A stretch of DNA of 64,000 nt from Dactylellina haptotyla (Eukaryota; Ascomycota; Orbiliomycetes; Orbiliales; Orbiliaceae). The position numbers and the translations under genes are program-made. The notes under the pieces were generated by a model. The model searched no databases. It was not told the origin of the DNA and saw only the letters and a list, made by a program, of their open reading frames with translations. Of the stretch, positions 1-64,000 are shown piece by piece (the stretch's first letter is position 1; the number at the start of each line of letters is the position of its first letter). The stretch is taken from NCBI GenBank assembly GCA_031310005.1, contig CM062379.1, forward strand, positions 1,612,001 through 1,676,000, in the 5' to 3' direction.

Positions 1-395
1 ACATTACATAGCTGATAAGCTAATATAACCTCCAAACCAACTTGCCCCGACGTCCCCATCCGCGTGCCCAGTTCGCCAAGGCTGCTACCTTCTCCCAGCG
101 CCTCGACCCTCCCTCCGATCTGCAGCCCATCGCCTGCTGGATGCGGTAGGTCGCACTCCCCGGAAAACAACACATTTACCAGGTCACAATGCATGGGCGT
201 CGCCATGAGGAACAATTCCCCGTCCGCGTAGTATCGCTGGACCTTGCGCAGTAGCCCGAACAGGGAATCCGGTCGTATCTTGCCATTTTCTCGGATTTCT
301 TGGGAGCAGGAATGTAGAATGTTGCCTTCCGTTTGGGCAGGGATTCGAATCCATTGATAATACGGGTTCGTTATCGACCTGCGAAGAATGCGGTC
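1..395 (-). CDS. possible partial coding exon running off the left edge, unknown product
   Basis: On the minus strand one frame stays open for about 131 codons, from position 395 down to the window edge. It begins just after TATAG at 400-396, which could be a splice acceptor; the same frame has a TAG there. The predicted peptide has balanced composition, with stretches such as RPDSLFGLLRKVQRYYADGE and LMATPMHCDLVNVLF, and looks more protein-like than the other two frames. I do not recognise a family, and no start codon or upstream exon is resolved. If real, it would be transcribed divergently from the DPP4 gene with only about 140 nt between them. A chance open frame remains possible. Confidence 0.3.
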
Positions 396-403
396 CTATA
401 AAG
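396..403 (+). promoter_or_regulatory. candidate TATA element of dpp4
   Basis: CTATAAAG lies 131 nt before the dpp4 ATG, a usual distance for a fungal core promoter. It also overlaps the end of the doubtful minus-strand exon at the left edge, so one of the two readings may be wrong. Confidence 0.3.
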
Positions 404-533
404 TCGGCTGGATATTCGCGCTGGAATTTCTGCTCGACATCCCAGCTTATTCCGTAGCTGTTCAAGTCGCCTGGGATATCTGGTGCTCCCCCCAGAAGCT
501 TTTGGTTGGATCTTCCTTCCATTCCTCCTCAAA

Positions 534-2978
534 ATGAAGGTTTCCGTCGTTCTCGCCCTGTCCCTGCTAGGGGTCCTCACCCAGGCAATTGAGCCTCCTC
601 GCAAGCCTCAGCAGCCTCAGGGAGGTGGCTCCAAGATACTAACATATAACGAGACCGTTTTGAGACCGTCGTTCGGTGCCAAATCGACAAGTGTCAATTG
701 GTTCGCTGGCGGCGAAGACGGAACTGGTCTCCGGCTCTCGGATAGTGGAGACATTGTTCTTGAGAACTTCATCACTGGCAAGAGCGAAGTCTTCGTTCCC
801 GCGAACAAGATTCCGAGCGGCTACACGGAGTACTGGATCCGTCCGGACTTGAAAAAAGTCCTGTTTGCAGTCAACTATAAGAAGCAGTACCGATGGTCTT
901 ACTTTGCAGACTATCTCATCCTCGATGTTTCCACTGGCAAGACTACCCCAATCGTCGCAGACCAAGCCGGCGACGTCCAGTACGCCGAGTTTGCACCCAC
1001 TGGTGATGCCATTGCTTTCGTTCGGGGAAACAACCTTTTCGTAAACATCAATGGCGAGGTTACACAAATCACAAACGACGGTGGCCCGAATACCTTCAAC
1101 GCCGTTCCGGACTGGGTCTACGAGGAAGAGATCTTTAGTGATCGGAAAACCCTATGGTGGTCTCCAGACGGCCAGTACGTTGCATATCTCAGCTTCGATG
1201 AGACAGGTGTGGAGACTTTCCGAGTACCATACTACATGGATGACCAGAAAGTTGCACCTTCATACCCCGAAGAACTCGAACTTCGTTACCCGAAAGTCGG
1301 AACTACAAACCCTACCGTTACTTTCAATCTCCTAGCAGTTAAGGGTTTTAAGAAGACCAATATCCCTATCAATGCCTTTGCAAAAGATGATACGGTTATC
1401 GGCGAAGTTGCGTGGTTGACGGATGCCCATTCCAAAGTTATCGTGAGGGCATATAACCGTGTCCAAGATCAAGAGAAACTAGTTCTCGTCAACGTCGACA
1501 ATGGCAAGACCAAGGTTGTCCGCCAGCGAGATGGCACTGATGGTTGGTTGGATAACAATATTGCCATCACATATATCGGCGAGGTTCAAAGAAAGCGAAA
1601 TGTTCGCACCACAACCAAGAAAGAATACTACGTCGATATGTCTGATCACTCTGGCTGGAACCATCTCTATCTCTATCCAGTTGATGGCGGAAACGCCATC
1701 ACACTCACAAATGGAAATTGGGAGGTTACCGCTATCCTCAAGGTTGACACTACGAAGCAGCTAATCTACTATCAATCCACGAAGCAACACAGTACTTCTC
1801 GTCACATCTACAGCGTCTCATATAAGAATAGCGAGATGAAGGCTCTGGTCGATGACTCGGTTGCCGCTTCCTATTCTGCGTCATTCTCTTCCGGCGGAGG
1901 CTATTACCTCCTCTCCTACCGCGGCCCAGACGTTCCTTACCAGGAGCTCTACGCTGCCAACTCGACCAAACCAATTCGCACGGTGCAAGATAACGCAGCT
2001 CTCTACAATAAACTTAAAGAATACAAGCTCCCTAAGATTTCCTACCTCGAGCTCAAGCACCCAGATGGATATGCGCTGAACGTTATGCAGAGGCTTCCTG
2101 CAAACTTCGACCCAAGCAAGAAATACCCCGTCCTCTTTATCCCCTACGGAGGTCCAAGAGCCCAACAAGTCTCCCAGGCCTTCTCTTCTCTCAACTGGAA
2201 TGCATATATCGCTTCTGATCCCGAGTTGGAATTCATCACATGGACTGTAGACGGCCGTGGCACCGGTTACCGGGGCCGCAAGTTCCGTGCTGCAGTTGCA
2301 TCCCACCTTGGACGATACGAAACGCAAGATCAAATCTGGGCTGCCCAGCAGTTGATCAAGATGCACTCATTCGTCGATAAGGACAAGATTGGCATTTGGG
2401 GGTGGAGCTTTGGTGGTTACCTCTCCGCGAAGGTCTTGGAAGCTGACAGCGGATTGTTCAACTATGCCTTCATTATCGCGCCGGTATCTGATTTCCGGTT
2501 CTACGATTCGATGTACACCGAACGATATATGAAGAGTAAGTCTTTATTTTTCTCATTTTTAACACGTGTGTTCAGGTTTCTTGAATCGGATGCTAACAGG
2601 TTATGGAATATAGCATATCAACAAAACCCGGCTGGGTATAACGAGACCGCTGTTCGCAAAGCTGATGGCTTCAAGCATATAAAAGGAAAATTCTCGATTC
2701 TTCATGGCACCGGTGATGATAACGTCCACTATCAGAACGCGGCCGCTTTGGTTGACCTGCTAGTTGGACAGGGTGTCACACCCGAAAAAATGCACATGTT
2801 TGCATTTACCGATAGTGATCACGGTATTTCTTATAACAATGCGTACACTTTCTTGTATAAGTATTTGACAGCCAAGTTGTTTGAAGAGAAGCAGAGGGTT
2901 GTTGGTGTGGGGGGAATCCGACACCAGTGGAGCAAGAAGAGTGTGACAGGGACAGTTGAAAGAAAGCTTGATGTTTGA
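534..2978 (+). CDS. dpp4: secreted dipeptidyl peptidase IV (S9B serine peptidase)
   Basis: Exons 534-2535 and 2614-2978 encode 788 residues. The 78-nt intron has donor GTAAGT and branch site TGCTAAC at 2591-2597. I chose the ATG at 534 because it opens a typical signal peptide (MKVSVVLALSLLGVLTQA); the frame extends upstream only without a better start. The N-terminal two-thirds should be the eight-bladed beta-propeller, including a D-W-V-Y-E-E-E-I stretch that matches the substrate-anchoring Glu-Glu pair. The C-terminal alpha/beta hydrolase shows the triad Ser625 (GWSFGGY), Asp702 (GTGDDNVHY) and His737 (DSDHG). Family members cut X-Pro or X-Ala dipeptides from peptide N-termini outside the cell, alongside other secreted peptidases. 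Length is normal for fungal secreted DPP4. The intron is in phase and stop-free (see findings). Confidence 0.95.
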   Translation: MKVSVVLALSLLGVLTQAIEPPRKPQQPQGGGSKILTYNETVLRPSFGAKSTSVNWFAGGEDGTGLRLSDSGDIVLENFITGKSEVFVPANKIPSGYTEYWIRPDLKKVLFAVNYKKQYRWSYFADYLILDVSTGKTTPIVADQAGDVQYAEFAPTGDAIAFVRGNNLFVNINGEVTQITNDGGPNTFNAVPDWVYEEEIFSDRKTLWWSPDGQYVAYLSFDETGVETFRVPYYMDDQKVAPSYPEELELRYPKVGTTNPTVTFNLLAVKGFKKTNIPINAFAKDDTVIGEVAWLTDAHSKVIVRAYNRVQDQEKLVLVNVDNGKTKVVRQRDGTDGWLDNNIAITYIGEVQRKRNVRTTTKKEYYVDMSDHSGWNHLYLYPVDGGNAITLTNGNWEVTAILKVDTTKQLIYYQSTKQHSTSRHIYSVSYKNSEMKALVDDSVAASYSASFSSGGGYYLLSYRGPDVPYQELYAANSTKPIRTVQDNAALYNKLKEYKLPKISYLELKHPDGYALNVMQRLPANFDPSKKYPVLFIPYGGPRAQQVSQAFSSLNWNAYIASDPELEFITWTVDGRGTGYRGRKFRAAVASHLGRYETQDQIWAAQQLIKMHSFVDKDKIGIWGWSFGGYLSAKVLEADSGLFNYAFIIAPVSDFRFYDSMYTERYMKSKSLFFSFLTRVFRFLESDANRLWNIAYQQNPAGYNETAVRKADGFKHIKGKFSILHGTGDDNVHYQNAAALVDLLVGQGVTPEKMHMFAFTDSDHGISYNNAYTFLYKYLTAKLFEEKQRVVGVGGIRHQWSKKSVTGTVERKLDV

Positions 2979-3257
2979 AGAGATAAAATTAAAAGCACCC
3001 TGCCTTTGAACCTGGGCGCATGACTGATTATTCTTTTGTACATAATAATATACCACGGATTAGACATTAAAAATACCTTTATACCCAATCCAGTACCGGC
3101 AATGCAATGAGAGTGCTTCTTCAAAGTTAGGAGGGCATTTATATCTTGTCTCGTAAACCAGAGCTCCGTTCAGAGCGTGCTGGTCTGCGAGACAATGTAT
3201 ATCGTCACTGATATCAGTCGCTCTCTCTTCTTATCTCGCCCGTTAAATACAAATCTT

Positions 3258-3830
3258 TCAAGGTTTCGGAGCACCTTTATTAACACTCTTCGTCAGAGCT
3301 CCCACAAATCCGCAGTAATTCTCCTGTGCTTGTTCATTCTGCTCTTTAGTCGCCACCTCGACCTTACACAATGCCTCCACAACACCCATAGCCTTCAGTT
3401 CACCCCCCACAAGCTTTGCGAGTTCCCCGTCATTGGTCATCCAGGCCCATGGCGCAAACGCAGGAGCCCGAGAATCAGCAATACCCAACGTATTGTTAAA
3501 GCCTTGAAGGAGGAGGGGCGCCACACATTTCGCTTTCGTTTGAATATCTTGCGGCAAGTAAGCTCTCGTTAGAGGGGTCGAAGGATATTGGATTGGCCCT
3601 TCGATATGAATGAACTGCGAGACGAAGTTGACGAAGAATAATATGTCGCCAGGAGGGTGTAGAGGGATATGACGGATGCTAAAGTGCCAAATGTTGTAGT
3701 TGAGACCTGATGGAAGAGAGGGAGAACGTGGAAGCCAGTTGAAGGTTTTGATGAGGCCAGAGAGGTGAGAATCCTGTAGGCCGTCTTGTGAGGGATTTGA
3801 GGCTTCGGCCTGAGGTGTCCTTTGTGACAT
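3258..3830 (-). CDS. uncharacterised 190-residue protein
   Basis: A single uninterrupted frame starts at the ATG at 3830 and ends convergently with dpp4, 279 nt away. The product has no visible signal peptide or membrane segment. It contains a tryptophan/proline-rich middle (for example FAPWAWMTND) and a C-terminal stretch ELKAMGVVEALCKVEVATKE that could be helical. I do not recognise the family. Composition is reasonable for a protein, but there is no domain evidence, and it could be a lineage-specific gene or a chance ORF. Confidence 0.5.
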   Translation of the reverse strand: MSQRTPQAEASNPSQDGLQDSHLSGLIKTFNWLPRSPSLPSGLNYNIWHFSIRHIPLHPPGDILFFVNFVSQFIHIEGPIQYPSTPLTRAYLPQDIQTKAKCVAPLLLQGFNNTLGIADSRAPAFAPWAWMTNDGELAKLVGGELKAMGVVEALCKVEVATKEQNEQAQENYCGFVGALTKSVNKGAPKP

Positions 3831-4112
3831 TTCGGAAACTCTTTGTGATCGAGATATTTTGGTTCGAGGTCTGTGATTGGGAGTGGGCGGAGATGGGTTG
3901 ATGGTTATGTGAAATAATGTGCTGTCTGTGTAGAGATATCACAACTTTTATTCTACCTATCGTACAAATATATTAAAACAGATGGTAAATCGAATGGGAA
4001 AATATTTCGTGCGTCCCAGTGAAATGTCAAATAATTTTAATCCCTTCCCGCTCGCTGCAAATCGTCGCTCCGCAATATCGCCTGATCTCATTACACGCAC
4101 CAAACCGCATCT

Positions 4113-6299
4113 TTACGCAGAGTCGGCTTCCACCTGGTAAACGCCGCCAACGTCCCATCTACTCCCAGTAGCAGCCCTGCTAACGTACTTCGTAAATCTC
4201 ATGATGCCAGTCTCGCGATAAATGATGTTCATGGAATTCCAGTTAGCTGGAAGATGGAGCATCAGCCCATCATCACCGCTGTTGGCCGCCGTGCTCACGA
4301 TAGCTGGGTCGTAGGAGTCGTCGAGTTCGTGAGAGGTTGAGGTATTCTTGTTCTTCGGATCATCGATACGAGGATGTTTTGTCTTTCCGTCTCCAGTTGA
4401 CATGTAAACTTCGTAGCCACCCCAGTTGTCAAGAATTTGTTCTTCGCCGTCCTCCATGTCCTCGTCCTCGTCATCTTCGTCTTCGCCTTCTTCTTCATCA
4501 CCCTCCTCGTCTTCATCTGCAACTATAATGATTTCTTCCTCATCATCATCCCCATCCTCCCCATCTTCTCCCTCTCCTTCCTCGTCTTCATCAGCTTCTT
4601 CCTCCATCGCATCTTCAGACTCAAGTGGGACATCCCATCCGCCAATGGTAGGTGTAAGGCCCAAAACGACCTCCAACCTCGGTGTCTCATCGTCCTGACC
4701 TAGCCCAAGTGTGTAATCCAATCCAGGTCTAAACCTCCTAGTAATAATATCTCGATTTATGGCAAGCTTGGTAGTAATTTTAGCTAAGAGTTTCCTAAAT
4801 GCAGTCGAAGGAAGAAGAACATGCGAGAGCTCGTCGAGAGGCGACAAATCAGTATCGGCCGCGGTGTCGAATTGTGCTTGATCTGGCTGCTTGTATAAGA
4901 ATCGCTGCTTGTATGACGGACCAGACACTTTCCAAGATGGTGTGTCCTTTGGAATTGCGGCACCATCGTACTCCAACTCAGCGGAATCCAAATCCTCAAT
5001 GTAAGCTTTCAGTTTATCAGAAAATTTGGTGTCGAGGATCTTTAGCAGCTGCACGTTCTTGGTTTCGGAGAATCGCTCCGCGACGCTAGCCAGCGACTTC
5101 TCTTCAAGATAAGTTGGGTTAACATATTTCTTGAGGAAAGTGGTATCCTCTTCCGAAAAGCTTGTATCCTTGGTTGTCTCTGGGTATTCCGATCTTGCAG
5201 CCTTGGGAGAATCATGGACTTCCAGATTCTTCTCAAGAATCTTCATGCTGCTCTTCTCAGCTAGCTCCTTCTCTCTCCCATCCACGTACCCGTCCTCGTG
5301 TTTCTCGGGGATATGGAACCACCCGCTGACAGCCATTCTAGCTTTGCCATCGATAAAGACCTCCTCGACATCGTGGAAGCTCTTTCCAGGTTGGACGACA
5401 AAGCAAGCCAACTGATTCGATACTGGTGGGATAACAAGACTCCAGTCAGGAGTTGGAATCAAGCTCGCTTTGCCTTCATCATCCTTGACCTGATTTGTGG
5501 GATAGAGTCGCAAACCGCCACCCCACTCCGGCTGCCACGGGTCGTCTGGATCCGTAAGATACAAGATGTAACTCACGCATCTCGTCCCAATCACATCGTC
5601 GTGACATAGCAGATGACATCCCTTGGTATAGACGTTGATGGCCATGTCCACTTTCGATCCACTCAATTTTCCACAGTTTGTAATTTTTTCAATGTAGTCT
5701 CGGAAAACTGGGGAGTATAGCGCATCGCGAAGCTGGGAAAGTGATGGGAGAAGCTTTCTTTCGGCCTCAGTGAGACCAGAGATGTTGACTAGGTCACCAG
5801 ATTGATAAATCGTGTAGATATCGGTGTGCTTGGGAGTGAAATGGATATTCTCCATGATTTCTGCACGGACGGAGCGCAGTAAGGAGGTCGAGACGACATC
5901 GTTGATGACGCAGTGCTGGTATCTGTTCGCATGATGCAATTGTTAGTTCTGAATGCGATCCGAAATCCGGGGTAGCGGTTTGCCCAAAAACTACGAAGGA
6001 GAAAAAATAACTTACGGGCCAGATTTCTCGTGGAATTCTCTCAATGAATCAACATTGTCGTCCGAGAAAAGATCTTTGCGGAAAGACTTTTTGATCATTG
6101 CTGAGTCCTGTCCCTGAATCTTTGCGGTTTTCTTGCCCTTCTTGTCGGCTTTGGCTTTTGCAGCGCCATTGCTTTTCGCAGAGCCATTGGCGCTGCCATT
6201 TTCTGTCGATTTGGTCCTTTTCGCAGAGGAACGGCCATTGGTTTCCGGAGCTTCGTCCGCGACCCGTTTGGCGGACGAGCGACTTCTGGTTGAAGGCAT
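4113..6299 (-). CDS. tpa1/ofd1: Tpa1/Ofd1-type prolyl 3,4-dihydroxylase (2-oxoglutarate/Fe(II) oxygenase)
   Basis: Exons 6299-6016 and 5922-4113 (intron 93 nt, GTAAGT donor) give 697 residues. The joined sequence reads EFHEKSGP-YQHCVIND across the splice, as expected at the start of the oxygenase domain. Residues 1-90 are basic and rich in Ser/Lys with KR clusters, consistent with nuclear localisation. The N-terminal double-stranded beta-helix domain has the metal triad His202-x-Asp204 (CHDD) and distal His278 (SFHDVEEV), with Arg290 as probable 2-oxoglutarate ligand. A second Tpa1-type domain follows, interrupted by a long Asp/Glu tract. Known members hydroxylate ribosomal protein uS12 and affect translation termination; S. 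pombe Ofd1 also regulates the Sre1 hypoxia factor. I chose the start at MPSTRSRS; an in-frame ATG at 6458 lies further upstream but adds a non-conserved leader. Confidence 0.92.
4440..4625 (-). repeat. low-complexity acidic tract inside the Tpa1/Ofd1-like gene
   Basis: Repeated GAA/GAG/GAT/GAC codons encode a run of about 60 residues that is mostly Glu and Asp. On the opposite strand the same DNA gives artificial poly-serine frames. Acidic insertions in this place are known in Tpa1-family proteins, but this one is long. Confidence 0.8.
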
Positions 6300-7233
6300 T
6301 TTCCTGGCTGGTTCGGTGCACGCAAGTTGGAAGCTTGAGGACGAGACGGAAAAAAAGATTTTCTGGGTGGAAAATCCGGGTAGAAAACGCAGGTTATCGA
6401 TAAGGCAGCTGCATGGCGCCACTCTCACCCAAGCCAAGCTCCATTGCAACACACCCAACTAACCCGGTAATTTAAAGATGGTACTAGTTATTCCTAATCT
6501 AGGGTTCGAGGTCTTCTACGTGGGCGTGTTTTGAGCTCCTAAGCTATGTTATAAAGTTGATCTGAACATTCATGCGTCTCATGATCCTATAGTTTTTATA
6601 TAAACACCCTATCGCCGTAGATATACAGCTATTCGAATCCATCAGATAGCCTTCTCATCGAATTTTCTTTGTTATCCTTAATTCAATAGTGATCTACAAT
6701 ATGAGAAATTAAAGATTTTCAATTCGGTATCATTGGTGAATTGGACAACTCGTACATATAGTACACATTCGCAAGTTACAAGAGAATTGTGAGTTTACTT
6801 GTTGAGTAACATTGGCCTTGTAAAGAGACAATAACGTAAGACGTCCAGATTCTAGGCCGAGTAGCTAGACCAAGTAGCTAGCTCTCGGTTGCTACCAATT
6901 GGCCAAGCGAGGTAGATGCCTGCATATTGCAGCTCCGGGGTACGCCGACGTTTACATTTCGAGTTCCAACAGGCATTTCAAGGTCCAACATCGGCGCGAC
7001 TTCGGGGCGAGTGAGTCAGGGCCCACTATGATAAAGGTACCCGGTTACAGGCGCTCTAATCCGCGGCTTTCCTGTTTTTACTGACAGCCTCGATTACAAA
7101 TATCGTTTAGCATATTCTACCTCGCGGACGGCTTCATTCAATCCTAGAACCAAAAGCTGCAAGATTTCCCTGCAGATTTCTAACCCCAACACACGCAACA
7201 CTATATCTTGTGAGAGCGCAGAGGACTATCAGA
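6300..7233. other. divergent intergenic region, no gene seen
   Basis: This 934-nt region separates the oxygenase gene (minus) from threonine aldolase (plus) and must hold both promoters. The stretch around 6540-6840 is AT-rich. No coding frame of interest or RNA gene was found. Confidence 0.6.
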
Positions 7234-8537
7234 ATGGCGAGCAGCGGCAGTGAACTGCCGAAGGGGGCAACTATCGACGGAGTTGAAAATGGAAAGCCAA
7301 TTCAAATACCCGCGGCTTATGATTTCAGAAGTTAGTGGTTTTTTTCAATCCAGTGCAGTAAAGAAGATGGGTTGATATTGAACCTATCAATACAGGCGAC
7401 ACGGTCACCACACCGACTCCGTCAATGCTCCAATCGATCATGTCGATTCATACGCATGGCGATGATGTCTTCTCTGAAGATACTACAACGAATAATCTGG
7501 AGTCCTTCATCGTGGAATTAACTGGCAAACCCGCCTCTTGTTTCGTCATGTCAGGCACTATGGGCAACCAGGTTTCCATCAGATCGCATCTCGCTCAACC
7601 ACCTCATTCTATAGTCCTAGACTCTAGAAGTCATATCAACAACTATGAAGCTGGTGGCGCGGCAGTCTTATCGCAAGCTCACGTGATTCCTGTGACTCCA
7701 GCTAATGGGAATTACTTGACATTGGAGGAAATCGAAGCGAGTATTGTCGACAGCGACGATATTCACTACGCACCCACTCGGCTCATTTGCCTTGAAAATT
7801 CTCTAAACGGAGCTATCATGCCCGTTGAAGAGATGCAGAAAATATCGAAATTTGCTAAAGAGAAAGGAATAAAGTTGCACCTTGACGGCGCTCGTTTATG
7901 GAACGTGGTTGCCGCGGGTGGTGGAGACTTGAAAGAAATCGTAAGCTGTTTCGATTCCGTCAGCCTTTGCTTTTCGAAAGGGCTTGGCGCACCCATGGGG
8001 AGTATCATCATTGGCGAGAAGGACTTCATGAAAAGGGTAAGGCATTTCAGGAAGATGGTTGGTGGAGCAACGAGACAAATTGGAATAGCGACGGGGCCGG
8101 CAAGAACAGCTGTTGAAGAAATATTCCTAGGCGGTAGACTAGCGCGGACGCATGAGCTCGCGAAGAGACTCGAAGCCTCATGGGCGAAACTCGGCGGAAC
8201 GCTTCGGTTTCCTTGTGATACAAATATGGTGTGGCTTGACCTTGGGTCCGTTGGAGGCGATGAGACGGATATTCCAAAGCTGGCAAAGAATGCCGGATTG
8301 AAGTGGGATTGGGAGCGGGTTGTAGTTCATCATCGTAAGCATTAACTCTTTTTTCCAACCGCAAAACTGGAATCTTCTAACACTACCATAGAAATTTCCG
8401 ACGACGCAATAGAAAGGCTTGAAGGCGTTTTCGAGAAACTTGTTGAGAACGCAAAGGCTAGAGGCGGCGTGCCATCTAACAAGAAGGGTCCCAGCAGGTA
8501 CGCCAGAAGGGACGCAAAAAAGGACGAGGATGACTGA
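7234..8537 (+). CDS. gly1: low-specificity L-threonine aldolase
   Basis: Three exons (7234-7330, 7396-8334, 8392-8537) with introns of 65 and 57 nt encode 393 residues. The first splice restores the family signature DFRSDTVTTPTP, and the second joins VVVHHQISDDAI. It is a PLP-dependent fold-type I enzyme that cleaves L-threonine (or allo-threonine) to glycine and acetaldehyde, a cytosolic glycine source in fungi. The PLP lysine is Lys227 in SLCFSKGLGAPMGS; HLDGARLWN, upstream, carries the conserved aspartate that contacts the PLP ring. The C-terminus ends in a lysine/aspartate-rich tail. Start chosen at 7234 because it is the first ATG in frame with the spliced signature. Length is normal for the family. 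Confidence 0.95.
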
Positions 8538-8860
8538 TATTTTTGTCTAAATCACGATGTATGCGAGTATAATATGATTCCCATATTTAATGGTCTAAAA
8601 TAAACGCTAAAAGGTAATATACATACAATCGCCTGTAAATATGGCGACACGCTTCCTCTGGGATATACACAAGCCACCACCTCTTAGCTTCTGATTAAAG
8701 CATCCGTAAATTATGTACTATTCGCACTGATTGCAACGTCGTTACGAATACAGAGCAAAGCCTGGGAGAGTCCGCATATACCCTTCGAAAGGTTCCATGG
8801 TGGGCTCTATATCCGCCTGCCTAACTTCTGTGGCCATTGGATTACGAAACTAGGACCCAT
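8538..8860. other. convergent intergenic region
   Basis: This is the 3' region shared by threonine aldolase and the complex I subunit gene. It is AT-rich just after 8537; nothing else is evident. Confidence 0.6.
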
Positions 8861-9279
8861 TTATTCGGGGTTCGGTGGTAGCGTAGTCTGCTCGAATCTG
8901 TAGCCTCTGATCTTTGTGTATGGCATCAACTCCAGTAATCGCTCTAGATAATCACGCATATATCGATGTTAGCCCACCAACTCAGATTCACCCCACTCTG
9001 CCATCCAAAGCGGCAGAGCTTCCACTTTATAACTAGGCGCATGAGCTCCGTACCTCGTAGGTGACCGCACTTCTCCAAGTGGTTGTTTCCGTTCTTCCTA
9101 TAGCATTTCGAGAGCTCGTCACGGACAAGTCGGGACATCATGAGCTTAACCCATTGTTCGCGGATGATGGCGTCCTGCGCGTCCTTGAGAGCCTTGTTGT
9201 CATCATAGTCGACCCCTTCGAAGGTAGGTTCTACGGTAGGCTTCTTAGCCAGGAAGGCGGGAGATTCCGGGGTCGACAT
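8861..9279 (-). CDS. nuo-12.3: NADH:ubiquinone oxidoreductase 12 kDa subunit (NDUFB10-like)
   Basis: Exons 9279-9054 and 8943-8861 (intron 110 nt, donor GTACGG, acceptor CTAG) encode 102 residues. The product begins MSTPESPAFLAKKPTV and contains DAIIREQWVKLMMSRLVRDE followed by two cysteines in LSKCYRK and LEKCGHLRER. This matches the small fungal 12 kDa accessory subunit of complex I, which faces the intermembrane space in the membrane arm; the paired cysteines are thought to form disulphides. The splice restores HLRERLLEL. I preferred the ATG at 9279 to the in-frame one at 9375, because the extra 32 residues are absent from known family members. No presequence is needed. The gene runs convergently into threonine aldolase. 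Confidence 0.88.
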
Positions 9280-10547
9280 CGTGGAGAATTGGGGTCTGAG
9301 GAGGACTTGCGGGTTCGGGCTCTGAAGTTGACGTCGGAGGTTGAGTTGGAGGCTTTCAATTGGACTTGATTTCATTGGAAGAATCAGTGTTGTGTTGTGG
9401 CTTGTGTGGCGGTGGCTGGTGACTACTTCAAGACCGCTTCTTCCTCATATGCAAGGGACTAGAACTTCGAGCACCACGTTACACGGTCGATTGGTTTCAA
9501 ATGTAATTCTAAAAAGTCTGCCCGGCTTCTGAAAGTATCACGAATTGTTCACTCATTAGTTGCCTAGCCATAGCCTGACAAATTAATCTTTCCTTTCGCT
9601 CTCTTGTACAACAAACTTCACTCAGCGACAGTTGAACCAAAGAATACCCTCATGAGATTTTGATTACTCGCGGCTCCTAAAATCTTGTCCAAGATTCAAG
9701 ATAACATAAGCGTGGCGTTCTTAGTGCGCGGTGTATATTAATCAATTCTAGTATTCCTCGCGAAGCGCGCTCTATTTACCTAAAAAGATGCCGGCTTCGG
9801 CGTAATAAAGAGTCATGATTTCTAAACAATTTGGTCGGAATGAATCCGTGCAGCTGGTTTATCTTCTTATCATCTACTAATATCTAGCGAGCGACAGCAT
9901 GATCTTTACCCCACTGGTTTATCTCCTCGGAAGAAATACTGCCTGCCTAGATGCAAAGCTGCTGAGATACAAGTTGTGGGGTCGCATATCTGACTGACAT
10001 AATGCATGAAAGTCTGCATGGTCGGCATCGCGGTGGGCCGCCTTCGCCAGAAGTTGCAACAAGCCAACACTTTGACTAAGAATTTCGACAAGGAATCCAG
10101 GACTCGAAAATAATCAAAGCATCTATCCCGAGCTCCACATTGAAACTGTATTTTGTAATGGAAACTCTAGCAATCGGTTAACAAGGAAGAAGCATACACA
10201 AACCTCAATGTGGGGGAGGCCGGTAATTTTCGCCACCGCACTCCTTCCAAAAGAAGATCTCGTGTGTATCAATTGCTTGGCGTGGACTACGGCACACCAG
10301 GCAACGGAGGCGGTCGATAGCGGGTGAAGCCGCCCTTGTGCCTGCAGTCAAAGAAAACTTCCTGCCATCTCAGAAAATTCCTTGTCTTGCCAACTGCAGC
10401 TAGTTTCCCGCAGACCGATCGAAATAGCCAAGAGGATGAATGCCTGCAATAATGGAAAAGAATATATATCGCTGCCCATACCCCTCAACCTGACACTCGG
10501 GTTGACGTGCTGCAAGTAATTTCGAAAGGGCTTGAAACAATTCGACA
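9280..10547. other. divergent intergenic region, no gene seen
   Basis: This 1.27 kb region holds the promoters of the complex I subunit (minus) and the acid phosphatase gene (plus). Short frames in it have no protein character. Confidence 0.6.
10461..10470 (+). promoter_or_regulatory. candidate TATA element
   Basis: AATATATATC lies about 80 nt before the ATG of the acid phosphatase family gene, in a place and form typical of a fungal TATA box. Confidence 0.4.
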
Positions 10548-12102
10548 ATGGCTATCAAATCATCTCTCGTCTTTTTGGGCGCCTCGGTCCTTCCTGTTAT
10601 GGGAGAGACAATTCTTGGATTGACTGTCTTCAGCCGTCACGGAGATCGTAAGTGATCCTTCAAATGCTCGATCCCTTCAGCCGATCCTCGACTCTATGAA
10701 CATACCAAAGAGATGTGTATTATATGTTTCTTGATACTGATTATATTTTTTAACATTAGGTACTTCCAAGCACTATTCCGGATATAGCTTGACTAACCTT
10801 GGGTTCCAACAGAACTACCAAACTGGTGGTTTCTACCGTAACCTGTACTTGTCTTCGAACTCTTCGAAGCAGATCCTCGGTATTTCAGAAGACCAATATG
10901 TCACCTCGCAGGTCTGGGCTACCTCTCCAGACCAAAAGGTCCTTGCCAATACCGCAACTGCCTTCCTCCAAGGATTATATCCGCCACTCGAGGAGACTGA
11001 CCCTGAGATTGCGACAAATACCCTCAACAACGGTACTACATATACCAATCCCTTGAACGGATACCAATACGTTATCCTTCATGCCCCTGGCACCGAATCC
11101 CCCAATACCATTTGGATCAAGGGAGATGACGGCTGTCCTGCTGTTACCACGGCTTCGGAAAGCTTCGAGGATAGTGCAGTTTTCATGGAAAGAGATTCCG
11201 CTACTAAATCCTTCTATGAGCAATTCTGGGGTCAAGTTGAGGACGTATACGACTTCAAGCAGTCTCAGCTCAACTATGCTAAAGCGTATGACATCTTTGA
11301 TCTTATCAATGTCGCCCAGATCCACAACAGCTCCGCTTCCGAGAAAGTTACTGCTGAGCAACTCTTCCAGCTCAGAACTCTCGCTGACAGCGCGGAGTTC
11401 GGATTGAACTACAACATGTCGCAACCGGCACGCTCGATTCATGCTCAGACCTTGGCTGGAGCGATCCTCAATCAGTTGAACCAAACCGTCACAAGCAAGG
11501 GAAAGCTCAAGTTTTCGCTCTTCGCAGGAAGTTACGACACATTCCTTGCGTTCTTCGGCCTTACCAACCTGACCATGGCCAGTCCAAACTTCTACGGATT
11601 GCCAGATTATGCTTCCACAATGGCTTTCGAAGTCCTCACCGAGGCTGATGTCACAACATTCCCAACCAATGTAGACGACCTCAAAGTTCGCTTCCTTTTC
11701 CGCAATGGCTCCGACGTCGGTGCTCCATTAACCGCCTTCCCTCTCTTCGGGCAAAAGGAAACCACCATCTCGTGGACCGACTTTGTCACTCAGATTTCTG
11801 AGAGAGCCATCACATCCGTAGAGAAATGGTGCAGCATGTGCATGAGCGAGGAGGCTTTCTGTGCTGCTTACAACCCCAGCCTGTCAACTGGATCTGTGGG
11901 AGGATCTAGCAGCGGAAGCGGCATTTCGAACGCCGTGGCTGGCGTCATTGGAGCCATGGTCACTTTGGCTGTTGTTGGTCTTGTTGGTCTTGTGTTCTTC
12001 TTGTTCTCAAGAAGGCGTAGAACATCGACCACATCCAGCGGCGCCAGTATTGGTTCCGCTGAAAAGGGAAGCCTTAGCAGCGCAAGCGCTGTCCATGCTT
12101 AA
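10548..12102 (+). CDS. histidine acid phosphatase family protein, membrane-anchored
   Basis: Exons 10548-10647 and 10760-12102 (intron 112 nt) encode 480 residues. An N-terminal signal peptide (residues 1-19) precedes TVFSRHGDRT with His31, the phosphate-accepting histidine of the branch-2 histidine phosphatases. Many N-x-S/T sites follow. Near residue 290 the position of the usual His-Asp or His-Ala-Glu motif reads GSYDTFLAFFG, so the second catalytic histidine is replaced by tyrosine. Four cysteines cluster around residue 390-402. A Ser/Gly-rich linker leads to one membrane helix at about 427-449, a basic stop-transfer RRRR and a short Ser-rich tail, giving a type I plasma-membrane or wall-facing protein. 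It probably removes phosphate from outside substrates, or it may be a non-enzymatic relative. The convergent neighbour is the unknown secreted protein. Confidence 0.85.
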
Positions 12103-12267
12103 GTGGATTTAGGGCCTGTAATACGGAAGCATTTCTTGACTTTAGATAGTCCAATGTTGCTTATCGTGCCCCCTTGCAAGTTATATGATTTATGAAATTA
12201 ATTAACGATACCTTAATTGATACAAATATGAATTATTCAAGAGTAACCCTTCCAAAGCTGAACCCAT

Positions 12268-14025
12268 TCAGTAATATTTATCTTGGTTCATCCAATTAGA
12301 GCCCCTCATATGAGGTGCGCCGCCATCACTGGGATTCCAAGTTTCAAAAACAGTATCTTGAGCTTTGACAATCTCTTGCTCCGTATCGAGTCCGGCCAAG
12401 AGATCAGTATCTGGTAAATCGAAGGGATCTTCTCCCGCAATCATTTGTCCCGTTGGTCGTTCTTCTACACCTTCCTCCTGCATGACAGTGATATTTTCGA
12501 GATCCTGGCCATCATTTGCCATTTGGAGTTTCCTAAACACCCGTCGAATTGGCTTCTGAATAGGCTGTACCCGCGTTCTAGGTAACGCTCCCGTTATATC
12601 ATCTGGAATATTTTCGTTCCCTATATTGCTACCGTCGTAGTTTGGAAATATTCGTTGGCCAATAAGATTGCTAAGTTGATCTGGTCGGATAGGAGCGTTG
12701 ATGTTAGGTGGATTAGTACCTTCCACCGCCATTCCGCCTTGAGTATTCTTCTTGTCATTAGAGTTCTGGACTTGTTGTGCCCGATATGCATTGGCGAGCT
12801 CGAAGGGATCTACTCCCATCGTTGCATACGGATCCGACCCTGTTGGTCCACGGAATATATCTGAGAAGAAAGATGGCTTCAGTAGTATATCTTCTACCGT
12901 CTGAGGTCTATCTCCTCCAGGCTTGATATCTAGCTTGTTGAGCAATTGCTGCATAACCGGGCCTGCACCAGGATATCGAAATTGCGGAGGACGCCGTAAA
13001 TTGGATGAAATCGCAAGGTTGTTCGCATAGTGATCAAGTAGTTGCTGAGGAACTGGGGGTATTCTGCTCTTCCAGTCCATATTGAGTCTCTCTCCGAAAA
13101 ATGGCCCTGTATTTGTTGGAATATCATCCGGGGCGAAGAATTCGCTGCCCTGCGACAAATCTTCCAGTATGCTTGGGATCATGCTTTGGGGCGGGTGTTT
13201 AAACCCAGGAAAATCGCCGTTGTACTTTTCCCTCAATACTGGCATGCTCTTATCTTTGATCTGAAATCTGAGGTGTGAAGATTGGGTTTCCGGTATTTCT
13301 ACAATATCAGAGCCGAAGTTAAAAGGAATTTCTGTTTTACTTCGGCTTGGTAGCGTCGGCACATTCGCATCGGGGAAATGGATAGATAAGAGGACACCCA
13401 ATCCCTCGAGAGACGCTTGGCCGACAGTGGCATCGGCCGCTAGAACACCATATTGAACGATAGGGCCGCTTCCAGCATCCTCTCCAATGAATGGCGCCTC
13501 GCGTATAGGGTTTGAGACATCGCCGTCAACAATAGCATATCCACCAATGTTGAGACCACTGGGGTGTCGATAGTCAATAAACGCTTCATTGAGCTCCCTA
13601 GCTAGTATTGGCCGCCAAGACAGATAAGGCGCGACCATTTGATCTCCGTATCCATCTAGGAGTCGGTTGAAATCAACCAACTCCCACGTTTTCGTATTTG
13701 GTGCATTGATCCAGCGAATAAAAATCTGTGGATCCCGAGCGCAACCTGGGCCTAGCCAAAAGGCTACAGCAGGCATTGACTCAAGATCAAAACCATTAAG
13801 TATAGATACTGCCTCCACGAGACCCTCGTCGGCTCCCTCGGGTGGTCGCAAAGATCTGCAAATGGGAATACCTGCTTGGGTAAACATAGGTCTCTTCTCA
13901 TCGATGAGACCCGCAGTGTTAAGCGGACTCGCTCCAACCCACTTTAAAGTCATGTGGAAAGCGGAACATAGTGGCACTAAGGACAAGATTAGCAGAAATC
14001 GCCTGGGAGCGAGCTTGGAATGCAT
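12268..14025 (-). CDS. large predicted secreted protein of unknown function
   Basis: A single exon encodes 585 residues from the ATG at 14025. A clear signal peptide (RRFLLILSLVPLCSA) is followed by FHMTLKWVGASP. The first 250 residues look folded, with tryptophans and one cysteine pair (ICRS, GPGCARDP). The remainder is rich in Pro, Asn, Asp and Gln and appears disordered, and the protein ends in MNQDKYY. No membrane anchor or GPI signal is visible. I do not recognise the family. A secreted wall or host-interface protein is possible, but that rests on the signal peptide alone. The gene ends 165 nt from the convergent acid phosphatase gene. Confidence 0.75.
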   Translation of the reverse strand: MHSKLAPRRFLLILSLVPLCSAFHMTLKWVGASPLNTAGLIDEKRPMFTQAGIPICRSLRPPEGADEGLVEAVSILNGFDLESMPAVAFWLGPGCARDPQIFIRWINAPNTKTWELVDFNRLLDGYGDQMVAPYLSWRPILARELNEAFIDYRHPSGLNIGGYAIVDGDVSNPIREAPFIGEDAGSGPIVQYGVLAADATVGQASLEGLGVLLSIHFPDANVPTLPSRSKTEIPFNFGSDIVEIPETQSSHLRFQIKDKSMPVLREKYNGDFPGFKHPPQSMIPSILEDLSQGSEFFAPDDIPTNTGPFFGERLNMDWKSRIPPVPQQLLDHYANNLAISSNLRRPPQFRYPGAGPVMQQLLNKLDIKPGGDRPQTVEDILLKPSFFSDIFRGPTGSDPYATMGVDPFELANAYRAQQVQNSNDKKNTQGGMAVEGTNPPNINAPIRPDQLSNLIGQRIFPNYDGSNIGNENIPDDITGALPRTRVQPIQKPIRRVFRKLQMANDGQDLENITVMQEEGVEERPTGQMIAGEDPFDLPDTDLLAGLDTEQEIVKAQDTVFETWNPSDGGAPHMRGSNWMNQDKYY

Positions 14026-15022
14026 CGTCTTTAGTTGTTTTAAGCGCCAGCTCCCTTGTTATCCTTTGAGCAATGTATATATCGAGGTTTCGTGATCCTT
14101 TGACGTATACTCGTGCGGATCACATGGCTTTGGTAAGATTATTTGACTCTATGATTGTGAGCAATATTGAGGGAGAGCCCTCGAGTGGTTTGTATTTTGG
14201 TAAACAAGCACCATGTTTTCGCTTACTATGGGTATTAGAGATTAGATTTGAGGTCTTTTTAATTCGAGAGGTTTAATAACTAACATCGAAAAAATGTGTA
14301 TAAAACTACTGCAACTACAGGACAATCTTAGAAAGGATTTCTACCCTGGGGTAAATAGCCAAGTGAGGCTTGTTTTTCTTTTCTTTGTTACCAGATCTAC
14401 AGATTTAAATTATCTATGCATATAATGAACCCGCTGCGTAAATTAGATAGGCCCGACCTCCGGAGAACAATGCTGCTTTCATGCACCTCGAGGCTCCAGG
14501 CATATATGCATATCATGATATATCGGCGTATGGATAGACAGCCTGTTAGTCTTAGACAGACGTGCGAGTTGCGAAACTTTCGCACGAGAAGGAACATTGG
14601 CACACGACACTCTCTAGGAGCTAAATAGCGCGATTTTAATGGTCCGCAGCATGAGGCTGTACTCGAGTCAGTTTGAAAATCAAGAACCGCTTAAGCTTTA
14701 GACCACGCTGAGGATCCGGGTCCCGATCTTACAGTATTCAATACCCCCTAGCCTAGGAAAACGTGGAAAGTGTGTTGAGAATGTTCAGTCCGTTGTATTT
14801 TGCAGCAACACATGACGTCGCACCTCTATCGAGCATTCATGCTATTCGCATTTACGTGTGGACGCGTCTAGACGTCTACTTAGCTACATCGTTATAAATA
14901 CGTTTAACTTCGCGACCGACCGCGATATATCATACCTGTATACAACTTTAATCGTTGCCCCCTGTTTTCTAAATCAACTGACAGTGCTGAATTCATTTCT
15001 CCTCACCACTTCTGCATCCAAA
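14026..15022. other. divergent intergenic region, AT-rich
   Basis: This 1 kb region lies between the secreted protein gene and the VOC protein gene. It is AT-rich around 14230-14550 with several small palindromes. No gene was found. Confidence 0.6.
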
Positions 15023-15487
15023 ATGACAGAGAACACAACCAAGAAGCTACTACTATCCTCGTGGAAGATTATACCCCACTTCCCATGTACCTCTGTCGCC
15101 GCAACTGTCAAATTCTACACAGAATCACTTCACTTTACGCTTGGAGGGGTGCATCCAGATGATTGCCCGCAAGAAGAAGCGGAGATGTGCTCAGTTGCCG
15201 TTGGTAAAAAAGCCGATGCAAATATATATCTCTTCAGGAAGCCCGGCCCTTTCGAACCTTCTGCTGCCATGATTGCAATGGGAACAAATCAATTAGACAA
15301 ATACTATCAGCTCCTGTTAGATGAGGGAAAAGTAGAAATATCGGTGCCGATCAAAGACCAACCATGGGGCTATCGCCAATTTGAAATCAAGGACATCGAT
15401 GGCAATCGAATCCAGTTCTTCAAGTTTCTGGAAGGTGGTAATCCTGGCACACCAGACGGGGGAGACGCATCGCTTCTGCTGGAGTAA
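15023..15487 (+). CDS. VOC superfamily protein (glyoxalase/bleomycin-resistance fold)
   Basis: The 154-residue product has the layout of a single paired beta-alpha-beta-beta-beta unit set. An early segment reads IIPHFPCTSVAATVKFYTES and the late one WGYRQFEIKDIDGNRIQFF, the usual pattern of VOC proteins in which the late D-x-x-G-N strand carries a metal-binding position. Members bind metal and act as dioxygenases, isomerases or drug-binding proteins, so the substrate cannot be named. I chose the ATG at 15023 (context AAAATGAC); the frame is open further upstream but that part is hydrophobic and not VOC-like. It is intronless. Confidence 0.8.
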   Translation: MTENTTKKLLLSSWKIIPHFPCTSVAATVKFYTESLHFTLGGVHPDDCPQEEAEMCSVAVGKKADANIYLFRKPGPFEPSAAMIAMGTNQLDKYYQLLLDEGKVEISVPIKDQPWGYRQFEIKDIDGNRIQFFKFLEGGNPGTPDGGDASLLLE

Positions 15488-18400
15488 CACGAACGAGGAT
15501 CACGAATCGCTCACCAACTTCCGTTCACATGGTAGCTTTCTCACTCCAAAAACCCGGGCACGTGCGTCATAGCCCCTCTCCTCATATTTATTGCGTCCAG
15601 GGACGGTGTAGGACCTACCGTCACGCCATGAATACCAGGATTTTGCCCTTAAATGCAATATTACTCCCTCAGTTTGGCTTCAGCCTTTCACTCCTGCATT
15701 AATTATGAAAAAGGGAGAGAAAAAGATACAGCCGCGGTAGAAATTGAGCATCGTCTATTAGCCAAAGCTCAACCAATTCCCCATCTTTTTGCCTTCTCGC
15801 CTTTGGATTTAAACTTTGGTTCGGTATCTGTGGGCTAAATAGGGTGAACGGCAAAGAGAAAACTATGCAGACGGCTGGTAGCGTTTATTATTTGAGCCTG
15901 TCGCTGCCGTCGAATCCACTTCGCGAGCCGCTTTTATCATCATGAGGTTTTTTTTGTGGACGGTTCCCCGCTGTAACTATTGATCGTGAGCCCTAATATC
16001 AGAATGCCTATATTGTGGAGAATTATATTCCGTATCTCAATCTTTACTATGTAATCTATCTGAAAGCGACAGTTCATTTTGCTTGTGATAACAGAAATGT
16101 TTCCAGACAACAATTGCCAGCGAGATTATAAGTTAATATCGATTTATCGAGGGTATCCTTGATTGAGACCCAGTTCTTGGCAGGAACCAAAATTGATGCT
16201 TGATCGAAAATCAATTGAGATTCTCCACTTGCAACTTGCGCATTGACATTTGAAGAAGAAATTGTCCGGCGGGAGGGGTAACGCCCGTTAAAAAAGGCTC
16301 AATGAATCGATAACAACTCGAACAGCCAGGACGAGGTCCAAAACAAATGTCTCTCTGGGCTTGCAATTGCCGACTATTGCATTACGCATACGCATGAGGG
16401 ATAAACGTCAGAAGCTAGAAGCCCTGGGCTTAATGTGATCCGATTTCAATTCGAAACATTCTAGAAGCCAAAGAGAAGGTGCCACGATACATGTACATGT
16501 ACAAGTCGTCATTAAAAAAAATGCATGGTACATTTTTCAATGCAAGGAGAAAAATGAGGGTAGCAATCACGATAGCCATATCGGTGAGAGGGTTTGGTGT
16601 GTCAACTTGGACGAACACATTTTGCCGGCAAGAGAAATGACATGGGTGGCAAGTGTTGCGGCGTCGCCATTGCGGAAAAGCGTTAGCCTGAGGGCTTGGT
16701 AATAACGGTGCACCTTCCCCTAACAGGTTAAGCCTTACATTCTCCCGGCGAGCCGGTTTCAGGTTCAACAATCCTCCAAAGATGCGAGGAAATCTCGCTG
16801 ATGAACAGGATCTTCACCCGGAAATCGAGGTGGCCCTCCAAGGTGTAACTCAAATGAGAAGGACCCCGGTGTCATGGAAGGATTTGAAACTTCTGGAAGG
16901 GACATCCTGCATAAGCTTTTTGTAGGGGGATGGAACATTATTTGTCGTTTTGATGATTGTTTTTTTTTCTGCTTCGAAGCATCCCATCTTGGCTCTTCTA
17001 ATGGCACGAGTCCAGGGAGCGTAAGGGGATAAAGAAAAATGCTGATGTGCAGAAATTTGAGTTTTCGAAATTAGGACGCCAGAAGCTTCAACATGAGTAA
17101 GGGCGTTGGTTAGTTCAGCGCCATGGGCTCTAGCAGAACGCCCTCGCATAGAGTTCATGAGGGCGGTTGCGAGCAGTTCAATTTGTGGCTTGCATTTGCC
17201 ATTCGAGTTCAGCTGCCGGTTGCCCCGAACTCGTGTACTTCGGCTAGGCCCGCCGAACTGCGTCTGAGTGGTAACATATGGTACGCACGTGGCTGCCGTA
17301 CAGCTGCACGGAGTCTCCTGTTTTGTTCCAGTTCTCAAATGCTGTGAAATCAGTTGTCTTCTTGCCACTACCTTTGGCTGACCACCGGGGTACCTTTGAC
17401 TGCTGTCTTTGTAGTTCCTCAACGTATTGTGGGGCGAAGGGATGGGAAGGAACTTGTGTCCTGGGCAGATCAGGGCGTTAGTGTCCCAGAGCTCGGGCCA
17501 GTTCCAACACAAACGGGAACAACGCAGCGAATGGACAGTGGATATCGAGTTTACGATAGGCCAAAAGACGCTTTCATTCTCTTTAGCATGTCAAATTTGA
17601 GACGGCTCGATTATAATGAAGCCACTTATAGCTTTTCCAAGGGTTATATTGCCCAAAATCACTATGGTTGTATATCAAATGAATATTATTGCGCTGTCGG
17701 ACTGAGTGTCTTAATCTTAAAACTGATAGACAAAATGAGGTTAGTAAAAAGCCTACGCTCCATATCGCACAGAAAAACAGCAAAGTAACGTGATTTGAAC
17801 ATCTTTAACGAGAGGGTACAATAAGAAAGGTCCAACTCTCCGCGAACCGTTAACCTGGAATATTACTAAGAGAGCATCGTGCTAGTATGCTCAAATGCTG
17901 TCCATATCAAGCAGTTCTAATATCTCCTTGTCCGCTTCCTGGTGTTACATTTTGCCGAGTGGAGTATTATAAGAGGATGTGGCTACAGCACTACCCGATT
18001 TGTCGCGGAAGCATAGTCAAAACTATAAACTGCCGCGATATTCGATTGCCAGGCTTTGATGTGCACGATAAGGCTATGGAGATCGAGGGATCTTTTGGAT
18101 GGGCATCCAACAACAGCAAGCCATTTATGTGTTGCTCGAAGAAGTCAATTGATAACCACAAAGATCGCTATGTCTCTTCCCAATTCTAAATATCTCTGGA
18201 GCGAATTTATACACAGAGTGCCAGAATCCAGGACAAGCCTTTCATTATCGTGCCAATGCTGAAACGCGTTATATTATATGCGTTTGCTTCGGACATTTCT
18301 ATCTGCTTTTACATGTCCGGCCGGCCGACGGGTCAATCTCGAGTTCGTGCTGCGATCAGAGTATACCCTGAACCAAGCTGACGGGGTATGCGAAAATCAA

Positions 18401-21400
18401 TTATCATATTTGAGATCACAATATTGAATTTTTATTTGAGGCAATATGATCCATTTCTTATTCAATGTGCAAAATATACGTGCATCGATGCTGGTGCCTC
18501 GTTTGCACTGGTAATCTTGTAACGTGCTCCCCCGGATTTCTGTTATAATCCTCACCCCATCACAATCTCTCGCGATGAAGCAGGTCGGTATAAGAGCTTT
18601 ATAACCTATAAACAGCGCCGCAGGACTCCAAGATCACCAGCATGTATACGTGTATATACGTGAATTTCATGCACCTCAAATGTCTATCACTCTAAGACTC
18701 TCGTCCGTCCAACATATGGACACGTTTGGCTCTCATATCGTGTATATAAGATACTGTAAAATCTCGCATGCTGTTGACACACTCTTCCATCATGCTTCGT
18801 ATTCTTCAATCAACACATTTACCACGTTTGGATCTCAAAAAGTGGTTGACTAGTAATAGACAAGGTAAGCATGTTCTGATACCACCAGTCATGGAGCGGT
18901 TATACACGATCTTTCCTTTCGTCCTAGCTATAACAACTAGGCTCGTCTTACATCAAACTGTGGTACCTCCTCTTGGACAAGGAAAGGCAGATCTGATGAT
19001 ATATCTCATGTTCCAACAGGTACCCCCCCGGCTGCTCACAGATACGACGTCGCGAGCACAAGGCATTTTCGGTTGAGCGTAAAGAAGGGCCAACAATATA
19101 CTATCTGTAAGGGGCGAACCTTTAACAAAAAACAAAGTGGTATAGAACCAATTTTGCTGGTAAGTAATATTACTCTTTTCCGATGAATTATTCTCAAACC
19201 CGGACATAAGGCCGCGATGTTACAAAGGCGAGATGAAAAAAAATCCTATACGACCCGAGGTCGGACTTGCCCCTTGTCCAAGGCCTTCTGCTCAACGTTT
19301 CACATGTTGGCAACCGACACAGGTTAATGACACCTCTTGACGGTTCCATTGTAGGCTGAGCAGCGGGGTTTTCAGGTATCCAAGAGTACCACCCTTTCTT
19401 GACTTTCCTATAGGTCAAACGGTATTTTCTGTTCGAGTGGTACGCTCATCGATATGAGAACAGAAGATCATTCTAGACCCCGCCTCACACTGACGGGTTG
19501 GTTTAGGCTATGTCAATTCATGTTACCGCTCTGCATATGTGCCGCGGTATAGCATTTCTTCCATTTTTATTTGGGACAGAAAGGCTTGAGCTCGATCCGT
19601 GACTTGTGCCACTCGCTTTCTCAGTCGTCGGTGTCTTGGGTCATCCATCCCATATATAGACCGAATCACAGCGAATTTAGCCTTCCAGTCTAAACAAGAA
19701 AAGAAAATTAGTGAGTTTAGTTTTTAAATTCCTTTCACTTCTGTTTTGGAAAAAAAATGTCGAACGATTCATTTATTCGGTTTAAGCCACGGTTTCCATG
19801 TGTTTTATTGTTCTGCGAATGTGGTTTTCGAGTTTACCCAGACGATTTTTTAAATTTCGTTCCAAGCTGCTTCAGAAGTCCAACCTTCTGGAAAAGACAT
19901 GGATGGAGGGATCTTTTTTCCTTTTCCCTCTTTCTTTAATAAACCCTGGTTTTTTGCGGGAAAGGTGGTTGCGCAGACATAGAGGGGGAGATAAGTTCCA
20001 CGACATTTCGTCCAGGGCATATCACCCGTTCGCCTCTGGCCTAGGGAAAGCTAGGGGTCGAGAAAGTCAATGCACTAAATTTCTTTTGCGGGAGAAATCA
20101 AGACCAATCTGCAGAGCGCAGGAACCTAGACTTCGGATGGGGGACTGATCCTGGTCGACAAGGCCTGGGGGCATCTTTTCTATGTAGAACCACGGAATTT
20201 TGAGAGGGGTTATTCTCTTATAATTTGGTACGGAAAGGCACGATATAGACAGCACTCGCCGATGTTCGTTGGGCGTATGTGTGTGAGTGCATGTCTCTCC
20301 TCTCCGCCCGCTCTCTGTATGGAGGAGTCGTACCCGTGCCGGCTTGTGAGCAGAAATACAGCAGAAAGAGGGGTTGCTCAGTCCCCTCTTGATTTGCGCG
20401 CGAGTCACTTGTGTGCATGGGGACGGGCTTCAGATGGTTGAAACGTCGCTTGCTTGCTCGCATCAGCCACTTGGACTTCAGATAAAGGACCGTCGACAGA
20501 GGCGGTTTATTCATCTGTTGTTATTAAACGATAATAATACCGAACTTGCACAGACCTCAGACGCCTCAACGTTTCGCGGTTTTGAAAGAAACTGGAGAAA
20601 ACAGAGTCGTCTTGTTTTTTCTTTTTGAAGCAAAAAGTCAAGACAGTTCGTTTGATTCGATTCAGTGCCTAATTACCCACGTAGCACGAAGCGTTGGATT
20701 ATTATTATAATAAGGCATCATCGAGGAATAAAGCCAAGCAAAGAGAGACTTTAGAGATACATTGTCCAGCCCCCCCGTCCTTGCTTTTTATATGTTGGAG
20801 ATCATCTTTCTGTTGTCTTTTGGAACTTCTCTACTCTTTTCCCTTTCTCTGTCGCTTGAAACATACCTCAGCTTGTTTAAAAAACCGCTATATTCTCCTT
20901 TCGATCCCGGGAGAGGTCCCTGAAGATTCCTTCCCCCGTTGAAAGCCACCCCCAAGCTTAGCCTTCTGGGACTGCCTCAGCATCCGTCCGTCCCATGAGA
21001 TATCCCGGCAAAAGCACCTTAAAAACCTCGTTGCAAGCCAGCAAATTGTTCTTGCAGCAAAAGCAGAGAGTACCTGGTCCTGTTCTGAGGGTGTCTGGTT
21101 TTTCTGTCCTGCTACCTGTTCGCTATCCCCCTTTTAGGCGAATCTTTGGCTTTTCCACCAAAAAGAAAAACGATTCCAGCATTGTGATTGACGTTTGGGG
21201 GGAAGGACTCCACCCTTCGCGCTGCACAGTTTCCGCACACTGGCTAGGCTCTCCAAGTCCAAACTCAGGTACGCCAACTAACTTTCTTTTCTCGACAGTA
21301 AGGAATAACATTTAAATAGGTCGGACCTTCCGACGACTAAGTTGAAAAAGGCTGAACTGTCACGAAAGAGAGCAGAGCAGAGTCAGATTTTGGTACCAAT

Positions 21401-21855
21401 CACAGCGGCCACCCCGCCAACGGAAGCCAAAAAGTTGACAGCTTGATCTCCCGATAGTCTCGGTGTCCAGCTTGGTTAGTGTGATTTTTGGCCGCTTACT
21501 ACTGAGAGGAAGAAGAAACGAAAGAAGGGCTACCCCGGCAAACTCGAGCCCTTCATAAATACTGTATTTTCTTATTCCGCTAGGACAGACAAGAAAAGCA
21601 AAGAAACAAAAAAAGAGGCTAGTCGGTTCCGTTCGACGCAGAACGGACAGACACAAGAAAGACCGGACAGACACACGGAACAGGTTGCGGGGACTCCACC
21701 GAGGCTCAGGTCGCCCTCCCCTTCCCTCCTTTAAAGCTTTACGGATCCAGAGAAAGTGTGGCCGCTGCCCTGCCCTCGTGGGAAAATCGTGCGAAGTGGA
21801 GCCAGGCTACATACATCCACCCATCCACCCAGACCTACATACACACCCATACATG
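15488..21855. other. gene-poor region of 6.4 kb
   Basis: I found no convincing gene between the VOC gene and the presumed leader of the bHLH gene. Several frames of 60-220 codons exist, the longest at 16850-17512 on the minus strand, but they lack domain character and splice support. Parts such as 17580-18860 are AT-rich. From about 19700 the sequence becomes pyrimidine-rich with short tandem repeats. The region could hold distal regulatory DNA for the bHLH gene, non-coding RNAs or decayed repeats; none can be shown from sequence alone. Confidence 0.5.
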
Positions 21856-21903
21856 CCTACATACTACATACATACATAATAGAGACTAGAGGGACGTCCT
21901 GGA

Positions 21904-21920
21904 CATCCATCCATCCATCC
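21904..21920 (+). repeat. (CATC)4 microsatellite
   Basis: Four perfect CATC units; neighbouring sequence 21810-21880 is a looser mix of CATC and CATA units. Confidence 0.9.
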
Positions 21921-22364
21921 AGAGGAGACAGGCATAGTACAGACTCGTACAGAACCACATATTCTGGCGGGCCCAATTCGAACCCACAACTCCTGATCCG
22001 ATCCCTCAACTTCCATTCCCGGCGTACCTACTTCTACTACGACGTTCCCTTCCTTCTCACCCCCTCTTAATAACCTGTACGGAACCTGACGAGACTAAAC
22101 CAACCACACACACATCGTCTTGTTCTGGCTGGCCTTCCAACTCTAGAAAACCAAACCCTTTTCTTCCTTTTTTCTTACTTTCTTTTCTGGCAGTCTTCCT
22201 CCGTCCTCGTCCTAACCTCTTCGCCAGCGAGAGAGAAATTCGGAAGGCGAGACTCGATAGTAATAATAATCACGCCGACAAGAAGGAGAGACACAGGGAA
22301 AGAAGTTTGTTATTCTGATCGTATCGAGGAAACGAAACGAACCACCCTTTACGGCCCCCTCACC

Positions 22365-22380
22365 GTTCGTTCGTTCGTTC
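22365..22380 (+). repeat. (GTTC)4 microsatellite
   Basis: Four perfect GTTC units within the presumed bHLH leader. Confidence 0.9.
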
Positions 22381-22604
22381 TTCAGTTCCATCGATCGATT
22401 CGTCCTTCTCTTCCATTCTTTAGACTTTTGGGGAGCACCGCCGCCACGGCAGCCTTAGCGAAAGGGAAGGGAAAGGCAGATCAGACACGTTTTCCACGTT
22501 TGTTGAAATTTCTTTATTTCCACCAAGCTTTCTGCCCACATTCCTCAAGCGGCCATTTAAATTTGAGGAAGGAGTCTGCACGAATACGGGCGAGCCCACT
22601 TGCT

Positions 22605-22624
22605 ACCACCACCACCACCACCAC
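22605..22624 (+). repeat. (ACC)6 microsatellite
   Basis: Six ACC units plus a partial one, within the presumed bHLH leader. Confidence 0.9.
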
Positions 22625-22995
22625 AATTACTACGGCTAGTACGCTTCGATTGTACCTACAACCACCTTGGCTGCGGATAGGAGCAGAATACGGGCCTACA
22701 AAACACGCACAGTACCCTCCAACTGACAGTCGACTGGTTTGTTTTACCGCCTAGTTTTTCGACAGTTTCGGATTCCGACACTGCTGTGCTGTTTACTGTC
22801 TCTCCTGCTGGCTGCTCTCGCGCTACCCTCCGTCCCTGTGCGGCCTGCTCTTCGGGGCACCTTTTGCGTTGCGCCCTCTTTCGAACCCGCCGTCCTTCGT
22901 CGTCCTCGCCCTCGCTGTCGAAAAGGAAGAGGAAGAAGTCCGTTCTGACCGTCAGATAGACAACAACCAGTAATTAATATTAATCTCCCGACAAG

Positions 22996-24964
22996 ATGAG
23001 CGGTGGAAGTCAATGGGAGCCCCGCGATGGCGCCCACGCCGGCGGCAGCGATGGAGGCAGCTCTCCGATGGCGGTTGAGAAGCAGACCCTCCCGTCCATA
23101 TCGAACCTCACCAACTCAGTCCCGCCTCTGGTCCCATCGCCAGGTTCATCAGGCTACTCGCCCTCCCAGTCGTCCGTCAAGACCGACACCAGGGACTCCG
23201 GAAACTGGTCCATGACCACTGCTAGCAATCGTATGTTCACCCCCAAATACCTACCTATCTATCTGCCCCTTTGATATTTATCTTTTGAAAACCTCATGTT
23301 TCTTTACCTTTCTTTTTGCATGCATATCTGTATCCACTCTCTGAAAATATTCATATATTAATGACTGGAAATTGTGCAAAATTTACCGGACTGACAGACT
23401 CGTCCTTCTCATCGCCTATGAACCTCTCAGCTATGACACAGGATAAATCAAACTCGACCGCAGGCAGAGGCTCCATGCTCAATCCTGACTCTCAACGGGA
23501 TTCTCAGTCTCTCAACCCTCCGTATGGCCCTCCTCAGAGCGGCCGTCACCACAGCCACTCGCCTACCGCTGTTGCTTCCCGTCTCTCTAATCTTTCCACC
23601 ACTAGTCTTCACTCGACTACTCGTCCCCCTCCAAACGTTCTAACCAGTCCGTATGGTATTGATACTTCACCTTCAAACTCTCGCCGATCTAGCTTCGACA
23701 CCCGCCTTTCCGCGCTTCAATTGAATAGTGCCCAAGGGACGCCGGCCGCTAGTCAGGTATCTTTAGTGAGCCAGCTTCAACGTGAACGAAGTGGTGGATT
23801 CGGACAGGGATCACCAGCACCCTCTATCATGGAGGGGGGCCAACACCCTTATACGCCCGTCAGCCCAAGTGGGCACTATCCGACTCCTAGTGTTAGCAGT
23901 GCTGGTAGCGGGCCTCGTAGCAGCTTCGGATCGTCGACGTGGTCCAATAACTTGCCCCCAACATCTCACGCTTCGGCAGCGGAACGACCAGGCGCTCGAG
24001 TTGCGCCACCGATTATCGGTTCTTCTAGATACCCTTACCCACATCCTAACGCCCCTTCCCCGACCAAAGGTTTCCCATATGCTTTCCCTGATCCTGATGC
24101 TGCAGGACCTACAGCGCCAAATAGCCGCGAGGGACTTAGTGGAACAACAGGACACACTCAAATCGGTGGTCCGGGACAAGCTGGTAGGCCTTACGGATAT
24201 CACCAAGAATCATCTGCACCTCAGCACTCACAGACTTCTCTTTACTCTCAAGCATCCAACTCTACCACCGCTAGCTCGCACCATGCACATCCGACATTCA
24301 ATCAAGGTTCCTATCAGGAACTCCACCATCACTCGCTGCAACGCGGCCCCTCTAGCGTTGGTTCTCCGTCTCCTGCCACTCCATACTCCCGCACCCCTGA
24401 GCTCAGAATAAGTCACAAGCTCGCGGAGAGAAAGAGGAGAAAGGAAATGAAAGAACTCTTCGATGAGCTAAGAGACGCTCTCCCTGCTGAACGTGGAGGA
24501 AAGAGCAGCAAATGGGAGGTTCTGACCAAGTGTAAGTTAACAATTCCCGATGCATATCTTTTTGAATCCCAATGTTTTTTCTTCCTTCTTTCGGCTTGCT
24601 AACTTGTGTTTTTCTTCCTCTTCCAGCAATCGAATATCTCAATCAAATACGCCACCAACAAACTGCGCTTTCCGATGCTAATCACAGTCTCACATCCGAG
24701 AATCAGAATCTTACATCTGCCAATGATAATCTCAACCGGGAGCTGGAGCGTTTGAGACTTGAGTTGGCGAGGGCCAGAACAGGTCCTCCACCGAATAACG
24801 ACAGCCACTATGCTCCAACTAGTAATGGTGATAACTATCCTCCTCAACACGGACAGCACTATGGTGGTAGTCATCAGCCGCACCAAGGCTATCAACCTTC
24901 ACAATCTCGACCACCAAATTCGGACGGAAATCAGATGCAAGGCATCGAACGTTCAAACTATTAG
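22996..24964 (+). CDS. bHLH transcription factor, Esc1/DevR-like
   Basis: Exons 22996-23230, 23398-24531 and 24627-24964 (introns 167 and 95 nt) encode 568 residues. Residues 1-410 are Ser/Pro/Gln/His-rich and disordered, typical of a fungal regulator. The basic helix-loop-helix spans about 415-465; the basic region shows His418, Glu422 and Arg426, the H-x3-E-x3-R pattern of E-box (CACGTG-type) binders. The second intron sits inside the domain and its removal restores VLTKSIEYLNQI in helix 2. A coiled coil of heptads (about 467-506, ending RELERLRLELARA) follows and should mediate dimerisation. S. pombe Esc1 and Aspergillus DevR, with similar domains, act in sexual or asexual development, so a developmental role is inferred. 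The gene has a 7.5 kb upstream gap and a presumed long leader, as is common for developmental regulators. Confidence 0.88.
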
Positions 24965-30179
<5,215 letters not shown>

Positions 30180-31799
30180 GTCTTATCTTCTGCCTTTTCT
30201 TTGGTTTCCAGTCACTTTTATAAAAAAATCTTCGATCGATTAAATAGCAATCAAAACCCGTGTTATAGACTAGCTCTTTTCTATGAAAAGTAAAGCGATC
30301 GACACGATATATTAGATCGTTTCACGAAGCTGTCTTCTTTCTTGATAAGAATAAAATCATAAATCAAATCGCTCCGTTAGCTTACCGTAATATATTATGA
30401 GATTTTTGGGCGCTATGGAAGCGCCTAGATATTCTCTTAAGATTTTGACTTTTGGCAGCTGCAGCTGTCATGAAGTAGAGCTGAGTACCATTGTATGCTG
30501 CGGGCCGCCACTGATAGTTACCTTGGCTGCGTACCTTACATCTTGCTTGCATGAATTTACGCAATCTATACCAAAGCGCTACAGCAAAGGCTCCGAGTCG
30601 TCCAGTTCGCCCCATCCAGCAAAGGAATACCCCCAAAGTCCTGTCTCCAAAACGAGGCAAGCGCTAACAGTGTGAGTGAGGAAGGGCTGCAGTCACAGTG
30701 TGTTGTTCGCACCCAAATCCAACATCAAATGCCATCCCGTAGACCTTCGCGCCCACGTAGCCAACATGACAGCACCCCAGTGACTTCTGCGACAGAAATG
30801 AGATATATCAATCATCTCGATATTGATTTCTGCTAGGGTGACCCCTCTGCGATTGCACTGTCTTAATTTAACCTTTCTAGATTTTTTATCGATTCCTCCC
30901 CCCCTTCTGCTTTTCGAAGCTTTGGGCAAATAAACGGTGCTGCAGGGCTGTACGGCGCTTAACCTGACAGCAGTGCAACACCATTTTCTCGCTCCTGCTG
31001 CAAAGGGTGTAACAAGGTGCAGATTGCCAGGTTGCGTGCAAACGCCCAACTCGCCAGCGTTCCAAAGCGTAGTTGAAGTCATGAATCGAATCTTTCCGGG
31101 GGACCTGGTCCGAGTTTGGCGAATCGAATCGCCGGTAAAGGTTAGAGTCGGGCTAATAATAAGAGGTTCGTTAGGCTCAGAAGTCGCAGGAATTGGCGGA
31201 AAGGCTTAGATCGGGCTTTTTTTATTGCTAGTAAGCCTGGAGCCCCCGTTCGGCTTGCCCTTGTCCACGTAGAGTGCCTGCTCGGGCTTGTAGAAAAGGA
31301 TGGGATACATATACTGCGGTGCATCTTCAATCCTTCCATTTTTGAGAATTGTAGGGACCTTCTTTCTATCCGAATTACCGTAATGGAGGAGATCACGAAG
31401 GCAAAGAGTTCGCCGTCCAGCTGAGCTGCGGCGAAGAATGTAGTGCTTTCCCCCCCAGAAGAACAATTACTTTCGTTTTTTATCCTTTAATATATCATTT
31501 TCTATACAATAACCTTTATCATTCAGCAAGTGTTTCAACTCTTATTCCAAACCCGTTTTAGAGCTGGGCTCGACGGGGGCACAATCTTTTACCTGTTTTT
31601 GTGTTTTTTTACTTTCGCTATATGTCAACCAAGAAAGGTATCGAAATACCCGTACATACGCATCTCAAAACAGTCAAGATTCGTTTAAATTTTTGGGAGC
31701 TCGAGTTTTGTTTATTTCGTTTGATAGATATTCGGTACTTGGGTTATTGAAAACAAGAAGGACGAGTAAGAAAGAAAGAGAGAAAGACATAATTTCAAC
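30180..31799. other. intergenic region of 1.6 kb
   Basis: This is the GAL7 3' region followed by the bestrophin promoter. An 86-codon minus-strand frame at 31206-31466 has fairly protein-like composition but no recognisable domain, and I left it out as a gene. The stretch 31480-31800 is AT-rich. Confidence 0.5.
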
Positions 31800-33849
31800 A
31801 TGACGAAGGTAATATAAACAAAATCTCCTTGAAATCAATCGCTGCGACTTGGGGTTTCAACATGAGGTATCATATATCATGACTACCAAACTTACACTAT
31901 CTCAAAAAGCCCAATTACCCATATTTTTATATTTGATATGAAACCTTCAAGCTAGGCTGCCGGAAATGCTAACTGTTAGCTATCTATATCTCTCTGTAGA
32001 AGTCTCAAGATCACACTCTCAAACCCTTGAGGTTACCACACCCTCTCAAGCTTCGCAGTGGTGTTATATTCTCAACACTGCCAAGTCTTGTCTTCGTAGG
32101 TCTCTGGTCTGCAGCTATCACATATGTTCACCTATTTCACTACAACCTCCAAGTAGACGAGGGCTTAGTCCCGTTGCTAGGTACGTTTATAATTTCTTGA
32201 AAGTGGATAAATACCCACCCTGCCCTCCGCATTCCGAAGCTGTATTCGGTGATGACATTTGCTTCATTCTTTTTCGGGTGGCCGTCAGGAGGGGGAGGCA
32301 AAGACGTACATCTCGTTTTACGACAGTTCGAAACTCTGTACCACAGGGAGAAATCGAAACACATAGACGCTAGCTAACATGGTCCAAACTCTAGGTATCG
32401 TCGCTAGTATCGCTATAGCATTCAAGCTATACGTTAGCTACCAACGTTACCAAGATGCCCGGTAAGTATATAATCCTTAGCATACCTTTTGCACAGAATT
32501 AAACATATTCTTATATTTGTGTCAACAACAGTGGCCAATGGTCCCGTTTAAGGATTACTACTCGTAATCTCGCCCGCTTGATCTGGCTTAACATTCCCGA
32601 TGGACCCCGTATCCGACCCAAAACTACTCCACCGACGCAGACCCAAGTGGAGCAGAAGCTGCGAGAGGACCTCCTTTCCAAAGCTTCAGTTATTAGACTA
32701 CTAGTTGGATTTGTGTTCGCGCTGAAACATCATGTTCGAAGAGAGTATGGAACCGAGTGGCCGGATGTCAGGTCCCGAGTCGGGTATCTACCTACAGTAT
32801 GATTTCCGATATTTCCAGCACGATCCTCTATTTTTGTCCGCGTTATTCGTCTGATATGATTTTTTAAACGATAGTTCGCCCGCCGCGCCCACCCAACTCA
32901 AGTATCCGTCTCGCAGTCCCTCTACAGTTCAATGGACGACCCGGAGAAAGGCCTCCCCGCGATCCCCACAGCCCGCCGCATCTCGACCGCACCAGCGCTC
33001 TGGCTGCAGAGTCTGTTTTCCAAGGAGGAAGTAGCGAAGAGACAGCAGAACATGCAGAACCATAAGTCGATGATTGCATACCAGAATCTTCCGTTGGAGA
33101 TCCTCTCGTTCTTAGGTAGTTATGCTGATTCGCTCAATTACGAGAAGAAACTGGTAAACGGGCTCGCCATCTCCTTTCACCAGGAGTTGGCGACGCTGAA
33201 CGAGATTCTGGGAAAGTGCGAGGGATTAATGGAGGCACATATGCCTGTAAGTGTTCCTAGCATTGTACTAACATATCGGATAAATCCCGGTCTCTAAATA
33301 CCAACAAAATATAGCTCCCGTACACTGTTATCATTGCCCAGATAAAATGGCTCTTCCTCATCCTCCTACCTTTCCAACTGTTACAAGCGATGAGCTGGAT
33401 TACCGTCCCAGCAGTGTATGTTCTCTCCACTCCACTACATCAAACCTTCGGTGCCATAGTTAATCTTACAATCCCCTTTTTCAAAAAATAGTGTGATGAC
33501 AGCCTTCTCTCTCCTCGGCCTTTCTGCTGCGGCTTCAACGTTATCCAACCCCTTCGGGGCTACGCAATCCCCCACCTCCCTCCCCCTCGACGAGATCTGT
33601 ACAGCTATATCAATAGAAGTAGACACGATTTGCTCCGCGACGCACCAGCCGTCATTTTCCAATTTTGTGTTTACCGGAATGCACATGATGGTTGCTGGGG
33701 AGAAGGACGGTGTAGGCTGGATGTACTTGAAGGGGAATAAACCGCTAGCACCACTTGTAAAGAAGGATTTTGGTGATTGCGTAAAGAGTTTGAGCATTGG
33801 TGATATCTTGGAAGTGATGAAAATGAAGGTTGAGATGCCGGAGGGGTGA
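31800..33849 (+). CDS. bestrophin/UPF0187-family chloride channel
   Basis: Seven exons are proposed: 31800-31808, 32000-32180, 32395-32461, 32532-32796, 32875-33246, 33315-33415 and 33492-33849, giving 450 residues. Frames and GT-AG sites agree at each junction, and the third exon's intron has GCTAAC near 32373. The protein shows the family pattern: a first hydrophobic segment LPSLVFVGLWSAAITYVHLF, a second after the next splice (GIVASIAIAFKLYV) leading to SYQRYQDARGQWSRLRITTR, then NLARLIW. Late in the protein PYTVIIAQIKWLFLILLPFQ precedes the diagnostic SNPFG...LPLDEIC motif. Fungal members are anion channels of uncertain membrane location. Exons 2-7 are well supported; the 9-nt first coding exon (MTK) is inferred from a start followed by a good donor and is the weak part. 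Confidence 0.85.
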
Positions 33850-34898
33850 AATTGTGCTCTAGAGGGAGGGGTTATTAGGAAGTGAGTAGAAGGAAGTCGG
33901 GTGACGTTAAAGCAAGCTTGGTTTTTTTGAAAACCTTTGAAGAATGTGTACTTCCCATACTTGCATCTGTTGATAATTCTGCCTTGAATATTACCATTTA
34001 AAAGACCGCATATGTCACGTAAGAAATTTATGGATCGGTAGACACCGTGATTCCTGGTTCTGGTAGTAAATCTAAAACAATTGTTGGGAATCTATCAATA
34101 TAGACCAAGAGAACAACAGCGTAGCGTTTACTAGTATATTTTATAGGAAATGAAAATAATAGAAACTTTGTAATTACAAGAGTGGGAGAGGGTGGATGGT
34201 AGAGATGTTGAATATGATAAAAGGAAGGTAGAGATCCAAACCGCGAGGTAAAGAGTGCTATCAGATACCTTTCTAACCCCTATCATGACGGGAGAGTGAA
34301 AAGCAACTAGGAGCACCAATATTCTTTCTGTGTAAGAGTAGTGGAGAATTTGAAATGACAACATGATCACAAGTGGAGAGGAGAATGAGAGTATGGCTCG
34401 GAGCATATGAAAGATGGACAAGTTCTTCAACAAAAAAAAGATTGAAATTTATTAAGGGTAGATGGTTTGGTGAAGAAAAGACATAATTAGAAACCATAAG
34501 TAAAGAAGAAACAGGATGATTGAAAACAAGCAACTCCTAAACCTATGAAAATTGTAGTTCGCCATACAGAAGTAAAAATGAATCATGTCATTCTGGACTT
34601 TATCAAAGCAGAAACTTTGCCCCAAAACCCGCGCAATTGTATCATCAGGCTAGCTTTGACGCCCAAAAGACAAAAACTGAAAACAGAAAAACCCCAACAG
34701 CTAACTCCAAGTCGTAAGATAAAAAGCGAATGTGTGACGATCCATAAAGTCATCAACATCCAATGAATAAAAATTTGCAGAATGTGTGATAAATATTCCT
34801 CGACTGCAAATTAGAACGAAAGAGAAGAATAAAAGAGAAACAACCCACTAGCTTTAGAATATAGTCGAAAATCTCACACAATTCCAGCAGAAAAGAGT
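33850..34898. other. convergent AT-rich intergenic region
   Basis: This 1 kb stretch between two convergent genes is strongly AT-rich and purine-biased on the plus strand. No gene was found; it should hold both 3' ends. Confidence 0.6.
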
Positions 34899-36533
34899 TC
34901 AAGCAACAGAGATGCTCCTTAATCCGCTGCCTACCCCCGTGCTCATCACGATTCTGCCACCAACCTTACTAACGGTCCCGCTCGCTGCTCTCTTTACGAT
35001 ATCTCCGCCGGAGCTACCTAGCTCTAGCATCTCACTCCGCCCAACCTCCTTACCGAGAGCATAACCTGCGGAAAAGCTGATGGCGCTAACAATAATGACT
35101 GCGCCAGCGGAAACAGCAAGAGTGAGATATGTCATATTTGAAGCTGATATCGAAGAAACAGATGTGTTGGCACCAGCAGCAGTAGCTTTGGAAGACCTTC
35201 TGGATCGTGTTTTCGCTTTATGCTTTGCAACTTGCTGATCATCCTTCGATCTGCGAGGCGAGACGGGTCGTGGCTTTTGATGTTGCTGCTGTTGTGGGAT
35301 CGGCTGCGGGGGCGGGTGATGGACGGTTCTACGGTACGGAGGTGGAGGCTGCGGTGCCGACATCATAGCTTCCCTTTCGGAGTCTGTTACCAGGGAAAGA
35401 GTGTGAATGGGTGCGGGCCTGGCCTGTTCCTGGATCATGCCCATACGATCGGCTACTCTGGGTTTGGAGGCACTTCCTACACCGGCCGCACAGGAGAGCA
35501 AGGTTGATAGAGAAGCTCTCAGGGCAGCATCGTGATCGGGTTGTGGGGGTTCTCGAGAGAATGTTCTAAAGTTGTTCTGCGGCCGGGAAGCAGATGGGTT
35601 GTATTGCGAAAATCCAGCGGAAACGGGTTGTATTTCGCCTTCGTCTTCATCGTCCTCCTCGTCTGAGGAACCTTCTTCACCTTCACTCAACGACGGATCG
35701 GTGATCGAGCTGCCGACGCTATCTATGGCGTTGAGGTCGATTCCATCCAGATCGTCGTCGTCCTCGTCGTCGTCTTCTTCCTCGCTACTACTTTCTACGG
35801 CTCTGGAAGCTGAGGGGATAGCTGTAGATGTTGAGTTCCGTCTACGGGAGCGGTGCTTTCGTTTGGGCACTTGCAGACCGCTGGTCACTACTGGATCCTC
35901 AGGGGAGCTCGAGGAAGTGTAGCTATCTGATGGTTGCGAAGCGACTTCGATCCATGAGTCGACGCGATCGGAGGGGGCTACGGATATTGTGATCATAGTG
36001 TAAGTCTTTGGTTCTTTTTAAATATTAATGTTAAAGAAGGAAAGCGGACGAAAGCTCGGACCCGAGCTTGAGGGAAAGGGAGCAGGAGCAGGAGTAGCAG
36101 AATAAGGAGAAGCAGCTTCTGCGACAAAATAGATGTATGCGAGAATGCGAAAGGTGATATAAAATAGTTTGAAAAGGTAGAACTGAAGGAGAACTACGAG
36201 GTCCGGGTGGGAGAGGAAAGCGAGAAGCAAGGAGGAAGTAGTATCGAGAGTCTTCTTACCTGCCATCCTTCGATTATTAGACCTGTCTACATGGATGAAG
36301 TCAGAGCCGGCCGAACGAGTGTGTTGATGATGCGGATGCGATGGGGGCGCAGCGGTATTATTAGCCTGGCGGGCGCCGCCTCGATGAGTAAAAGGAGCGG
36401 TAGCAGGAGGTCGCCGGGCGAACGACGGCGCTCGCTCAGGAATAAAAGAAATCGTAGCGGCTGTCGCAGCAGCGGCCGTGGCAGGTGGTGAAGTGCCGGC
36501 CGGCGGGGTACCAAGGATCGAAGGCTGCATCAT
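34899..36533 (-). CDS. unknown protein with C-terminal membrane segment
   Basis: Exons 36533-36260 and 35977-34899 encode 450 residues. The 282-nt intron is proposed because a strong donor (GTAAGA at 36259) and acceptor (CCGTAG) join in phase, and the retained intron would end in a stop. The N-terminus is Ala/Pro-rich. The middle has SDRVDSWIEVASQPSDSYTS, a Ser/Asp/Glu acidic tract and a Lys/Arg-rich patch. Near the C-terminus TLAVSAGAVIIVSAISFSAG forms one membrane helix, followed by about 55 residues. No signal peptide is present, so insertion by a tail-anchor-like route into the mitochondrial outer membrane, ER or peroxisome is possible. I do not recognise the family. Receptors for selective autophagy share this layout, but that is only an analogy. 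Confidence 0.7.
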
Positions 36534-36541
36534 CTGGTCAT
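36530..36541 (-). promoter_or_regulatory. minimal uORF overlapping the start codon
   Basis: A four-codon frame ATG ACC AGA TGA sits directly before the main gene. Its stop overlaps the two tandem main start codons at 36533 and 36530. This layout would allow terminating ribosomes to reinitiate at the main start. Confidence 0.45.
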
Positions 36542-39225
36542 GCTATTGCGAAGGGTGGTGGGAAGCTGGTCACGGCGCGGACGACGCTGACGTCCAGGCG
36601 ACTAAAAGGGACACGAGGAGCAGAGCAGAGACAAAGGGAAACAGGCTGACCTAGGCGCAAACGTGACTGCGGCGATTGGTCTAGCAGCAGTAGTAGTATG
36701 TATGTGTGTATGTAAATATATATAATATATATGTCACCAAGTGGTCAACTCGCCAGCCGGGTAGATATATAGACGGAAGAGTGTCCTCGACGACTATATA
36801 AGAATAGGGGAGGGCGAGAGCTTGCCAGGTGTTGTTGGGCTCTGTTGGGCTGGCTGGCGGCGGGCGCGCTGGTCCAGTGGAACTCCCGCAGGACTAAGCT
36901 AAGTCGGGTATCGAGCCTGAGATAAAGGATTCCAGGAGATCCACGGACGCAGATGAGGAGGTCGTAACAGCCTCCAGAGCCAGCTAGCTGCGGTGGGCGT
37001 ATTTATAAGACGTCCGTCGGGTGTGTCTGTCGCTTCGTATAACCCCCAGCTGCTTCGTTGCTCCTCGGGCTCGCTCCAACCATTAGGAGCCAGCGGTCAA
37101 GAGAGTTAAGAAGTAGAATCAACGGCGGTGGGTAAATAAACAAGTTTAGGATGAACGACCGAGGCGCCCGCTGCAGGTAGTCCCCGGCTGTGTGATTGAT
37201 TCGACTTGCACTGCGGGTGATGTGATATAACCAAGTCCGATAATACGACGCTTCTATTGGAGACAGGGCGACACCGTGCTACCAGCTGCGTTATCACGGT
37301 TTCACCAGCGCTGCAGGACGGCGTTCCTTAGGAATTACGAGCGAGTGAGCGAGAGAGAGGGGAGAGAGAGCTAGCTGTTTGTTCTTATCGATAGCAGGGA
37401 ACGTGGAATCTAGTCCGTTGTAGTTGGTCTTTGGAAGGAAAGGCAGAAAGAGAGAGAGAGAGAGAGTATGGCGATTGCATCGGTCCAAGTTTGATGCCAT
37501 CATCATGAATTAACCTCAATCGAGGGGGCCTCCTCACCCAATTAACTAAGTACTTACTTCACTACACCTGCGAAATGCCTAAACAAACGGCGTCGACGTC
37601 GGTTCTTGCGCGCAACGTTGGGCGGCCTTGTGCCAACCTGCGTTTCATCTGGTCACCGGTACCTCGCCCGTAACGTTAAATGGTACCGAGCGCGGGTACC
37701 TTCGACTACGCTTCCCCTCCCAACAAACGTTTAAACCCACCCCTCTGCAGGTGCAAGCAAAGAAAGTACTTAGCTAAGGCCTTCACCATGCAGAAAGCCC
37801 ATGAAAGAACACCTTTTCTGATCTGGTCCGTTTATTTTCCTTGATTTCAGATCTCCCTGCCCCAGTCTGCTTCCAGACTCAACAAAACAGCCATTCTTTA
37901 GTCTTCTGCAGCATGTCGCTCCGCAAATCACAGCTGCAGGGACCCCAGAACTGGAGCTTATTGGGCTGAACGGTGTGGGTGGGCGAGTGAGAAGGTCGAA
38001 GTTGGGTTATGATCAGACATGTATCTTGTGACCATCGCCTCTACTGAACTTACACAGTCAGCTTTCGGTCAGTACGGTCCTAAACAAGCAGATCCGCCTG
38101 CACATACCCAAAAAAGAATCAAAGATGGAAACACTAAAAAAAAACCACATGACCTTCTATTCTCCGATCGAAGCTCTGTTCGTTGCTTCACTTTCGTCCC
38201 ATTCTTTGAAAGCTTCTGTCGCAGAAGAAGAAGGCGAGGAATAGGCTCGAGCTCTTGCAGCTTATCGGCGTCGCTAGCATACACATCCAGGACAGGCTTC
38301 TCCACATTATCGTTTTTGTATTCCCGGGTATATTTAACCATACCCAGGTTTCCCAGTCCACGACCTCTCCCAACGGGCAACCTTTGGATTCTATACTCGA
38401 ATAGTAGTTTTTTGTTTTCTCCCAGTTCCCCATGTATGCATACGGTCTAGGCTCAGGCGGATGTCTTTGCCGGCAGCAATCCCCAACGTTGTCGGTCCTG
38501 TGAGGATTCCGTTTCCCCCTTCGCACGGTGACCTCATCTGCATATCCATTCCGGCAAGCAACTCACGTCTGGCCCTTAGGCGATCTCCAAACCGCCAGTT
38601 TGGATAAAGGATAAGATTTGCCGAACTACTTCGCAAAACATGTTGATTTTCGGTGGTCCGGCCTCCACCGCTACCCGCCTGGCAATTGGCAAGCCGTCTT
38701 CCGGCTCGCCGCAAACTGCACTGGCATCCATTTGCTGCAGCGACATCCTAGATCGCAATTGACATGCTATATTGTGCAATGCTCTAAATATTTAGTGAAA
38801 CACTAAACCCCCAAATACTATTGTGCTAAGAGAGATCCGATCTCATTGACATGTCTGCATTCTTTCGCTACCAAATTAATGCCTAGAAACATATTAGAAT
38901 ATACATGCATGCCCATACCCACTTCAAACCCTGGGTAGGCAACAAAAGCCGACTAAACATGTTGCTATTACATATAACTGGCACAGAGAAAATATACAAA
39001 AAATCAAATAACAATGTCTAAACGCTCAGAATAGTAATATTTGATATTTGAATTTTTTTTTGGCCCTTTTCCCCCGAGAGAGTGTAAAATGTTCATGTCC
39101 CAGCACTCGGTCTATGCTTCCCGTGCACACGTAGACCGATGCCTTCATGCGGAAACCACCGGTTAATCATTGTCCCCAGCGGTTGGCAGCATCCATTCTC
39201 GCATCCGCTGCTCCAAAATGCCATC
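36534..39225. other. intergenic region of 2.7 kb, no gene seen
   Basis: This region holds the promoter of the membrane protein gene and the 3' end of PEX5. It contains an AG microsatellite at 37449-37466. Short frames on both strands have no domain character. Confidence 0.5.
37449..37466 (+). repeat. (AG)9 microsatellite
   Basis: Nine perfect AG units, with looser GA-rich flanks from 37340. Confidence 0.9.
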
Positions 39226-41231
39226 TCAGAATTGGAACTCCTGTGATCACACATCGTTAGTAAGAAGTATATTTCAAGTAAATGCATCATCGGGCGTGAA
39301 TCAAACTTACTTTGCGAAAAACATCTACATCCATGCCATTGACAACGAGATCTGACAGATCTCTCCTGTTCATCTGTCCGAATACCCTCCTCAAAGTATC
39401 GTACAGGTTTGTGCTCTGATTATGCTCCAACTTTGTAACATCAACTCCAATCTTCTCCGCCTCCCTGGCATCCTGATCCGTGATAACCTTATGCATCGCA
39501 AGCGCCCCCAACAAATGCTGCGCGGCCTCCTCGTAGCATCCGATATTAATACACGACACACCCAGGTTATACCGCGCCCTCACAAAGTTCGGGTTAATAA
39601 TCAATGCCTTCTCGTATGCCTCAATCGCCTCTTCGGATCGACCCGAGTTCGCCAGGGTAGCTCCAAGCCTATTCCACAACAGGTGGTTCTTATCCCTCGC
39701 GTCGAAATCGCTCTCCAGCGCGGAGCTGAAGCAATCAACAGCCTTGTCGTACTCCTCGGCACCGTAAAATAGCACGCCCAGTCCAACTTGCACATCGGAA
39801 TCGAACGCCGCGCCCTCGGGCGCCGACACCGCCGCTTGGATGAACAGATCCGTCACGCGGGAATGGATCGCGAGTCTATCGAGCGGGTTCTCCACCGGCG
39901 GGGAAGTGATACTCGGATACCGGGCGTTCAACCATCGTTCTAGTGTATTATAAGCGGTGGTATCGTAGCCTTCGTTCGTGTAGCTGATAGCAAGTCCCAT
40001 CAATGCGTTCATGTTATTCGGCTCGAGCTTCAACGCCTGTTCCAAAGCTCTGATCGCAGGTGTTTCCTTCTCGTTCTGGGCCTGCGCGGCACCTAACCGC
40101 TCCCAGGCCTCAACGTGACTCGGGTCCTTCTGACAAGCCGCCTCGAAGGCAAGAGCGGCGAGGGAAAGATTACCGTGGCTCTCCATGAGTCGCACGCCCT
40201 CCTCGAACGGATTGCCGACTTCCATGTATGGGTTCTCCTGTTCGAAGAGGTAGTCACCTAGATTTGGTGGTTGACCGGGGAGAGTGCCCGGTTCCCAGTT
40301 CCAATCGTCGACCTTGACACCGTTGGCTTCCATATCCTTCTGGATACCGTCCCAGAGAGGCTCGAAGTCGGAAAACATGGCTTCACCGTGCTTCTCCAGT
40401 TCCTCCTCGATGGCGCGGTTCGCCTGGGCGTCTTCGTCGACGGTGGGCTCATGCTGCTGTTCTTCGATCTGCTTGAATTGCGTCTGCCAGTCTTCGTCGG
40501 TGAGCTCCACGACCTTTTCTTTACCCTTGACCGTTGTGGCGGTTTCCGGGGCGGTGTGTGTATGAACATGTCCTTGACGGGCAAAGCCGCCGCTGTACAG
40601 ACCACCCATGCCACCGTAGCCCTGGAAACGCTGTGGGTAGTACGCGCCGCCGGATTGCATTGGGCTGGCGAGGTCCTGCTGAGGCGCGTGCGCATGTTGC
40701 GGTTGAAGATGCTGGAATGCTGCGAATTCGGAAGGGTTGAAGGCCTCGCCTTTGGCTTGGGCGGCGTGGAAAGCAGCTTCCATCTGTGCGCGGTCCTCGC
40801 CTGGCGGCATGGTGGCGAACTCGGCGGCCCAGTTGACCTGGCCGGGTGGTATGTGGTTCAATTCGGCACGCATCTGGTCGAATTGGAAGGGCCCAGCAGC
40901 TTGCTGAGCTGCGGGATCTTGCATCAAGAATTGTTCCATCTGTGAACCTCATCGGTGTCATCCGTTAGCAAAAGACCTGTTGACTTCGAGAATACTTCTA
41001 CACTAAAGGCGTAGAAGGAGAGCACTGAATCTTGTCGGAACGTACCTGCTGGTCACCGGTAGGACCTTGCACCATCCCTTGACTTCTCATGCCTTGCTGG
41101 ATGCCAGGACCGCCGGGGATGCCGCCGACCATGCGGTCCCGTTGTAGCGATTTGTCGTCAGAGACATGTTTGGTGAATTGGGCGAGTGGATTGCGGCCGG
41201 TAGAGCACTCGGCACCTCCTAGGAAGGACAT
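39226..41231 (-). CDS. pex5: peroxisomal targeting signal 1 receptor Pex5
   Basis: Exons 41231-41046, 40939-39311 and 39240-39226 (introns 106 and 70 nt, all in phase 0) encode 609 residues. The N-terminus MSFLGGAECSTGRNPL carries the conserved Cys9, the residue that is monoubiquitinated for receptor recycling. Di-aromatic W-x3-F/Y motifs for Pex14/Pex13 binding are visible at 99-103 (WAAEF) and 213-217 (WQTQF). The C-terminal half has the TPR repeats that bind the SKL-type signal, for example AWERLGAAQAQNEKETPAI and LWNRLGATLANSGRSEEAIE. The last exon is only 15 nt and supplies EFQF and the stop, matching the usual Pex5 ending. Without that splice the frame would read through into a non-conserved tail. 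Confidence 0.95.
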
Positions 41232-42373
41232 TCTGGACGCCTATGAGGTGAACCGTGAGGTTCTGCAGCAGCCCGGTGGCGGTGAACGGCACTGTCGAGA
41301 GGGGCGAGGCTGCGGTGAAAGTTGTGATATCAGGTTCCGAGGTTAACGCGCAGAAAGCTGTCAGGTGTTGCGGTTGACGTTAGCAGGTGCTCGGAGTCGC
41401 ACAATGCACAGAGCAAAGACATTGGAGGATGAAGCTAGAAAGCTCCGCTACTCACCTCACTCAGGTTTACTTTTCTTTTGGAACAGAAGGTAGGTAGGAA
41501 GGAAGGATGCGAGCGAGAGAAAGGGAATATATCGCCGCTGGACGCAGAAGGTTGGAGGTTGGTCGGCTGCAATGCGGTGGGGTGGCCTCGCAGGCAAGTA
41601 GGATCGGGTGGGTTGGTCGTGCTTAGAAATATTTTGGGTGGTTGCCATGGTTCTTTTGCGTCGGTCGTTTTCAGCTGAAAATTGGCCCGCATTCGCGCCA
41701 GCTTCCCGAGGCAAAGGCCGGACACTGTTTGATGCAGCGCCAGCACACCCGCCAGCCTGAGACACCATTGGGCCGCGTTATGAACCCAGGGCTTTTACAT
41801 GCTCCGGTAGCAGCATATATATATATAATTATTATTGTTGTTTGCTCCGCGGTGGTTTGAGGAAGTGGTTGATCCAAAGTTATAGTAGAGTACATTGGCA
41901 GAAACGCTGGAAGAAAATCGCTATGCTGTGACGCGTGTGCTATGCAGACAGAAGCTCGCTCATGTTGGTGAATAGAATGTTCGAAATACAAAATATAATG
42001 AGAAAATGCAAGTCGAACAGAGGAAACTCCGGCTCTAGTATATTTTTACCAGCTAAAACACCGTCAAAGCAGCTATGAAATAACATGGAAATATAAATTA
42101 ACAAAGAAAGAAAAAAATGTGACATTATAATTGAAAAGAATTATAGAGTAGAGGTAGATGTAGTAGTAAGTCTATATGCGAAAAATATGCTGCCTCCCCA
42201 GAAACGCCAGCTCCATGAAGAAAAGAAAAACGTAATATATAATAATGAATGGAAAGCAGAAGCAAAAGAAAAACCCACTCCAGTCCGCCGTCGTATCTCA
42301 TAAATATAAAGGAAAGCAACTGTAGATATAAAGGAAACCTCAAAACATGTACGTATATATATATATATATACC
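41232..42373. other. intergenic region of 1.1 kb
   Basis: This region holds the PEX5 promoter and the 3' region of the methyltransferase-domain gene. AT repeats lie at 41815-41828 and 42354-42371. No gene was found. Confidence 0.6.
42354..42371 (+). repeat. (TA)9 microsatellite
   Basis: Nine TA units immediately past the stop codon of the methyltransferase-domain gene, hence in its 3' untranslated region. Confidence 0.9.
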
Positions 42374-45300
42374 TTAAGCGCAATTTCTCGCCATCTTCTT
42401 CGCCCGCTTAGCGGTCTCTGTCGTCGTCGGCTTTCTCGTCCATCCGACAAGATTTCTCCATCCGCTTCCGCGCTCTCGGCCTTCGTCCAATGAAGCTGTG
42501 ATTCCATTGACCAGACCCTTCTTCCACGCCGGGGTCTCCCTCTCTCCGTCGAGTTTGACCATCCACTCCTCCCACCTCCAGGTACCTACAATACCAGACA
42601 GGGCTGCGACATCGTGAGTGTTACCCTTAACAACTCCGAGTTCTTCCCAAGCTTTGAGCTCGGCTTCCATTTCTTCTTGTGCAGCCTTCCAGTCATCTTC
42701 GAAAGTGACACCGAGTCTGCGCTTGGCCTTTGGCTTTTCAGCTGGTGGCGCCATGGGCAGGACAGTCCATGTACGCTTGGTGTGGGTAAAGCCCGTGTTT
42801 GCGAGTCTGTTGATCCATTTACCAGTTGGATGTGGGTCGTATCCACGGCTTCTGAGTTCGTGTGCGAATTCCTCATTCAACTGCTGGGTTACTGGGCCAG
42901 CTCGGAGGACATCGCTGTCAGTGAGAGACCATTCGAAGTGGCCGCCTGGCTTGAGAACTCGGTAGCACTCCTTGAGGGTCAAAGAATATTCGTCCAGTCG
43001 GGGGGTTCTGCTGTTGCGATCACGTCTTTCACTTCTCCGCCTTGGGGGTGGAGTCTGCTTGAGGATTGTGTGTAGTGTTCTCGCAGAGATAACGTCGAAA
43101 TGGTTATCTGGGAAGGGAAGCTTCCACAGAGACGAGACCTTGATATGTCTGTGATTTGATGGACCGGTGAACCGTCGCTTCTCGACAACTCCCAAATCTG
43201 GAACGGGGACGTTGTCGATATTGATGTTCTTTGGTCGGCTGGTGACCGTGTATACTTTGGAGTGAGGATATTCATAAGCGCAGTGCCAGCCCCAGTCCGC
43301 AACTGGTGCGCCACCGAGATCGAGAACTCGTCGTCGAACTGGTGGTGGCACAGCGTTCTTGTTCTTACGCCTTTCCATGCCGGACTGATTGAGGATGTCA
43401 TGGGCCGGGCTGATGAGAATGCGGCCATAGGTAAGCCACTTGGAGGCCATGAAGACCCAGAGTCTGGAATTGATCTCGTCTTGAACTTCCTTCGCCCTTC
43501 GCTTCTCAGGAGTCGTGCTGGACTTCCTCGGGCCGTCATCGAATGGCCAGTGTGAGTTGGTTTCCACAACTGGTTCCGGCTCCGCCTGTGGAGGGCATGG
43601 CGGAAGAGGGCGGTATTCATGAGGAAGTTCATTGCAGATTCGGCGAGTTTGGAACGCATCGAATCGGGTTTGTCGGCAAACGAACGCATCAGAATGGACC
43701 GATGGCTTGAGGAACTTCTTGAAGGCAACCAGGTAAGAAGGATCTTCGACTCGGATCTCGTTTTCCTTCAAGTTGTGGCGTCTTCCGCCCTTGAGGTCGA
43801 CTGACTTTCCCTTGATTTCGAGTGGGCTCTCTTCACCAGAGGTTGGGGATTCGAGAGTAGCTCTGACACCCCGGTTTTGGTTTTGGGGGACTTCAAGGAG
43901 TGAAAGCTGCGGAAGACCGGGTCTCGAGAAGAGGCTCTTGCCATCGTTCGTTCCTGGTCGACTCTCTGGAAGGATCAAAGACGCAGCCTTCAAAAGGTCA
44001 TCTTGTCTGATTCTCTCAACCTCAGATTGCTCTTCGAGTTTCATCTCCTCGTCAATAATGGAGAGGTCGTCAAAGGAAAGGTCGGCACCGAGGGGGCAAT
44101 CGTTGGTCTCTTCTTCCTCTTCCTCCTCTTCTTCCTCTATAGCCTCCAGTTGCTCATCTGCTTCATCGTATTCCTCCTCGGGGATCGATTCCGGATACTG
44201 CTGCTTGGGCGTTGTGATATCCACTTCGATTGGGATTTGTGGAACATCTGGGATTTCAAAATCACCCATTTCATGCAACCCTTCGTACTCAGCCGGGTGT
44301 CTGCTGCTCCTTGTGGACATCCTGGCCATAGCAGCTTCCATTTCGACATGCTGGAAGTCTTCTTCATCCATGCTCTCGTCGTCGATCTCCGATCTATCGT
44401 ATGTCACAACGGAGCTTTCACGAGGATAGTCAACCTTCGACTCGATTCCAGCCCATCGCTCAATTTCTTTCCAATCTTCGGTTTCAGTCATATCAAAGTG
44501 TCGTGCGTATGTTTGCTCCGGTGTCCTCTCTTCCTGCTCCTCCTCCTGCTCAATTTCTTCAAATTGCTCGATTTCCTCGATTTCCTCCTCTTCGGGGAAT
44601 GATGGTAGCTGTGGGCTCCGAGGAGCTTCGGCATGGTCAGCTTCAGACTCGGTTCGTACAACATCCTGGCCCACAAGCATCTGCTGCATCAAGATCCTAA
44701 CCTCCTTTTCAGAGGATGTCTCCGAAGAATTCATATCGCTCATCATCTCCTGCAGCTCCAATAGCTCATCCTCCTCTGGCTCCAACGATGCAAACTTGTG
44801 CCTCGAGGTATCGACGCTTGTCATGGAAGTATATGCCGCGCTTCTCATCGACCACATTCCGGTATCTCTCCCCGCGTATGAGGAAAGGGTATACATAGAT
44901 GACAGTCTAGCCTGGAGAATGGGCGCAACCAGCTTCCCCGCATCGACCTCTTGCATTTGCGAGTTGTCATTCATCTGGGGGGAGTTAGGGAAGGAGCCCT
45001 GTTGGCTTTCTGGTGTCAAATCATAGTGATAAACGGCTCTGCCGCCACCGCTCAACGGTTCCATATGGGTGTAAGACGGCGATCCGGCATCTGACTGGGA
45101 GGACTCCGATAACGTCTCTACTACGAGTTCTCTCCGGCCGGATGGCGATTTCTTATGCCCCTTCCTCCTGTTATTTAGGTATGATTCGGTCCAACTTTCG
45201 AAGCTGTGGCCTACTTGCGGGCTCGACTGGGCGGAATATCCACCCTGTAGAGGCACAGAGTATCCGGATGATATCGAAGACTGTTGGGTGTGCGAGGTAG

Positions 45301-45868
45301 CTTGGAATCTTGGCTTAACCGGGCTCTGTGCGGGCGAGGATCGTGTGTCTGATAGTGTTGGGGAAATAGGCGGTCTCGGACCGTAGTCTGTGAATACATG
45401 GCTTGAGAAATGCCTCGAGTGTTTCGAGTTTGGTGATCCGCTTGTCTGGCTACCATTTAGCAGGCTCATAGATCGGCCTCTTGACTTGACAGGGGACTTT
45501 AACGGCGACGAAGGATTCGATCTGTGGCCTGATGAGGATTGCAAACTCGTCCTTATTCCTGCTTTGAAAACATTTAACCCCAAACCGTGTAGCTTTGCAG
45601 ATGCTGACCGTCGATGCGACGAAGAGACCGGTACTGCTGTTGTTTGCGCCTCTGCAGCATCGTATCCTATCGGTGGGGAAGGCATCGAGCGAGGTTGATA
45701 CCGAGGTGTCGAATTTCGACCGCTCGTTGTACTGTCGCAATCGTCAATATCTGTATTGTTCGAATATGGTGAATTTGATAGTCCGTCAAATATTCCAACT
45801 GAAGGAGGTCGAGAACCGCCAAATCTTCTTGCTTCTGCCTCGCCAGTTATGACGCTTAACGGTAACAT
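42374..45868 (-). CDS. large regulator-like protein with C-terminal SAM methyltransferase domain
   Basis: A single exon encodes 1164 residues from the ATG at 45868. Residues 1-400 are Ser/Pro-rich and disordered, with several basic SPxK/R-like sites. Two strongly acidic stretches follow (near 430-455 and 580-595). After about residue 740 the protein becomes folded. The C-terminal part is a class I methyltransferase: motif I near 849 (VLDLGGAPVADWGWH, a loosened glycine motif), then SLWKLPFPDNHFDVISARTL and, near 970, ECYRVLKPGGHFEW. This order is that of the Methyltransf_11 group. The substrate is unknown; the long disordered N-terminus suggests regulated or scaffold use rather than small-molecule methylation. 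No introns are visible. The leader region upstream lacks ATG for 573 nt. Confidence 0.85.
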   Translation of the reverse strand: MLPLSVITGEAEARRFGGSRPPSVGIFDGLSNSPYSNNTDIDDCDSTTSGRNSTPRYQPRSMPSPPIGYDAAEAQTTAVPVSSSHRRSASAKLHGLGLNVFKAGIRTSLQSSSGHRSNPSSPLKSPVKSRGRSMSLLNGSQTSGSPNSKHSRHFSSHVFTDYGPRPPISPTLSDTRSSPAQSPVKPRFQATSHTQQSSISSGYSVPLQGGYSAQSSPQVGHSFESWTESYLNNRRKGHKKSPSGRRELVVETLSESSQSDAGSPSYTHMEPLSGGGRAVYHYDLTPESQQGSFPNSPQMNDNSQMQEVDAGKLVAPILQARLSSMYTLSSYAGRDTGMWSMRSAAYTSMTSVDTSRHKFASLEPEEDELLELQEMMSDMNSSETSSEKEVRILMQQMLVGQDVVRTESEADHAEAPRSPQLPSFPEEEEIEEIEQFEEIEQEEEQEERTPEQTYARHFDMTETEDWKEIERWAGIESKVDYPRESSVVTYDRSEIDDESMDEEDFQHVEMEAAMARMSTRSSRHPAEYEGLHEMGDFEIPDVPQIPIEVDITTPKQQYPESIPEEEYDEADEQLEAIEEEEEEEEEETNDCPLGADLSFDDLSIIDEEMKLEEQSEVERIRQDDLLKAASLILPESRPGTNDGKSLFSRPGLPQLSLLEVPQNQNRGVRATLESPTSGEESPLEIKGKSVDLKGGRRHNLKENEIRVEDPSYLVAFKKFLKPSVHSDAFVCRQTRFDAFQTRRICNELPHEYRPLPPCPPQAEPEPVVETNSHWPFDDGPRKSSTTPEKRRAKEVQDEINSRLWVFMASKWLTYGRILISPAHDILNQSGMERRKNKNAVPPPVRRRVLDLGGAPVADWGWHCAYEYPHSKVYTVTSRPKNINIDNVPVPDLGVVEKRRFTGPSNHRHIKVSSLWKLPFPDNHFDVISARTLHTILKQTPPPRRRSERRDRNSRTPRLDEYSLTLKECYRVLKPGGHFEWSLTDSDVLRAGPVTQQLNEEFAHELRSRGYDPHPTGKWINRLANTGFTHTKRTWTVLPMAPPAEKPKAKRRLGVTFEDDWKAAQEEMEAELKAWEELGVVKGNTHDVAALSGIVGTWRWEEWMVKLDGERETPAWKKGLVNGITASLDEGRERGSGWRNLVGWTRKPTTTETAKRAKKMARNCA

Positions 45869-48800
45869 TCGAGTTTGTATATGTAATTGTGTAAAGTGTA
45901 TCTGGAGGAAGCCGGCCCCGCTTGGGTAAGATAGTCAAGGGCAGCCCAGCGCCTATTAATATTATAAGATGTAAGATGGATTCCTGTGGCCTTTTTTTAG
46001 AACAATATCGAAAAAAAGGTATCTAAGTCTTAGGCCACTAGGCAACCCGAATACTGTCAAAAAGGGAAGATAGAAAAGTACAGAAAGGGAAGAAAGAGGA
46101 AAAGTCTCTTTTCGAACGGGAACCTTGGAGGTTTTGTATGACCCTTCGCTAAAGTGAGAGACGGAATACTGGGTGAACTAGAACGATCAGGTGTTTCTTC
46201 CTTTGTGTCTTGTTTTAATCTTTTTTGACTTTTCGAGGTGTGCTCGTTTTTTTGTCGCCGAAGTTTCCAAGTGTGGGTACGGACGGTTGCGAGGTTATAT
46301 CTGGGATTTGTTTTGGTGTCCAACAGGTTAAGCGACGAGGCGCAAAAATGGGATTAGGAAGGCCCAGCAACTTTCCAGACGGGTTGTGTGTTCGCCTGGG
46401 GAAGGGTGGTTAATAAACTTGGGCGGCAAGATAATGCGGAGCATTGGATGCTCACCTCGTCAGATCTTTAACCTCAAAGAGCTCTTGGGATTCTCTTCCA
46501 GAAAAAGAAATTTCTCTCTCACTGGATGATATCAGAGCCGCCGTGATTGAGAGAGGGACGAAACCAAGAAAATGTCGGGTTTTCTCTGCTGCAACCGTTT
46601 TCTTCGTTCAGACTTCGGGGAAATCGCAAATAGCAGGAGCGAGAGGGAATTCGAAAAGGAACAACGGTAAAATCGCTCGCTCAAGAGGCGAAGACGGGCA
46701 GTCTGACTGGTATATACGGGATCTAACCCCAGGCGCTTCCAACTAAAGAGAAAGAAAGGGAAAGACCTGTCGGTGGAAGGACGGCGGGGGAAGCACCCAC
46801 GTTAAGTCTAGGCAGAATCAATGGTGTTCACCTTAAACTGTCAAAAAATTCTGGACCCTAGCTCGGACTGCTGCAAGTGAGTTTAGTGAGACCGAATTAT
46901 TAGACCAGTTGAAAACGTCCAGCCAAATACGTCTAGTATATCACCAAGGGAAAGAAGGCGCAAAGCACGTAAACCAGTGGTGTTTGGGGCGCGATCGATC
47001 TTTTATTACGATCGATAGCCACTCTCTCGACCCGTCTGCTTCCTTTTTCGCTGTCAATATATTTCGGCGACTTTGCAGGTTATTCCGTAGGCTGTTATCA
47101 GGCGAACGTCAGGAAGGAATGGAGTGGGCATGCAGCATGCCAGCATGTTTAGCACCCACTAGGAGCGCAGCACAACGACCAGCACCAAACCCACGGTCAA
47201 CAGGTCTTCTCACTATTCGGTAGGTTGTAATTCCATCTGCATGCAAAAACGGAGCCAACTGCCTGATGTCTGCGCCGCCAAAGGTATGCAAGTGGTCGGG
47301 AACTGTTGGCACTCTCTTGACAGTTATTTGTACGAAAAAGGAAAAACGACAACAGTGGCTAGTTTCTCTAGATCCATGGTCAGATGGTTATTTCTTATTT
47401 GACGGCGTCGGTGGGCGAGCCAGCCGGAAGCAAAAGAGAGACCCTAAGGTGTGCGCGGTCTCTCTCTCACCTGCTCCCCTGTACCAGTTAGCATCGCCTT
47501 AGCCAGAGCGTAAACACGGTTCGTGACCATTTTTTTGCTGTGAACAGCGACAAATCAACTGCGTAGCTCGTGTCAAATGAGGGTGGGTAATTTCGGTTGA
47601 TTTAGCTCTGGATAATTTTCGCGAGCGAATAGCTGCCCGGAATGCTGGATTCGGACGAAAAGACGTCGCCCTGCTCGCAGGGAAGGTAGTTTTGACGTGA
47701 GCAGGTCCATTGGACGGGTTCGCAGGCATTCTGGCGGGGGGCGCGATCATTGGCTGGAGCCGGAAATGACGCTAGTCTGTATCTGGATACCGCGCGCCAA
47801 AGTCCCGATTCATTGGATGAGACGCTTTTAATAACCTTATTGTCAAGACTGGAAGGCTTGGTTCCCGTTTTGTATGTTTTTTCTTGCCGGGAAGTATTGG
47901 ATATATTTTTAGATCGGGAAAGAGCATGGCAAAGTAGATATCGTGTTTGTCGCAAGTATTTTGATATTTGTTCCTTCGAGAACGGTTTCGACACGTGAAT
48001 GAATACAACCTGCCCGATCTATCGCGCAACGCAGCGCGAAACAGTCGGACAGTGTAATCCACCAAGGTGTCTATCAATTGATTGACTACAAGCACTCTTC
48101 GACTCAATTTACTGTTTATACAGCAGTCCCTAGATCTAGGAATATCAATTGAAATTGTACTGGGCAACATCGGGGCATACGCGTGCGTATCCTCGAAACG
48201 AAGAAAAATGATGTAGCAAACGTTTATTCCATAGAATCCCATGAAATCATTATATCAAAACATGAACCTGCAATTTAGATCCACAATTCGGCGCTCGGGC
48301 GGAGTTACCTTCTCGCAACCCCTATGATATCTTTTACGCGACCGTCCTGGCCTCAACGGATAGAATGCGGGGAAACAGAACGAATAAGCATGAGATATGT
48401 GGGACCAGTCTCCATCCTGCCAAGTTGAATAGGTTGTCTTGATTACGAAGCTTAGATATCGAAAGGTTCCCAAGCGGCTAACAGGTATCAGGCCAGGAGG
48501 GCTATAATGACAGATATCCGAATTACAAAGGTTCCAGACTGCCTGACAAAAGGCTTTGAAAATAAAATATAAAAAATGCAATAATGCATTGTGAATATAA
48601 GTACAGCCCCATGAGGTGGCTCGGTTATGTCCCGCTCCCGTCCGAACAATAGAGCGTTCGTCTTGCTTGATTTAAGCGCCGAGGGATGAACAAAGTATTT
48701 TTGGGTGCCGCACGCATGGTCTCCCGCAACGCCTCCAATGACAGGCTCGTTGCACAGACGATCTGCAAGTCGCGAAGCAAGGAGCGGTCGTCTTCCGATT

Positions 48801-50381
48801 CGATTTCTGGCGCGACGGGATCTGGCGTCTCTTCAGGAAGGAGAATGCCGACATGGGTGTTTCCGTTTCCCCTTTTCCTTAGAGGAGACCACTGACGAAA
48901 GCATACAATGCACCTAAAGCGAGCTGTCCAACAGCGTGGTCCGACTCCCACGACGCTTGGAGGTTTGAAGCAAAGACTCCAACCTGCATGACCCCTGCTT
49001 CAATACGGTTTGTGTTGGCAGACGTCCACGACTTCCATTCGTCTGTGCCATGATTTCAGAAAATCCTTAGCACGTTTGGTTCAGAGAATCAGTAAGCAGA
49101 TATGAACTAGGCGTTTCATAGATGCCTATATTGGGAATAAACCCAAGAGCAATCGTAGATTGCTTGGATCCCATAACGAAACCAAGATTTCCTACGTATT
49201 TCTATTGAATTATAGTGTCGATGAACAATCAGCATGACAGCTCAAAAGTTACGATCCGTTCAAAAGTTATTTACATCATGATTGTCAATCCGATCGCGCG
49301 AAAACGCAAGATCAGTAGCATTCCGAGAACGCGGGGGAAATGCGAGTCTTTCCTAGAAAAGGCGAGGAATGAGCTGATCGACCACACCCTCGGCCCGGGT
49401 AACACGCAGATCTCTAGACCCGTCTAGAACACGGATCTGGAAGGATTCAGAAGAGTTGCGTAATGCGATTCTTAGATCTTGTTATCGGACTTTTCTTTCC
49501 AAGCCTGTTCCCGTTCGCCTTCATCCCGCGAAATCCATCCATACTGTTTTCGGTGGTGGCTGTGCTTTCATGTTCTCATGAAATGTGCCATAGTTGCTGT
49601 TACTGCTCGGCTCACTTCTTGACGTGCGCCGTTTGCGGAAGTTTACTACATTCCGGTGTTCCGGTATGTGCTTGTAATTTCAAGCCTCCCACGAGATCTT
49701 AAAAAAGTATATAACGCAATAGAATCATCTGCCAATGTGACATTCTATGCTATGATCAGAGTGGGAATGCTGACAAGTACAAGAGAAGGCTTTGAAATAC
49801 CATTTATCTGATTTCTCAGAAGCTTCTAGATTGGTCGGATTACGAAATGCAAAAGTATTAGGTCCCACCTAAGTCACACGTATACCTGCACCGAAGATCA
49901 TGGGATCATTATCCTATCTAAGAAGGATCCGAAAGATTTGAAATAATAAGTTTATTTTATAAATAAGTGTGAATTAAAAATAAATTCTTGTACCGCTCAA
50001 TGCCTTTGCATGCTCGCAGCACACACATTCAAGCTGGTTAACTGGTGAAGCTATCTCCATTGTATGGAGAAACGAGAAAAAAACGAGTACAATAATGATG
50101 AAATAGTTGAATGAATCTCGGAGCCTGAGAGGCCGTACGAATCTCGCTCGCTAAAGGGGGAATAAGTAGAAAAAATTAAATCCAAAGCTAAATCCTATAT
50201 AGAACTGGCTGGTTAGAGGGTGCATTAGACACTGCTGCTGCTATCGCGGGTTCTCGGCTATGGAAGAATCTGTTTATAAAAAAGATGCTCAAAACTTGGC
50301 GGGAAGATTGTGTGGTTCCGTATCTAGTCTCTGTCGAATTGTTCGCAGATCTAGATCTGTTCAAATCAATGCTCAAATCCC
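45869..50381. other. intergenic region of 4.5 kb, no gene seen
   Basis: The first 573 nt are free of ATG on the minus strand and may be the leader of the methyltransferase-domain gene. The rest, to 50381, carries only short frames without domain character on both strands. AT-rich parts lie at 48530-48600 and 49690-50180. No tRNA or repeat family was recognised. Confidence 0.5.
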
Positions 50382-51025
50382 TTATACTTCGGGTTTCTCT
50401 TCGGATTTCAGGAGCACACAGTCGATTTCTTCCTGGCCGATGAGGCGGTACGTTATACGTGGATGTTTCAAAATTTCGGGAATATGCTCAAGTTTTGGCA
50501 TTTTCCAAACCTCAATTATGCCCGTGACACTCCCAAGAACAGGGTCCTTTTCTGGATAGGCGTGTGCTCTATTGTGACAAATTAGATTTGTTAGTATCAA
50601 CACAGCATATCGACGAATGTTCAAAATCTTAGGAAAAATTGGGAAAGTTGGAGAAAACAATTTTAAAAAAATATTAAGAAACTACGAGTATATAATAATA
50701 TTTTGAAATCTACGTTTAAATTGATAACTATAATATAAAAAAAGATATATGTTTACCTCAACAGCCATCCCGCAAGTCTGTGCAGGGTGAACTCGAATTT
50801 CCGATAGCGATCCTTCTCATGATCGATCCGCTCCCAAAGGGTAAAGCCACTCTGCACCTCAAACCCTTCTTCATCTTTGGGGATATTTTCAAGCGGCCAT
50901 ATCCAGCTCTGGTCATCCAGATATCTGGTAAAATCCGAGAGCGCGAGCATGGGCCGTCGCGGCCGAAGACCCTCCCAGAACGTCGTGGAACGCTGCTGGC
51001 GCTCGAAGGCGAGTGTACAGACCAT
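50382..51025 (-). CDS. uncharacterised 151-residue protein
   Basis: Exons 51025-50757 and 50568-50382 (intron 188 nt) join in frame at WLLR-AHAYPEKDPVL. The intron is very AT-rich and ends CACAATAG. The product is soluble-looking, with features such as DFTRYLDDQSWIWPLENI, FEFTLHRLAGWLLR and KHPRITYRLIGQEEIDC. An in-frame TAG two codons before the ATG fixes the start unless there is an upstream exon. I do not recognise the family. The gene is divergent from ribulose-phosphate 3-epimerase with 570 nt between them. The restored frame across the intron and the protein-like composition argue that it is real. Confidence 0.65.
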
Positions 51026-51397
51026 ATCCGCCTAAATGCGATTGTGTTGCGGGTGTGGTAGAATAGTCACACGAGCCGGGTTTCGCGTCGGGCTGGTTGG
51101 GATTCTTCGATTCGCGATTGCTGAACCGACGCGATAGCCGGTTCCCCCTGCTTGTCCGTCCGGCGGCCCTGGCCTTTCCTTGCCTAATCTAACAACCGCA
51201 GCGGGGCGCAGAGTAATCAGCTAGCAACCTGCTGTCGAGCTTACGGGCACGCTGGAGCTGTATTTGCAAGGCCCGTCTCGAGGGTGGCCGGGCGTGTGCT
51301 CGCGGTGGATATTTCAATTTGGTTTGCTGGAGAGAGCTCCGGAGCTGGGAGCTGGGTTACGGAAAACAGGTGAGCTTAAATGCTGCAGCGGCATGGC

Positions 51398-51417
51398 CCA
51401 GCCAGCCAGCCAGCCAG
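51398..51417 (+). repeat. (CCAG)5 microsatellite
   Basis: Five perfect CCAG units upstream of RPE1. Confidence 0.9.
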
Positions 51418-51465
51418 AAACCCCACCAATGACATAACTAACGGAGATAGTTGGTTCGAGTGACA

Positions 51466-51481
51466 GATAGATAGATAGATA
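51466..51481 (+). repeat. (GATA)4 microsatellite
   Basis: Four perfect GATA units about 115 nt before the RPE1 start codon. Confidence 0.9.
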
Positions 51482-51595
51482 AATTAACCAGCTAGCCCTC
51501 CAGAGACGGGAGGCCGTTATATTATATACGATCATTATACCCTCCAACTACCGGCCACCACGGTTATCACCTCTCCCTCTCCTCTATCTGCAAGC

Positions 51596-52521
51596 ATGTC
51601 TCCGAAGCCCATTATCGCCCCTTCGATCCTGGCGTCCGACTTTGGCAAGCTCGCCTCAGAATGCCAACGCATCATCGGCGACGGCGCCGATTGGCTTCAC
51701 ATTGATATCATGGACGGCCATTTCGTGCCAAACATCACCATTGGCGCGCCCGTTGTCACCTGCATACGCCCGGCGATCGAGAAAACCGCCGATGGCAAGG
51801 GCACGTTCGACTGCCACATGATGGTTGCAAAGGTGGATCCGACCCGATCTCTATTCCTCTCATATAACTCTTACAGCTTTCAATTGTGCAATTGAGAGAG
51901 AGGAGATATGCATGTTCTAATCACATCTTTCCTCCCTAGTAGCCGGAGGAATGGATTTCGGATTTTGCGAAGGCCGGAGGTGACCTCTACTGCTTCCACT
52001 ACGAAGCCACAACCAAGCCCCGGGAATGCATCAAGCTCGTCCACGATAGCGGCATGAAGGCTGGAATCGCCATCAAACCCGGCACACCCGTTGACGTGCT
52101 ATTCCCCATATTGGATGACCTCAGCGGTGATAAAGACTATTACCCAGATGTACGAAACCTCCAAACCCTCCTCAGCTACGTGAATGCCAGGAAATGAACG
52201 CATAGGAGAGAAAGAAGCTAATGATTCGGTTGTTAGATGGTCCTGGTGATGACCGTAGAGCCTGGTTTCGGTGGTCAAAAGTTCCAGGAAGGCTGTATGC
52301 CCAAAGTTGCAGAACTTCGCGCCAAATACCCGGAATTGGATATTGAAGTCGATGGAGGATTAGGACCAAGCACGATTGGTATTGCGGCTGAAGCCGGCGC
52401 GAACGTTATCGTGGCAGGTACCGCAGTTTTCGGAGCGAAGGATCCCAAAGAAGTCATCGCCATGCTGAGGGGCACAGTCGAGAAGAACCTCGAAATTTGG
52501 AAGAATCGGAGCAAAGTGTAA
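51596..52521 (+). CDS. rpe1: ribulose-phosphate 3-epimerase
   Basis: Exons 51596-51832, 51943-52149 and 52237-52521 (introns 110 and 87 nt, phase 0) encode 242 residues. The TIM-barrel enzyme interconverts ribulose-5-phosphate and xylulose-5-phosphate in the pentose phosphate pathway. Signatures are [25 protein letters not shown] with the metal/catalytic His and Asp, [18 protein letters not shown] and [10 protein letters not shown] with the second catalytic aspartate. The first splice joins MMVAK to [13 protein letters not shown] as in homologues. Its donor (GTGGAT) is weak, and the acceptor is a tandem TAGTAG, of which only the second gives an open frame. Length matches fungal homologues. 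Confidence 0.95.
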
Positions 52522-53246
52522 ATATCGAAGACTAAAACAATAGCTTCGGGCCCGGATACTGCCCAATGGACAGAACACTGCAGAATAGAGACAAATATTA
52601 TCTCACTAGATGTTAGGATGGGAAATGAATCTTATAAGCATATAATAGATCAGATTACCCCGAGCTCACCCATCCCGGGCAACGAGAACACAAAAATAGC
52701 TAAATACAATTATTCTATAAACATTAAATAACAAGAATTACCAGAGTAATCTAAGTATCCTCTCGTCCATACATATAATCGGACATCCTTGAGCATACCA
52801 TACAGGGAGTGGGAGGAAGGTGGAATGAAAGGGAAAAAGAACGAAAAGAGATATAAACGAGACCCGCTCATAACTGGAAGGATATACAGGATATGGAACA
52901 ATGAGAAGGTAGTGAAGATACTATACAAAGGAAAGAGAAATAGAGTTAGGTTTGTACTTACGGGGAAGATAATCCTTACAGGTATAAGAGACCTTTCGCA
53001 ATATATCAAGGAAATAAAGAGCATGGGGAAACAATCTCGAATAGCAAGAAGGAAAAGGAAAATATTTGGATATTCATTTTAAACAAAAACGAAAGGGAAA
53101 AAAAAAGAAGGCAGTGCGATGTATTGTGCGAAAGAAAGAAACGCCGTGGAGATGGTGAGTTTAAAATAATATACGAAAATATGAAAATAGAGGGTTTTAG
53201 CGGAAGATGGATGAATAAACAAGTAAACGGGCTGGTATGCTATAGA
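52522..53246. other. convergent intergenic region
   Basis: This AT- and purine-rich 725-nt region holds the 3' ends of RPE1 and the checkpoint kinase gene. No gene was found. Confidence 0.6.
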
Positions 53247-56200
53247 TTAAGCATCGGGCATATATTCATCATGAAACGGCATATTCTCCTTCCGTTGTTG
53301 CTGGTTGATCTTATCAACCACAGCTTTGTTCAACCCAGGCCCGGATCCATTTCCGCCAGCCACGGTGATCGCAGCTGGCGTCAACTTGGCCTGTTTGGCT
53401 TGGGTCATCTGCTGCGCTCTCATCTGGTCCCAATCTCTCTCGTACTTGAGATCATGCGCCGTTTTCTCGTGGTTCCCGATCATAAGATCGATCCTGAAGC
53501 CCAAGAACTCATGTTTGTCACGGAACACGATAATGTCATCTTGGTCATATACTCTGAAGAAATCGTTCTTAAGGAGTTTGCGGCCGTGGAGTATAATGCC
53601 GTTGGTTCCGAGAACCTTGATCCACGCTTTCATACGAGGCTGTGGCTTAAAGGAATCTTCGTTTTCGGTGGAGTTTGCGAGGGCCTCAATGTCCTCTTCG
53701 TTTGCCAATAAAAGAACGAAGTGGTGCTTAGATACACGTGTATCAGCAACGAAGCAAACACAGGCGGACGAACGCCCATAACGGACATGTTGGTCGATGA
53801 GGTTGATGGATTCGTGAGTAATCGAACAAGGTAGAGGGTTGAGTCTCCCCCAAATAGATTTAGGACGGGATAAGCCAATTTGTTGTGAGGGGGTCTGTAA
53901 GAGCAAAGGTTCCGGATCTCCCAGATCTTCAATTTCGTGCTCATCGTGATGCCCGTGAAGGGAATCATTACCGGTAACTAGAGAGTCTGTCTTGGCGAGT
54001 CCTGCTTCATGTGGCGAGGAATCATGGTTTGCATTGCTCCCTTCGGAATCGATAACGGACATTCGATTTTCGGCGGGTAGACGAGAGAGGATGGCAGGAA
54101 CATCGTGAGGTGATGATTTTCGTCGCAAATTAGGTGACGATGTTCTCTTCGTAATTCTATCATCCATAGAGAGCCTCCCCGACCCTTTCCTGTGAAGAAC
54201 GGATTCCGAATTGTTTGCAGAAGCAACGTTAAGATTGCCAACCATTGTACGCATGCCCGCGAGACTTCGACCATCGGGTCCAGGGGTTCTCCTTCGGGGG
54301 ATGGTCATCGATCTGTCCGAAATCGGCGTCTTGGCCAGCCCGACGAAGGAGTCGTATTGGAACCCATCGCCGCGGGAAGAAACCATGGACTCAGTGACTC
54401 GCCCTGCAGTTTGCGCACCGTAGTATTGAGAATCATCATCGCTGGCTTCCATCTCAGAAACACGCGATTGTCCAAATACACCAGAGCTTTCCGCGTACGC
54501 GCCATCGGGGCTGCTAACTTCCGCCTCATCCTCTTCTTGCATTACCGGATTATCGGCGTAAGCGCTCAACCCGGCAAAGTCGGAATTCATATCGGAACCC
54601 TCAAATGAGCCCTCATGTTCAGATGGACCGAGAAGACTGTTGTCAGGCATACGGCGACGCTGCAGAGGCATAACGGTTCTATCCAATGATTCTGCATTTT
54701 GCACCTGTCTAAGCTGCGAGGATGGGACAACAACACGGTCTCGTTCTCGTTCCATCCGGTGTGCTTGTTCTTGGGATCCCTCAATTTCAACGTCTCCTTC
54801 GTCATCTTGTACAGCGTCCGGGTGTCTAGTATTAACTAGATCGCGGACATCGACGTCTGATTGCCGCCCGTCTTGTGCTTCCAAACGACCTTTGACCTCC
54901 TCCCAGACTTCAATGTTTTGTGACAGCGCTTCTTCCTCGTCTTCATCGATATATTGTGGCAAGGCGCCTTGGCTGCAATCATTTTCAGATGTGCCGTCAT
55001 CGAGCCAAGGATGTCGAAGTGCCTCTTTCTCATTCATACGCTTCGTTGGGTCCGTAATTAAAAACTTCTTAACTAGGTCAATCGCGTTTTCAGAGATGTT
55101 GTGTCTGGACAATCGGTTGAGGTCCCATCTTCCAGAACATATTTTTTGTTGGATCTCTTCTTGGGTCTGGCCGGAGAAAGGAGGTTCACCGGTAAGGAGG
55201 GTATAAATAACGCATCCCAGTGACCACATGTCGCACACGTGGCTGTAGCGCCTATTTTCCTTGTGGCTAAAATGAAAATCTAGTTAGGCAATGCAGATCA
55301 AAATAGGAAGGGAGATCGACTCACTATTTGATATTCCGGGTAACTGGATTCTGAACGCCAACGACAGTGGGGAAAACCTCAGGTGCGAGATATAACATGG
55401 TTCCGCAAAATGTCTTGTTGAATTCATTATCTTCTTTGATCATTTTTGCGAGTCCAAAGTCACTTAGTTTGACTAGAAGCGGCTCTTCGCTCTTGATAAG
55501 GACATTATCGGGTTTGATATCTCGATGGGAGATATTGAGGCCATGAATAAAGACTAGAGCATTATTGACTTGTTGGGTAACAGTCCGGGTGAGTTCCTCT
55601 GACATATGCCCATGAGCTTTCATGTAATCGCTAAGGTCACCGAATCCAACATATTCCATACGAATATAAAGTTGCCGTGGCATTTCTTTATATTCCTCGT
55701 AGTGAATAATATTTGGCTAGTATCGGATTAGCATCGAAACATATGGAAACATTGCATTCAAGAGAAATGCGACTTACATGTTTCAATTGTTCCATAATCT
55801 CAACTTCTTTTAGAACGCCGAGATATCGAGCCTTTCCGTTTTTACGACCGGACTCTTCTTGTGGCCCAAATACCCGTTTGTGGATGATCTTGACGGCGAA
55901 TAAGTCACCGGTGGACTTATTTGTGAGCTTTCTGACAATAGCAAAAGCGCCTCTGCCGATGATATCGCCAACTTCGTAGATGCCATTTTCTCCCGTCCAT
56001 CCATCTGGGAAAGGATATTGTTCTGAAGTAGCATCAGATCCATGGCTCTGTCCAGCTTGCGGTCGGCGGCCAGGTGGTAGCATGGCATTCTGCTGAGGCC
56101 GATGGAGAGCTCTAATCTGTTCCCAGGCCTTAGGATTCGTACTCTTCAGATCTACAATAAACTTGAGCTCGTCCTCTACAGGCCCCAAGGCTAGTAGGAT

Positions 56201-56683
56201 TTGAGAACTATTGGTGAGGATTCTTCTACGACTAGGGATTCCTGGAGTCTGGTGACGGTTCTGCATCGCTCTTGGGGATTGCAGACAAACGGCATCGACC
56301 CAGGTGCCATTCGTAGAACAATCTTCCAACATGATGACACCTTCATCGGTGGTGAAGATGCGGAAATGAACGTTACTGACTCGCCGCGAAGCCGATTGCT
56401 GTCCAAGGGCAACATCGCACTTAAGGGGGTTGCGCCCGAACGTATAACCGGTTTCCGGGTTTTTAGGAGGTACTTGGCTGCTAAGGCATATGTAACCTGG
56501 CAAACTTGACTCTACATGGTTTCGTACGTAGGCGGGAAATCTGCGGGCAAGGTAGGCGACAGCAGCGTTTGCAGCCGGGGAGGCGGGATGGAGGATCAAG
56601 AGGATAGTCGGGTCTGGAGGGGCCTTAGGGCGCTCAGGTTGCTGCTGGGTAGCGGGCTGGGTAGCCTCGACCTCGTCGTCCAT
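53247..56683 (-). CDS. rad53: Rad53/Cds1-type checkpoint kinase with two FHA domains
   Basis: Exons 56683-55778, 55716-55325 and 55266-53247 (introns 61 and 58 nt) encode 1105 residues. The N-terminus has two TQ sites (Thr8, Thr12), candidate ATM/ATR-type phosphorylation sites. FHA1 shows FGR at 82-84, S-N-V-H near 103-106 and NGT at 125-127. The kinase domain has the glycine loop GRGAFAIV (243-250), Lys265, HRDIKPDN with Asp368, DFG with Asp388 and APE at 413-415. A Ser/Glu-rich linker leads to a second FHA (YGRSSAC, RVSKHH, GTNG). FHA-kinase-FHA is the Rad53 layout; Cds1, Chk2 and Dun1 have one FHA. The kinase should relay replication stress and DNA damage signals in the nucleus. All splice junctions restore conserved kinase sequence. 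Confidence 0.93.
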
Positions 56684-59600
56684 TGTTATGAGTAACTAGG
56701 TGGACGGACGCTGAGAAGAGATTATGAAGTATTGGGAGTGAGTGTAACTCGAAGATATCGCTCGAGGAATATATAGAGGAAATGGAGGTAGATATGAGCC
56801 GAGGCTGGAACAGAATTTTATAAAGTTCGATTGAGAGCTGAGCAGGATCGCTCTAGACCTGAGGAGAACTGCCTACGTAAGCTACCTCTATCGCGACAAA
56901 CTTCTGAGGAGCGAGTGTCCGATATCTGCAGCGGTAGACTTCAAGAGGTGCGATATCGCTCGGGGATGTGGGAAACGCAACCCTTTTCGGCCGACACCCA
57001 ATTATATGGTTGTTATCGCCTAGGGATTGCGTAGGCAATGTTGGTGTGGATTGGCAAGTATATCCTGTGATATGTATAAGGCTCGCGGAGATGTACGAAG
57101 GAACGCCGACGCAAAAGACTGTATTCTGCAGGAGGAGGAGACGTAGGATCTATTCGTATGCATTGATAGGTAAGCATCTATATCACCAACCCGGAAAACA
57201 TAGTAATGCGATTCAATTACGTAGCAGCGCCAGTTAGAACTAGAACTCGCAAAGGGATTGAGGCATATAAAAGAACGAGTAAAGACGACGAACTATCCGC
57301 GCAAGCCCCTTTCAGACTATGGATGAGAACAGCGCGAGATGAGGCACGGGGTAGCATGTAGACAGTATGCGAACGCACAAAGAGTCAGAGGTTTGAAGCG
57401 GGACGGAGAAGAATGCTCACCAGAAAGATTTTAAGAAAAATGCGAACCCGAAACCCCTCTTACAAAGTCCAGGCTGACGACCATGTGCTAGCAAGCAATA
57501 AGATCGACGGATCCTGCCAATTGATCGCAGGGGATTTTTTCACCTTTAGCGTTGGGCGAGAAATTCCCGTCGACAAGGGGAGAATAGTAGAAAATTGCCT
57601 GCGTTCTGTCTCGTTTGTCCGGCCAACCTGCCCAAATGACGAGGAACAACGAAGGAATGTCGCGCTGGACGCGTAAAGAGTTAGCCCTCAAAGTCCGCGA
57701 GTTCACGTGGTCAAGCCTCCCCCTCTTCCTCACTTCTTGCTCCGTGTCTGAGTGGGTGGGCTGATCGCACGTTTGAGGACCAGGAAGGGTGCTAGGGCCG
57801 TTGTGCGAGGCACCTTCTTCCTTTCTTTGGAGGAGAGCCAGGAATTTGGAGGATTTGACGGGCGGGAAAAAACCCCTTCTTGAGAGGGCTCGGATATTGT
57901 TGTTTCGCCCACTTTAATTCCCGAGCTTATGAATGCTGTCGGCGAGATCGAGTCATACGACGTATCCTGTGACGATGGCGATAGCGCTTCCGGCCTCTCG
58001 ACTGACAGGACCAGAGGAATGGATGTGGGGGGAAAAGTACAATTTCGAGGTCTTGATCGAAGTCGTGAGAGCCCCCAACTGGATGTTTGGTTGCTGCATA
58101 ACAATGATGGATAATTTTCGATGCGGGATAGCACCCAGAGGAACATCCGACCTCATTAGCTAAGACAAGCTTAGAGCTTGCCAAAGAGAAAAAAGGTGAA
58201 ACTGCGACCAGATTGGAATAGTGTCCACAGATGTTGGAAGCTAGTGCAAGTTGGCTGTTAGAACCCCTCCTCCCCTGCTGCTAATAGGGGCCATGATTGG
58301 GCGACAGGACAGGATGCTGAAAAATCTCGCTGCGCATCGTCTGGTCCCTGGCCTGGACTTGAACAGGATGGGGGAAAAGTCCAAAGAACAGTCTCAGCAA
58401 GGACCCCATGGAAGTTTCCGTGCAAAGCAGATGCATGCTATCACCATCTTCTTTCGTCGAGGAGTTATACTCTCACCAGGGAGCCTCTCCAATCACTCAA
58501 GCCCGTTGGTCTCGCAAGCCGCGCCCACGATGCCCGCCTATCTGCTCTCGCTGGCAGCCGAATTTCAAAGCAGCGGTGGTGATTTCTGGTGTTGAGAAGG
58601 TGGTGTGGGGATCTCTCAATTAATCCGGATATGCAACCACCACTCTCCCACCTGCGCGGGTGCGGGAGAAAAGCCTAGATTTTGGGAGCTGACTTCGGCT
58701 GTTTGAGATTTTCTATCTGATGGCTTTTCGGAGAAAGCTGGGGTGCTTGCTTGCTGTTGCATCAAACATGCGAGGAAACATGTCAGCCATACTTTGGCCA
58801 TGCGCTCTGGGGGTGGTTCCCGAGCGTAGACGGTTCGAAACCCCCCCCATCAAAAGGGGCGGCGGCGCCCACCAACCTCAACGACTCGCGGGTCGAGATC
58901 TGTGATATTTAGATCGGGATCACGGACGGCTTTCTCGCTGTAGAGTGGCTTCCTGCAGGAAAGAAGTTTTCGACCGAGCGGATTGGAGTTGCTATTTGGA
59001 TCGGGGTTGCTGGGAATATGAAACACGCAGGCGATGTTCGTGATATCATCAAGCAAGGGCGGCCAACTCTCGCCTCAATAGCCATGGCCTGGCCACAATT
59101 AATCATCACAGTCAATGGCCACCGTACAATTACACAGTGATTTTCTATGCATGTCGTATCAATTGCTATCGCAGAGCAACCCGTCGGTGGTCGATCGGGT
59201 GCAGTTTGTGATTACGTGAACTCTATTCGGGCATCGATGAACTTCCACTCGATCACGGACAACACCATGCACATCGCACCCTGTTTGTAAAAGTTTGAGA
59301 AGTCACTGATATCACAACAAGCTGAGAAAGTCAGGCATTATTTAGCCCCACCGAGAATAAGAAATGAAAGCCAATTTGTTGGCCCGGAACCAAACGGCCG
59401 GGTTCATGGGTCCGTAAGAACGTCCTCTTGGCATCGGACTGGGATTGGATCCTTTTCATTTCACCACCCCAGCAGGCTAAAAAAAAATTTAATCACAACA
59501 TGAGAGAGGTGGCATGGCAGGGAAAATAGCCCAATTTGGGGAGGAAGGTAGAGATGCATTCCTCAAACAACGCCTTTGCCAGAGCGTGCTTCAGGGATGT

Positions 59601-60285
59601 GAAGGTGAAGGTGTCGAGGGTCGATATAAAAGCAATTCCGCGGTCTGTGGTCTGTGTACTATTACAGGTTGTACATGTAGTATACTGTGGATTGTGGTGA
59701 CTTTACCCCACGTTGGTGTGATTCGCTCGTTCCATTGCCTGACAAAGGTACTCTCATGCTCAACGTCTAAGACAAAATCTTCAACCCGCCATATGAAAAC
59801 AGATGTATAGATACGAGCTAAAATATATCTTGCTTGGAAACCCAAATACTTATCAGTGAGACAGTTCTTGCACGGCCCGGGAGGTTATATATGTATCTTG
59901 AGCCTTGGGCTTACCCATCACAACATAACTTTGGATCTGATATGCCATCATTAGGGTGAATTTATCATCATGGCCAATAAAATGGCATCAAGCAAATGTG
60001 CAAACGTCAAGCCAATCGAAATACACCCAGTGCGGAGTCGATAAGAGATGCTGCTCTCAGCGTAATCATGCCATTTTCAACTTGTCGACTAACACTAACA
60101 TGGTAGTAGCAAGAGCCTGGGTTGTAGCGTCTACGGCAAAGATTGACAAAAAAAATCCAACAGCCTTCTGGGGTACAGTACGAGAGGACTGACCGTTCTG
60201 AGCGATAGCTGATTTTTTTGCCATTCGCTCGCTACCAGCTTGGGAGCAGGTATCTGCGAGCCTTTTAACCTCATGCAACTGCATG
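56684..60285. other. divergent intergenic region of 3.6 kb, no gene seen
   Basis: This is the promoter side of the kinase gene plus unassigned DNA. Frames such as 57730-58146 (minus) and 59514-59810 (plus) are short and lack protein character. The sequence is of mixed composition without obvious repeats. Confidence 0.5.
56768..56776 (-). promoter_or_regulatory. candidate TATA element of the checkpoint kinase gene
   Basis: On the minus strand TATATATTC lies about 88 nt before the start codon. Confidence 0.35.
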
Positions 60286-61493
60286 GAGGTTCTTTCGCTA
60301 AGGCCCAGCCAGGATCCACCCATCCTTTCAAGGGCATTTTCTTGGGCTCTGACTTTTTTTTTTTCCTTTTCCCTGGCAGTTGCAAACCAAAATTTGCTAT
60401 CGTTCGATCGCTGGCGGAAGTTTGAGAGTTCGGTCTTTTGGCCTTTCCTCGACACACACACATTCTCGCACTCTCCCTCCACACCACAGGATCAACACCA
60501 ATATAATTTTCTAACTGCAGTCGACCCTCTTCCCCTTCCCCTTCTCTCTCCTTCTCCAACCACTCCCGTTCCAAGTTTATTTATCTCTTCCCTTTTTTAC
60601 GGTCTACGATATTCTCTTCCCTCTCCTCTACTGTCTTCTCCGTGCTCCTTCCCTCTCTCTCGATCTGTCCTCTTTTTTGTCGTCGTCATCCCTATAGACA
60701 CATACATATATATACACCGACGGTTTATACTCGTCGCCACCTGTCGTCTATACCCTGCATTAGATATAGATTTCTTGTGTCCTCTGCTCCCGAAGTGAAG
60801 AATTTCTGCTCTCCGTGACTGGTGAACGCCTTTTCTTCTGCTCGTTTCCTGTTTCTCAGTTGTCGTTGCCGTTGTTGTGTGCCCGATCACATTCTTTGGG
60901 ATCACCCTGCTTTCCCAGTTGCGTCGCAGGGCTCCGTTTTGAGGCGGACACATCATACCGGACCCAGTCCAATATTTACGCTTACGACGGTGTAAAGGGG
61001 GTAAGATAGGTCTTGGACCGGGCCTGCCCTTGGAACCATAGTGTTCGGCTAGCGAAAAAATAGAAGAGCGAATCCGAAGGAAGAAAAAGTTGTTCCATTC
61101 CGGAAGGCTAAGAGGACAAACAATCTCCAGACCCCAGTCTTCCGTTGTGTCCGTCGTCTTTGATCGGGGCTTTCGAGCAGGGGCTTGGAGACCAGGGCTG
61201 TTGTTTTCTCTCGCTCTGTGCCTCTCCTCTCACACCCTCTCCGTCGTCCAAAATTTGCTGGCGCTGGGTGTCACCACCGCCGCTTCCTCCCTTCATTCGG
61301 CCGTTTTTTCTCTCTCTCTCCTGTTCTCCCTTCTCCTCCTCCCTCTCCCTCTCCTTCCCATCCCACCGCCATCGCCAACACTGTCGCCAACCTCGCACTA
61401 CCAACACCACGAAGACTACCTCTCCGGTCTCTCTCTCTTCCTCCCTCGGCCGTCGCAGACACCCGTAGCATCGTTTCTTTGACTAGTATAACG

Positions 61494-61508
61494 ATGTGCA
61501 TGGTGTGA
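61494..61508 (+). promoter_or_regulatory. minimal uORF 1 (Met-Cys-Met-Val)
   Basis: ATG TGC ATG GTG TGA: two in-frame starts and a stop within 15 nt. It lies about 600 nt before the main start, in a region otherwise nearly devoid of ATG. Confidence 0.4.
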
Positions 61509-61732
61509 ACACTGTGTCGCCTTCTAGTTTTCTCCGATACCGTCTCTTGCCGTGCTCACCCTGCGGCGCCATCTCCACTAATTTTTTTTGGTGTTGCGGC
61601 GACATCGCTTATTAATCCCCCCAATCACTCAGCCTAACCGCCAGCTGTCGACGTCGACACAACACTTTCCTGCTTCCAGCTGCTTCCACGACCTCCTCCC
61701 TATCAAAATAGCATACACCACTAATCCTTTTA

Positions 61733-61756
61733 ATGACCGGAACGTTTCCCTGTTGA
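61733..61756 (+). promoter_or_regulatory. short uORF 2 (7 codons)
   Basis: It encodes MTGTFPC and ends at TGA at 61754-61756. It is the only other upstream ATG in the last 1.8 kb before the gene. Confidence 0.4.
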
Positions 61757-62110
61757 CAAATCTCCTATCTCCAAAAATCGCACAAAAAAGTTGTCTGTCG
61801 TCTGCTCCCGTCTGCTCTTTCTGTCCAGACTTTTTGTACTGCTGTAATCCTTGACTCTCTTGTTTTCTTGTTTTTTCTTGTGGTCTCCGAATATACATAC
61901 ATACTATACTATTAATATATCACCCTGCTGGATCCTTGTCCTCCCACGCCGACTCACCAATCCCACCTCCATCGGCAATCATCACCACCTCGATCACGAT
62001 CATCAGTGTCCCTTCTCGTCGACTGAAGGACACCTTCCAACAGCTCCAACTTCGTCCACTCCTTTCCAACCCTCGCCGCCTACCTCTGGTTTTCCGACGT
62101 TTGTTGCAAC

Positions 62111-63691
62111 ATGCCGAACAAGCACTATCTCTCAGAGTCGGACACCTCGCACGCCTTCCCTCAGAAACGCCATACGTCCGCTCCTTCTCGATATACGCCC
62201 ATCCAGGCGCCTCAAACCCCTCTTTACAGTCCCATCACACAGGCCCCGTCGCCGATATCTCCGAGCAGAGATGACGACATCATGATGTTGGATAAGCCTG
62301 AGCATGGCCCGGCGTCACCGGTTGATGTCTACGAGTCCGCTCTCCTGACCCCCCAGGAAACAAAGAGATCTACTGAGTCCCCTCCCGCCATGTTCCAATC
62401 TCCTGTCCAGTCCCGTCCCGCAAGCCTTGATGGCCGCCTAGCGGAACTCGCCCAGAAATTCTTGAACACCAACATGGACTTGGACATGATGGAAGATGAA
62501 TCCGATGATGATCTAGGTTCTGAAGCCGATCTTTCCACCCCGAAAGCTCTCATGACAAAGTACTTCAACCAAACCGACCTTAACCCGGATGTTATCGTTC
62601 TCAAGGCCACCATCGAGATGTTGCGCAAGCGTCGTCAGCAATGTCTTACGGACATTGGTTCGCTCTCTCGCATGAAGGAAACCGCTCTCGCTAGGCCCGA
62701 CCGCTTTGCCGCAAGAGTCGTCGCTGCTTCTCGTGGGGCCCAGAAGACTAGCGTTCATCAGGGCAAGCACCACTGGAAGCTCGAAGAGAACGGCTGGGAG
62801 ACTCCCGGCCCTCTTGAAATCCCTCGTGTCCCAGAGTTCGAATGGGCCAAGTACGGTGTGCCTTACATCTACAAAAACCCAGACTCTGTTGTTCCAACCC
62901 CGACCATTCAGTCTGTTCATTGTGCATATCCCTCGGCCAGCGTTCAAGAGATGATTAATCCAAACTCGACCAGGATGACCACCAGAGCTGTCAACTCCGC
63001 TCGGTCTGCCGCTAACACGAAGCCAGTTGCCCAGCAAGGCTTCAACATCCGCACCGGCTTGGACATGGTGACAAGACAAAAGAAGAACAACTTGATGAGC
63101 TACTCCAACCCCTTCATGAACGAGTTCAACCCTACTGCTCGACAAGGCCGCCTGTTGTCTGTCGGGTATGCGTCTTAGAACGACCCAAACCTGAATGGGC
63201 ACCATGAACTGCACTACCCAATACCCAATCTGGGAACGGTGTATGACCCGCCTATTCGCAATAGGGAAGAAGCAATCGAGTTTTTGAAAACATTTATCAA
63301 CGAGGATGCGATTCAGAGAGCAGAACGGGCCGTGCCAGCCAAACCTCAGGGCGTCAGATCGAGCAGGAGCGATCGCGAGATAATCGGACAGGTGTTAGAT
63401 GATACTACGGACGTAAACACTCCTATATCATCCGGGATTCGATCCAAGGGTAAACGATATGCGTCGATGCCTGCGAAGCTTGGCGGAAACACCTTGCAGC
63501 AGGGAAGTGGTCGGGAGTTCTCCGAGATGGAAACTCCTTCCATTACATCGGCCCCGAAACGTTACTTCTTGCCTCGTCGCTATCCCGCCTCTGCATTTTC
63601 GAGCCGAACAGCTCTTCAAAAGGACTCCCAGGCTTCTATTCGAAAATCTCCACAGCCGAGGGACCCCTCCGCGCCCAGACCTCATTTATGA
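62111..63691 (+). CDS. unrecognised protein; in-frame stop removed by a proposed 3n intron
   Basis: The frame runs from the ATG at 62111 to 63691 with one TAG at 63176-63178. I propose an intron at 63166-63264 (donor GTATGC, acceptor CAATAG, 99 nt) that removes the stop and keeps the frame, joining RLLSVG to EEAIEFLKTFINEDAI and giving 493 residues. If it is not spliced, the product is 355 residues. The N-terminus is Ser/Pro-rich with several SP/TP sites. An acidic patch (MDLDMMEDESDDDLGSEADL) is followed by a helix with LRKRRQQ. The segment LEIPRVPEFEWAKYGVPYIY looks folded. A basic Ser-rich tail ends the protein. I do not recognise the family. The long leader with small uORFs suggests translational control, which would fit a regulator. 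Confidence 0.75.
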
Positions 63692-64000
63692 TCTCATATT
63701 TCACCCTCATCAACCCGACAAAACGAACTCGAAAACGCTTCACAACCTCTTTCGAACAGGGCTTCACGATAAACCTCTCCTTATTCCAAGCATCCTTATA
63801 TTTCACAATATATCCTTTTTAATAGCTTTTTTCTGTTTCCATCTCGAGCATTTGGCGGGCGTTTCTTATTTTTATGAAGGAATCTCCCTTCTTACACATA
63901 TTTTTAAAACAAAAGAACTTTTTTTCGCCTCCAAAAAAACGAAACCGAAAAAAACAAAATTCGCCGTTTTTTCTCTCCTTCTGCTCTTCCATCGCTCTGT
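63692..64000. other. 3' flank of the 62111 gene
   Basis: This is AT-rich sequence with T- and A-runs up to the window edge; it is presumably 3' untranslated region. No gene was seen. Confidence 0.6.

Follow-up and report, generated by a model that had tools for sequence, protein, structure and literature searches.

A stretch of up to ~2.5 kb on the plus strand, which ends exactly at the start codon of a predicted bHLH gene, carries far fewer ATGs than its composition predicts, and we consider it probable that this stretch is the unspliced, scanned 5' leader of that gene, purged of upstream AUGs. Four features of the sequence lead to this reading: depletion on the sense strand, its end at the start codon, its sharp upstream edge and the lack of any GTRNGT splice donor. 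A preliminary description of the same DNA had proposed that selection keeps upstream starts out of a very long 5' leader; that idea remains the best explanation, but the putative leader extends to ~2.5 kb rather than 1.1 kb and retains three upstream AUGs.

Results

The bHLH gene and its genomic setting

The window, meaning the whole stretch of DNA analysed, comprises 64 kb (C1:1612001-1676000). The genome it comes from amounts to 39.8 Mb and 11 contigs, ten of which measure 2.4-7.8 Mb and one 250 kb; positions below are those of the window. The small contig (C11, sampled as L012; 249,811 bases) has a GC fraction of 0.21 over its first 10 kb and, from this low GC, is probably a very large mitochondrial genome. 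The HET domain has 8 matches in the genome, two of which adjoin and may be one gene; with the genome size and the presence of introns they point to a filamentous fungus. A search for FB_lectin gave no match, a negative that is uninformative. The gene under study was modelled as follows:

22981..22983, plus strand: in-frame TAA, 15 nt before the bHLH start (from the sequence)
22996..23230, plus strand: exon 1 of the bHLH gene; donor GTATGT at 23231, codon score 0.19, start context gacaagATGA
23398..24531, plus strand: exon 2, which encodes the greater part of the bHLH domain (splice model; HLH E 3.6e-13, residues 415-464)
24627..24964, plus strand: exon 3, to the stop codon (splice model)

According to the splice model, the ATG at 22996 opens a three-exon gene for a product of 568 residues, in which HLH (PF00010) is the sole Pfam domain (49.5 bits against a cut-off of 20.7, E 3.6e-13). 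The best solved relatives of a 99-aa piece of the protein are Max proteins (E 1.4e-08), and by the Pfam criterion the gene is predicted to encode a bHLH transcription factor, whose bHLH region we take to resemble that of fission yeast Esc1. A literature search on the gene's family returned nothing that could be tied to this gene. The in-frame TAA at 22981..22983 rules out an unspliced N-terminal extension of the protein from a non-AUG start.

Extent and strength of the ATG depletion

The features upstream of the start codon are:

20435..22995, plus strand: ATG-poor stretch, putative 5' leader, with 3 ATG and 34 CAT in 20437-22995 (change point, local shuffles)
20792..20923, plus strand: residual upstream ATG opening a 43-codon uORF, T at -3; codon score -0.07, not coding-like
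20995..21315, plus strand: residual upstream ATG opening a 106-codon uORF, C at -3; codon score -0.05
21853..21879, plus strand: residual upstream ATG in a CATA-type microsatellite, opening an 8-codon uORF, T at -3 (sequence)
21856..22995, plus strand: absolute ATG desert of the preliminary description, 1,140 nt (counts, shuffles)

The plus strand carries ATGs at 21853 and 22996 and none in between, so that 21856-22995 holds 0 ATG and 16 CAT, which confirms the first description. The accompanying estimate of ~18 ATGs expected by chance was too high because the segment contains 352 C but only 222 G; shuffles give about 4-6. Dinucleotide shuffles of the whole segment lead to an expectation of 6.3 ATG and reached 0 in 2 of 2000 runs, and local shuffles in blocks of 60, 100 and 200 nt gave 4.8, 4.4 and 4.7 ATG, with 0 reached in 3, 2 and 5 runs per 1000, respectively. 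Taken alone, the lack of ATG in this segment is significant, not extreme, and ATG ranks only third by triplet z (-2.45), after GGT (-3.55) and TCA (-3.1). Shuffles of the entire window (n=100, 64 kb), which correct for our having picked the longest gap, gave a longest ATG gap of 450 nt on average and 671 nt at most, as against the 1143 and 1211 nt observed. The dinucleotide-matched shuffling that had been proposed as a check rarely reproduced 1.1 kb without ATG.

These coordinates are too narrow, however, and the real ATG-poor feature is longer and stronger. Upstream of 22996, plus-strand ATGs occur at 21853, 20995, 20792 and 20434 and are dense beyond, and a two-rate model places the ATG change point at 20435 (interval 20435-20550) with a log-likelihood gain of 24.6, whereas eight other triplets reached at most 7.1, at other places. 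Within 20437-22995 there are 3 ATG against 14.6, 16.6 and 16.1 expected from 60-, 100- and 200-nt blocks (14.6-16.9 overall), a count that 0 of 1000 shuffles matched at each size, and ATG has the lowest z (-4.85) among the 64 triplets. Upstream of the originally described segment, 20437-21852 shows the depletion in its own right (2 ATG where 10.6 are expected, 0 of 1000 as low; 17 CAT). The upstream flank 17601-20433 is at a normal ATG level (52 against 50.2 expected), as is a downstream control at 24970-27700 (40 against 35.4). Relative to dinucleotide-matched shuffles the sense strand shows the depletion expected of an AUG-depleted leader. The loss begins abruptly at its upstream edge, stops where the start codon is reached and is framed by normal flanks, as the boundaries of such a leader would be.

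The depletion had also been called strand-specific, with CAT retained. This holds for 20437-22995, where CAT is not depleted (34 against 29.2 expected), but within 21856-22995 the contrast is less firm and rests on few CATs, since 9 of the 16 sit at 21860-21933, inside a CATA/CATC microsatellite, and CAT is likewise missing from 22557-22995, the last 439 nt before the start. The microsatellite (21800-21935) is also the source of the ATG at 21853, and CAT has its own weaker change point at 22555 (log-likelihood gain 7.1).

An unlikely alternative is that the transcript starts near 22996 and that composition and chance have made ATG scarce in what would be a pyrimidine-rich promoter region. The segment 21856-22995 is indeed C-rich and G-poor, with only 4-6 ATG expected, TCA and GGT are depleted as well, CAT is absent close to the start, and tracts rich in pyrimidines, potential promoter elements, are found along the whole stretch. 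Composition of this kind should, however, be reproduced by 60-200 nt block shuffles that preserve it, and these fail for 20437-22995 (0 of 1000); moreover, ATA, ACA and CAT are not depleted there, and the upstream flank is normal. Because ATA and ACA are in excess in 20437-22995, we also rejected the idea that ATG was lost through the run structure of purines and pyrimidines, or through a general scarcity of purine-pyrimidine-purine triplets, although GTG, another such triplet, is somewhat low (13 against 19.9 expected).

Other depleted and enriched triplets

Avoidance of AUG leaves the depletion of TCA and GGT without an account. Both have a lower z than ATG in 21856-22995, where GGT occurs once against 10.5 expected and TCA 8 times against 18.2; GGT is scarce perhaps because cryptic splice donors are avoided in a leader that is not spliced. 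TCA is low on the sense strand of 20437-22995 (25 against 41.5) and of a second ATG-poor stretch described below (60286-62110; 21 against 39.3), in which its z of -4.5 lies beneath that of ATG (-3.5), and CCA is in excess in both. In four long deserts outside the window the TCA loss is weaker (pooled ratio 0.79 against 0.87 in the sample). CTG is over-represented in 21856-22995 (25 against 15 expected), an excess that is partly arithmetic because loss of ATG raises the other NTG triplets in such shuffles.

Splice signals and residual upstream ATGs

The preliminary description held that no large spliced leader intron is present, and the finding that 20401-23230 contains no GTRNGT donor supports this. 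At the plus-strand rate of the window (1.19 per kb) the chance of finding none in 2.56 kb is ~0.05, and the absence depends in part on the loss of ATG, as GTATGT contains this triplet. A large intron inside the stretch, which would leave little of it to be scanned, could draw on five sites that resemble a branch point plus acceptor (20669, 21278, 22212, 22723 and 22945), yet with no matching donor, and with no reason to expect selection against ATG within an intron, we regard it as quite improbable.

All three residual upstream ATGs have a pyrimidine at -3 (T, C and T), whereas the main start at 22996 has A. Starts at the end of long deserts have a purine at -3 in 6 of 6 cases, as against 1 of 6 residual upstream ATGs in the two stretches of the window (P 0.015, Fisher test), a comparison that was picked post hoc and in which four of the six desert-ending ATGs are not verified gene starts. 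If all transcripts started at 20.45 kb, the 106-codon uORF at 20995 would be burdensome; starts further downstream may dominate.

Coding potential and RNA structure

Coding use of the stretch was considered and rejected: two of the uORFs and four open frames, drawn from both strands, score between -0.04 and -0.17, under the range of the training set of 29 long open frames (mean 0.14, lowest -0.001). Rfam gave no match within the 64-kb window at gathering thresholds, and ARAGORN, run with the bacterial code, reported no tRNA. A separate non-coding transcript in the stretch, or a peptide started at a non-AUG codon, could be suspected from a 226-codon open frame (22074-22754) and from the CTG excess, partly arithmetic as it is; but the plus-strand open frames, at -0.07 and -0.04, fall below the training minimum, the TAA 15 nt before the start interrupts the frame, and with the negative Rfam search added we judge such a product highly improbable.

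The claim that the long leader points to strong post-transcriptional control found no support here. Over 22000-22995, the last 996 nt of the stretch, the predicted fold (-253.34) is very close to the mean of 20 shuffles (-253.48; z 0.02), so that this part shows no excess structure, and the absence of upstream AUGs does not imply such control; it predicts unhindered scanning rather than repression.

A second stretch and other deserts in the genome

Elsewhere in the window a comparable arrangement was found:

60286..62110, plus strand: second stretch poor in ATG (3 observed, 12.6 expected), which contains a 1,211-nt desert (counts, change point)
62111..63178, plus strand: 355-codon open frame after the second stretch, no Pfam family (open frame, Pfam search)

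This stretch is pyrimidine-rich, contains the 1,211-nt ATG gap at 60283-61494 and ends at 62111. Its ATG change point lies at 60285 (interval 60105-60395), with a gain of 19.2 against at most 6.9 for other triplets, of which TGA, GTA and TCA have weak change points close by; the preceding control, 57201-60282, has 60 ATG against 58.9 expected.

A census of both strands of 304 kb of nuclear sequence, from which L001, being a duplicate of the window, and the GC-poor contig L012 were excluded, yielded ten ATG gaps of at least 600 nt, seven of which reach 800 nt, three in the window and four outside. The gaps outside (240 kb) measure 1781, 955, 861 and 800 nt and end at ATGs that open 186, 390, 131 and 88 codons, respectively; the four ATGs are likely gene starts. 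The frame after the longest gap has an arrestin N-terminal domain, and the other three have no Pfam family above its cut-off. This desert before the arrestin-domain frame (L003, 3567-5348, minus strand; 1,781 nt) is longer than the one before the bHLH gene. The shorter gaps, three of 600-799 nt, run up to ATGs whose frames have only 50, 17 and 38 codons. One gap of at least 1143 nt per 240 kb outside the window extrapolates to ~160 genome-wide, with a very wide error. As a control with permuted triplets, gaps of at least 1143 nt in the 304 kb, both strands, number 3 for ATG and 3 for TAG, as against 0 each for AGT, GAT, GTA and TGA; the tie with TAG speaks against the leader reading.

Most starts look different. 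At 32 starts picked by codon score, each with at least 120 codons in its first open frame (a set that leaves out the bHLH gene, whose exon 1 gives 92), the AUG-free run has a median of 100 nt and a maximum of 955 nt, and ATG is on average depleted no further than 100 nt from the start, with 28 there and 41-63 in each 100-nt bin upstream. That AUG-free runs are short at most sampled starts is a further point in favour of the promoter reading set out above. The 8 loci with an HLH match, 3.1-3.2 kb each and centred on the domain, have a longest ATG gap of 378 nt, but as a test for a group of bHLH genes that share the feature this comparison is blind, since loci cut in this way miss the leader even of the gene studied here (L030). 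Leaders of such length form a rare but recurrent tail in the genome and are not special to the bHLH gene.

Discussion

Our preferred reading remains that the ATG-poor stretch is an unspliced leader, with transcription, scanning and selection deduced from the sequence pattern. The region from ~20.45-20.55 kb to 22995 would be a 5' untranslated leader without introns, or the span of several transcription starts, through which pre-initiation complexes would scan from the cap to the AUG at 22996. Ribosomes would be captured by any new AUG on the sense strand, at the expense of bHLH protein yield, and purifying selection would remove such mutations, while the opposite strand, being unscanned, would keep its ATGs. 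Leaky scanning could pass over the three AUGs that remain, none of which has the purine at -3 that favours initiation.

More doubtful, as a conjecture that we think unlikely to hold in full, is a class of genes with unspliced leaders of 1-2.5 kb that lack AUG, TCA and donor-like GGT/GTRNGT and are kept long, for example for timing or conditional scanning, with multiple transcription starts deciding whether a transcript contains the weak uORFs at 20792, 20995 and 21853.

With its interval of ~115 nt the ATG change point is sharply placed, which suggests that the likely 5' end of a very long leader can be read from sequence alone, and a change-point scan could serve as a cheap search for long leaders in fungal genomes that have no RNA data. 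For the bHLH gene itself, the pattern would mean only that a long leader is tolerated and stays readable.

Depletion of AUG in 5' UTRs is itself established. A survey that covers 478 eukaryotes, including 242 fungi, reports that no triplet has a lower 5'/3' UTR ratio than AUG and that uORFs are generally depleted (PMC7889888), and the 2.56-kb stretch is similar in that AUG is its most depleted triplet by z. The difference from that survey is that here the depletion covers ~2.5 kb in one putative leader, whose UTR status is read from the DNA. Very long leaders are likewise known from regulators of morphogenesis in Candida albicans, for which 5' UTRs of 1,139 nt (EFG1), 2,071 nt (CZF1), 3,041 nt (UME6) and 2,978 nt (WOR1) are given; there the leader raises translation of EFG1 and lowers that of UME6 and WOR1, tight structure is suggested as possible for the latter two, and Efg1 is termed bHLH-type (PMC6034079). 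The bHLH gene resembles EFG1 in having what appears to be a very long leader on a transcription factor gene. For EFG1, UME6 and WOR1, effects on translation are reported, whereas the present leader is predicted from its sequence. In Histoplasma, transcripts with longer leaders include those of 14 putative developmental regulators, leader length shifts with cell type and some leaders bear ribosome density (PMC4503680); the common element is the long leader on fungal regulator genes, with the difference that the AUGs here appear to have been purged, as the sequence of this one gene suggests. AUG depletion in 5' UTRs and leaders of 1-3 kb on fungal regulators were already known, and the present case adds one more example, in which the depletion covers an unusually long stretch.
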